A stretch of 64,000 nt of DNA from Apophysomyces variabilis (Eukaryota; Mucoromycota; Mucoromycetes; Mucorales; Mucoraceae): NCBI GenBank assembly GCA_002749535.1, contig MZZL01000380.1:1-64000 (forward strand). The letters are read 5' to 3'. Positions within the stretch are counted from its first letter, which is position 1. Each line of letters opens with the position of its first letter. Both the position numbers and the translations under genes were made by a program. Under the pieces are notes generated by a model, which worked only from the letters and a program-made list of their open reading frames with translations, was not told the DNA's origin and did no database searches. This document shows positions 1-64,000 of this stretch, piece by piece.

Positions 1-1535
1 AGGATGCAAACGCCATGATGCTGCATTGGTTAGACATCATTCTAGAGTACAATTTCACCATTGTACATTTACCAGGCATAAACAATGTCCTGCCCGATAG
101 TCTTTCACGACTTTTTCCTACGGACAAAGATCTGGAGGGGGATAATGAGCATGACATTGCCGATAACCCTGAAATAATCCAAAACCGTAAAGCAACCGCA
201 AAGGTGGCAAATAACAGGAAAGCGCCAAATGATGAAACAGAAAGAAAAGACCTACTCCAAAAAGCGCATTTATTCGGACACTTTGGCGCAGAAGCTATTG
301 TAAAATCATTACACAATGATGGCATCCATTGGACAAACATGATCCAAGATGCGGTAAAACTCGTTTCAGCATGCGTAGAATGCCAAAAGTTTAACATAGC
401 AAAGAAAGGCTATCATCCTTTAAGACCTATACGCTCTGAGATACCAGGAGACCACTGGGCTCTAGACCTAGCGGGTCCCTTCACAACCTCTAATCAAGGA
501 AATAACTACCTGTTGATCCTGATTGATATTTGCACGCGTTTCTGCATATTACGTCCCATACCGAACAAACAAGCGGACACTATTGTCAAAGTGCTAGTGC
601 AGATATTCTGTGACTTTGGGCTACCTCGTGTGCTTCAATCAGATAATGGCGGAGAGTTTGTAAACGATCTCATGAGCCGTTTCGCTGAAGCGTCAGGATT
701 CGACCACCGATTGGTGGTACCTTACCATCCACGCGCCAATGGAGCTGCTGAAAGATGGGTAGAGACCAGTGTAACCGCCATTAAGAAAAGAATCGAAGGC
801 GTAAAGAAAGATTGGGATATATATGTACCAAGTGTACAACTGGCAGTGAATGCAAAAGAATCCAAACGGCATAACTCACAGCCTTTTGCTTTAATGTTCG
901 CACGACCATTGAACAAGTTCGAGAACTACACCAAAGATAAGCCATGTCCACCAATGAGTACTGATGAACTGAAGAAGAGGTTGGAGCAAATGGCAAAAGT
1001 AGTTTTTCCAGCGATAAGTCAAAAGGTGCAGACGTTGACAGACGCACAAAAGCAGAAGTTTGACAGCAAACATGCGCTGGTTAAATTCCCACCAGGAAGT
1101 CACGTTATGGTAAAAGCAATCCAACCCGGCAAATTAGACCCGATCTATAACGGTCCATATACAGTAGTTAGAGAAACTAAGGGTGGATCATACATCTTAA
1201 AAGATGAGGATGGTGACTTAACTTCTAAAGAATACCCTCCATCAGCTCTAAAGGCAATCACAATAGATGAAACTGTGCCTGAAGATGAGATATATGAGGT
1301 TGAAGCCATTGTAAATCACAAAAAGGAAAATGGACAATACCTATATAAAGTAAGATGGAGAGGTTATGAAAAAGAGCATGATACGTGGGAGCCAGCAAGT
1401 CATTTTTCAGACCGCAAGATCATCTCCAGGTACTGGGAACGTCAAGGACAAACTTCAAACGCCGATAATGTCCAAAGAAGTATTCAAGCTCCGATATCAT
1501 CAAAGAAGAGAACCAAAAGAGCAAGAAACAAATGA
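1..1535 (+). CDS. Ty3/gypsy chromovirus pol, 3' part (RNase H end, integrase, chromodomain)
   Basis: The frame is open at the left edge, so this is the end of a larger pol polyprotein. It begins with the C-terminal tail of the RNase H region (LPGINNVLPDSLSR). Next comes an H2C2 integrase zinc finger (HLFGH then CVEC) and the integrase core with the D,D-35-E residues: D in ALDLAGPF, D in QSDNGGEF, E in GAAERW. The C-terminus carries a chromodomain (YEVEAIVNHKKENG, YKVRWRGYEKEHDTWEP), which defines the chromovirus clade and probably targets integration to marked chromatin. The stretch seen has no internal stop, so the copy could be recent. The rest of the element, including the 5' LTR, lies outside the window. 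Confidence 0.93.
   Translation, partial: DANAMMLHWLDIILEYNFTIVHLPGINNVLPDSLSRLFPTDKDLEGDNEHDIADNPEIIQNRKATAKVANNRKAPNDETERKDLLQKAHLFGHFGAEAIVKSLHNDGIHWTNMIQDAVKLVSACVECQKFNIAKKGYHPLRPIRSEIPGDHWALDLAGPFTTSNQGNNYLLILIDICTRFCILRPIPNKQADTIVKVLVQIFCDFGLPRVLQSDNGGEFVNDLMSRFAEASGFDHRLVVPYHPRANGAAERWVETSVTAIKKRIEGVKKDWDIYVPSVQLAVNAKESKRHNSQPFALMFARPLNKFENYTKDKPCPPMSTDELKKRLEQMAKVVFPAISQKVQTLTDAQKQKFDSKHALVKFPPGSHVMVKAIQPGKLDPIYNGPYTVVRETKGGSYILKDEDGDLTSKEYPPSALKAITIDETVPEDEIYEVEAIVNHKKENGQYLYKVRWRGYEKEHDTWEPASHFSDRKIISRYWERQGQTSNADNVQRSIQAPISSKKRTKRARNK
132..147 (+). other. Internal copy of the polypurine tract (candidate central PPT)
   Basis: The 16-mer ctggagggggataatg is identical to the tract at 1559-1574 that abuts the LTR. 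It lies inside pol at the RNase H/integrase junction. An internal PPT copy is known in lentiviruses and some yeast Ty elements as a second plus-strand primer site. The identity is seen directly; the role is inferred. Confidence 0.5.
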
Positions 1536-1558
1536 AGGCTTTTAGACGGTTATCCAAC

Positions 1559-1590
1559 CTGGAGGGGGATAATGTCGTATTTGACATAGA
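1559..1590 (+). repeat. 3' polypurine tract and start of the 3' LTR
   Basis: A purine tract (ggaggggga) lies 23 nt after the pol stop and is followed at 1573 by TGTCGTATTTGACA, a TG start typical of an LTR. The LTR's 3' end could not be fixed because no second copy is in the window; it should lie within the next few hundred bases. Confidence 0.6.
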
Positions 1591-4312
1591 ATCTAATATG
1601 TACTGTGGCTTATATTCAAACTCAACCCTAGTAAAAAGAGAGTAATTATCAAAACAAGAAGGGTTGTTCTTTTCACAAGAATAAATCAGAGTCTCACAGT
1701 ACTTCTACGTCTGTTGCATATCTCTTAACACACCTCTTAAATACCACACTATGAATCAGTTCTTAATGATCCAGTCTCCACATTCTAATCATTGAATTTC
1801 TGACTTGCTTTACGAACAGTGACCAAAAGTATGTACTCCAGCGTTGTAAATCGCCAGCTGTATTGCCTTTCCTTTTTTTAATTTAGAACCCACATTAACC
1901 TGGAAATATATAATATCCAAAGCAAAGGTGATCTAGGAATTCAAGATGTTCACACTTTCTGTTTGCTGCTAATCAATGCTCTTATATAGCCGTTTAATGA
2001 CGAATGCTTCTACTGCACTGACTATCGCTACAGCCTAAATGTTCTGACCGGACAATATTTCCTAAATATTACAATGGTCTTTGTTGGTGTTTCTTTCTAA
2101 GAAATCACCATATCTTCTTCAAATGTACTAGCTTGTTCAACATAGAGACAAGTCTTTAACTGAATGCAGACCTTGTTCTGTTACTGGCATACTTCTTTCT
2201 CCTCCTGCAAGACTGTGCCACAATGAGAGCTTGTAAGCGAGCGAACTCTTTGAATTGTTTTCAAGTATTATAGACCCTTACAATTTGATATTCGTTGAGC
2301 AGATAACATTGGCATAACAATGCTACAAAAAGCCTGAGGACGAATGTTTTGAACGACATGTTATGACATTTGACGTAGTTCTCCCTTTGGATGTCATGAA
2401 CATTTTTGAAAACGATACCGAGCAGTTTTGACGATTATAGTGTCAGTTTCTTGTATTTCGCCTCACTTTCGTATGAGGTCCAACTATAAAATTCTCAAAA
2501 CATATATTGCTTGCGATTATTTTAATTGATGTCTCAGTAAAATGAACTACCCAGTTGGAGGAGCATTTCTTTAGTTAATGAACATTCATTAATATTTTAC
2601 TTAAATCCACGGATTAGAATGCTAACCATTGTGTATATTCTATTCAAAGTTTTTTCCCAAATAGACTAGTAAAAGACGATTACTCATAGACCCGGGCGGA
2701 TAAGCTCCCGTCATGCTATTGAATGAAAATACTTCGTGCAAAAAGTCAACGAACGCAGAATTCATGGAAAAAAAAGCCCAAACATTTTCTATTGGGTTAT
2801 CGTAAAAATACTTTAAGGCAGCGCAAATTGCTCTGCAAAAACTTTATACAAAAGTTTTTAATAAAGAAAGACCTTTTGTTTGTCTGAGCAGTGTGTATTT
2901 TGCATACAAAAAAAACAGGGTAATTAGAATATCACTGATAAAGATCAAGTATAATATAGAAACAGTGAGTACTGTCAGGCCCATTACCATATCTGTGAAT
3001 ATAAGTCCGTAATGTTCATAAATGATTTTGGACATTGTTGACTTGTTTTATCTGAACACGGCAAGGTTTTAGTAATTGTTGTCTAAATACGGCTAATTGG
3101 TGATCATGCTAGACATACTCAAATAGCATACAAGAAAACTTTCGGTTTGTTATTAGCTTCGTTTTTTCAAAGAGTTGAAGCTTTTAGAAGGCTAATTAAG
3201 ATATTCTTGGTCAACAAGGAAAGCGATAGTATACTGTTTTGAGGGTTACACTGCACCTATATGGTCAGTGAGCTTTTACTCCTTCACTTGCAGTCAACAT
3301 CAGGAAGATCCCAGTTGCCACCCCTCAACCTAGATTATACAGTCTGTGCGATAAGATAAATACCGTCATGCTATATATAGAAATGTATTGTTTGTTTGTT
3401 TCATAGAAACAAAAAGAATATCCAAGCTTGATGCCTTCATTTTTCCCTCCTTACTTCCCCGTGGCAAGTTACATAAGATTGATTAATTAAAACAGGTAAA
3501 GCAAAGAATAACATTAAAGTAAGCAGATCCTGTTGAATGGGCACAGTCGTCTAAAAGTAGCTTTTGAATCTCTTTCTAAATAGTTCAAAGCTGAGTGTCA
3601 GAAAGAAGCATGATGACAGCGGTGTAGTCACTCTTTATTCCTGTCATTAACCATGTAATTGCCGTTATTTTTCACATGGTCCACAAACAGTAAAGTATGA
3701 AACACATTTCCATTCCCACCAGAAAAGTAAGTCGTCAGCGAGGGCCTGATCACCCTGAATACCAACTGGTTAAAGCGGGAATCAGGCGTACTCAACACGC
3801 GTGACAAAGCCTAGGCATTTGCGCAGCGCGTTGTCTGTCAAAAATTTGATGGGATAAGAAGAGATCTTTCCTCCCTTTCTCGGGTATTCAATTCCGAAAG
3901 CCTACGATTCTTGACTTTCAACCAATCGAAAGTCAACTAAAGGTTTGTCTTCAGGTTGACAAATGAATGAGAGAGTATACTTCCTGGCGAACACTTAGTT
4001 TGATTTTTTGATCCATTTCCCTTATTATACTTCTTGTGGGGTATTACTTCAAGAATCACAAAATAATAATAACCTCAAAATGTGAAAAAGGGGGGGGGGG
4101 GAACAGCGATACGATGGGGAATTGTACTACGCGTCTTTTTCTGTCTAATATGACTGATTCCATTGAGCCCGTGACACTGCACAACTTTATTAAAATAAGG
4201 TCTATAAAGTTGTTGGTCTGTGGCTATTACATTCTCTCTCTTTTTTTGTTTGCTCTCACTACGTTTTCCCTAACCCTTCTTTTCTGTTCTTGTTCGCCTT
4301 TAACGACCATTA
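1591..4312. other. Spacer: LTR body then AT-rich intergenic DNA
   Basis: The beginning must contain the rest of the 3' LTR. Beyond that I see no coding exons, RNA gene or repeat array. There is a run of twelve G near 4090. Confidence 0.5.
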
Positions 4313-4958
4313 ATGGATATTCGCGAGTTACTGAACAAAGATAAACACCAGTGTCATTGGCCCGAGTGTGGCAAACAGTTTAATCGTCGGTCTGACCTTG
4401 TACGCCATTGGAGAATTCATACAGGGGAGAAACCGTATCATTGCCATTGGCCTGGATGTAGCAAACGATTTATTCAGCGATCCGCGCTGACCGTTCATCT
4501 ACGAACACATACAGGAGAACGACCTCATGTATGTCAATACGAACAGTGTCGAAAATCATTTGGAGATGTAAGTCATTTATCCGACATATAATTAATGGAT
4601 CGGGATCCCTCTTGACAACTAAGCCAAATATTTTTTTTTATTTTTATGTATGTCTTAGTCGTCTTCTCTAGCTCGCCATCGACGCACTCATACAGGCAGT
4701 CGTCCTTATCGTTGTCCATGTGGCAAAGCATTTACTAGGAAGACGATCTTATCCAAACACCAGCAAACGCATCAGTACCGACTTCGAACCATGTAAATGT
4801 GAAAACAGAAAAAAAAAAATAAGAGGGTTTTTAGCCTCTTTAGCTCCCGTAATCTTCATAGTCCTAATTATTTTATTTTGTTCCTTTCTGTTTTCAGACC
4901 TAAATCCGATCTGCAATCTACAAGACCGCCCGCCATTATGACGCCTGATGACGGTTAA
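4313..4958 (+). CDS. C2H2 zinc-finger protein, four fingers
   Basis: Three exons (4313-4567, 4659-4792, 4898-4958) give about 149 residues. Fingers 1-3 fit C-x4-C-x12-H-x3-H ([30 protein letters not shown]) with TGEKPY/TGERPH linkers; the first intron falls inside finger 3 in phase 0. Finger 4 begins [10 protein letters not shown], with only one residue between the cysteines. This is probably a nuclear DNA-binding factor; the Zic/Gli/TFIIIA-like spacing does not identify a target. The protein is very short and almost entirely fingers, with a short tail ending TPDDG. If the second intron is not removed, the frame stops at 4796 instead. An upstream exon cannot be excluded. Confidence 0.75.
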
Positions 4959-6506
4959 TCCCACGCGACTGTTTGCATTTCAACCATCCCCGGCCCTATT
5001 GACACAATAGCCCTGCAAAAAACGAAAGGTTATTGACCATATGATAAATCCATCTTTGGATACACTTTACTCTATTCCTTACACTATCCCCTTTGAGTCC
5101 TTTTTATCTATCGAAAATTACGAACAGGAAAAGGAACAGCCCTATGTATACGTTTATTTTTAACTTCTTTAATGTGTTTTATACTTTCTGGCGCGCAGTT
5201 TTCATTCTGTTTCAAAAGGGTTGGGAGCATTGTACCAAGAATAAATGCTTAGCCATGGTAAATAAAACAAAGCGAGCTGACATATGATGTACTGAGAGCT
5301 ACTGAAAAAAGCGCAGTAAAGCATCAACCAACAGTTTCTATTTGACTATAAGCATTTTTTCTAGGACGGGAGGAAGAAAATCGGAATGTATCCGTTAACC
5401 AGGAATGGATGGTTTTCCCGACCTGCAGTCCCCAGACGTAAACCAGTTATGGTTTGCTCATCTGTCAAAAACATCATTCCAAGTTGTCGACTGTGGAACA
5501 GCGTGTGCCTGATCTGCATAGCCTGGCTAATCTATAGTATCTTTTGTTTTCTGCTCTGTTACTCGTTTTACTCTTTGATGGCATACAACCTGGCAAGTCT
5601 CATCTGCAAGACAGCTATGACATATTAACGTCATTTTGCCAAAGTGAATAAGCAAATTTGAGGGTTTTCTCTATTGAGGCGTTAGAAAGTAAAGGGACTA
5701 CGTCAGAAACAAAGAAATACTAATTTCTTACACTCCTCAAGACAGGATCAGATTTTTCAAGCTGACGATTGATAAACATATACGTGCTTCTGATGCAGCC
5801 GAATAATTACATATCCGCGTTCCTATGATTTAGAAATAAGTCAATAGCATAACAACTGGTCAATAGGCATTTTGGGCATCGGTAAAATGAACCATCTTAC
5901 ATGCATTCGAATTGAGAATCGCATAAAAACGGTTATCGGGTATATCGACGCTAGTTTATGTGCCGTTGTCCTCGTAGTAACTAGATATTCAAATGCAGCC
6001 ATTTGATAGTCTTAAAAGCACCCATAACACTGTTTACAACCTCATGAGAATAGATTGTAGACTTTCCTTGAAACAAGCAGAGTTGCGGTCTGCCGAAACA
6101 AAGAGTGGGAAAAGCTTGACGAATGAAATAATTAGGTTTATAAATGGGAACAAGCTGACAAGGAGTTCTTGGCCAACTGTGTGTTTCTTGATTAGTTCGC
6201 ATTTCATATAGATATAAAACGTACAAGGACTTTTCAAGGGACGTAGTCCCGTTATTGTTACGGTGGCAACCGTGAAAGCACAGATTATGACTATATTTGT
6301 TGCTATCTCTGCTTCAGGTATAATACAATAAGCTAAGAATATCAATCCTGCTACGAAAAGAAACGCTTGACAGGCACAGTAAATACTGCTGGGAAGCATA
6401 TGAAATAGCGTGAAACGCAGCTCATGGTGACAAAGGGGATTTTATCAATATCTTTGTTTTTGAAATTGAATGCTTGGGTTGTTTCAATGATTTATAAATT
6501 TATATG
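4959..6506. other. Intergenic spacer
   Basis: Only short, non-conserved open frames occur here on either strand, such as a hydrophobic one near 5386-5628. None has convincing splice partners or family motifs. I see no RNA gene or repeat. Confidence 0.5.
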
Positions 6507-8245
6507 TTAACGAATGCTCTTGGTTTTCTTCAGCATAGAGAATCTGTCACGTCCGCTGCCTAATGTGCTTTGTCCGTCGCTTTCAAAGAGCCGCCAGAAT
6601 TTCAAATTTTCGTCGGCTGCTGCTGTCGCGATGACTTCACCATCAGGACTCATTGCAGCATGCAGAATACGGGAATCATGGGCCGGAATTTCAACAAGCT
6701 TCTCCATTGTGGGATATCCCCAAACGGTGAGATGGTTATTCGGGTATCCGTGCGAAGAAACGATCTCCTTATAATGTTTCGACCAAGTTAAAGAAGTGAC
6801 TTGAGAACCAGCATAAACACTGTTCACTCGTGCAGTTGTGGATGCGTTCCAGAAATGAATATGTTTATCTTCCCGTCCACCTCCAGTGGCAAGCAAATTA
6901 TGACTCCATGGACACCACGCAAGTGCCTAGCCGAAAAGCAAATATCATCCTTGAGTCTCGTTCTTCTTTCTTCATTTTCGTTTTCATATATTCTGTTTGA
7001 AAGTCTTACCTTCACAGCGCTTTTGTGGACTCGTTTTGTAAATCGTGGTTTTGTATTTCTGGAATCCCAGACGTTGACGATATTGTCATTTCCGCCGCTG
7101 GCTAGCATCATGCCATCCCAACGCCACTTCAAGCCGCAGACTTCATCTTCATGGGCAAGCAGCTCGGCGGTCTTATGTTTAGGTGCTCGTACGTCGTGAT
7201 TCCAAATCGATCCGTCTTTGGCGCCCGAAGACACGATATGTTTATCCCAGGATAAGACACCAACGCGAGAGGTACGACCGAGCATAGATCGTAACTTTGT
7301 GTTCGTTTCAACGTCCCAAATCTGCGTGTCACCACTTGCTGTTCCAATAGCAAGATAGCTACCATCTGCAGACCAAGAGAGCGATGTGACAGCTTCATCT
7401 TCCTCATAATTAAGTGCGGCAATGCTTCCGTTATCTGCATTCCATAAATATACTGCGCGATCAAGACCGATAGCTACGACATTGAGAGATGACCAGTCCA
7501 GGAGATTAAGGTAGTAATCATCTGTCATATAGGGAGCATCAAGGATTTTTTCTGGAGAAGTCATTATACGTCTTTTAGGAACAGAAGTTGTAGTTTTCGC
7601 TGCTCGTAGCTCCATGTCCTTTCGTTCATTTTCTTTTGGTGGAGCTCGGGATTGAAAAGAAAGAATACGTTGGTTAAGATTAAGACCACAGGCTTTTGAA
7701 ATTTGCTGTTGAACTGTTCGAGTTCCTAGGTCAAGATATTTTGAAACAGGATTATGTGTAAGAAGAAACTGTGATGATTCAATGTTCATGTTGTCGCGGT
7801 TGGGAATGACTCGATCATGCTAGGTTTCGGGGAATAAGAATCAGTGAATGCATGTCATGCAACTTACATTGCTTATTTTCGCTTTTTTAGTTGCTGGTGG
7901 TGTTTCTAGCCATTGCTTTAACACTGTATCCAAAGACGAATGAGCTGAACGGGAACGTTTCGGTTCGCGTTCGCGGTTGCACAGCGACGTGGCTGGATTT
8001 TTAAGCACGCGTAAATGCGCAGTTAAAGTTTTTTGCTTTTTCGCCGGTGTATTTTCTGCCTTTGGTTTGCTGCTGGTTGCCGTTGTGGAGGTTGAGATGG
8101 CGTTTGTCTGAAGGGTCTTCGATGAACCGGTTGGTGTTACAACGAGACGCGTCTGTGTTAGCTTTCCTTTGGTAGGAGAAGAGGCTGTGAAGGCATTCTC
8201 ACTTGTCGTAGATTTTACATCTACTTCAGCCTTAGGAGAGCTCAT
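6507..8245 (-). CDS. CDC20: Cdc20-type APC/C co-activator (WD40)
   Basis: Three exons (8245-7868, 7819-7010, 6926-6507) join in frame to about 535 residues. The first intron splits the protein just before the C-box DRVIP, which binds the anaphase-promoting complex. The signature LDAPYMTDDYYLNLLDWS follows, then seven WD40 blades (SLSWSADGSYLAIG, GLKWRWDGMMLASGG, ALAWCPWSHNLLATGG). The C-terminus ends in the Ile-Arg tail that docks on the APC/C TPR subunits. Known role: substrate recruitment to the APC/C at metaphase-anaphase. I took the Met at 8245 as start; an upstream in-frame Met would add a hydrophobic stretch unlike any Cdc20. The DRVIP box with a long Ser/Thr/Lys-rich N-terminus favours Cdc20 over Cdh1. 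Confidence 0.92.
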
Positions 8246-9504
8246 AGGCTTTTTGCAGAAGAAAAAAGAAGAGGCGAAAAGCAGAGAAGTGGCAAACAAT
8301 GCAAAGTTCCCAACTTTCCACATCAACTTGTGACTTTGTGACCGGCGCTTGTCAGGCGAGCAACGTCATGGTACCGGCACTGACTGTCGGGGTTTTCAAT
8401 TGGCCTGCCGCAAATCAGTAGAGTGCATTGTTTCCCTCTCCAACCCGGCCAGATCTAGTATTCCTTCTATATATTATCAGTGAAAATATCCAGCTTATGT
8501 GCAGCCCAAGTTCAGGAACAAGAGAAGACCAAATAAAGTACAAACCAGTGATGCTATGGACAGGATTCTGGCCGCGAAAGTTAGTCTGCATTTAATAGTA
8601 CTCATCTACCATATCAATAACTAGACCATCGTCAGCTTAGCCTCCATTGCCCTAAAGGACATTATTTCCTATTCTTTGTAACACCTGCTTCACAAGCAGC
8701 TTAGGTCTAATGTTTAAAGCTCGAAAGGCTACATCGTCTGGAACCGATGTTTATGGCCGTGGATAAAAGTAACGGAACTGTAACAGGGCTCTTGCCGATG
8801 AGTATATCAGGATCGTCAGGTGTGTAATACCGAAGAAGTCCAGCAACACGCAGAGATGCTGATTAATAGCTTAAGCAAGCGTTTCTCCTAGCCAACAACT
8901 AGCTTAACACGATTATCCGTTTGGATGTTACGAAAATTATAAAATAGCGAACAAGCCTATGGAGACATCCATGCGTGATAGCTTATTTTAGGATAATTAT
9001 CCGTTAGTCCATAAATCCACCATTAAAAGGCAACGCTAATTACCATGAACAACCGTAAGGCAATGTGATAACATTAAAAGTGTCACGTACCGGGAACATT
9101 CCATAGCGCAAAGGCAAACGAAGACAAAGGAGTATCGGCAAGAATATGTTAACGATCTCATAAATCATTTGCAATATATATAACCATATGTGCTTATAGA
9201 CAGCTAAAATACACCCGCTTGGAGGCGAATCTACTGTGATGAATACTCTATTGAGATTACAGGGAACTGGAGTGGTTTGTAGGAATACCGTAGCAATACC
9301 TGTTACTCCAGAATTTCTTGTGCATACCATGGCAATGGAGGACAAGAACTCGTACGGTGGGAAACCGGACGCAGAAGTGCATATTTTAGAGGCTTTCAAC
9401 AGTAACCAAGCTAATGACTGTGCTGCCCGAGCGTAAAATATAATAATCTTCTGGATCTTGCTCCTTCCCATTCGTGGCCAGTCACTGATAGCCATCAGAA
9501 ACCG
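8246..9504. other. Intergenic: divergent promoter of CDC20 and the AAA ATPase gene
   Basis: The two flanking genes point away from each other. No convincing exon, RNA gene or repeat was seen; the open frames here are short and lack motifs. Confidence 0.5.
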
Positions 9505-11888
<2,384 letters not shown>

Positions 11889-12193
11889 ACTAAACATGAC
11901 TTCAAATATAGAGATCAGAAATAAAAATGGATATTCATTTTATGCAGCCTGTAGATTTTTTGGTTGAAATACAATCGTCTTTGGTTTGTTATTGTTTCGG
12001 CAGCCATTTGTAGCTTGTTGTATATTGCATGGGTTTCTCCATTTTGTCAACTCTGGTTCAGTTGTATGCGCCATAGTCAAGGTACCGCTTATTGGAGACT
12101 TGACTTTTTATAGATTGGACTTTTTCTTCCGTACAAGCAATAGATTGTGTTTTGCTGCTATAACTTACCTTAGCAAACAAAAGCCCCCATAGC
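11889..12193. other. Short intergenic spacer
   Basis: This AT-rich stretch lies between two genes on the same strand and probably contains the AAA gene terminator and the next promoter. No feature was recognised. Confidence 0.4.
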
Positions 12194-12940
12194 ATGATAA
12201 CCCTTTCGGCTACCTTGGCAGCCTACTCATTCTTCTTGCTGACAACCCCAGTTGTCGTGGCCAGCGATCTCTTTCGGAATGCCATCTTACCTCGACTGAG
12301 CTATGCCTTAAACTTAAGCTACAGTCAGGATGTCATCCTACTATGCGTAGCAGGCATCACTGTTTACGCATTTGTGCTCATGGACCTGATCGCCGATGTT
12401 TGTAGAAGCGCACCGTTATCAGGCTTTTTCACGTTGGCATGTGCGGAATATCCTCGACCAGTACCATCATCCGTGTTTAATGCGCGACTCGATCATGGCA
12501 TTGAGGAACTGAAGCGACTGTTTCCAGGTAATGCATTGGTATGCTACACAAAAAAGTTTAACCGTTTGGTTCTTTGGACCATAGCATTTGTCACTTCGTC
12601 TTTTGTTATTTGGGCTAATACAAACCAGTTTGACACCCTTCGATATGGGTAACTAACATTTACAGCTAAAACCATGTTGGCTTATGCTGAATTTTGGCTT
12701 AGATTTATTGCTTACGAGGTGCTTTGGATCGTTATCTTACCATGGTGCTTGGCGATTCCATCTCCCACTGTTCGCCATTTCGCAAAAATTGCGTATCGCT
12801 GTGCACTGGCATGGGTACTGGTATACAGTATTGCACCGCAAAGAACAAGACTCCTTATTCAAGAAGGTATCCACTTCATTCGTCCACATGGAGGTTATGC
12901 AAACTGTCCTTGCTATGCTGGGCAGGAATGGGTCTTATGA
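12194..12940 (+). CDS. Small multi-pass membrane protein, unknown function
   Basis: Exon 1 (12194-12527) and exon 2 (from 12666) join in phase 1. The product is about 202 residues with roughly four hydrophobic segments: near the start (LAAYSFFLLTTPVVVA), around DVILLCVAGITVYAFVL, then RFIAYEVLWIVILPWCL and ALAWVLVYSIA. The last 25 codons are uncertain. Reading through ends at 12940, but a GTATCC donor at 12866 with a CAG acceptor near 12926 would give a different short tail. I do not recognise the family. It sits 3' of the AAA ATPase gene on the same strand and converges on the SDR gene. Confidence 0.5.
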
Positions 12941-13334
12941 GATGCACTTGGTGGTGATTGACTAGACGATGAAACATTTTCAAACTATGGCCACGTATAT
13001 TTTTCGGCGCATCTACTGAATCACGAACACGCAGTTTTCTCGAGCATAAATTAGTGTAGATATTAATAATCCGTATAAATTGAAGCATGGGTGCTTTTAG
13101 TAGCTTCCTTATCTCTGGCGCCGTGACCACATCCCTTTTCAATGTTTCATCGTCCTTGAGCATACGATAGTTGAACGCCTTCTTTCTCCGTTTGATTTTC
13201 TTTATGCGTTCAAAGAACGAGCTTGTTTATTACCGGCCATTTTTAGGGACAGTTAGAGAGTCGGGAATACAAGTACACAAAATCATTACAATCAAACTAA
13301 GTAATACTTTTCTCTTTGTTTCTGTTCAAATGAT
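12941..13334. other. Convergent 3' spacer
   Basis: This lies between the 3' ends of the membrane-protein gene (+) and the SDR gene (-). Nothing else is recognisable. Confidence 0.4.
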
Positions 13335-14583
13335 TCAATCCTTCTTGATCTCACGTCGGACCTTCATAGCTTTATAATCACCATTGAAGGGAATAGCTCT
13401 TTTCATGATCTCAGTGAAGACGTTCCAGTCAAGCACCTTGACCATGATAATCTTCATGATAACCGTGATAATGCCTTGATCAGCAACAACAACTTTACCA
13501 GCATTGCGGCAGATCGTGTCAGCAATAACAGAGGGAGAAGAGGATAGCTTCTGAGCCGATAAAAGAGCAGACATTTTACCAGCATTGCTGTAGAAGTTTG
13601 AGTTGATGGGAGAGGGGTGCTGCAACCAATTATTACTAAGCCAAATCCCACTCAAATGCTAATTAAATTCAAACAACTTACCACAACCAGCACATCGATT
13701 CCATCTTCAACATATTCAGCTGCAAGCGAAGCAGCGAATGTGGTCAAAAAGATTTTGGTGGAAGCTGGTTATTTTTTTTTTTTGTGTGCGTGAGTAATAA
13801 AATGTATGCATCATGGATAGAACACTTACAATACAATGCACTCATGGGGTTGGGAATGAATCCTGCACTGCTGGAAGTAAAGGTAACAAGGCCCTTGAGA
13901 CCCTTGTCCAACATACGGTTGAGGAAGTGATGAGTTAAGTTCAGACCGGAGGTGACATTGGTGTGGTAATTGGCCATATTGCGCTTAAGAGCAGTATCGG
14001 CGAAAGCTCCGGTGGTGATGAAGCCTGCGTTATTGCACAAGATCTGGACATCAATATCTTCGGTTGCCTTTTTCAACGCGTCCATGTAAGTCTGGCCTTC
14101 GGCGTCAGACAGGTCACAGCCAACGAAACGGAACTGGATGTTAGGAAACTCCTTAACAATGGCTTCTTTGAATTGGGCCATCAAATGGTCATCGAGAGCA
14201 GCCACGACCACATTCAAACCTTGCGATGCGAACTTGCGCACAATGGCAGCACCAATGCCGGAGGAACCACCTGTCACCAAGGCCCTGTCAAGAGTCCGAA
14301 ATTATAGCAATGACCGTGTTTGATCGGAATTTTTTGTTACCATTGAGCATTGTACTTCTTCTTCAAGTCCTGTTCTTTACAGACATATGCGCCGTAGAAC
14401 ACCAGGGCCAAATAAGGGACGACGGAAAGTAAGCCAATCCAGAATATAGCTACGAATGATATATGTAATGGGTCTTTGTATTCTTTAAGAGAGTTCTATT
14501 GTTTTTTTACCTGTCGTGATGGTGCTGAACATCTCGGGAAAAGCTTGTGGACCAGGAACTGAAGGAAAAGAATATCGAGCCAT
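13335..14583 (-). CDS. Membrane-anchored short-chain dehydrogenase/reductase
   Basis: Five exons (14583-14511, 14449-14341, 14284-13830, 13764-13682, 13619-13335) give 334 residues. Residues of about 24-50 form an N-terminal membrane segment (FWIGLLSVVPYLALVFYGAY). The Rossmann motif TGGSSGIG, the NNAG motif, the catalytic Ser (FTSSSAG) and Y-S-S-T-K (YxxxK) follow; an intron cuts directly after the catalytic Tyr codon. The topology matches ER reductases such as 3-ketoacyl-CoA reductase, HSD17B12 and 3-ketosphinganine reductase. The GGSSGIG motif is closest to the last, but the substrate cannot be decided by eye. The C-terminus is lysine-rich (REIKKD), near but not matching a KKXX retrieval signal. 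Confidence 0.85.
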
Positions 14584-15493
14584 GAATTTGAGTGCCTTGG
14601 TGATACAGAATCTCCGCTTAAATTTCAAGTGGTAAACCAACCGAGTGAAATAGAAACTTCTGCTGCTACAATAGTGAGAGTGAACTTAACACTTGATGAC
14701 TGCATTGGCTTCCAAATCTATGTATTCTCTAGTGTCTCTCTATTGTTATTATGCAACTATGTCTTGACGGTATTCGGACATTTCTTTGCGCCTATTTCAT
14801 TACTATTTCGCGCTGATGTATAGGATGAATATGCGCTGCTAATAATGTATTTTGCTTTAATTAGATAACGACTTATATGTTGCGTTTAGAATGCGCAAAT
14901 TGTTAAAGTATTTCCTTTTTAGCTTTTTATTTGAGAATGTTTTCTTTGTTTCATACATCATCCATTGACAGAAAGAGGATGTTGTGCTTTATTCCATCTA
15001 TAGTTATTGCTATCTTTGACTAAACAATGCCAATATCTTACACAAGAACAAATAAAAAAAATAGCAGCGGAGCAAACAGACAAGAAATGTCAATTGCACC
15101 CGTATCTTTCTTTCTCAAAGCCGCCAATTAATCTTTGGAAGTATGTAGCTCAGATCAGCGGCGCTGGTAATATAGGACAAAGACCTGTGATGAAGCAAAT
15201 TACTCTATATCCGATTTTGAACTGCCTTTAGAGACATGATATCCATTTCTAACCCCTTATCAAAGATTTGAGCTGGTGATTTTCTTTTTTTTTTTTACCT
15301 TGCTCAACACATAGCGGGCATCACCACCTTCGGGTGTAGGCGCAGAATTCCATGCTGACATCATTTGAGCGATCCGTAGACGGATTTTTAATCGCCGACC
15401 CCGGCCTTGTGTTTTGCTGTGCTTGTGTATATCACGTCTTTCTACTTTTCCACCGTCCTTGCCAAACCTTCTTTACTCCCCACTCTGACCATT
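14584..15493. other. Divergent promoter region of the SDR gene and QCR9
   Basis: AT-rich. An open frame at 14629-14823 has no family motif. T-rich tracts precede the QCR9 start. Confidence 0.45.
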
Positions 15494-15789
15494 ATGCCTG
15501 CCGCTGTCTCCTCTGGCTTTTCCCGCACGGTGTACAACACCATTTTCAAAAAGAACTCCGTCTTCGTCACCACCATTTTCGCGTCTGCCCTGGTGTTCCA
15601 AGTGGGTTTCGACACTGTCACCAACAAGGTCTGGGATGATTTGAACAAGGGCGTAAGTCTCTTCTGCTCATAATGCGAGTTCCTGCTTTTTATGCCGATA
15701 GCTAATTCATGGACCCGTTTTGGTTTCTGTTTTTTTTCCCAAATGTGTAGAAACAATGGAAGGACATTAAGCACAAGTACGAACAATAG
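15494..15789 (+). CDS. QCR9: Cytochrome bc1 complex subunit 9
   Basis: Two exons (15494-15652, 15751-15789) encode 65 residues, the usual size of Qcr9/UQCR10. The sequence has FSRTVYNTIFKKNSVF, one membrane helix (TTIFASALVFQVGFDT) and the conserved tail WKDIKHKYEQ. The family is a small single-helix subunit of mitochondrial complex III in the inner membrane, needed for Rieske protein assembly. The Met at 15494 starts exactly at the conserved N-terminus; upstream in-frame codons do not resemble the family. Confidence 0.93.
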
Positions 15790-16494
15790 AATAAAGAAAC
15801 AAAAGTTGGCATAAACTTCTCAAGTTGCAAACCATAAAAAAGCATGGAATTTTAGACGTTCGAAATGTGGAGGAATAATACACAATAAGATCGTGAAAAA
15901 CAAGAAACTTGCATAAACCCATCCGAAATGTTGAAGGCTGCGAGATACCTTAATGGAGCAATTTGCAGATACGCGACTACAGATACGGCTTCCTTTGTTA
16001 ATGATGTTGTTTGTCACCGTAGGATTTTATCAGCGCTTTCTCTGCACACTCTTATAATGGCGATATGGTAATAGCAGCATAGCTTGTTTGCTTCTGATCC
16101 AGAAGTTATGCTGTTCCTCGAAGGATGGATTCCTCAACGTGATATAACCCCCTTTTGCTTGTATGACTGATCACTCGCTTGGATTTGGAACAATTACAGA
16201 ATCCTTGTAGGGTTACTGGTTGTCTGCGAAAATGTGAAAGAGATCCGGTTAGGATAATAAACGGATAAATGAGCAGTTGTCGCCCAGATGAATAGAAAGA
16301 GCGGCTTCCCAGTCGTGTCAAGATATCCTCTTCACCCGTACAGCATCCGACAAAGATGAAGAGTTTTATCCATGTTCATGTCCATGTCCTCTTCCTTCTC
16401 TGTTTCCCAATCCTGAACCATCTCAATCCGTATTTTTAATAGTCTAAACAATTTATTATATATGTTTTCTTTTTTACAGAAAAAAAAAGACACT
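15790..16494. other. Convergent 3' spacer
   Basis: This lies between QCR9 (+) and IND1 (-). Only motif-less short frames were seen. Confidence 0.4.
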
Positions 16495-17846
16495 CTAGTT
16501 TTCGGTTTCTAAGCGTTTCAGCATGTTTGACGCAATATCACGATAGTGCGCGGCAAACGGGCTGTCAGGCTGGGACACGACAATGGGTTGACCAGCATCG
16601 GATAATTTACAAATATCAGCATGAAGAGGTACCTGGCCAAGCAAGGGAATACCCATCTTCTGGGCCATCTGTGCTGCTCCATCGTGTCCAAAGATATGTG
16701 TCTCATGTTGACAGTTTGGACAAATAAATAAAGACATATTTTGGACCACACCCAGTATCTAAATAATATTGCGCCGACGTTGATACATAAATGAAGACCC
16801 AGAGAGAGAAAGAGAGACAAAAGAAAAACAAATAAAGAAAGAAATTGAAACTGAAAAGAGAAGGAACTTACCGGTACATCTACTTTTTTAAACATGTTGG
16901 TTCCTTTGACGACATCTATCAATGCAATGTCTTGTGGCGTGGAAATAATAACCGCACCTTGCCAAAAAAAAAAAAATGAAAAAGAAGGCAAAATGTCAAG
17001 AACCCATCGCATCAATCCATATTTCCCTATTCCCTTTTCTTATTCTTCTTCACACAGATTAGACATACCATTCAATACAACTTGTTGACTAATGGTCAGT
17101 TGGACATCGCCTGTTCCTGGAGGCATATCGATGACCAAAAGGTCAAGCTGGCCCCAATCCACTTGATGAAGTAATTGTTGTAATGCCTTCATTACCTGTT
17201 CACAGGAGAAAGAAAGAAAAAACCCCGATTTTACCTCTCTAAGTATTTTTTGCAATTAAAAAAAAAAGACAGAGAGAGACTTACCATGAGGCCACGCCAA
17301 ACCACAGGAGCTTCCTTGTCCACTAGGAACCCCATGGACATACACTTGACGCCATAATTGGTCAAAGGAATAAGACGATCACCTTGTTCTGTTAAGTCGG
17401 GTTCACCTCTTAAATTCATCAAGGATGGAATTGATGGGCCAAAAATGTCGGCATCGAGAATGCCCACCTTCTGTTTAAGCCCGGCCGCGGCTAAAGCAAT
17501 GTTGACTAAGTATGAACAAAGTTCTCTAGGTCAAACTATACGATCCTTTTTGTTTTTCTTCCTTTGTTCTAACCTGCGGTGGTCGATTTCCCCACGCCTC
17601 CTTTACCAGAAGCAACCGCTACCACACGCTTCACGCCAGGAATGGGTAATTTCTTTGGTAATCCTCGTTGCGCACGAGGTATGGTAGGTGGTGGTTTCCT
17701 TTGGTTTGGTAAACCCTTTGTTTTTTTTTGTGGGGGTTCAAAAAGTCCTTGATTCAGCGAATACAATGGCAAAGAATGGAGGGTTTTACCAAAGGGTTTT
17801 CATGGGCCAAGACTCGAAAAGTGGAAAAAAGACGTCGGGCGAACAT
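16495..17846 (-). CDS. IND1: Mitochondrial P-loop Fe-S assembly protein (IND1/NUBPL, Mrp/NBP35 family)
   Basis: Six exons (17846-17790, 17715-17574, 17505-17285, 17195-17069, 16957-16872, 16758-16495) give 298 residues. Exon 1 is a good mitochondrial presequence ([18 protein letters not shown]). Motifs in order: [20 protein letters not shown], deviant Walker [52 protein letters not shown], and the CxxC of the family ([13 protein letters not shown]) that holds the shared cluster. Known role: delivery of Fe-S clusters to respiratory complex I, which implies that this fungus keeps complex I. The first intron (17789-17716, AAG acceptor) is inferred from the presequence and phase. Without it the frame has no Met start. 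Confidence 0.9.
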
Positions 17847-18279
17847 GGCAAAAGAAGAAAGCAAAACGCAGCTTTGTATGAGAAGAAAGTGTTTTCATCC
17901 CCGGAGACAATTGCATGTCACACAACGCACGCATTCACACACACACATACACACCCAACGTTTTTACCCTTGATAAACATAGATGTTATATCCTCTTTGT
18001 CTTGTAAAAACTTAGAAAGGGCTACTTTATTTTAGAATAGCATTAACAAATAAAAGTCTCCAAAGCGAAAGCGACATTATGTAGAAAAGGGTTTCTTATT
18101 TTTGGATTCTTTTCCTTTTTAAAATTTGCAATTCACACACACACATTTCGGCATACAGATGCCTTCTTTTTTTTTTTTCCTTCAACAGCGACAACAACGA
18201 ACAAGCAAGAAAAATTATATAAAGAAAAAGAAAAGGGGGAAAAAGAGTTTCTAACATCAGCGACTATGTTACAGGTTTT
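17847..18279. other. Spacer with CA-rich microsatellite
   Basis: Contains short (CA)n stretches near 17934-17956 and 18136-18146 and poly-T tracts. It serves as the IND1 promoter and the PKC1 3' flank. No coding signal was seen. Confidence 0.45.
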
Positions 18280-22486
<4,207 letters not shown>

Positions 22487-22869
22487 GATGTCTTGGTTTC
22501 GAACGAGATGAACAAGTGATGTACTCCAATAACAAGCCTAGTAAGGATAATTCAGTGTTTCCAAGTAATGACAACATGATGGTAATGGTTATTACGTTTG
22601 ATGAATCCTTTTTTTTCTCTCGTTTTTGTTTTTTCCTCCCTTTTCTCCTCTATGACTAGCAAGAAGGGTTGGTCAAAAGGAAAGGGAACAAAAAAAATAA
22701 AGAAGAGGGTCAAAAGGAAAGGGAAAAAGAAAGAGGTGACAAAAAGAGTAAAAAAGGGAAAAGCAAAAAAAAGAGAGAGAGAGAGAGTGTGTGTGTGTGT
22801 GTGTAAAGAGTTGTGTGCGTGTAAAGACCGCAAAGGTGCCACGAGCTTGTTGTCGGTTGTTAAAAGTCT
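22487..22869. other. PKC1 promoter / TPC1 3' flank, purine-rich with (GA)n(TG)n
   Basis: The plus strand is strongly A/G-rich (the minus strand, which is the sense strand here, is C/T-rich), with a (GA)n(TG)n run at about 22773-22803. Such pyrimidine-rich leaders recur before genes in this window. The open frames here are low-complexity artefacts. Confidence 0.5.
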
Positions 22870-24313
22870 TCAATCTTTCAGCCATAGTAACCCTTGCTTC
22901 GTTTGCTCAAACACGACAAACGTCACTGCCACGGATGGCGCCACCTTGACGAGAGAAGGGGCAAGCCCCTTGTACCACCCCCGTAGACCTTCTTGCTTTG
23001 CAATCTCCTTGAGACAGCTGAACCATGATAACCGTGAATATTCAGGAATCGATCCAATCACATATTCGTTTCGTAGAGGACCCTGGACCTGAAACCGTTT
23101 TCGGACAACATCCATAGGATAGATCGTCGTCTTGCCAATGATTCCCGAGAGTGCTCCACTAATCATGTCATGCATCGGTTTATGACTCGGCGATAATGTC
23201 TCATCATCCTAAAATAATAATAAAAAAAATGGGATGTTACCCAAGTTTTTCTACTATCTGTCATTTTTTTCCCTTATTTTACCCTCCATTTCTTAAATGT
23301 GCCCGCAATAGCATCATAAGAGGCAAAGACGAGTCCCATATAGGGCATAATCTGAAGAATGGCTGGCCACAATCCACGATAAAACCCGCGTAATCCTTCA
23401 GTTTCATGTATCAAAGCACATGCTTGTAGAATGCTGGTATAATGCTATTTTTTGTTAAACCCGATGGATTAGATACAATGTACAGATGTTCGGGAGAATA
23501 TACCACACGTTGTTCTTTACCTTCTTGGTACCTTGCATAGCAAACCGGGTCCTTAGCAAGTCGAAGGGATAGGTCACTGTGGTTGCAGTACTTCCGGCCA
23601 ACATGCCAGCCACAAACGCCTTGGACGTCTTTGGTAATTGCTGTGAAGAATCCTTTTTGTTGCAAGGAAGATGATTATTATAAGGATATAAGGATATAAA
23701 GATAATAAGGATAATAAACGATAATAATAACTGTAATGATTTGGTGGTGTTTCCATATATCTTTTTTCTTTCCATCGTGAAACAGAAAAATTTATTCTCT
23801 TTTTTATTTTTGAATTTCGAGACAAAAAGGGGACTTACCATATTTTCTAATGCAAGTTCAAACTCCTTATAAGCCCAAAATTCAACCGCACTATAAGATA
23901 GATAGAGATACTCGGCTGACAGATTGCCCTTGTAAAGACCCTTTTATATACCTGTCAGACTGATATATGTGAAAAAAAAAAATAACCACAGGACTTGCCT
24001 TAATGCCTTCCTCTCTCCAAATAGTCCTTAAAGCCTGCCCAAGAGCCGAATACTTAATGAACGTAGCTGGGTTAACGGGACGGGCACGGGTACTGTGGGA
24101 CTGAAGCTGCATACGGATCTTGACAACATCTAAAGGGGCAATTACAAACCTGCATGGGGTCGACCTCTTTTTCATGAGTCTCGGACAAAGGTTTCACTTT
24201 TGAATGAGAGCATTATGAACTCAAATAACTTGCCTCGAGACAACGCCAGCGGTGCCTCCACAAAAAGCCAATTCCATACTATTCAAGTTGGCATCGGTCA
24301 CATACGACGGCAT
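22870..24313 (-). CDS. TPC1: Mitochondrial thiamine pyrophosphate carrier (SLC25 family)
   Basis: Six exons (24313-24234, 24149-23999, 23940-23839, 23640-23521, 23444-23283, 23208-22870) give 317 residues, the normal carrier size. The three mitochondrial-carrier repeats show their signatures: APLDVVKIRMQLQ, YPFDLLRTRFAMQG and YPMDVVRKRFQVQG, with GGTAGVVSR, AGMLAGSTATTV and SGALSGIIGKTT preceding them. The KxxIYPMDVVRKR third repeat fits Tpc1. Known role: TPP import into the mitochondrial matrix by exchange. Introns 1 and 2 appear to use GC donors (AG|GCAAGT); no GT donor keeps the conserved repeats in frame. Confidence 0.9.
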
Positions 24314-24759
24314 CGTAATAAAACTCGAGAATAAAATACGCGCGAGGCTTGTTTTTTACTGATGGATTGTTTGTTATTTTTCAAACCACGAATTAAATAG
24401 GCTGGCTTTAGTTGGTTTTCTTTTCGTCAGCTGTCACACAATGCACGACAGCCAAACTGCATAGGAGAGACACGGACACCTAGACCCATTCGTTTCATTT
24501 ACTTCGTTTACTGACATTTTTCCTTTCAAAAGATCTTCTAAAATTGATAGTACGAGAAAAGGGCATCATCCTGGTCTATGGAAAGTCATGCATGACACGG
24601 AATGGATCAGGCGGCCTTTTCTTCTTTTTTGGCTTGCACAAGTTATTGGGAAACTGCGATCTTTTTGATATTGGTTTTCACATGATAATGAATCCACTTT
24701 TTTTTTTCCTTTTCCCCTTTCCCCCAAAAAGATATGATTATTTTTTCATTCATCGTGCA
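24314..24759. other. TPC1 promoter region
   Basis: T-rich, with several poly-T/poly-C tracts near 24700-24730. No gene was recognised. Confidence 0.4.
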
Positions 24760-24978
24760 TTAATTTGATAATAATGATATGTTGGAAGTATCTACAAACA
24801 GATTTGCAATGGCAACAGGAAGATATATTAATAATCCACCGATAGGAAACATGGTAACAAAGAGAGACCAGCCAAGCTTGAAAGGTATGGATCGCGAAGA
24901 AGAAAACGTTCCGTAAATCACAGCAAGATCGAGAAGCAAGATCAGCACTCCGACGATAGCAGGAGATTGGCTAAGCAT
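24760..24978 (-). CDS. Small two-helix membrane protein (PLDc_N-like)
   Basis: A single exon of 72 residues. Two hydrophobic helices (VGVLILLLDLAVIYG and GWSLFVTMFPIGGLLIYLPVA) flank a short basic loop with Ser-Arg-Ser. The pattern of helix, loop, W, helix with P-x-x-G-x-x-x-Y resembles the PLDc_N domain of small membrane proteins, but I cannot confirm that. I chose the Met at 24978 because upstream in-frame residues are encoded by a CT-rich leader. Function unknown. Confidence 0.5.
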   Translation of the reverse strand: MLSQSPAIVGVLILLLDLAVIYGTFSSSRSIPFKLGWSLFVTMFPIGGLLIYLPVAIANLFVDTSNISLLSN

Positions 24979-25094
24979 GATCGACGATTTTTTTTTTGCC
25001 TTGAGAGATAGCGTGTGCAGAGAGACTCGTGTATAGTATGAAGTAAAAAAGTAAAGAGAACAGTGTGTGCTATCTGTGAATGTGATGTGTGAGG

Positions 25095-25095
25095 A

Positions 25096-25127
<32 letters not shown>

Positions 25128-25133
25128 AGAGAG
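25095..25133. repeat. (GA)n microsatellite
   Basis: An uninterrupted GA run followed by GGGA/GAGG units, in the 5' flank of the small membrane-protein gene. It is CT-rich on that gene's sense strand. Confidence 0.85.
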
Positions 25134-25242
25134 GGAAGAAAGCTAAATGAGAAATGTTATACTGATGGATCACCGAACTATATATGCCAAAATGGTTTGT
25201 GCGACTTTGACCAAATGCTGCGTTTGCCTTTTTTTGTTTTTA

Positions 25243-26604
25243 TTAGCCAAGTTTTTTCAGCGGGCCTCGTCCATAATCATTCAACAAAAGTCTCAGACCC
25301 TGTTGGGGTAAGTTTGTTTGTGGCTGTTTTGGTTGCATTGTGGGCGACACGCCCGGAAGTGAAGTCCGTTTACGAATGATCCTGTGTCGGTAGAGTTCTG
25401 CGGTTTCCGGTGAAACAACAGGTGTCTGTCGCGTCTCTTTGCGACCAGATAGACTATTACCTGTCGTACTAGCCCGACGAACTGCCAAAGAAAGAATCAA
25501 ATCATCCGGAGCTTTCAAACTTGTACGCGGCTCTTGAAGCATCTGAATCGTCCCTTGAGCCTGTCCAAGCATTTCCGCATATTCATGCATCTTCCGGACT
25601 ACCTCGCTCAGATTTCCTTGGTGCGCTCGCTGATAATTAGCTATCATAGCCAACCTACTCTGAAGTTGATTGTTCTCTTTGACAACCTGAAAACATGATA
25701 AAATAGAACACTGAGTTTTCTGCTTCTTGCCTGTATCGAATTATTCTTTTCCTTTTTCTTTTTCCTCTTCTATTTCCACACCAAGAAAAAAGAATAACCT
25801 ACACTAGCCAGATCAGCATGCATGTGTCGCACCGCCCGCGTTGCAAACACGTCCGACTCCTTCTGTCTTGTGACAGCTCTTTCCAACAGCACTTGCAGAT
25901 TGACATTGTCTTCTTGCGTTGCTGTCAAATCCTCCTCAATCTCTGCTGTTTAATACATATGCTTTTAGCAACATAAAAAGAAAATGGATCACCCTGTACA
26001 TACACACTCGATTTTTCGAATCCCTCTAAAAGAAGAAATAAGATAAAGAAAATTGAACAAGCCGATAATGAACTTCGAGTCTTACCAGATCGACTGCCAT
26101 ACCATCCATTTGTTTTGCTAGGCCATCCATTTCATTACGGAAACGTACTAGCTGATCTCTGATTTGTCCCAGCTCGAGAAGAAACGTATGTCGTTGTCCA
26201 CCCGTCTCCGGGCTCGCTGATCGACCGGACATAGCACTTGATGGTCGTGTGGGTGTGGAGTAAGATGTAACAAGCTATTTTTTTTTTTTCAAAAAGGAGA
26301 GCAAAGCAAAAGCAAAAGAAAGTATAAGATGAGCCCAAATGAAATTCAATACCCGATACACTTACTTTAGGTTCCTTCGTGTGAAAATAAGGATAGTCGT
26401 CGTCCTCATCGCTATCGTATTCATTGTAGGACGTAGGATCAATATCAAGATGGTTTTGGTATTTTGCTGTGATATAATGGGTATCATTTTCGTGGGAGCC
26501 TATATCATATTTTTTGGTTGGTGGTTGTATTTCGTCAGGGCTATTGAAAGAAAAAATTTATGCAAGTAGTTTTTCTGTTACCTTGTTGCTGCGACATTGC
26601 CCAT
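25243..26604 (-). CDS. Coiled-coil protein, unknown function
   Basis: Six exons (26604-26582, 26540-26366, 26274-26086, 26025-26004, 25945-25803, 25686-25243) give about 331 residues. The N-terminus is acidic and Tyr-rich (YNEYDSDEDDDYPYF). The middle is a heptad-like coiled coil (LGQIRDQLVRFRNEMDGLAK; EIEEDLTATQEDNVNLQVLL; VVKENNQLQSRLAMIANYQ). The C-terminus is a basic, Ser/Pro-rich tail (RHRIIRKRTSLPGVSPTM). A 22-nt exon with a GTATGT donor keeps phase. The start codon is tentative; another ATG at 26762 could begin the gene through an extra exon. The layout suggests a scaffold or cytoskeletal factor, but I do not recognise the family. Confidence 0.6.
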
Positions 26605-27719
26605 GCGTTGCAATGTTGCAGGCCAGAATCACACGAAGACAGCTGATGGTTTTGGACATAACATAAATAATAGACGAACACAAAATTGACTGTTATTTCA
26701 TTGCGATTATCAACGAGGCACGTGGGCGTATAGCCTACCTGGGCAATCTCCTCGGGATTCATCTATTGCTTCATGAACTACCAGCAAGAATGCTGATTGT
26801 CACCACCAAAAAGGTGTCAATAAATAGAACAGGTAACGAAAAGGAAAAGAGAACAGAAGTTTAAGTAAATAGAGAAGGGTTAACGAGAAAATCAGAGAAA
26901 ACAATAGGTAAATGTAATAAAAAGAAAAGAAAAAGGAAAAAGAAAGGATGTAAAAAAAAAAAAGGAGCAGATGCTCCCCGCAAGGCATTTCAATGGGTCA
27001 CGAGAGTCGCACAAAATGTCAAGACGCTTGTCGTCACCAAGCCCATGGCACACTCCCCTTCTCTCTCTCTCTCTCTCTCTCTCTCTTCTTCCTTCCTTCC
27101 TTCCTTTCCTTCTTTCTTCCTCTTGCTCCTTCCTGCTATAAAACTTATAAGACATGATAAAACTGATCATTGTTAATGATTCAGATACTGTTCAAGTTAA
27201 ACACATTAAATCCCTTTGTTATCCTTCAGGCTTTTCTTTCTCTTATCAGCACAGAAAAAAACCGGGCGATCATTTAAGCCAATTACAGTGAATGTCAATG
27301 TCTATAGAGGATCCGCTATCTTAAAACCCCATCTTCCGCCAAAGTAAATCTTGCCATCGGGTATCTTTCTTAAAGTGGATTAGCTCGTGCACAGCAATAT
27401 GGTCCGTATTAGGCATGAGTTTTCTCTTTTGTAAGACAAGGTTCCTATATTACATTTGTAACATAACATCTCGACTTGTTTCTTTCGTCATTCTATGTTC
27501 ATCCATGACAAGAGGGATATGGTAACTTTATATAAAGGTAAGAACGTACTGGTATCCGAGGGTTCACTATTTTTTGCCCAGTTGCAATTGCTGACACCAC
27601 TTCAAAATCATGCGAGAAATATAAAATGCACGGGGCGACCAACTAGCATAACAAATGTGATGGGCAGCCTATATTCGTAATAATTGACCGTATTAAACAA
27701 AAAACAATTTCGATCATTA
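26605..27719. other. Intergenic with (CT)n-(TTCC)n tract
   Basis: A long pyrimidine microsatellite, (CT)n then (TTCC)n, runs from 27058 to 27120. No gene or RNA was recognised in the rest. Confidence 0.5.
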
Positions 27720-29885
27720 TCATGGTTGATCTCTTACCGGTAAGGCCACAACGCAGCAATGTGCCTCGTTCGACTCGGGTCCTGTAGCTAAAAAAATTAT
27801 GGAATCTTGAATATAAGGTGCTCTCTTTTTTTTTTGGGCGTTTCTAAATGAAATTATACCTTCTATGTAAACCTTTTTGAACTCCTTCGCCATGGATGAA
27901 TCAACCATACTGTCTCGTTCTCCGGTAAATAAAAGGAATGGCACAAGTTTTCTCTCGGCTTTTGCCTTCATGATATTGCTGATAGGCGAATGCTCACGAA
28001 CAAACTCCGTATCCACTTTGTCCTGCAAGGCCACTGTCCTGGCAAAATAATCGCTTCTGACAGGATCACTTTCAAGATCTAAGACACCGTTTAAAGAAAT
28101 CACGCCACAAACAGATGTGTCCACCTCCTCAAAACCTGGTTCAAATTTAAAGAAAAAATTCAGTATAAGCATACATACAAAAAAAATCAGGTGGTCATAT
28201 ATAACATATACCTGGCTGATATTGTGGTTGATTAGCGGTAAATGCTGCCATGGAAGCGAGATGTCCTCCGGTTGAATCGCCTGCATGATAATACTTGATT
28301 AAAAAAGGTTAAGCATGAAGAAAAGAAAAGAGGCGTACCCGAAAGAACGACAAAGTCAGGATCACCACCGAAGGAACTGATGCTTCGCTTGACCCATCGC
28401 AGCGCACGTTTTACGTCGCAAAGATGTGTCGGATAGGCATTCTTAGGTGCTAAGCGGTAACCAATATTGACAATCACCTATCAACAGATGAATCAGCGTC
28501 TATGAAATGTACAGTTAATCCAGAAACGTCAATGGCTTACCCAATCACCTTCTGACACTAGGAGCTTCTGGTGCGGATAAAACAAATTCTTACTTCCAGT
28601 TCGCCATGAGCCGCCATGGATATGGACCTGAAATTGGGAACAATCAAAGCACTCGTATGTAAGATAGAAGCATGTCTCGACTAAAGGAATTAGTAACTTG
28701 CCAGGACAGGACGAAGCTGTTTTCCTTTGCCTTGTGGCGATGACGTGTAGATATCGAGCATCATCTTTCGCGGCTGATCATAATCATTTGTAGCGCCGAT
28801 AGCTTCTGCTACCTCCTCGTTGGTCGCATAAGTAACTGGGAAACTTGCATTTTAGGTTTTCTATTTCGAAAGACTAGCAGTAACTTACTGTTAGGATAGA
28901 CATGTACGTTAGGGGGAGTCCACATGGGGTTCCATAAAAGATTGGCATGCTTGGAACTGATTTGTAAAATGATGTTTCGGTTAAGACACGGTTTACATTA
29001 TGGATTTTTTGCTTCACCTTAGAACGCTTTCTACGGGTTCTACAGGATCGCCGCCGGTCAAATCCTTGATGGCTTCTTCTATGATTTGTTTCTCTTGCAA
29101 ACTCTCAAAATAAAGCATGGCCAGTCCAAAAAGATTGATCACATCGACAAAGTAGGTCAGGGATGCCAATGAATAATCTATCATTATTTTGTTAGCGTAT
29201 AAAATAATTCCGCGGTCGGGTTGTGCAAAGCCTTACTAAAGCCGCCTAGGACTCGTGTCAATTTGATCAAAATCCATTTCGATATCAGGATATGCAAAGC
29301 CAGCTCTGTCACCAAGGCAGCCAGACATTCAATCATGACCAAATATTTTCGTAATGGGCCACTGCCACCTAACCATCGCAGAATGACATGCTTGTCAAAA
29401 GCAGCGAAAGTGAGCACGGCGAAAAATGCCACTTCCACCACATAGTTGGTAGCAATAAGTGCATTGAACATTCCCATAGCGTCTTGACAACCGAGTTCAG
29501 GAGAAGAACGTCCACCTTTGAACGAAACAGGTGTCAACCAAAAGGGCGAAACATTCTTTTCTCGTCAGGCCAAAGTCACATTCTGTTTTGCACACTGTCA
29601 TCAGCGGCCCGAGTGTAACACGTTGCCCAATGAAGGCAAAAGCGCACCTATCCATATCGCTCTTGTCCGTACCTGTTTTACGCAAATATCTACTGTTTTC
29701 CAAGTTCCGAAAGGAAAAGATGGCTTTCCCGTTTAAAAACTGAACATACCATCTGTGCTCACTGGATGGAGGCGTTTAATATGATCAGAGGAATTTTCAC
29801 CATACAAACAGCTGCGGGAGAAAGCGTGAGAAACGTTTGGCAGATGGCATTTGCTCGCTGTCAAGAAACTTATGGTGTCTCTTAT
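27720..29885 (-). CDS. Alpha/beta-hydrolase (HSL-type esterase) with N-terminal membrane region; 5' end unresolved
   Basis: At least ten exons join in phase. Their 3' ends are 29750, 29237, 29018, 28889, 28702, 28541, 28339, 28212, 27860 and 27720. The N-terminal third has hydrophobic helices (VEVAFFAVLTFAAF; LVMIECLAALVTELAL). The catalytic part shows the oxyanion HGGSW, YRLAPKNAYP, the nucleophile elbow GDSTGGH, an acidic residue in LLFTGERDSMVD, and the catalytic His in EAHCCVVALP. These place it in the hormone-sensitive-lipase/arylacetamide-deacetylase group; the substrate is unknown. One intron has a GC donor (CTG|GCAAGT at 28701). The first recognisable exon is open to about 29885 without a Met, so a start exon is missing from my model. 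Confidence 0.8.
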
Positions 29886-31653
29886 GGTAGGTGAAATTAT
29901 TCAATGTGCATTACATTGTAGGTAGTAGTATGTGATATAGGCTGTATAAACGATCTAGTCACAGGCATCTCCTCATCAAGTTGCTATCTTGTTTCTTGTA
30001 TAAAATTGTGCGCAGTCTGTGTTGCAAATATTTTTCCTTTTGTCTCAGTTACTGCTCTCCTACACGCGTACGGGAACGTGAAATATCTGACGATGTAAGG
30101 TTATACTACATATGGAACTGTTTCTACGCTCTTGAGAAAGACAGGATTAAGCGATCGATATCCGGTACAATTAAAGAAGGAACAATAGCCGTTGCATTCA
30201 AATGAATGATCAATGCTTGTGCAAGGAATAGTAAACGTGAAGTTTAGCTTAAATCAGATCAACTCTTCCCTATTTCCCACTCCGGGCGATACATCTGACA
30301 TGTCAGTGAGCTTTTAAATATAAGACTGAATGACATGCCCGGTCACTTAGTTGACATTAACTACTCAAGGAACACGCTTGGAACTAAATACAGTATCTCC
30401 CAAAAATAATTTCGTCAATGCCGTCCTTTTTCTGCTAAGCTACCGCTTTACCTCATTTTAAAAGTGCATCCACATCCTTGAGCTCTCCCCATGCCCACTG
30501 TTAAACAGTCAAAAGCAGAACTCGCTGCTGCCAAGGCTGAAATTAGTAGGCTCAAACAACACAACGGTTCCCTTCTCCAGATGGTAGGCTCTAGTTTCCC
30601 TATGGAAAAATATCGGGGAAGGGCGTGAGTATCAAAAAAGCCTTTTTGCAAGGAAGAAGCGGGCGACAGCAGGCCGGACAGGGGCCCTGATGCGATGGAT
30701 ACGTTTTGCGGAGATATCGATATGTATTAGGCATGTGGATTGAATGGACGGTTTGTATTAGAGGAAATAGATTCAGCAGACTTGGCGTCTATCTCCCCCC
30801 CCCCAATTTTTATCACATTGGTCTAGCCCGGGCGGACACAATTATTATTTTTGCGCTCATTGGAACGAATGAATAAACCGAAGAAACTAGATAGTGCTAG
30901 GTTGAAAGTCGATTCATTCACTTAGCTCGAAAAAAAAAAGTAATCCACAAACCTCTATAAGACGCATCCAGAGTCTGTAAGCTAGAATAATGACATACCT
31001 AATACCTTAACAATCTATCCCATAAGCAAATCAACTTCTTAATATCAGAACTTGAGATGCATTGCGAGTTGTCAAGATGTCCTACTTGCAAAAAGATCAA
31101 TAAAGGGTACTTTGTGCATTCTTGCACTTTTACTGCTGTGAATACGATCCAGTTAGGAATTTGAATTACTATTCCGGTTATCTAGCAGAAAACCACTAAT
31201 GGAAACCATGTCACCCACTTGTTTATTTTCCTTCACATGTCATTTTCGTTCTTTTCCAGTCATTTTCTGTAAAGCATGACATAATTTTGAATCAAGATAG
31301 ACATTGAGGTATTATTGATGGGAACAGTAGACCGAGTTACAAACTGTATCTACACGTCTAATATTTATGTAACATTCCATGCAAATCCGTTGTACAATGA
31401 AAAGGAAATGACATAAACTATGTAAACTTTGTTCGGATGCACCCGAAGATGCTGCAACTTTTACGTACTTTATTCGAAGACATACCAAGATAGTTTTTTA
31501 CCGGGTGTGATGCAGACGAACTTTCAAACCATATGAGATAAGAAGGCTGCAAAAGATTTTAGCAGACAATAGGTATTCTATAAAAATTAAGAGAACATGA
31601 AACCAAAAAAAAGTAAAAAAAACAAAGTAAAAAAATTTATTTAGCCCAGCTAT
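29886..31653. other. Long gene-poor spacer
   Basis: AT-rich with a C9 run near 30796. Apart from the 45-codon frame listed separately, no coding, RNA or repeat signal was recognised. Confidence 0.45.
30491..30628 (+). CDS. Possible short coiled-coil ORF or exon fragment
   Basis: A 45-codon frame starts MPTVKQSKAELAAAKAEI and contains a Lys/Ala/Glu heptad-like helix (EISRLKQHNGSLLQM). A good donor-like GTGAGT overlaps its stop, so it could be a first exon or a relic. No partner exon was found. Confidence 0.25.
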   Translation: MPTVKQSKAELAAAKAEISRLKQHNGSLLQMVGSSFPMEKYRGRA

Positions 31654-31952
31654 TCAGCGTAGCTCTTGTAGAGCAGCCTCGTCCACAGACATTGGCTGCC
31701 CTTGTTGTTGCTGTTGCTGTTGCTGTTGCTGTTGATGTTGATGTTGGCGCTTATGGCGCCGCACCCATTGAGGGGGACGGCGTCCCTATGTAAAAATCAG
31801 GTTTAGTATCTGTTTCTTTGTTAACATACATGCCAAGTATAATAACTTACGGCACGACCAGCACGACCATTTTGGGAAGTAAGAGCACGGCCACCGTTAG
31901 CTTCAGTACAATAGAAATTTGCAACGGAATTGATATGGATTGCGCGACTCAT
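31654..31952 (-). CDS. 77-residue Arg/Gln-rich protein
   Basis: Two exons (31952-31851, 31785-31654) join in phase 0. The N-terminal part (MSRAIHINSVANFYCTEANG) is compact and looks conserved. Next come GR-rich residues (NGRAGRAGRRPPQW), a basic HKRQHQHQ stretch, a run of glutamines encoded by CAR repeats (31696-31740), and the end SVDEAALQELR. The phase-perfect intron with GTAAGT/TAG borders and the non-random N-terminus support a real gene. I do not recognise the family. The GR and Q content suggests an RNA-associated or nuclear protein, but that is only a hint. Confidence 0.55.
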
Positions 31953-32385
31953 GATATTGATATTTTTGGAGATTTTTATGGTCATCCTATCCTGTTTTTA
32001 TATCTTTATACAGAATAATCGATCTTAACTCCTCACTACTTTCATTGTAGTAGATGAGTGTGTTCTTTGCCGTATCCACAGCTACTATGGATACTTTCTA
32101 CCCTGCTTATGTCTAAATAGAGGAAGATGGACTTTAATTATGGACTTGCATAACACAGGATCAAGCAATGTTAACTGACTCCCTCGATACAATGAATAAT
32201 GCCAATCTTCTATGATTTGCTGCGGAAAAAATTCTCCATTATAGAAAGCAATTACAAATCACTTATTACAGAGCACAGTCCTCGATTACACTCCTGTCAA
32301 TCTAGACCAACGGACATTTTGGTATAAAAGAGTGATGTTTTTATTCAAATAAACATCATCCTACATTGAGTTTCACTATGAGAAG

Positions 32386-32438
32386 TGGTTCCTGATATAC
32401 TATTTTTTACTTTATAGAAAATAGTATATCAGGAACCA
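32386..32438. repeat. Perfect 21-bp inverted repeat with 11-nt loop
   Basis: The arm 32386-32406 (tggttcctgatatactattt plus t) is exactly the reverse complement of 32418-32438. As RNA it would form a stable hairpin. No coding frame surrounds it. It could be a small-RNA precursor, a terminator or a palindromic mobile relic. Confidence 0.9.
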
Positions 32439-32679
32439 GAAATAACAAAATAGGCACTGATGGAGACCGGAAGGAACTTAAATTTTCTATAGTGTCTCGC
32501 ATATATTGCTTGTCCCTTTCCATTCTCAGTTATGACCCTACACTCTTATTTTTTCGCACTGCATATAAATTACACTAATAATAGATTGTCTGAATCAGCT
32601 GTAGGCAGAAATTATATTCTCTATCTGACCTTCTTTGTGTTTTCTTTTCTTTTACGATATTGTTGCAAAGATATCATAA

Positions 32680-32725
32680 CGGGAAATTGTATGACTAGAA
32701 ATCGGGAAATTGTATGACTAGAAAT
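32680..32725. repeat. Perfect tandem duplication, 2 x 23 bp
   Basis: The 23-mer starting cgggaaattgtatgactag occurs at 32680-32702 and again at 32703-32725 with no difference. A diverged partial third copy (atgactagacat) follows near 32751. This suggests replication slippage. Confidence 0.9.
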
Positions 32726-34122
32726 CTATAGGTTTTGACCGGATATCTCAATGACTAGACATCCGTCAGTTATTACAGTCAACTTTTCCTTTTAACAAAG
32801 AATAATCAGTCGCGGTAGATGTTATTGATAATGATCATTATATATATAGCAAACAAAGAAGAGACTCCTTTTAGAACTTTGTTTTTACTTAGGCTCCAGC
32901 CTTTTTCCACTCGGGTTAGACAGGATCTTCATAAATCCGATAGGTTGACACCTTAAACCTTATTTTAGTGTCTTTGTTGGAAGGGATTTACCTCGGGTGC
33001 TCCCCTCTGACACTCCTCCCCCAAATTATTTGAGCGCCGTTATCATAGACTAGACGCCGTTTGTCATATTGGCCAGTAACAATATCAAGAAAAGAGCGGA
33101 GGAACAAACTATAGGTAGCATATCAGCAACTGATGGAGTGCCCGAGAGCTCATTTGGTTATACAAAAGGCAAATGCTAAGGATCATGATGGAATAACAAA
33201 TAAAAAGACTTATTGAATTAATAACATTGCATCAAAGAAATGACAATGGTACACATGGAAAGTACAGGTAGAAATGATAACGAAGGTACCTTCAGGGGCA
33301 CTCCCTCTGCGATCAGTTGCTGTGACGCTACTTGCGTTTTATTCTTGCGCTTCTCTCCTAGTATTCTCACTGAATAACACGTCAAAGACGTTTTATTTTA
33401 TCATAACGGCGCTGAAATATGTTGGGGAATAATGCCCGAGGTAATTACCTTGTTGGAATCCTGTTTTTCTCATGTTTAATTGAATCTAACCACGCCTTCT
33501 TTCTACTCCAAAAGCCTACAAGATATACTTTATATAGATGACCCGGAAAAGGAGGTAAACCTAACAACCTCTGCGACCCAAGTTTTGTTGTAGAATGTTG
33601 GATATGACATTAATATAATAAAAGCTTTTTTACACACCTTCCGAAGTGGAGACAAAGAAAGCAGCATATGACTGACAACATGTGACTTAGCGTCTCCTTT
33701 TTTTCTGATTAATGCTAACGACAAAGAATAAAAGGGAGCAGCCGTGTCAAACAAACGTATATACTTCTTTTTCACTTCATGTTTACTTTTATCGAAGTAT
33801 TCACTCTATACAAAATTTACTTATCTATTTCACTCTACATTTTTTCACTGTAAGTTTATCCTGATCGTATGGGTTAGCTCGTCACTAACAGTTGTTTTGT
33901 TCATAGTACAAGCATTCACAAGATTTATCTTTTTTCTTTTACTTTTTCTCTATCTTTTACAACAGTAAGTACCATAGTCAAACACTTGTATGTTTCGTAT
34001 GGATACTGATAGCCTGGCTAGAAAAAGCGCGGAAACATCTCATTCAGAACAAAGCAAAGTTGTGAGTATCCCACAACTAATTTATACATTATAAATATTA
34101 CAGTTCAATTCTTTGTAGCACC

Positions 34123-37100
34123 ATGGGTCTAAAAGGATTCCATGCGTACCTGCGCCAGGCAGGAACGACAACCACGACAAACATACCCGACCGTCTGCGG
34201 CAATAACACGTCGGGATCGTTTACGTCGATTTCTGCTGCGACTTTTTCTGGCTGCTTCAAGACTTCGCAGTGGACTTTCTGACTGCCACTGGTGATCGAC
34301 AACGACGAGAATAGCAGCAAGATCAATATGCTGAGGTCGCCAGGCGTTTCGTGGACCGTACGATGAACGAACTTAATGCGTTCGCCGACAACAGTGATGT
34401 CCCAAAAATCTGTCTGGTCTTCGATGGCGACCGACTATCCACCAAGAGAGCCACCCACGCCGCAAGACAAGCCAAGAAGAACCTGGCTTGGAGGAAGGCT
34501 CGAAGACAGACCGGAGACTCCCGCGGACTATACTTTGCGGCGAGGGAGCGTCTCCGTAGGAAATACGCCAAGCAGTGGGCCAGCTTTACTCCAGCGATCA
34601 AAGATGCAATCATTCACGAGCTGAACACAAGACAAGACACCCGGCCTTATGGTCGCAATTTCGCTAACGAGCCAGTGAGAATATTCATTCACGAGGCTCT
34701 ATTCGAGGCTGACCTGGAAGTCGTCTATTTATGCGACTCGCTCGGAGAAGGCGTCCAGTCAGCCATTATGTCTCGAGATGGCGACCTATTCGCTTATCAA
34801 GGTGCTCTGGACGTTCCAGTAAGTGAATAAGCCTACCCTCTTTCTCCAATACGCATACGCTAATCCATGTTATCTATGCTTTGTAGCGCATAACCAAGAT
34901 GAACTGGCGACACGGGCCCCAACGATACAATGGGACCGTATCAACCAAGCGGGATCTTGTAACAGCTTTCATGGGGCTGCAAACTGCGATCACAGACGGA
35001 CAAGCTATCAATGTAAGTATTCATATACTGCTACTTAAGATCACAGTCATTAATATACTGCACTGTAGGCTCAAATCCGTTTTGTCGTCTTGGCAGCCAC
35101 ATGTGGAAATGATTATGCGAAAAATCTACGAGGCAAATCATTCAAAAGGGTCAAGGCAGCACTAGAACAAGTCCCACAAGCCGATGAAGCGGACACTTTG
35201 CTGCAGACCTTGATGAACAACATCGGTGTCTTTGTATCAGATTCTGAAATGCACGGGTTCAGGGTTGCACTCCACCAGTTTTGCAGGCCATGAGTTTCTG
35301 GAGTTCATTCTGATGAGCAACCTATTCATTATGGCGATATCCGTTTACAAAACGCCGATACCAACATTATTGAAAGTCTCGCTCGTTCGGCTGTGGCAGG
35401 GACAACTCCGGCGCGACACAACCAGCGTCCCGATTATGGAAGCCGATACAGGTTGCTCGAGCCGACACCCGAACTTAACGAAGGTGTGATCGAAGAGGAA
35501 AACACCGGACCGCATGCTCCAAAAAGTAGTAAGAAGCAGACCAGACCCGCCAAGAAGGGTCGCGCGGGACCGTCGAGACGGCAGGCACAATTTATCAGGG
35601 ACGCCGCAAGTGGTGAAATCAGGGACTCCTTCCCGGAAAAAATCACTTACACCGAGGAGGACACCGGCCATCATATTACGCTTTATCAAAGCTCCAGATA
35701 TGTTGCTACTGCGGATGCTGGTCTTTATTCGTCTGTACTCGCAGCTGCTGTTCATCGAGCACGAAGAAATAGGCCAGATCGGGAAGGCATAGACGAAGCT
35801 TCACTCATCGAAAAGGTTATGGACAAGATCATCGATGATATGTCTTATGTTCGTTACGTTGGTTATCATATTGCCAACATTGCCATACGCGAAGCATACA
35901 ACTTGGACAACGATGCAATGCTGAGCCTTTATGAACTCTTCTTCCGGAACGGTAAGCGCACGGCTCAGGACCTATGGCGACACATCTTTTATTGCGCAAC
36001 AAACTATCAGACGATGGGAAGAAGCGAACCAAGTCTTGCCACTCACCAGGCAGCTAGCGAAGCTCAATATATACCACAGTCAGATATTTTGCACTCTGAT
36101 GGCCAGCTCCGTGGGCATAATGACGACGGAACGAACCTCTTCAAGGCCTTCACGGCAGATACAGCGTTCTTTTATTTGTCAAGAATGCTTAAGAGACCGC
36201 TGGAGCGAAACGTTCTCTTGAAGGCACGGAAGTTATGGTATCAAGATTGTTCGGCCGAGATGTGCATAGCACCAACTCCGATGTACATGGGAGAGATGGT
36301 GACTGAGATCGCCAATGGTGCCAGTGTTGATTTTCGCAAGAACATCGTTTACAACTTCAAGGATTGTTACTGCGATTATCTTCGATCGCGACTGAAAGAA
36401 GTGGCTCGAGTACCAGTTGGTTGGCCTGCTCCAGATCAAGGAAGATTTGACGAATTCATTCAAGACATTATTCATTCTGTTCATGACGGAATTCAACATG
36501 TAGCTGCGCAGGAACGACAGCCGAGGTTCCAATACATCGCTGAAGCTAATATCCATGAACAGGACAACAAGTTTGTGACCAACATGGTGAATCGATACAA
36601 GAACTCCATTGAAGCATTTGATGAAGACAGGTGGCGACGAAAAGTTGAGAATCATGCAACGGTGCCCCCAGGATGGCCAAGAAACAGGGACAAGCTTATC
36701 ACTGCTTTATTCCAACGAATCTGGGGCATGTCAGTCGATATTAGCGAAGCTGGTGCTGATCAAGAAGGTTTTGAAGAATATGAGCAAGATCAAGAGGAAG
36801 AACGTCAAGCAACTGGCGACATCTTTGCTGGTTTAGCAAACGACGTTCATACCCAGATTGAAGATTTCATCACCGCTGAGCGCAATCTCCAAGTAAAAGG
36901 CATTCGAGTGTCCGAGGTCAATCTGTCCGAATGTCTTGGTGAGAATGGGAGACAAGGAACAAACGGTGGTAACAATGATGAAGAGAACGGTTATGAAGAT
37001 GACGAGGATGATGTGCTCCACCGAACTTATGGAGGCAAACTTTCCAGGGCAAAGGCTGCAAGATTGATCCCGATTATGATCTATTTCCTGGAAAGGCGAG

Positions 37101-38931
37101 AAGGTAATTCCCAATCTTTCGTTTTATGTCCTCTCCAAGCACATCATCGTATCGCTATCTCTTTCAATCTTTCCTTTACGACAACTTTGCTCGCTCGCAT
37201 TGAGCATTTCTCTCGTCCTATCATTCAGCAATTGGAGCAAAAATTAACAGCTAGTCCCAATGATCGACGCATTGCTGAATTGGCAAGAGGTAAGTAGAAG
37301 TTATTAATTGTATGTAGTTGAGCAAATTCACATATATTTCAATTACAGAGAGAGACAATCTACAAAATGCATGTGTAAGACTCCAGGGCATCAAGAGCAG
37401 AGATCCATTCAGCGCACTCTTCGACATCCGTCGGCAAGCTACCATTACAAGAGACGGAGGCGTTGATGTCCGAGACCGGGGTTACATGCGATGGTTGAAC
37501 CAGCGAATACCGGGCAATGAAAACAAGCTTCGTTTCTCTCGACGTCGTGTCTTTCGCACTGACGGTGTTCGCCTATATTGTATATATAATGATTGGCTCA
37601 GGTCACGTCGTGGAAATACTACATGCAAGTATTTGACGGAGATCAGACGAACAACAAGAGAGACGTTGAAGGACGCATGGCAAGCTGGCTCATCTGGGGA
37701 TCAGTACGATTATCTCCAGCATTACGATGGTGTAGTTGGTCTGGACTTTGGAGAAGTATGTGCTGCTGCTAGTGTGTTCCGACCGAGGGAGCCTGGACTA
37801 TACGGTTCTTAGCTCACTATCAAGCGAGGCTATCTGTATGGCAGAACTATTCCAAACCGCGACTGGCTAGAAGCTCGCAAGGCTACCAACAACATTGACA
37901 ACATCGAGGCTGCTTTAAGTGAAGGATCACCACGAAGCACTTATGACAGATATCGGGAGTACCTGCGACAACTCAAGACAAACGAGAATGGTCTTCCGTT
38001 ATGGAAGTTTTATTCCAACTGATCTGTCTGTCGCAGAATCTGGGACAATGCGATATCTCAGAGATCGTGTCTTGACAAGGCTTGCTACCTCATCACGAAT
38101 CAAGCTAAGCGTACTTTCGACATGAATCACGAAATGGATGATAATCGTAGACATGTCGATGAGCCTCGTCTTGTCTACGCTTTTGGCTTAGACGGGATGA
38201 GTCGAAAGTCAAGACGACGGGGTTTGGCGCCTATGTACCACAAGATTGCCAATGCTTTGTACCGGAAGATCAACCAGAAGAATCGCAACAAGGACAGACA
38301 ACATGCCGACGTATCCACTCGAGTCGATGAATATCTCACATCCAAGGTGTGTTGTCGCTGTTCCAAGGAAGGCCAAGACCGACGTATCGACTTTTTGCGA
38401 CGGCCTCCTACGGCAACGGTGCAAGACAGAGCTCGATTGGAGAACGGTCAGGAGAAAGTGCTGCGCGTAGTTCAGTGTGCGAACTGTGATCGTACGTTCC
38501 ACGGGGATGGTAATGCAGCAGACAACCATGCTACCATTGCACGATACATGCTACGGTTTCAGCAGCGTCCTCGTTGGTTCATCCGTCCGTCAAGGCGTCT
38601 GGAAGCGGCTGGCGAAGAGGAGGCTATGGTGATGACTGGTCATGCAGGGCTTCAACATAGAGCTAGTGGTGAAGAGGTGACGGAGGTGCCTGAGATTGCC
38701 GAACCTCGACGACACCCTAGCGAAGGGATGGCGGTGACAACCCCTCTAGAAGAGCGAGCTAGTGGCCGAGAGGTAGCGTGGGCACGGGAGGTGCCTGGGA
38801 TTGCCGAGCCTCGACGACGCCCTAGCCAAGAAGCGGCGGTGACAACCCCAACTGCACGACGTCGAACAAGAGCCAGCCAAACCGAGACTATGGTTGAACC
38901 ACCCAGGTCTCGCAGACGAATCAGCCGATGA
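34123..38931 (+). pseudogene. FEN1/XPG-like nuclease fused to a Fanzor (TnpB-like) RuvC nuclease, interrupted by five stops
   Basis: Four exons (34123-34818, 34887-35012, 35069-37289, 37349-38931) form one frame of 1541 codons. Codons 1 to about 330 look like the FEN1/XPG family: MGLKGFHAYL, VFDG...TKR, FEADLEVV, SRDGDLFAY and ATCGNDYAKNLRGKSFKR. A long helical middle follows. The C-terminal part is Fanzor-like. RuvC-I is GLDFG (D at codon 1147). VDEYLTSK (E at 1342) leads into a zinc ribbon (CCRC...CANC), and HGDGNAADN (D at 1401) matches RuvC-III. In-frame stops: TAA 34204, TAG 34312, TGA 35291, TAG 37810, TGA 38020. No frameshift was found. After the 35291 stop there is no Met for about 175 codons, so the Fanzor part has no obvious start of its own. 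Known role of Fanzors: RNA-guided DNA cleavage. Translating this copy would need readthrough or an intact paralog. Confidence 0.8.
38660..38849 (+). repeat. Tandem repeat coding the tail of the Fanzor ORF
   Basis: Two units, 38660-38744 and 38756-38849, both begin gagctagtgg and end ggcggtgacaacccc. They encode similar segments containing RASG, EVP-IAEPRR-PS and AVTTP. The tail lies after the catalytic core and is probably disordered. Confidence 0.8.
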
Positions 38932-40382
38932 GAAGAGGAAAGACCAGAATCGTCCCGAGCTCCTTTAAGGCGATCTGAGAGGCAGCAAGCAAAAAGACAG
39001 AAAAGGATCCACGAGTCAAGTGGATAGGGCTTTTACGCCCGGTATTTAGTAAGTGTCATTGAATACTATTGTTACTTTTCTTCTATTACTCACCAATTGA
39101 AATTTATATATGCATCTGGCATTCACTTGGCGGGGAGATGGGTATGGCGTCGTCAGTTTTATGACAGGTATGTACACATTGGTCAATTCCAACTCTTATA
39201 ACACGACAATTAATGTAATTTGTTAGCGTCAAGTCCAGTTTCCAAAATGCACCAAGTGAATTTGCTAGATACGACTTTAATTTTTGGAAATAAAGTACAG
39301 TAGTACTGAAAACAATATCAAATAATCTGCTTTCAGGAGATGCGGGCCGTTCGTGGACGAATTCTGCACTGCTGCTCAGCCATAGGACTTACTTGACCAT
39401 GGAGATAACAAGCCCCTCACTGAGACCAATCGCCAAACCTACCTCTGACCACGCGATGGTTGCATTTTATGTGATATTATCCCGCTCTTTCTAGATCTTA
39501 TGGATAGTGGACAACTATGAAGAAAAGCATGCCGACCTAGATATCAACAGGCTTATTGCACCAAAAACGGGCTTGTGGAACGTGCGAAGAACAATAATAA
39601 TTAAAAGGGATATCGGAAAAGTTTAAGTTGCCTTGTGCTTCCTTTCTGTAGGGTTATCATCCGATTACGGTTGAACAAATGGATCGATAAAGCAGGATAA
39701 GGCCTATGTCATGCTCTTTTTCAACCTTGCTTAACCATGTTTTGTTTTGAAGAGGTATGCATCCTGTAGGCTTGCCATTGTTTCTGCGAATAGCCACCGT
39801 ATCATGACTGTCATTGTGCTTTTGTTGGACAGCATGGTGATGTTTGACTGAGAGACGTCGATACTCCTTACAAATCAATGTGCTTTCCATATATCATGTT
39901 ATCCAATAATCACTTGCTATTTGGGAAAACTGTTATCTTTCGATAAGTCAGGCTGTTTGTCAATGTGTTTCAGGCTGTCGAAAATGCATCACTACCCACT
40001 GCCATTGCACAAATTGCGGCTTCTCACAAGCAAAGAACTTGTACCTTTCCACTTGATTTCGTTTTAAACGAGGATGTCTTTCTATGCTCATGTGATAGAC
40101 AAAGAGCATTGAAGTTTACATACTGTAAACAAGTGCTTTTTTCCCATTTTTGGGGTAATAAATGGGAAAAGCGAGCTCCAGATTTCAAATGCCCAAAAAA
40201 AAAATTTCTGTAATTTTCAATCGCGAACCATGTGAAATTTCGGGCGGCATTTCTTTTTGGATGGACTGAGAAAAAGACTACAAAGCTTAGCTTTGCTTCG
40301 CCTATTTTTTTTCCTTATATTTCTTTCTTTTCACGCAAAACTCACATATACTCTACACAACACATAAGTCTTTCCTAGACGA
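38932..40382. other. 3' flank of the Fanzor locus and DGAT2 promoter
   Basis: Contains the two hairpins listed next and a 10-bp inverted pair (attcacttgg at about 39120, ccaagtgaat at about 39250). A 77-codon minus-strand frame (39657-39890) has no recognised motif. CT/T-rich DNA precedes the DGAT2 start. Confidence 0.4.
39006..39041 (+). ncRNA. Two adjacent hairpins: candidate Fanzor guide-RNA scaffold
   Basis: Stem 1: atccac (39008-39013) with gtggat (39021-39026). Stem 2: gggc (39028-39031) with gccc (39038-39041). They lie 75-110 nt after the ORF stop. In TnpB and Fanzor systems the guide RNA maps at or just past the 3' end of the nuclease gene. The stems are seen directly; the function is inferred. 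A terminator hairpin is an alternative. Confidence 0.3.
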
Positions 40383-41682
40383 ATGGATAACGACAAACAA
40401 ACTGAACATACACAAGAGGAACCAGCACCTTCAACGAAGCACCACATTCGTTGGGCTCCTTTGCACGGCATTCCGCTTGAACGACGATTGCAAATGTTAG
40501 CGACGTGTATCTGGATTGCCTTGCTTCCTATTTGTCTTGGCGTGTTTCTACTCTGTTTCCTTTTCCCCGTGTTATGGCCTCTATTGATTGCCTATATCGC
40601 CTTCTTATTCTTTGATCAAGCTCCCGAAAACGGCGGTCGACGATTCGATTGGCCTCGACGTTGGCTTCTTTGGAAATACTTTGCTGCTTATTTTCCTGTG
40701 AACCTTATCAAGGTATAAGGAAAAAATGCTTGCTATGCAATAAGAAGAATAGCAAGAGAATATGTTTTTGTTGATATCATGTGCTTTGTTTTGGTATTTA
40801 GGAACATGACCTTGATCCAACACAAAACTATGTCTTTGGATATCATCCTCACGGGATCATTTCGATGGGAGCTTTTATTAACTTTGGCACGGAAGCAACT
40901 GGCTTTTCGGAACTTTTCCCTGGTATCGTCCCATCGTTACTTACGCTTGCGTCAAACTTCCGTTTGCCCATCTATCGCGATATCATCATGGCACTTGGTA
41001 TTTCGTCGGTGTCGCGTAAGTCGTGTGATGCTATCCTTTCCTCTGGGCCTGGTCGATCAATTATTATTGTCATTGGGGGAGCGGCTGAATCCTTGAATGC
41101 ACGACCTGGTATTAACGAGCTAACGCTCAAACGACGACTTGGTTTCATCCGATTGGCTATTAAACATCAGGCTCCTCTTGTTCCTGTGTTTTCTTTTGGT
41201 GAAAACGATTTGTATGAGCAGGTAGATAATGCAAAAGGCTCGACACTCTGGAAGGTACAGAAAAAGATGCAATCGTTGTTGGGCTTCACATTACCCCTTT
41301 TCCATGCTCGTGGTATTTTCAATTGTAAGTGTTAAGCAAAAAGGAAGGGAAAATTATAGGCGAAGCGAGGGGAAACGTCTTACGGAATATATTTTGCTCT
41401 TTCAGATGACGTTGGACTTGTTCCTTTCCGACATGAGATCGCCACAGTTGGTAAGTAACTAGCTAGCACGTTTTGGTGTTACTTGGTTGCATATTCTTAA
41501 AACTGCTCCTAGTCGGTAAACCCATCCCTGTGCCTAAGCTCGAAAAGGACCAGACAGAACCTACTCAAGAACAGCTGCTCGCTCTTCAAAACGAATATAT
41601 CAAAGAGCTAGAAACGATATATCATAAGTATAAGGACGTTTACGCAAAGGATCGTAAAGAAGAGCTTAAAATTGTGGATTAA
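40383..41682 (+). CDS. DGA1: Diacylglycerol O-acyltransferase type 2
   Basis: Four exons (40383-40712, 40802-41324, 41406-41450, 41513-41682) give 355 residues, the usual DGAT2 length. Two N-terminal membrane helices (ATCIWIALLPICLGVFLLCF; PVLWPLLIAYIAFLFF) are followed by the YFP motif (AAYFPVNL). The catalytic HPHG comes next (YHPHGIISMGAF), then GGAAESLNARPG and GLVPFRHE. Known role: last step of triacylglycerol synthesis at the ER and lipid droplets. The C-terminus is a Lys/Glu-rich helix. All intron phases agree. Mucoromycotina often carry several DGAT2 paralogs, so the symbol denotes the family rather than one-to-one orthology. Confidence 0.93.
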
Positions 41683-42849
41683 GAGAATCGCACACTTCGT
41701 TTTTTTTAGCGCACAACTTCTTTCTTTTTTGTACCATTTTGATTTCTGAACGTAACTCATCTCAATTAAATTATCCATCATATAAACAAGCATCTTATCG
41801 ATGTATCTCATTAGAAATAACTATTTCCGATAGCACACGGCTGGTGTTCGATAAATGAACTTCCATTGAGAAAGGGGGAATACTTACACGGGAAGTAAAA
41901 GGAAGATCTGCTCTTTACGTGCGGAATCTGTTTGCTTAAGGACGGCCAAATTAAAAACAAGGGCCGAGATCGTATTTGTATACACACAGTTATCGTAGAC
42001 TCTTTTGGTCATATAACGAGACAGTGAACCAAAAGATGGTAGTATGCACAGGATGTAATCGGCTGTTTTTGAATATAAAAAAAGAAATGGGAAATGAAGA
42101 AAACGAATCAAATGAAGTCTTTTCTTATTGGTTCTTTCTGCGGTCTGATATATAAATTGAGTGCTCAATGCGCCTTTACAGACGGTTTAAATAGTACTGA
42201 ATTCAATCTATCATAAAGTTAAAAAGGCACTTCCATTGACATGGTTACGGAGAAAGACCTAGGTAACGCAAAAGAAAAAAAGTAATGTATTTAACTCCCG
42301 CTCAAGAAGAACCCATGAAAGAAGGGGATTTTTTTGGTGGAGAAGGAAAAAAGAAAAATGGAGAGGAAAAGGGATAAACAATGATTAGGAAGACGTCAAA
42401 TAGAAGAATCACTGTTTCTTTGATATAAATGGTGATGATGACCTGCCTACTTCCTATTCACTTGTTCAATGCTTATGCCTTTTATTTTCTTGGTCTTTGC
42501 TGGCTCTTATTCTTTACTGTTTCTCTCTCTTTCTATCTCTAGCAAAGCGAAACAAAAAGGCCAATTTTTTTCAGGCTGCTGACTTTTTTTTGTTCACTTT
42601 TTTTTGCCTTTTTGCACACGCACTTTCCCTTCCTCTCTCTTTTTCTCTCCGCCTATACTTTCCAAAAAAATTACATAAAAAAGTATTTTGATTTTGGGCA
42701 AGAGAGAAGAAAATTGATAACAAAAATAATCGATGATGGTAAAGTTGCCATAAGAAAGCAGGGTTTGGCATAAAGGAATAGTTTGCATTCCCCTTTCTCT
42801 CTTATTCTCCCTCTTGCTTTCTGTGTCCGTCTTGTTGATCTATCCTTAG
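41683..42849. other. Promoter and 5' leader of the HDAC gene
   Basis: T/C-rich leader (42490-42670). The acceptor ccttag at 42849 implies an upstream non-coding or very short coding exon; ATGATG|GTAAAG near 42735 is a phase-compatible candidate. No other gene was recognised. Confidence 0.4.
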
Positions 42850-45830
42850 GTTCCTTTTCATGCCATATCCCTACGCTCTTCGCGTTCGGCTGATCCTGTT
42901 CATGAACCATCCATCAACAAGGGTTCGCCCTCTAATCCTGATAGTGATGGCAACATATCAGCATCTTCCCTAGGCTCATTAAAAAGAAGACGCAGACCAG
43001 GAAGACCATCAAAAAAAGATAAAATCGAACAAGAAAAGTTAAAGAAGGAATCCAACATTGAATCTGCCCAAAAGAAGCTGAAACGGCTACATTTACCAAC
43101 AAACCATGGTTTGCTTCGTTGCTTTGTTTTTCTTTTCTTCTCCTTGGAAACCACTTGGCAAAAATGAATAATAATTTAGCGTTTCCGTTATAGTATCCCA
43201 TTCATCCGAAACCCATCGTCGTATGGCCTTTACGGCAGGAGACCAAGTTGAGGCTATCAAATGGACAGACGATGCCAAGGAATGGTACTGCGCTCGTGTG
43301 GTTGATACCATTACAACAAGTGAAGGTGAACCACTGCTGTTCGTTCATTACGAAGGCTGGCCTCCGGATGAGGCTGATTGGATAAGTCCCACCTTGGTCC
43401 GACCACGTATCCAAGACGACTCTTCACGATTCGGTCCAAGAGGCCAGGAAAGCGACCAATCTTGGAAAGACTACGCCACGTTTTGCAATACGCAAGCAGG
43501 CATCCGTATACGGCAACACACCGGCCTTGTGCATGACCGCCGGATGATATTACATTGCTGCCCTTGTCACAGCCGTCGGACAATTCACCCCGAAAGACCT
43601 GATCGTATTGCCTCCATTCTACAAGCCCTCCATAACCAACGGTACGCAAAGAAAAAGAACAACAACAAAAAAAAAAGAAACAGACATACCCCTTGTGCAA
43701 AACAACCCTTCTCTTTGAAAAGCATATACGTTTTCTTTTTTTTTTTTGCTCTCTGCTCATGCTCCTCCTCCCCCTACTAAACAAAACTTTACTAGTCTCC
43801 TCCGCTATCTTCGACGTATCCATGCGCGGGAAGCAACACTAGAAGAACTTTTATTTGCTCATACACCAACCCACGTTCGCAATTATTTCCCTGTAGATCA
43901 TGATCAACACGCTAAACTCGTTCTTCACGAACCTCCACGCCCTGTCGCACCTTCCCCACCTCCACCTCCGCCGCCACCAGCAACTCCACAACGGATGACA
44001 TCCATCGCTGCTATTCTTAATCACCCCTCCTCACCCCCACCTTCCCCACAACGTCAGACACGACCACGCCACGGTTCTGTCGTGGGTCCAACACGAGGTG
44101 TTGGTGGAGGTGTGGTAGTACAGGCTGATCAGAACCACATTGAAGAACAGCATAGGCGGTTTTCCAATGCAGCAGCTTCTGCCGATGCATCCCAAAGTGA
44201 TCCTGCTCCAATATCTCCTCCTGACTTGGTGTGTAAGATGGCCTGCGGGGAACTTGGCATTGGTAAATAATAGGGACAAAAAAAAAGAAACCCCTTCCCA
44301 TGCAAGTTATGGATAGGATAACTGATTTTGGGATATCAATAGCTGTTGATACAACCTTTCATCCTCTTTTCAGCAGTCTATCTGCCCGTGTGGCTGCTGG
44401 AGCTCTTATTGAACTTGTGGACTTCATCATACAGGGTCATGTACGTAATGGCTTTGCCCTTATCCGCCCGCCAGGTATAGTAGAAAAATAAATACTACAA
44501 TGAAGAAAGATAAGATAATGAAACAAAGATCTATATACATCTTGTCTTCCTTTGCTAAAGAAAATTAACCATAGGTCACCATGCGGAAGATGACAATGCC
44601 ATGGGCTTTTGTTTCTTCAATAATGTTGCTGTCAGTGTGTTAGCTGCTCTTCAAAAATACCCTTCTATAATGAAAAAAGTGCTTATTGTTGACTGGTAAG
44701 CATAGCATGCTAAAAGCTGTTGTTTCTGTTAGCTTATCTACTTGAAATAGGGACGTTCAGTAAGTTCGGATAGACATTGTGTGTTGTTCACTGGACTATT
44801 TGTTTTCTAACTCGACGTCTTTCTTCGTTCCACAAAAAGTCATGGCAACGGCACGCAAAAGATATTCTACGATAACCCTAACGTTCTTTATATTTCATTG
44901 CATCGATGGGATCACGGTCATTTCTATCCTTTCAGCGGCGCTCCGGATGAATGCGGGGAAGGTCCTGGTCTAGGACGAAATGTGAATATAGCCTTTAGCG
45001 AATCGCAAGAAAAACCAAGTACGTTTTCCGTTCGCCGTTAACCGAAGTAGTCTGATAACTCATACGATCATTTATCTTTTCATTAGAGCCTATGGGTGAT
45101 ACGGAATTTATTGCGGCGTTTTATCATCTTGTGATCCCTATTGCACGACAATTCTCCCCAGACATGGTGAGTCAAAAGAGAATGAAATTGAGATAAGAAT
45201 ACAAACTGAAAACAAACAATGTCTTTCTAGATCTTTGTATCTGCTGGTTTCGATGCTGCAGAAGGACATCCAGATAACGTAAGGCAGAATCCTAAAAAGA
45301 AAAGAAAAGAAAGGGGACCAATTTCTAACAGCCTTTTTCTTCCTGATATATAGCTGGGTGGTTACAAGGTTACTCCTAAAGGCTTTGCTCTTATGACAAA
45401 AATGATGAAAGATTTGGCTGAAGAAGTATGTAATGGTCGGCTTGTACTGACGTTAGAAGGTACCGAGGAGCAAAGAGCGTGACGAGTTGCTTTTTTTTAT
45501 CTTACTTGAAAACAATGAACAGGAGGATATGAATTAGAGCCATTAGCCGATGCAGCTGCTGCTAGTGTGGCTCAACTCTTACCGGAAGAAGTAACACCAC
45601 CTTTGCAATTTACTGAGTCACTCAATGCCATCAAGTTAAACCAAGGCGCAGTTGAATCTCTCCGACAGGTCGCAGAGATTCACAGCAAGTACTGGCAGTT
45701 ACCAAACTATTTAATATCCTCTTCGTTTCGATTTCATCTTCCGATGGAATGGCGAGCAAGAGATGGCCTGTCTACGCGACCACGACGCGATAAGAAAACA
45801 CGCAACGTGTTAGCGGTCGAAGGCTATTAA
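42850..45830 (+). CDS. Class II histone deacetylase with AT-hook-like segment and Tudor/chromo-barrel
   Basis: At least 11 exons join in phase from 42850 to the stop at 45830, including a 9-nt exon at 44751-44759. N-terminus: a basic [11 protein letters not shown] (AT-hook-like), then a barrel domain ([31 protein letters not shown]) of Tudor-knot/chromo-barrel type. The deacetylase has [62 protein letters not shown] and [10 protein letters not shown]. The catalytic Tyr is present, unlike vertebrate class IIa enzymes, although the sequence otherwise recalls HDAC4/5/7. A Pro-rich insert of about 100 residues interrupts the N-terminal half of the domain. The start codon was not found. Confidence 0.88.
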
Positions 45831-46704
45831 CTACTTCCTAAATGCCTGCTACTTATCATCTTTTTCTTTCCTGCGAAGAAAGAAAGAAAAAAGAGGATAC
45901 TCATAGTTCTTTTTCTTTCACCAACAGCAAATCATTTGTAATAATTCCACCTGCATGACAAAGACCCGAAATCTTTTACCCAACAAGACATTCACTTTTT
46001 CTTCCCTCTCTCCATATAAGATGGAATGCATAAAAGAGCCAACCTTTTTCCGTTCATGCAAATCGTTCTAAAAGATATTCTGCCTTTATGTCCTACTTGT
46101 TTTGGTTATCTTTCCATTGGCTAAACTATCGACCTTATCACTAGCATTACGGGATGTTCACTTTGTCCATCGGGCATTCAGACGAGAAGGGATAGGTGTA
46201 ATACATGCAAGCTACGTTTCCATATATGTTGAACCTTTAGCTTTCGCTCTGTCCGTTGGGGGGGGGTTCCATAGTTCGATACATTCGCTTTCTCATCCTC
46301 CACCTTCTTTGTTTCTTCCTTTTTCGGTGATTGGTATGATCGTTAGTAGCCAATCACATTTAGCGCAGCTCTTTTATGCAAATGATGCAAAATGATGCCC
46401 TCCCTCGCTCTGTCCGATAACGTTTGTCGTGCTGCGTTAAAGCAGTCCTTTATCAGTGAACCTATATTAGATCATAACAATAGTTTATAGTCCTTAATCA
46501 TCTGGTGCGGGGGCCTAACAACAAAGAAACCTTATGTCAACAACAGGGTGCGCACAACACAGAGATCTTGTTGGATCTCTATTTTTTTTTGTCCTCAGAT
46601 GACAGGGTCAACCAAATCTGAAGTCCGCAGGATCTTAAATCTTTTCTCGGAAAACCCCACGTTATCCTCGTCTTTTCCCACACAAACTATTCTTCTTTGC
46701 TATC
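45831..46704. other. Intergenic spacer
   Basis: Contains a G9 run near 46259. Otherwise it has CT-rich DNA before the RidA gene, with no recognised features. Confidence 0.4.
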
Positions 46705-47324
46705 ATGTCCTTCTTGGCTCGCGTTCGTAAGTCTTGTTATTCTTTTCGCTATTTACCGTAAATAACTATAACTAACCAACGTGTCTTTTCTTGGCTTCCA
46801 TAGAAACTGCTGCTGCCCCCGCTGCTCTCGGTCCTTATGGTAAGAAGAATGACTAGCAACTTCAAACCATGGGACATGACAAAGCTAACCTAATGTCAAT
46901 AACATCAAAACAAAAGCTCAGGCTATCAAGGCTAATGGTATGGTTTTCACCAGTGGCCAGATTCCCATGGTGCCTGAGACAGGCAATATCATTGAAGGCG
47001 GCATCACTGAACAAACGCGTCAGAGTTTGACCAACGTCTCAGCCGTCTTAGCTGCCTCTGGATCCAGCTTGGAAAAGGTGATTAAGACGACCGTTTTCCT
47101 GAAGGATATGAATGATTTTGGTGCCATGAACGAAGTTTACGCCACTGTAAGTAACCGCACGGGAAATAATAACTTGAGCATTCACTGACATGGCTTTGTT
47201 TCTTTTCCTTGCTTGGCTCACTTAGTTCTTTGACAAGCATCAACCTGCTCGTAGCTGCGTTCAAGTTGCTCGTCTTCCTAAGGATGTCGCTGTCGAAATT
47301 GAGGCTGTGGCCTTGACTGATTAG
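46705..47324 (+). CDS. MMF1: RidA/YjgF/Mmf1-family 2-iminobutanoate/2-iminopropanoate deaminase
   Basis: Four exons (46705-46726, 46804-46839, 46917-47146, 47226-47324) give 128 residues, the family length. Motifs: [47 protein letters not shown], and the C-terminal substrate-binding Arg in [13 protein letters not shown], ending [10 protein letters not shown]. The family hydrolyses reactive enamine/imine intermediates released by PLP enzymes. The N-terminus (MSFLARVQTAAAPAA) could be a short mitochondrial presequence, so Mmf1 (mitochondrial) rather than Hmf1 (cytosolic) is likelier but not certain. Confidence 0.92.
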
Positions 47325-47417
47325 AAGAAATAGCTTTATAAAAAAAGGAAAGTAAACAATCGGGAAAACAAAAAAAAATAAAGGACAATGGTCTATGCTT
47401 TGGTGGTTTTCGTTCTT

Positions 47418-49092
47418 CTACATAATGGTACATTTGGAACCACCCTTCTGGCCGCCAAGCTCTGTAAGACGTTTCTGGGCATCTTTTCCAATAGGACCGC
47501 CTCCAGCAGCTGCTTTTTCAAGCCATTGGCGTGCTTCGTTCAAATCTTTTTTCACCCCACGTCCTTCCGCATACATCCCTGCTAAATTGGCCTGAGCCAA
47601 CTGGAATCCATGCTCAGCGGCCATTCGAAGAAACTCAGCAGCGTTGAAGCTGTTTTGTTCCACGCCATGACCATTGAGAAATCGGAGGCCAACATTGTAC
47701 TGTGCTTCAGGAAGACCTAAATCGGTTTTTTGGCACGGAAATGGATACAGTGAATATAGATGTAGCATGGGGTCAACTTCTATTCAAAGTCACCTTTCAA
47801 AGCTGCCTTTTGAAAATGCTTGAAAGCTTTCTGTTGGTCTGGTTGCCTATCTTCCGTGCCCAACCCAGATGAATAATAGACGCCAAGCATAAAGTTGCAT
47901 TGCGGGTTGCCTGGCGACATGAATTGGTTTGTATGTTATCGAATGTCGCCTTATACTCTTCCCTCTTTTTCCTGTTTACCTGTTTGTGCACCCTGTCGAA
48001 AATATGCAATGGCTTTGGCATGATCTTGGTGCACTCCATAACCCAGACGATACATTCTTCCTAATTCCGTATAGGCACTGTCGATACCTGACTTGCCTGC
48101 TAATTCATAGAGCTTTATACTTGCCTCCACACGATCAGGCTGTGTACGCATCAAAATGGATGCCAGATTCATTTGTGCGTAAGGATGTCCTTTCTGTGCT
48201 AATTCGGACATAAATTTGATACCCAAATCTTCATTTTTGGGTGTGCCATTGTAACCTACAAAAGGATGAAGCATCCATTGTCTGTAAACTGTGTGTTGTA
48301 TCAGGAACCATCGTACGGCGATTACCTCTGTATATCATATTGGCATAACTGAATTTGCCACGATCATCTCCATGTTCCATAGCATATTGATATAGCTTTA
48401 ATGCAACGGGATGGCCACCTATGTACATTGACGAGTGGATCATACATTAGAAATCTTGGTTTGAGATAAAGAGAACGTACTCCTTGAGCCTTGCAGGACC
48501 AAATTGCCAAGTGCTGCTATATCGGATGGTTTGCTTACTGAAAGTGGGCGTCTAAGTCTTTCCTAACGAAAACTGTGTCCGTGGCTGAAAACTCACGTTG
48601 CAACAGGGATTCTTGGTCTAGTTCTCGATCCTGTTTGACAGCGTTAAGGACTTTTTCGACGATCTGTTTCTGAGTTTCGATGGGCAGGCTGATGTACTTT
48701 TGCTTAATAAACGTCTCTAGCTGTTCATCCGATGGAAGCAAATCTATGCAAGCGTGAAACAGACGTAAAAGATAACGCTTATCTTTTTGCCTTTTTACCA
48801 GCTACGGTAGCATTTTCTAGGAGGTCTGAAGGTGAAATGACGTCGACTTTCTCTCTAAAGCACAGTTTTACCGGGTATAGGTGTTTGCATGTTTACAATG
48901 TTCTTACTTTGCTGATGTGGGATTGAGAAAAGGTGCAAAGATACCACTCGCTGAAGGGTCAGCACGACCGCGTCGGCCAGGCTGGCTTGCGTAGCGTTGA
49001 CTAGCCAAGATAAAGCGAACAGTGGTTCTTCTTGGTACTACGCGTCGTTTGACCACGCTAGATAAGCATCGTTGTATCGTTATTGCAGACAT
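47418..49092 (-). CDS. Sel1-repeat (TPR-like) protein with presequence-like N-terminus and C-terminal CTIM
   Basis: About eight exons (first three 49092-48908, 48854-48799, 48743-48597) join in phase; the gene converges on MMF1 with a 93-bp gap. The N-terminus is Arg/Ser-rich and lacks acids (MSAITIQRCLSSVVKRRVVP), like a mitochondrial presequence. The middle and C-terminal parts are Sel1 repeats (AQMNLASILMRT; AYTELGRMYRLGYGV; AQYNVGLRFLNGHGVEQN; AQANLAGMYAEGRGVKKDL). The last residues, GGSKCTIM, form a CaaX prenylation motif. Sel1 proteins are adaptors. A CaaX tail occurs in chitin-synthase activators of the Skt5/Chs4 group, which this shorter protein might resemble. The two localisation signals conflict. 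Confidence 0.78.
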
Positions 49093-49519
49093 GCTGATGA
49101 ATGTCAAAGAGGAGAAGTTATACAGTACTACCCTTTTATTTTATGTGACTCTAAAATTGAGGGACCTTGTCGTGCGGCACAATCTCCGATGAGTGTGGAG
49201 CGATAGAATCATCGCGTTAAAAACGAGATAGACGATGATGCATGATCCATTGTTCGTGCTGTGTTTTGACAACACGAATTCAGAGAACTAGATCATCTAA
49301 GGAATTTTTGGTTTGTTTTTTATTCCCCTTTGTGTCTTAGCTTGCCTCTTTTTGTTCGTTTCGGCAGAACTTACGAATGCGACCGGATCAGAATATTAGA
49401 AAAGCTCTAAATAAGCTTTAGACTTGGCAACTTTCCCCATTCCAAAGATTCCTCAAGTGTTGTCATCCATCCATAAATAAAAGAATGAATAGCAAATCCT
49501 ACCTTTACTTCATTCACCG
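49093..49519. other. Divergent promoter of the Sel1 and GH18 genes
   Basis: AT-rich with no recognised feature. Both genes read away from it. Confidence 0.4.
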
Positions 49520-50834
49520 ATGCATGTTCGTTTGTTTCTATGGTTGCTGCTGACCAGCATGGTCAGTGCGCATATACACAAAGTCAACTTTTGGCATGAT
49601 TACATTGAAAATGTTGGACATTTCCTCGGCGACTTGATTGGTGATATCTTGGGGTTAAAACATTCGACTACGGACAATGCTTTTCAGGTCTTTCTTTGAT
49701 TGATAACAGATGACACACGACAGTATTTGCATGCAAACATACTGAAATCAATAGCTTTTATTTTTATTCTATTTTTCTTTGGCAACCAAATAGACGAACA
49801 GCACCCATAACCTAGTTCTTTACTGGGGCCAAGGTGATCGTGAAGAAAAGCGACTGTCCTATTACTGCGAAAAGGAAGGTCCAAGTATCATTATCCTTGC
49901 CTTTGTCGCAGACTACACAGGAGGATGGCGCAAATCGCCTGTTTTAAATCTGTCCAGTCACTGCGACGATGTGGAGAACTGCCCAGAGGTGGCAAAGGAT
50001 ATCGAGTATTGTCAGAACAGGGGAATCAAAGTGCTATTATCACTAGGTGGGACAGCAGGCCCCTATCACAGCCAAACCTGGGATCCGGATACGCTTGCCT
50101 GGTGGATATGGAATAAGTTCCTTGCCGGATCTGACCGCACATTGAAACGCCCCTTCGGCAATGTGATCCTTGATGGCATTGACTACGATCCAGAAGGTAA
50201 CTTCATTTGAGCCTGGTTTGTGCGCATTTTTCTATCGATTGTTAACTAAAACTTTTTTTCGTTGCTCTGCATGTTAGGAACATCTGGTCAGGGGTATGAT
50301 CGTCACATAGACACGTTGAGAAAACTTTTCAAGACATACTATCCTTCCCGAGAATTTTTAATCACGGCTGCTCCACAATGTCCGGACCTAGAAACTTACC
50401 CTTACAATGCTGTCTACAACCTTTTACATCCACAACCACAGTACGATGCTTATCCAGATATGATCTTCGTCCAGTTTTATAACAACTATTGTTCCGCGTC
50501 GGAGTTCGGACGTGCTGGTCTATTTAACTTTGAAGAGTGGGCCAATTGGGCACAAGAGATTGGGCAAGGTCGAATCAAGGTCTATCTGGGCGTGCTGGGC
50601 AAAGAAAATAAGAGCGACAAAGGCTATGTAAATTATAATACTCTTGCACGTATTCTCGACACAATCCAGGACAAGCCCAGTTTTGGTGGTGTGATGATGT
50701 GGGACGCAAGATACGCGTACAGTAACCCGGTACCTAACCTTCACGGTATATCATATGGGCAAGCAGCAGCCCAATATCTTAAACAGTTAGCGGTCAAAAA
50801 GGTAGAAGCTAAACACATGACTTCAAGCATATGA
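49520..50834 (+). CDS. Secreted GH18 chitinase-like protein
   Basis: Three exons (49520-49687, 49794-50196, 50278-50834) give 375 residues. Signal peptide: MHVRLFLWLLLTSMVSA. The GH18 barrel starts with NLVLYWGQG, then KVLLSLGG (strand 3). The catalytic strand 4 DGIDYDPE keeps all of D-x-x-D-x-D-x-E; its last Glu is the acid/base, with an intron right after it. Further motifs are FVQFYNNYC and GGVMMWDARYAYSN. The pattern is class III (plant/fungal hevamine type), often involved in wall remodelling. About 40 residues between the signal peptide and the barrel have no assigned domain. No chitin-binding module and no clear GPI signal were seen. Confidence 0.92.
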
Positions 50835-51180
50835 CATGTCTGAAAAAGAGAGTCATTGTCTCCTGAAACGAGAAAAGAGGATCTACCATCGTGCTACGGT
50901 TTATTTGTTTCGTTCCAAACAAGCATCTTATTCGCTAGTAAAGATGTCAAACAATCAATAATTCTGTATATGTACAGTAATTAGAGAACCATTGTGTTAG
51001 TATACAATGAGAACAAAGGGAAAGACAGGAATTTGTTTTTGGTATTTAATCCTTTGCTGACGATGCATTTTAATGCATGCAGCTCCCCGTGGACACCCCT
51101 TTTCTATCCTTGATTAGAAATAGCAACATGGACGAATTTTTTAGTCCATTTGAATGTTTTCGCACTCCTTGTATTGAAAG
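50835..51180. other. Intergenic spacer
   Basis: 3' flank of the GH18 gene and 5' flank of the next gene on the same strand. Nothing was recognised. Confidence 0.4.
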
Positions 51181-52718
51181 ATGCTGTTTTTTAAGAAAAA
51201 GGACAAAAAGACCAAATCTAACAAACAAACCGACCAAGATAAACGCAAATCATGGAGAAACGATATCGTGCGGATGTGTTTACCAGACGATTTCGCAAGT
51301 CCTATTGTATTACCAAACTTACTGTCCATGGCCCAGGAAACAACAGGCCATAATGAACGTTCAACGTGTCCCGTCTTACAGAAGGACGTCCTTCAAAGCA
51401 CTCATCTTCCAAAGGAAATGCGGGACTACTCGGTGTCACGCCTTATTGATGACCGGCTCATAGACGCAACATCAGTTAGCAAAAGCAACGTAATAACTTC
51501 TTCGATCTTGGAGAAAGGGTCAGACATTGATCAGTACCATTTGTCGAGGTAAACACACCATAACTCACCCGTAATACAAAGAGATTCTTATATATCCGAA
51601 AAAAAAGTGGTAGCCATGTGGAAGCCAGCTCTTCCGAATCGTCCTCTTCAAAAGTAACGACTAACCGGTCTATGGATGATCAGGAGTCTCTCAAAAGTGA
51701 TGCTCTCTCGGATGTGAGCATTGGCAGCATAAAACCTCAGTCCATTCAGGATGTTGTGGAGTCATGGCATATATGCGGAGAGCCAGCGCCTGCCCCTCAT
51801 TTAAGGATGGCCCGTCCAAAGCCTAAAAGACCGAATCGTGCGGTTGATCATTGTGCTCTCCTAGTCGACGACGGTAGCAAATGGTGCAATGGTACTGCGT
51901 CAGAAAATGCGGGCGCAGAATGTGTTGATGAAAAAGTATCCTCTTCTGCATCGGATATAAACCGAGAAGAAGCATCGCATGTACCTAGCTTAGAGGAAAC
52001 AATGCTCCCATACAAATCGGGAGAAAGCAGAAGAACAGAGAATGAAATGGTTCAATCCGGATTGGATTGGCAGCTTGCGGAACAGTATAAATGGAAGGGA
52101 ACAGAGTTGATGGATAATCCAGAACGAGAGGAGAAGCTGATTCATTTAAGGCCAGAGATAGACATGGATGGGCTATCTGCAACGGATGAAGGACATATTG
52201 CAACAGACGTTACAAAGCAACATATTGAGAATGACAACAGTAGCGTTGTTACAGCCCCTGAACACAGCATGATTGATGATATGGAGAATAATACAACACC
52301 GCTTTCTAGCCGCAGGACTTCCATTCAAACCGAGGCATCCAAATCGTACAAAGATGAGCATTCTGTCAAACAGGTGAAAACGTCAAAATCCACTTCTCCT
52401 GCGCAAATACATGGACGTCCTCGAAAATCGGGCACTTCCATGATACCACGTAGTTGCAATTCACCAAGTAAGCGAATCCATAACCGGGATATTCCGGAAG
52501 TAGACCCACCCAGCGTCAAGCATCCTCTTGTACCGTCATCCAGTCGCCTGACGAGACGGTCACCTGAGAATAGCCCAAACACAGCGTCACCATACATACA
52601 ACGCCAGGTCAGCAAAATCCCTGTGCGAGATGTCCGTGCGCGACCTGCACCCAGTAAGCCCAAGAAAAATCTGCGGACTGGAAACAGCAAGCTTCCCACA
52701 CGCATGACAAAGCATTAG
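51181..52718 (+). CDS. Disordered Ser/Pro/Lys-rich protein with SxIP-type motifs
   Basis: Two exons (51181-51548, 51608-52718), 492 residues. The N-terminus is basic (MLFFKKKDKKTKSNK) and the middle is acidic and Ser-rich. From about residue 400 the protein is positively charged and Ser/Pro-rich. It contains TSMIPRS and VSKIPVR, which fit the S-x-I-P core bound by EB1-type microtubule end proteins, and a third near-match (NSKLPTR). SxIP motifs in basic Ser/Pro-rich disorder are typical of plus-end tracking proteins, so a cytoskeletal role is a reasonable inference. No folded domain is visible and I do not recognise a family. A short 5' exon could exist. Confidence 0.65.
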
Positions 52719-53948
52719 TATCTTCCCATCCTACGGTACACAGCAAAACCAAAACCAATGAAAAAAATCTTATTTATTATTGAACGCTTGGAGATGGATC
52801 CAACTTAATTTCCCTCTAAAAATATTAGCTTCTCTTTTCTCTGTCAATATATTTTCTTTTATAATCTATGATAATAGTACTAGCTTTTTTCTTTTTCTCC
52901 ATCAAGGTATAAATATATACAATCCACCTTGTTACACTTCCTTTTAACCAAAACGATCACACAAATACTACTAATAGCAACAGCTGAAATATGAACATTT
53001 ATGGAGTTAACTGCCGATTACTTCATTTTACGAGAAATCTAAAACTTTGCTAGTGCTGTTCTTGGTTCGTCTAATCATTTTGGCATCGACTTCTTCCGCC
53101 CGAGTAGAACAGCGATTGCGGATGGAAATGGTACCCAGTAAGTAAATATATATAGCATTACAATTATGGCGCAATCGCTAGAGCCCAAGTAACAGCGCAA
53201 CCGATTTCTAGGGTATGGTAGGAGTTAGGATTTGATAACAATTGTTTTGCCATAGAAGAGATAACTTTGCTTCACGCTTCAATATGTATTCGTAGATGGT
53301 TTGTAATGGTATTCATGCCTTTAGAGTTTTGATTCTGCTAGTAGGTGTAAGTAGTAAGCACCCCGGAGTCATATAGAACAGCATTTGTCCGTCAGCGCTC
53401 TCTGACCACGCCTGAGTGAAAGAGCAGCCAATTGCCAACTTATCCCTGAAACCTCGGCGTAAAAATAGATAAAAAGCCGCCTTAGTCCCTCTCTGGTCTC
53501 GCAGGAATGATAAGGGATCAAACTTGTTGTTACTTTGGGAAAAATCAATGCTGGTAAGTAGTAGTAGACTACAACTGTAGAGAAAAAGACTTTGCTTTTT
53601 GTATTCTACTGATAAAGACGTCGATCATCTATGACTTCTTACGGTTTCGCAATTGCAACATAAGGTGTACTCTGGTTCTAAATTTAATAGCAAGATATAT
53701 CTGTGATATTGGTTAAATTCTTTTCCCTCCTTCACTTTCACAAGGCTTCTCCTCATCAAATTTGCAGGAATCGAGCTGTTTAGCTGTTGAAAATAACAAT
53801 GGCGATGGCGCAAGTGCGGACCGATTTTGTCCGGGATTTCTCCGCAGCATAGCGCTCTAGCAGAGGACTGCTTTCGGTTTGTCGGGAGGAGATCCAAACC
53901 CAAAAATGCATCATTCATGTGCGTAATGCTCCTTTCTCTCCAATCAAC
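52719..53948. other. Intergenic spacer
   Basis: AT-rich. A minus-strand frame at 53625-53963 overlaps the UFD1 start and has no motif. No repeat or RNA gene was seen. Confidence 0.4.
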
Positions 53949-55325
53949 ATGGTACGTGAACAACCATCATAGCTGTAGGACTCAATCATGTTCCTTCATA
54001 GAACGGTATACCACAAAGCTTTTTTGACGACTTCCACAGCCCTATGGGATTCGTCAATCCCCACCAAGGATTCTCTGAATACTACCGTTGCTATCCGATC
54101 GCGATGATGCAGCAAGGAAATGAAAGAGAGAACGTCAATTATGGAGGAAAAAGTAGTTATTTTTCGGGTACTCCTACTATATCTTACCTTCTATTTTCTT
54201 GCAGTTATCTTGCCGCAGTCTGCGCTAGAGAAACTATGTGCGTTGTCAGATCTACTTTGCTGCTTATTAAGATTAATGTTGATATTATAGCTCAACTTCA
54301 CATTTCTTATCCCATGTTATTTCAGCTGTCAAGTCCACAAGAAAGAACACATACTCATGCTGGTGTACTGGAATTCATTGCAGAAGAGGGTCGTGTTTAT
54401 CTTCCTCAGTGGGTAAGTGAATCTTCTCAATAAGCATTCGGTATACTTAGGCTGTCTATCAGATGATGGAAACCTTGCGTATGGAACCTGGTGGTATGAT
54501 CATAGTGAAAAATACTACCCTTCCACTGGGGTCTTTCGTGAAAATCCAACCACAATCTACCAATTTTCTCGACATCAGCGACCATAGAGCTGTGTTAGTT
54601 CCCTATGCATCACCTGTGAAAAGCTAATATTGCCCAAATTAGTCTGGAAAACGCGCTGCGCAATTTCTCCACTCTCACATTGGGGGATGTTATTCAGATC
54701 AACTACAACGACAAAGTATATGAGATTCAGGTGCTCGATGTAAAACCTAATTTTGAGGATCATTCTGGGATATCTATTGTGGAAACGGATTTAGAGGTAC
54801 TGCTTCCAAGAAACTTTAATGTCGAAAGCTGATAGGTTATATGAGGTTGATTTTGCCCCACCAGTGGGATACGTGGAACCGTCTTCGCGAGTTACGCCTA
54901 CACCATCCATGGTAAGCCCAGGTTATAATGATAATTATTTCCTTACAAACGATATAGAAAAGTCAAATGGTTATCGATGAACCTCAACCCGCTAAAAATG
55001 AATTTGAGGCTTTCCAAGGAAGCGGACGAAGCTTACGAGCAAAAGGGAAGGAGTAAGTTGCATTTAAGGTGCTGACAGTGATTAAGCAGAAGTTAGGACT
55101 GCCAAAATTAACGATGCTACTAACGTTGATATGAACGGGAATGAACCACGGTTAGACGGAAATGATGATGGACCGTTTAATTTGCCGCTCGGCCATTTAT
55201 ACTTTGGATTTCCTGTAATTGCACCCAAGAGTGGCAAAGACGAAGATAATGAAGGACAAAGTCATATTTTCTCTGGTGTGGGACAAACCTTACGAGGCAA
55301 GAAATCTTCAGCTAAAGGGACATAG
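53949..55325 (+). CDS. UFD1: Ufd1, ubiquitin-binding cofactor of Cdc48/p97
   Basis: Nine exons give 327 residues: 53949-53951, 54002-54152, 54205-54237, 54291-54412, 54463-54593, 54643-54796, 54846-54911, 54958-55052, 55097-55325. The Ufd1 double-psi barrel is clear: [73 protein letters not shown]. The C-terminus has two SHP boxes that bind Cdc48 (FQGSGRSLR and FSGVGQTLR) and [11 protein letters not shown]. Known role: with Npl4 and Cdc48, extraction of ubiquitinated proteins (ERAD, chromatin). Exon 1 codes only the initiator ATG followed by GTACGT. One acceptor (54845) is an unusual GAG. Confidence 0.94.
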
Positions 55326-56033
55326 ATATTAACGGTGGTGATTATGGCTTTTGATTACTTTATCCTGCATTCTTACTGATTGATCTTGAAATTATTGTAA
55401 AATCCATTTCTTATGCAGTCCCGTTCTCTTGAATAGATTTTTGTTTGCTCTTTAACCTGTTTCCAACCGCCTTCTTTTATTTTCCTTACTCTACAGTATA
55501 TTACTTTGCTTTTATTTTATGGAAACTCAGTCATTCGCTTTTAACTTTAGGTTTTATTGCCTATAAATAGTATACATGACTTGTGTTTTTTGATGACAGA
55601 ATATCTACCTTGCTTGACAAACAGAACTAGCAGTGTTATATACTGAACAAATAATTATGTTTTAAGATACCTTATCAAAAATGCCATGATAAACACATAA
55701 CAGCATGTGCAAAACTCAGCGCATCCAAGAGGAAGCTCAGTCACACTATTTAGAGATCATCCTTGATATTATTCAAATAACAATTGTTTTTTTAAATTTA
55801 TTATTCTCGATGCAGCTGATATACCTTTACTATCTACTATATAAAAATAAATCTACACAGTGCTCTACTCTTTGGTAGAGCAGTATAAATTTGACTAACA
55901 GAATAAAAAACATGTTAGAAGAAAAGAATGTAACTTATTTGATAAAATATGAAAGAGAAGAAAAGAAAATCAAAACATAATTCCTTAGCATTGCTTTTTC
56001 TCTTTTATTATTTTACTTGATTTCCTCTAAAAC

Positions 56034-56170
56034 TAGGGCTTGAAATGGGCGGGCCTTAACCGGTCAGGTCATATCAGACAGTCAATTTTATGGCCCAGAA
56101 CCCGGCCCACTGAGGCCCGTCTGGCAGACATCTGGTCGGGCTGGGTCAAATTCTGAGCTCTATCTAAAAC
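56034..56170. mobile_element. GC-rich relic resembling a hAT-type transposon end
   Basis: A GC-rich island begins tagggcttgaaatgggcggg and ends near tcgggctgggtcaaattc, in DNA otherwise close to 75% A+T. The starting motif resembles hAT-family termini (CAGGG..T..AA..GGGC). No opposite terminus or transposase is in the window, so this would be a solo end. Confidence 0.3.
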
Positions 56171-57535
56171 ATCTATTTTTTTATAAGTTAGCAAAAAAGA
56201 GAAAACTTAAATTTACCGTAAATAATTAAAGCCAAACAAATATATGAGAAAAGTGTATTTTAATAATGCTAATATGAAATAATGAAAAAGAAACTACTAT
56301 ATTGTTACTAATTTGTACCTGGTCACTATAAGGTTTAAATGTCTGCTCATATACCCTCTTTAGGTACACGCCTTTTAAAAGGAATTTTTGTGTACCTAAA
56401 TATACTTTACTGTGAATACTTGTAGTATTTCCTGTAATTTTGCAAAATTACAGGATTTTTTAACATTTTCAACCACTTTAAAATATATTTTCAATTAGCC
56501 AAATAAAAAATGACACGTGCAGTGCTTATATACTATGACAAGTACAAAAAGAAGGATGGGGGTAGAAATAAATAAAATAGTACCAGACACAAAAGTACAA
56601 CAACAACAAGTGTAAATAATGAATTTGCAAAATATTTGTGTTATATGTAGATAGAAAAAGGGATGGATAGAATCCTTTGAGACTGTTGGATATCTTTATT
56701 TCATTCAACTTGTCTGCCTATTTATAATTATTTGCTCTTATGCGGGATTTGTAATTAGGGAACGTTCTTTTCAGTGATAGGTGTATGATTTAGCTAAGTG
56801 TAATAACTGCAGTAGAGCAGTGTCATCTTGTCTTCATCCTTGGTGATAGATCTCTGATTTAAAGAAGAGGTGCAGTTGGTGTTCCAAACTAGAGAAGTTC
56901 ACTATAAATGGAAACACGTTAATTCTGATCATCCTGTTCATGGAACACAAGTACTAGGAAGTCACACTATGACAGTGATGTATACCACAATATTAACTGT
57001 TCAAACAAAATACAATTGAGGGAAGGTTGGGTTAAGGAAAAGATATAATGAAAGATAGTAGAAGAGAGTAAAAGCAAAATAAAATATATGAAAAGAAGAT
57101 AACAAAAAGGAGTTCACTAAATAAACAATGTCACTTCAAATGATCTTAACAGTAAAGATGAGTTTCTTAGATCCTTTCTCAAAAGCAATCTCAAAAATAC
57201 TCCAAATTCACTGTATTCAGAAAAGATATTTGCAAGTATAATATAGTTCCAGTTCTTAAGTTCCAAAAGGTTTTGCCTAGGAGATTCCTTTTCTTCCTTT
57301 TTTGTGAAAGAGGTCCTTTTTTCCTTTTTTTTTCCTCCCTGGTATCTTTATTTCTTCTAAAACTATTTGACCAAAGAGGAGAATCCACTAGAACTAACTT
57401 AAAATTGAAACCATACAAAATGGAGGTAAACGCTAAGGATATAAGTTAGGAAAAGCATGCGATCACTGGGAAAGAATGGAAGGAAGGATTTAGTCATGTT
57501 TTCCAAGTTACACCAAATGACCATTTACATCCAAG

Positions 57536-57667
57536 GCGGATGTGCGTGTACAAATAATTGATTGTGGTGTACCAACCAGGTCTGTAGGAGTTGTGCACGT
57601 ACAAGGCAGGTGTGCACCAAACCAAGAGCAAAGGTCGTGCACCTAGGCCAACGTGTAGTGTACCTAG
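57536..57667. repeat. Cluster of degenerate GTGYAC palindromic motifs
   Basis: Within 130 bp the motif family gtgtac/gtgcac recurs at least six times at roughly 15-40 bp spacing (cgtgtaca, gtgtacca, gtgcacgtaca, gtgcacca, gtgcaccta, gtgtaccta). It looks like a decayed tandem repeat or an array of palindromic protein sites. Confidence 0.45.
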
Positions 57668-57803
57668 CCTTGTACTTCTTGAAGAGCAAGACAAACTTTT
57701 CCACCATTCTTACTCCCAAAAGCTCCATCTTTTCATTCTTTCCATGTTGCATTTACTCGGGCTTTGAGGCTGAAAAATGTCACACAAGACACGAAAAACG
57801 TGA

Positions 57804-57875
57804 GGGGGGTTAGCACAATGGTAGTGCGTCAGACTCCAGATCTGAAGGTTGGGCGTTCGAGTCGCTCACTCCTCA
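57804..57875 (+). tRNA. tW(CCA): tRNA-Trp (anticodon CCA)
   Basis: Seventy-two bases fold as a cloverleaf. Acceptor GGGGGGT (57804-57810) pairs with ACTCCTC (57868-57874) with two G-U pairs; discriminator A. U8-A9 follow, D-stem GCAC/GTGC, anticodon stem TCAGA/TCTGA with loop CTCCAGA, short variable loop, and T-arm GGGCG-TTCGAGT-CGCTC. The anticodon is CCA. No intron. It is the only tRNA found in the window. Confidence 0.9.
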
Positions 57876-60117
57876 CACTTTTGCTATCAACAATTTTACG
57901 GTAGTACAAAACGCTTTTTTTGTTAAGGACAATAATTTGTTAAGTCAAGATCTGCAATAAATGTTGCTATATAATTTTACAGACAATTGTATAGCTGTAA
58001 GATAAGTTGAGTTGTCCAGCCGGATATTGTCAGTGTCCTTTTTAGCAAAAATTCTCAATGTTTACAGTATATTCTATGGTTGAGAAAGTGTACCATAGAT
58101 TAATCTGGAAAATGCAAAGTCGTTCCTCGTTTAGATCCACTCTAGTTAATCAGGATACTGTTTGTCTAGCACAAAGCTTGCAATAAAGCATATCTCCTTT
58201 GGTGAACGATATGTTCGAGATCCAAATGGCCAAAGCTGGCGAAAACAATCCGTGTTCCAATTTTATTACACCCAAATTAAACGAATGAAGAAAGATTATT
58301 GATATCATGCGAATCCTTTATTGATGCAGGAACAGGAATAACAGAGCCAGAACCGAAATTTCATTGACAAGTTACTCAGTTCGTGTTTACAAAAAGCAGA
58401 TTTCACCAAACGCCGAATACAATATAGTTTCCCCCCTCTAGGTGCATTAAATTGTAAGGGTAGTACTTAAGAATCACTTTTATAGCAGTTAGTCAAGATA
58501 TCTAAAGGTTACTGTAGTGATAACAGTTCGTTACGCGTCTACTGGCTTTGAAATCAGTCGCAATTCCCACAAACGGTGACGCGGTCAGCCCCAACGAATG
58601 TGCTTTTTTTCCTTTTGGTCGGCGATGTTAAACGGAGACCTGTGCGATGGCAGCACAAAAAGTGTTTTACCAAGAATTCTAACGCATGCTTACCGGATCT
58701 TGACCTTTTTCCTAGCAGGATCCCGGAATTAAAAATAGGTCCTGGGCTAAAACTCCGTCTTCGGCAAAGTGGCGCTACACACACTCACCCACCTACAAAC
58801 AGCTGCCCGCAGTGCAGCCGGATCTATAGCTGTTTCCCGCAAAACCTTGTCTTGGAGACATAACATCAGACAAAAATTCATGACTTTCAAATGCGAGGTT
58901 ATTTTTTTACCTTCTTCTTTTTCGTCGCCTTTCCAATAGAGAACTAGATAGTGCCTAGACCAAAAATTGATACCATCAGCCACTCCTTCCTAAAACGGAT
59001 TAAGTGTTCGTGTCAAAATAGCAGCAAGCGTCCTTTTTCTTTTTCCGTTCACGGTACGGCATGAAGCAGCAATAGATGCGATGATTGGCATATTTCGATC
59101 AGCGGTACCAAGATTCATTGGTCTTAGATGAAGATGCCACACTTCATTCCAAGTGTAACATCAACGGCTAACCGCTTTTGGATATGGAAGAGAAGAGCAA
59201 AATTCAAAGCATCGCCGAGTCAGGTCAGGGCACATCTGCCTGGCTTTTTTTTTTCTCTTTGACAGTCTTTCCATTCCTTACGCTCAACTTTCAGTTCACT
59301 AGACAAGGTATCTTTATCAGCGAGTCATTTTCTCTTACACACAAGGTTCTGCATATACAAGCGCAGTTGTTGTCATCACGACGTTGGACAGGTCTGCTGA
59401 TAAAATAAAAAATCAATGCCTATCACTGCCATAATCGGGTCGAACTCCGTCGGTCTGATAAAAATTTCTTGTGGCACAGACGTGGAGGGCGCCATCTGCA
59501 ATCGGTCTTTGAATATGGACGACGTGTCAAGTCGATATCGCCTGTGGGTAGGGAGCACCGCGCTCAGCAACGGCAAATAACTGGGGGGGGGGAGGGAGGG
59601 GAAAAGATATCCGTGTTTTTGAATATGTCAGCATTGTTTGTGAATAAGCATGGTGAATGGGGATGCTGAGAGGTTATGCAGAGTCGAAATGGAGTTTCAA
59701 ACCTTAATGACTTCGGAGGCTACTCATTTAGTCTGTGGCAAATGAATGGCTGACAACTCATTCTATTTCCCTTGTGAGGCGTTCCATCCTACAGAGAGTC
59801 CAACTGTCATATCCAGTACGATACAGGCAATACAAATTACAGATAATAGACTTTCGTAAACGAGATATGATATATAAACGGTAATAGACAGACTTTGGAG
59901 GTTGCTGCAAGTGATGGAATAAAAAGGACTTTGTACTCATGTGGGAAACTTTCAAACTACCGTAAATATCAAGGACGCCGAAATAATATTCCATTTTAAA
60001 TTGATTGGACGGACGGAAGCTCCGGAATCGGGCATCACACTTGTCGTTCCAGCCTAATAAATACGGGTGAATCAACGGTTCCTGTCAAGTTTCTCCCCAT
60101 CTTCTTCTCCCCTTACC
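57876..60117. other. Gene-poor spacer
   Basis: Contains a G-rich stretch (59582-59600) and short frames on both strands (58554-58863, 59178-59408, 59376-59576) without motifs or splice partners. Part of it is the C2-CBM gene promoter. Confidence 0.45.
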
Positions 60118-61251
60118 ATGCTTTACACCAACGAATCTTCTTCTACCTACACTGAATCCTCTACTACCTACACTGTCAATGGTGTGGAAGTTAGCTCTAC
60201 CCACCAGACTTCCTTCCAATGCTCCGAGTCCACCTCGTTGTCCATCACCGTGAACTCTGCTTCCGAGTTGATCAGCAAGGAACTGTTGGGCAAGAACGAT
60301 GCTTTCCTCCAGTGGACTTTGGATATCAATGACTCCAAGTCTTTCCAGAAGACCTTCACCCACAAGAACTCTGGTGACGGTGCCACCTGGAACCAGACCT
60401 TCAACGTGCCCCTTCGTGGTGAGCCCGACCTTTACATCGAAGTCTATGATGAGGGTACCACCAACTCTCTTATTGGTTTTGCTGCTATTCCCATCAACCA
60501 GGTTGTCCATGCTCAGGGTGCTGCCTTGAACGGCTGGTTCGACATCTACACCACTGATAACAAGAAGGCTGGTCAGGTCAACTTGGTACTTGTCGCTCAA
60601 GGTTTCCCCAACTCCCAGCCCGGCTTTGTCCCTACCCAGGTCGTCCGTGGTCAGTCTTATGTCAACGAAATCCACGTCAAGCGTGCCAAGTCCCAGCACA
60701 ACAAGAACATCGGTATTGGTGTTGGTGCTGCTCTTGCTGGCGCTGCTGCCATCGCAGGTGCTGGTTACCTCGGCCACAAGCTTTATGAAGATCATGAGAA
60801 CAAGAAGAAGGAAGAGGAAGAGGAAAACCAGCGTCGTCAGGAGGAACAAGAACGTTTCCAACATGATAAGGAAGAACTGGAGCGACAGAAGGCTGAGTTG
60901 GAGCGTCAGCGTGCTGAAGATGAGGAACGCCGCCGCAGAGAATCTGAACAACAGAGCCATCATCAGCAGGAGGAGAGCCATAAGAAGAAGGACAAGAAGA
61001 AGAAGAAAGAGTGCCGTAAGGATGATGACAGCAGCAGCGGCAGTGGCAGTGATAGCGACAGCGACTGCGAACGCAAGAAGAAGAGCCACCACAAGAAGAG
61101 CAGCTGTGCTGATGACTGGGACCCCGTTGGTACCTACAAGGCCGGTGACAGAGTTACCTACAAGGGACGTACCTACGTCTGCCTCCAAGGCCACACCTCC
61201 AACCCTACCTGGGAACCCACCGTTGCCCCCTCTCTCTGGAGAGCCGAGTAA
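60118..61251 (+). CDS. C2-domain protein with charged coiled coil and C-terminal CBM5/12 chitin-binding module
   Basis: A single exon of 377 residues with strongly biased, C-ending codons, suggesting high expression. Residues about 1-40 are Ser/Thr-rich without a signal peptide. About 40-165 form a C2 domain (SITVNSASELISKELLGKND, TWNQTFNVPLRGEPDLYIEVYDEG, GWFDIYT). Residues about 215-240 are a Gly/Ala helix (GIGVGAALAGAAAIAGAGYL). A Glu/Lys/Arg coiled coil and a Ser/Asp tract follow. The last 45 residues fit a CBM5/12 module (WDPVGTYKAGDRVTYKGRTY, VCLQGHTSNPTWEP, LW). C2 suggests membrane binding and CBM5/12 suggests chitin, so it may link plasma membrane and wall polymer or act with septum material. 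Function unknown. Confidence 0.85.
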   Translation: MLYTNESSSTYTESSTTYTVNGVEVSSTHQTSFQCSESTSLSITVNSASELISKELLGKNDAFLQWTLDINDSKSFQKTFTHKNSGDGATWNQTFNVPLRGEPDLYIEVYDEGTTNSLIGFAAIPINQVVHAQGAALNGWFDIYTTDNKKAGQVNLVLVAQGFPNSQPGFVPTQVVRGQSYVNEIHVKRAKSQHNKNIGIGVGAALAGAAAIAGAGYLGHKLYEDHENKKKEEEEENQRRQEEQERFQHDKEELERQKAELERQRAEDEERRRRESEQQSHHQQEESHKKKDKKKKKECRKDDDSSSGSGSDSDSDCERKKKSHHKKSSCADDWDPVGTYKAGDRVTYKGRTYVCLQGHTSNPTWEPTVAPSLWRAE

Positions 61252-63521
61252 ATTTGTAAATGAACTGTTTCGTCTCTTTCCCATCATCTTTCCCTTTCTT
61301 GGTACATAGCTTATGAAGTAAAACTTTACAGTTTTGTTAAATAAAAAATTTAAATAGCTTGCCGCAAAAAGTCTTCTTTCCTGAAGAGTTTCTTCAAACA
61401 TTGTGAAACTTTCTTACACGATAATGAATATATGCAGATGAATTAGGTGTCGTGAAGTTAGTAAAGTACATGGGTCGTTTATTAGTCTGATGACGGCACC
61501 CGTCTATGCGCACTAGTAATCCGCACCAGACATGTCTTTAGCTTTTACAAAAATGACGTAGTACAACGCTCTGACGCAGTAGGTTACTCTAAGTCGCGCC
61601 AGTTTCATAATCTCAATACACATATACAGGAACGCACTTCTTCCATTCATAACAATAACGTACAGCAATATAATATGTCGCGATACAATCCAATATTTAT
61701 TAAAGCAATTGACTGCTATCAGTGCCAGTCATGGAGTACTTTTGTTTGTCAGACTTGTCATCAACAAAACAGAGAACTTTAGGCTCCAAAGCAATCACCG
61801 AAAGAATTAGCTTCTCTAGCAATTCTTTGCTTCGGCACCTCCTCTTCACCACGCAGAATAACAGGTATCTGCTTTTTGGTTGTATATCATACATGGTACT
61901 GATTTTTGTAGACAAAGCCAGCGATATGATGGCCTGATATGCTTGGTTAAGCCAAAGCAGCTTTTATCGTTTGTCGGTCGTTGACATTCACAATAAATAA
62001 ATTGGTTATCGAAAGAGCTATCGAAAGATGAATAAAAAGCACACCTTGCGGGATTTCCGAACTTTGAATATTTCCGACCCCTCTCATTAATTACTCGTGT
62101 GGACAATACGTCTACCAAGACGGCCACTCATAGTAAAGCCCAATCCAACTGTCTGAGAGCAGGAAAATGAAACATTAATATCAGATAATTGTCACATGTG
62201 CCAATAACAAAAAGAAATGTCAGATACTGTATTTATACGATCCCACAAACGGACGTAACTAACGAGAAGAAGAAGCTTTTCAGGGGTTAGTGCTTCCAAT
62301 GGGGAACAGGCTATCTGTCAGATTGTAGCCGAAGCAGCTCAATCCCTCCTTAAAGAACAGCAATCTCAAACTCGAACGTAACGCTAGTTAAGGTACCCGT
62401 GCTCTGAAGATACGACGCAAATAGAGTGTGTATATTCCATAGCATCTGTCATCTCCTAACAGTCTATGGTGCAGTATATTCCTGGACTGATGTCTCTCTA
62501 GATCTTTCAGTTAAGACAACCTGAGGGGTGCTCTCTAGGTAATGCAAATTATTTGCCGTATCAACAGCAGCTAATGAGGGAACAAATCCCTATATCTCTT
62601 TTATCTCAATGCCCACTTTGATTAAATGTCCGTGACGTGAACCTCACTAAAACCATCACACCGTCTGTCTGAAAACCATGATCAAATTCTGCTTTCGGAA
62701 ACTGGTCATTGTTTTTCTCTACTAGTAATCATTAAAAAGAAAATTCCTATCGAATACACATGCATATGATGAAGGTCAAGCCTTGTATATACCGCCGTCG
62801 AGGCATGGCACGGTATGCTCTCAGAGTCGTCGACGGTAAAGATCAGTTTTGTGTTGGTTTTCGAAGCTCTAAGCTGTCTAACGGTATATACCGGGTTATG
62901 GAATTACGCATATGCCTATAGCAGCATCTGCGCTTTGAGGTGGTTTCACCCATCCTGAGACAAAGAAAAAGCTGTGTCTTCAGATATAATCAAAAGATTT
63001 TAAACGGACAGCCTGTATGATCGTTTGGCACAGCTTCTTCGTCCATGTCTCTCAGATTTCATACGCGTTTTGCCGTGCTTGTGCCATTTATTTGACGGCA
63101 TTGTTGACAAACGAGGCTAGGATACCCACTTGCTATGAAAGGACTCGGTCAGAGAAACACCGCACTTATGCAGTGTGAGGATAGCACCACAACAGAATCG
63201 GACAGTTTCTTTCGACAACTAGGGTGTTTGCAAGTTAGCTCGTTAAAAGGCCAACATAGACATCTTTCGAAAATAGGATGAATCAAGCAAACATAAACAA
63301 ATGTTAAAGATCGATTTGACATTTTATTTTAATATTTTCGTGGCGAACCTTTCCTGGAAGGCGTGAATCTATTATGTTTGATATTGTTTGTTATACAAAC
63401 CATGACAGGAAGAAATAGAGTAAGTGTTACAGCGAAGCGTCTTTTATCATTTACAGTGGGATGAATGAAAAATATACAAAAAAAAGCGGAAGAAAAGGAG
63501 GAATTTGTCTTGGTTTTTATT
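61252..63521. other. Intergenic spacer
   Basis: No coding exon or RNA gene was recognised. Short inverted pairs occur around 62785-62895 (tatataccg/cggtatata and ccgtcga/tcgacgg). Confidence 0.45.
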
Positions 63522-64000
63522 TTACCAATCGAGCTTCTGTTTCTTCTGAGGGTTACCAGCTGCGATCAACTTCGTCGCCTTTCCTCCATATCCCTTGCCA
63601 TCCAACCAAGGCCATGTGCTGGTACGCTTGGCTTCGAAAGCTTGGATAAGATGTTCCTTCTGCATCGTCAAGCCAATATCGTCCAAACCGTTGACCAAAC
63701 AATGTTTGCGGAATTCTTCTACTTCAAAGGAAACTTCACTAGCAGCGTATCGAATCTTCTGGTTCTCCAAATCCACTTCCACTTGCTGGCCTTCCTTCGC
63801 CTTTTCCGCAATAGCATCCACTTCTTCCTGAGGTAAAACAATAGGCAACATACCATTCTTGAAGCAGTTGTTGAAGAAAATGTCGGCAAAGCTAGGCGCG
63901 ATGATGCAACGAATACCAAAATCATTAAAAGCCCAGGGAGCGTGCTCACGCGAACTACCGCACCCAAAGTTGGGGCCGGTACAGACCAAAATGCGTGCAT
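63522..64000 (-). CDS. LEU1: 3-isopropylmalate dehydratase, C-terminal (LeuD-type) part; continues past the window edge
   Basis: The frame is open to the right edge and ends at 63522, covering about 159 residues. It shows the aconitase C-terminal swivel signature [42 protein letters not shown] and the C-terminal [13 protein letters not shown] [13 protein letters not shown]. In fungi large and small subunits are fused in Leu1, so the 5' part should lie beyond 64000. Known role: isomerisation of 2- to 3-isopropylmalate in leucine synthesis, with an Fe-S cluster in the missing half. No intron in the part seen. Confidence 0.92.

Follow-up and report, generated by a model that had tools for sequence, protein, structure and literature searches.

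The window analysed here, 64,000 nucleotides of contig MZZL01000380.1 from Apophysomyces variabilis, carries a mobile element of about 8.9 kb, in which one reading frame joins a region resembling FEN1/XPG nucleases to a region with Fanzor features. The features, all on the plus strand, are as follows.

30389..39299 (+): whole mobile element, ~8.9 kb, with the ends TACAGTATCTCCCAAAAA... and ...TTTTTGGAAATAAAGTAC
30389..30414 (+): left terminus, an imperfect inverted repeat of the right end
34123..38931 (+): joined frame, starting MGLKGFHAYL, end of frame at 38929-38931; 1541 codons after removal of introns
34123..34818 (+): exon 1, XPG_N-like region and most of the XPG_I-like region; stops at 34204 and 34312 in frame
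34819..34886 (+): intron 1, GT..AG, 68 nt; position common to 4/4 copies
34887..35012 (+): exon 2
35013..35068 (+): intron 2, GT..AG, 56 nt (55 nt in copy C59); position common to 4/4 copies
35069..35290 (+): first part of exon 3, end of the XPG_I/helix-hairpin-like region, CGNDYAKNLRGKSFKR, assigned by hhalign to the FEN1-family profile of the same genome and by paralogues
35291..35293 (+): in-frame TGA; a stop in C59 too, sense in C68 and C75
35294..35818 (+): linker between the two domains, 175 codons without Met; free of stops in 4/4 copies
35819..37289 (+): Fanzor-side middle region, the expected place of WED/REC, which the sequence did not reveal
37290..37348 (+): intron 3, GT..AG, 59 nt; same place in C68, C75 and C59
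37349..38931 (+): exon 4, RuvC and zinc finger; stops at 37810 and 38020 in frame
37744..37746 (+): RuvC-I aspartate (GLDFG); DFG also in C59, C75, C115, C23 and C68
38329..38331 (+): RuvC-II glutamate at the alternative position, six residues ahead of the zinc finger; DEYL in 9/9 aligned rows
38350..38487 (+): C4 zinc finger, CxxC..CxxC; PF07282 at E=1e-4 and 22.9 bits, short of the cut-off of 26.3
38506..38508 (+): RuvC-III aspartate, GD in the window and RD in 8/8 other rows
39112..39272 (+): long hairpin immediately internal to the right terminus, 37 pairs, a candidate guide-RNA (omega-RNA) scaffold
39274..39299 (+): right terminus

A joined frame and its hallmarks had been described in an earlier note on this DNA, and most of that description stands: the start lies at 34123, the three introns are phase-consistent, SRDGDLFAY, CGNDYAKNLRGKSFKR, GLDFG, VDEYLTSK, CxxC..CxxC and HGDGNAADN all fall in the single spliced frame, and the stretch of Met-less codons after the 35291 stop, given as about 175, is exactly that long. 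The introns were placed from the sequence alone, by their GT..AG ends and by positions shared with C68, C75 and C59. A single open frame spans 35294-37297 in the window copy. Five stops interrupt the spliced frame (34204, 34312, 35291, 37810 and 38020), of which the earlier note had named only 35291, so the window copy in its present state could not yield the joined protein and is a pseudogene. Reading of TAA and TAG as an amino acid was considered and dropped; TGA stops persist in the window frame, and other copies have frameshifts. An extra intron over the 37810 and 38020 stops was rejected because the other copies that reach these positions are sense at one or both, and the frame continues there.

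The element is defined by its ends. The left-end pattern occurs 118 times in the genome at up to three mismatches, compared with no occurrence of the reversed control. The right end is common to five near copies and to all ten further copies, and is more loosely kept in the diverged copies C95, C92 and C28. By eye, the L054 left end matches the reverse complement of the L053 right end at 19 of 26 positions. TAC stands on both sides of the element and could be a target duplication or part of the ends. Short gene-less relatives of the element are present in the genome. Within the element we found no other frame of at least 160 codons and recognised no transposase. The right-end hairpin is a candidate guide RNA: across nine copies 94.0% of its cells are paired, and its covariation score was reached by 1 of 500 shuffles, while the folding energy is weak (z only -1.8). 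Elsewhere, a palindrome at 32386-32438 gave sub-threshold Rfam matches, to miRNA only, and a PHROGs search returned one match (E 0.32).

The C-terminal part and Fanzor nucleases

Fanzors are eukaryotic relatives of TnpB and Cas12. The C-terminal part has the alternative glutamate, six residues ahead of the zinc finger, that is a Fanzor trait (PMC10711439), and the exact spacing E-x6-CxxC is found in the window, C91, C46 and C88. The same four hold all four zinc-finger cysteines; at least one is lost in the C59, C23, C75 and C92 rows. The family also follows the Fanzor plan as PMC3627910 gives it, D-X(125,275)-[TS]-[TS]-X-X-C4 zinc finger-X(5,50)-RD, with D1147, TS 197 residues later, CxxC..CxxC and the RD of the eight other rows, where the window has GD. 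At RuvC-I the joined gene reads DFG, not the usual Fanzor DPG, which is near exclusive in Fanzors (PMC10711439); a second Fanzor-like gene in the same genome has DPG. Our RuvC-I comparison searched for the motif itself, and copies whose frame is lost there drop out. The NCBIfam TnpB profile matched the C-terminal part at E=0.038, and AlphaFold prediction of the RuvC part (11 rows) failed (pLDDT 29.4). The motifs and their spacing support the prediction that this part is a Fanzor-type RuvC/zinc-finger nuclease.

The N-terminal part and FEN1/XPG nucleases

The N-terminal FEN1/XPG-like region comprises about 350 residues. The earlier note had called for a profile and structure check of the joined translation. 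XPG_N and XPG_I match in the correct order, both below their Pfam cut-offs (the best E-value over eight N-terminal rows is 0.0029, for XPG_I); BDV_P40, an unrelated viral family, matches an equal number of rows (best E 0.0081). Against the FEN1/EXO1/GEN1/XPG sequences of the same genome, hhalign scored 28.7, ∼8 s.d. above the values of 60 shuffles (mean 13.1, sd 1.9, maximum 18.2; reversed 11.8), at a probability of its own of 10%, and the motifs lie in register over 97 columns at 24% identity. The alignment used leaves out three misplaced short rows and the FEN1-family rows, which misaligned. The AlphaFold model (17 rows) had a mean pLDDT of 42.9, too low to inform on the fold, and for this reason the lack of a Foldseek match at E<=0.001 counts neither way. 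A profile search of the PDB with the N-terminal part found no FEN1 match, and sequence searches of the PDB yielded nothing relevant. No relatives were found for the N- and C-terminal parts among viral contigs, for the N-terminal part among genome contigs, or for the middle part by tblastn among plasmids; the collections cover viruses, prokaryotes and plasmids, and absence from them says little about fungi. On balance, the hhalign comparison and the ordered matches favour a remote homology to FEN1/XPG nucleases.

Nucleases of the FEN1/XPG superfamily have seven acidic catalytic positions. Like FEN1, EXO1, GEN1 and XPG, the N-terminal part has an I-region with aligned acids and a G.DY..RG motif: the window copy has acidic residues at the positions that hhalign aligns with the FEN1 I-region acids, and additional acids of the N-region (VDF, FDG) fit when compared by eye. 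These acids argue against a FEN-like domain that only binds branched DNA or RNA within a single protein, for instance holding the R-loop or the guide RNA. Such a domain would suit a family match as remote as the Pfam E-value indicates, and one of the acidic residues is missing from C68, a long copy; we nevertheless consider a non-nuclease role improbable, if worth keeping in mind. A role in transposition itself, in which the N-terminal part would remove flaps or hairpins from the element upon its excision or insertion, or free a guide RNA precursor from the mRNA, is likewise possible but on the unlikely side. The lack of another frame of at least 160 codons in the element and the hairpin adjoining the right end favour it, nothing speaks directly against it, and the multiplied short gene-less copies fit any of these roles.

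Paralogous copies and the junction at 35291

Both parts lie within the one element, and their order and the intron positions are shared by the four long copies of this genome (the window, C68, C75 and C59). At 35291 both C68 and C75 have a sense codon, and a 473-codon open frame in C75 runs from XPG exon 3 across this position into the Fanzor part. C59 has a diverged N-terminal part with the same stop as the window, and is near-identical to the window from ∼35335 on. C92 and C95:770k are internally deleted derivatives that retain XPG sequence together with the 3′ part of the element; six of the 12 N-terminal loci examined had no Fanzor sequence inside the fetched flank. All four long copies are damaged by stops or frameshifts, and no intact copy of the joined gene was seen among the copies in the same genome. 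The earlier note had looked to paralogues: the domain order it proposed recurs, in broken copies throughout, and none of the readable ones has the two parts with separate starts.

Judged by their substitutions, the N-terminal part and the linker evolved as coding sequence. The dN/dS ratio is 0.28-0.47 in all nine paralogous N-terminal loci, and third codon positions carry the most substitutions in all nine diverged loci (P<0.05 in six). For the linker, comparison with the C28 copy gave a dN/dS of 0.52 and a third-position excess (P=0.037).

These data bear on whether the element holds two neighbouring genes, a FEN1/XPG-like one that stops at 35291 and, downstream, a Fanzor with a start of its own. 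The shared TGA of the window and C59 points that way, as does the abrupt switch in C59 from diverged to near-identical sequence, as if the parts had been swapped as modules. Against it stand the sense codons of C68 and C75, the C75 frame, and a downstream stretch that lacks any Met yet is stop-free in every long copy and shows coding-type evolution; we consider two genes quite unlikely. A chance origin of the N-terminal motifs, to which the sub-threshold Pfam matches no more widespread than those of BDV_P40, the low hhalign probability, the PDB result and the failed fold prediction might point, is very improbable given the distance from the shuffles, the register of the motifs and the order of XPG_N and XPG_I. 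Taking the copies together, the paralogues and the statistical homology support a real fusion of FEN1/XPG-like and Fanzor parts in one polypeptide, as the earlier note had proposed; the window pseudogene, the damage to all long copies and the C59 stop weigh on the other side.

Proposed action and related elements

We favour, with a probability of about 60%, a decayed DNA transposon whose only recognised gene encoded an N-terminal 5′ nuclease of the FEN1/XPG superfamily, a linker and a C-terminal Fanzor-type RuvC nuclease, for guided cutting and end trimming. For this fusion protein we infer that a guide RNA, transcribed from the conserved hairpin at the right end and on into the flank, would guide the RuvC domain to sites that lack the element and lie next to a target motif. 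Fanzors leave 3′ overhangs, as reported in Saito et al. (2023, PMC10432273), so that a FEN1/EXO1-like 5′ nuclease within the same protein would cut back the recessed 5′ strands, or alternatively the strand displaced in the R-loop. Such trimming would channel the break into homologous repair, by which the element would be copied or restored. A stronger version, a self-contained RNA-guided homing protein in which the Fanzor cut is resected at once by the fused nuclease and repaired from the element-bearing copy, is offered tentatively and is rather doubtful.

We found no published description of a Fanzor joined to a FEN1/XPG domain, and none of the papers searched contains both 'Fanzor' and 'XPG', in agreement with the earlier note. 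The closest parallels are partial. The Spu-1 elements encoding SpuFz1, a Fanzor1, are described as a single gene between inverted-repeat ends with many gene-less 'ghost' relatives keeping both ends, as here; SpuFz1 is likewise of the RuvC/zinc-finger type, and its guide RNA comes from the transposon end region, where our element has the hairpin. In that account SpuFz1 lacks a FEN1/XPG part, and the main text contains neither word (PMC10432273). PpFz1 of Parasitella, another Mucorales Fanzor with an added domain (Cell 2024, PMC11423790), is reported to carry ∼100 extra residues inside RuvC, whereas the addition here is N-terminal, nuclease-like and ∼350 residues long; most Fz1 proteins are given there as 600-700 residues, compared with 1541 codons. 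The MCi-2 elements of Mucor circinelloides (Bao and Jurka 2013, PMC3627910), unclassified Fanzor elements, join a near-identical 3′ part to differing 5′ parts, somewhat like C59, and MCi-2A contains part of a Crypton transposase. They are described with 11-12-bp target duplications and no recognisable TIRs, in contrast to the imperfect inverted ends here, and the main text of that paper does not use the word XPG. Fusion to a Fanzor also sets the N-terminal part apart from FEN1, EXO1, GEN1 and XPG. In lacking a recognised transposase the element resembles other transposase-less Fanzor elements.

A Fanzor naturally fused to a nuclease that processes DNA ends would point to repair of the cut as part of what Fanzors do for their transposons. 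It would, in addition, offer a natural model for editors in which cutting is coupled to resection. If the homing reading were true, the element would spread or persist without a transposase of its own.

The joined frame and its copies

The joined frame runs from 34123 to 38931, with 1541 codons before its final stop, and was read from the sequence as four exons:

34123-34818, plus strand, first exon
34887-35012, plus strand, second exon
35069-37289, plus strand, third exon
37349-38931, plus strand, fourth exon

This recovers the single frame with three introns described in the earlier note, which had named only the stop at 35291; there are five internal stops (34204, 34312, 35291, 37810 and 38020), and the window copy is a pseudogene. 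Searches of the whole genome (a 38.7-Mb assembly of 126 contigs, the window belonging to contig C64) gave 16 matches to the 171-codon exon-1 frame, 27 to the 667-codon middle frame and 102 to the last 302-codon frame, all counted as pieces with several per locus; many of the 102 cover just the last 30 codons, part of a widely repeated right end. The FEN1/XPG-like N-terminal part (N-part) and the Fanzor-type C-terminal part (C-part) recurred in the same order and orientation at three other loci, on contigs C68, C75 and C59, with the introns in common. Lesions are present in all four long copies and stop positions vary: both exon-1 stops of the window (34204, 34312) are sense codons in the other three, and codon 35291 is a stop in C59 too and sense in C68 and C75.

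C68 and C75 are ~94-99% identical to the window per 300 bases, until their readable sequence stops at N runs. C59 is a chimera relative to the window (81-87% to ~35335, 93-99% to ~38400 and 85-89% past that); up to the equivalent of 35335 its XPG part is diverged, after which the Fanzor part is abruptly near-identical, as module exchange or conversion would produce. At the RuvC-I motif (window ~37740), the frame is lost in the C88, C78 and C46 copies (loci L021, L030 and L032) with similar readings, and in the C91 copy with a different one. Given these similar readings, a single lesion may be common to some of the decayed copies, which would then have multiplied after it.

Identity and joining of the two parts

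On the window sequence, the first Pfam matches of the N-part were XPG_I (E = 0.012) and XPG_N (0.067), both below the cut-off, followed by the viral family BDV_P40 (0.081). Over eight N-part rows, XPG_I, XPG_N and BDV_P40 each matched three, with best E-values of 0.0029, 0.066 and 0.0081 respectively. Given this equal spread, Pfam alone does not settle the identity of the N-part, and the reach of BDV_P40 counts slightly towards an N-part unrelated to FEN1; a profile search of PDB returned no FEN1 match. In an hhalign comparison, the eight-row profile was aligned with an own-genome profile of FEN1, EXO1, GEN1, XPG and a FEN-like gene. The score was 28.7, compared with 11.8 for the reversed profile and a mean of 13.1 (s.d. 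1.9, maximum 18.2) for 60 column shuffles; HHalign's own figures were a probability of just 10% and an E-value of 0.003. The register pairs EALFEAD with EAPCEAE, SRDGDLFAY with SEDMDTLTF and CGNDYAKNLRG with CGCDYVQSIRG. The FEN1/XPG-type N-terminus claimed earlier is probably right, with an hhalign score above all 60 shuffles and Pfam matches below cut-off, and we consider an unrelated N-part very improbable. In all nine diverged N-part loci, differences peak at third codon positions (P < 0.05 in six), with dN/dS values of 0.28-0.47, crude figures from possibly overlapping tblastn pieces.

The C-part follows the plan D-X(n)-[TS][TS]xx-C4-RD set out for Fanzors in the text of Bao and Jurka (2013; PMC3627910), with the final RD in 8/8 other rows and GD in the window. 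Glutamate occupies, in 9/9 rows, the alternative position that Yoon et al. (2023; PMC10711439) describe in Fanzors six residues ahead of the zinc finger. In contrast to the RuvC-I motif DPG, which the same text gives as near exclusive in Fanzors, the motif is DFG in the window and five frame-retaining copies (C59, C75, C115, C23 and C68), and the PF07282 match (E = 1e-4) was below cut-off. We class the C-part, by its sequence, as an unusual Fanzor. The Fanzor RuvC C-terminus proposed earlier is borne out in plan, glutamate and C4 zinc finger, with DFG in place of DPG and a Pfam match below cut-off. A second Fanzor-like gene with a DPG motif and zinc finger, which matches the zinc-finger end at E = 1e-6, lies on the minus strand of C95 at ~3.078 Mb (1749-2975 of locus L089); no XPG part was found near it among the genome matches to the 171-codon exon-1 frame.

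Less probably, the two parts are separate genes, one XPG-like and one Fanzor. The earlier note had seen no Met for about 175 codons past 35291; we counted 175 before the next Met, in a stretch that is stop-free in 4/4 copies. A 473-codon open frame in C75 takes in XPG exon 3 together with the first half of the frame on the Fanzor side. Compared with the strongly diverged C28 copy (L029), the linker has a dN/dS of 0.52 over 142 codons, likewise a crude value from tblastn pieces, and third codon positions are over-represented among the changes (P = 0.037). Among near-identical copies the changes are too few for a judgement: the pairs that window, C68 and C75 form with one another gave 0.38-0.94, and pairs with C59 up to 5.4, on 9 changes. 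Because the Met-less stretch is stop-free in all four copies and its change relative to C28 is of the coding type, we conclude that the linker was probably translated together with the XPG part.

The mobile element and its derivatives

Comparison of copies placed the left end of the element at 30389 and the right end at 39299. With up to 3 mismatches allowed, the left-end pattern was counted 118 times across the genome (reversed-pattern control, 0). The right-end stretch 38840-39310 gave 240 candidates; the 40 that were scored include the window, the others showing 94-97%. Among ten further copies with both ends fetched, the left end lies close to its expected position in nine, and the right end is GTAC in nine and GCAC in one. 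The element holds no other open frame of at least 160 codons, the size limit of the scan.

Three relatives of ~1.7 kb (C89, C115:251k and C74) join 30415-31604 directly to 38840-39299, and are gene-less like the SpuFz1 'ghost' elements described in the text of Saito et al. (PMC10432273). Six copies (C91, C46, C88, C23, C43:270k and C115:70k) share a deletion joining ~31449 to 36338; in C78:718k the junction links 31254 with 35799. C92:421k and C95:770k retain XPG sequence alongside the element's 3' part, which makes the XPG part a component of the mobile unit. Fanzor-element sequence lies downstream in six of the 12 N-part loci (window, C68, C75, C59, C92 and C95:770k); in the other six (C78:640k, C43:2k, C48, C64:172k, C95:2849k and C87) it is absent within ~1.5 kb or less of fetched flank, too short to decide.

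Near the left end, ~190 bp (30602-30797) are inverted relative to their flanks in C91, C46, C78, C88, C23, C43 and C74 and run the same way as in the window in two C115 copies and the C89 copy, with no long inverted repeat evident at the segment's two ends. A near-perfect palindrome with 24-bp arms (32386-32438), with sub-threshold miRNA-family matches, has counterparts in other copies.

A candidate guide RNA and a possible role for the N-part

Just inside the right end lies a predicted structure:

39112-39272, plus strand, candidate guide-RNA hairpin of 37 pairs

Across nine copies, pairing holds in 94.0% of cells. Of 500 shuffles, 1 reached the covariation score and 21 reached the number of pairs altered on both sides. 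Folding energy is modestly low (z -1.8; 10/200 shuffles fold as well), and the complementary strand folds similarly (z -1.6).

The earlier note, aware of no described Fanzor with an XPG N-terminus, agrees with the literature searched, where we found no such report (most subscription papers lie outside it, and a database-only description is possible). There, TnpB with XPG gave nothing beyond the Cas12a topic, Fanzor with flap endonuclease other topics only, Fanzor with domain fusion reviews only, and XPG with transposable elements and Mucoromycota no report; the words XPG and FEN1 are absent from the main texts of PMC3627910, PMC10432273 and PMC10711439.

As less probable readings, the N-part might process guide RNA or flaps in transposition, or be a domain that binds only. 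The best explanation, to which we give a probability of roughly 0.6, is a decayed transposon copy that encoded one long protein, a FEN1/XPG-type 5' nuclease joined by a linker to a Fanzor-type nuclease. A 5' nuclease would suit a Fanzor cut, because such cuts give 3' overhangs according to the text of Saito et al. (PMC10432273). A FEN1/EXO1-like activity on the Fanzor chain would attack 5' ends that are recessed at the cut, or else a strand that is displaced, and would thereby favour homologous repair from the element-bearing chromosome.
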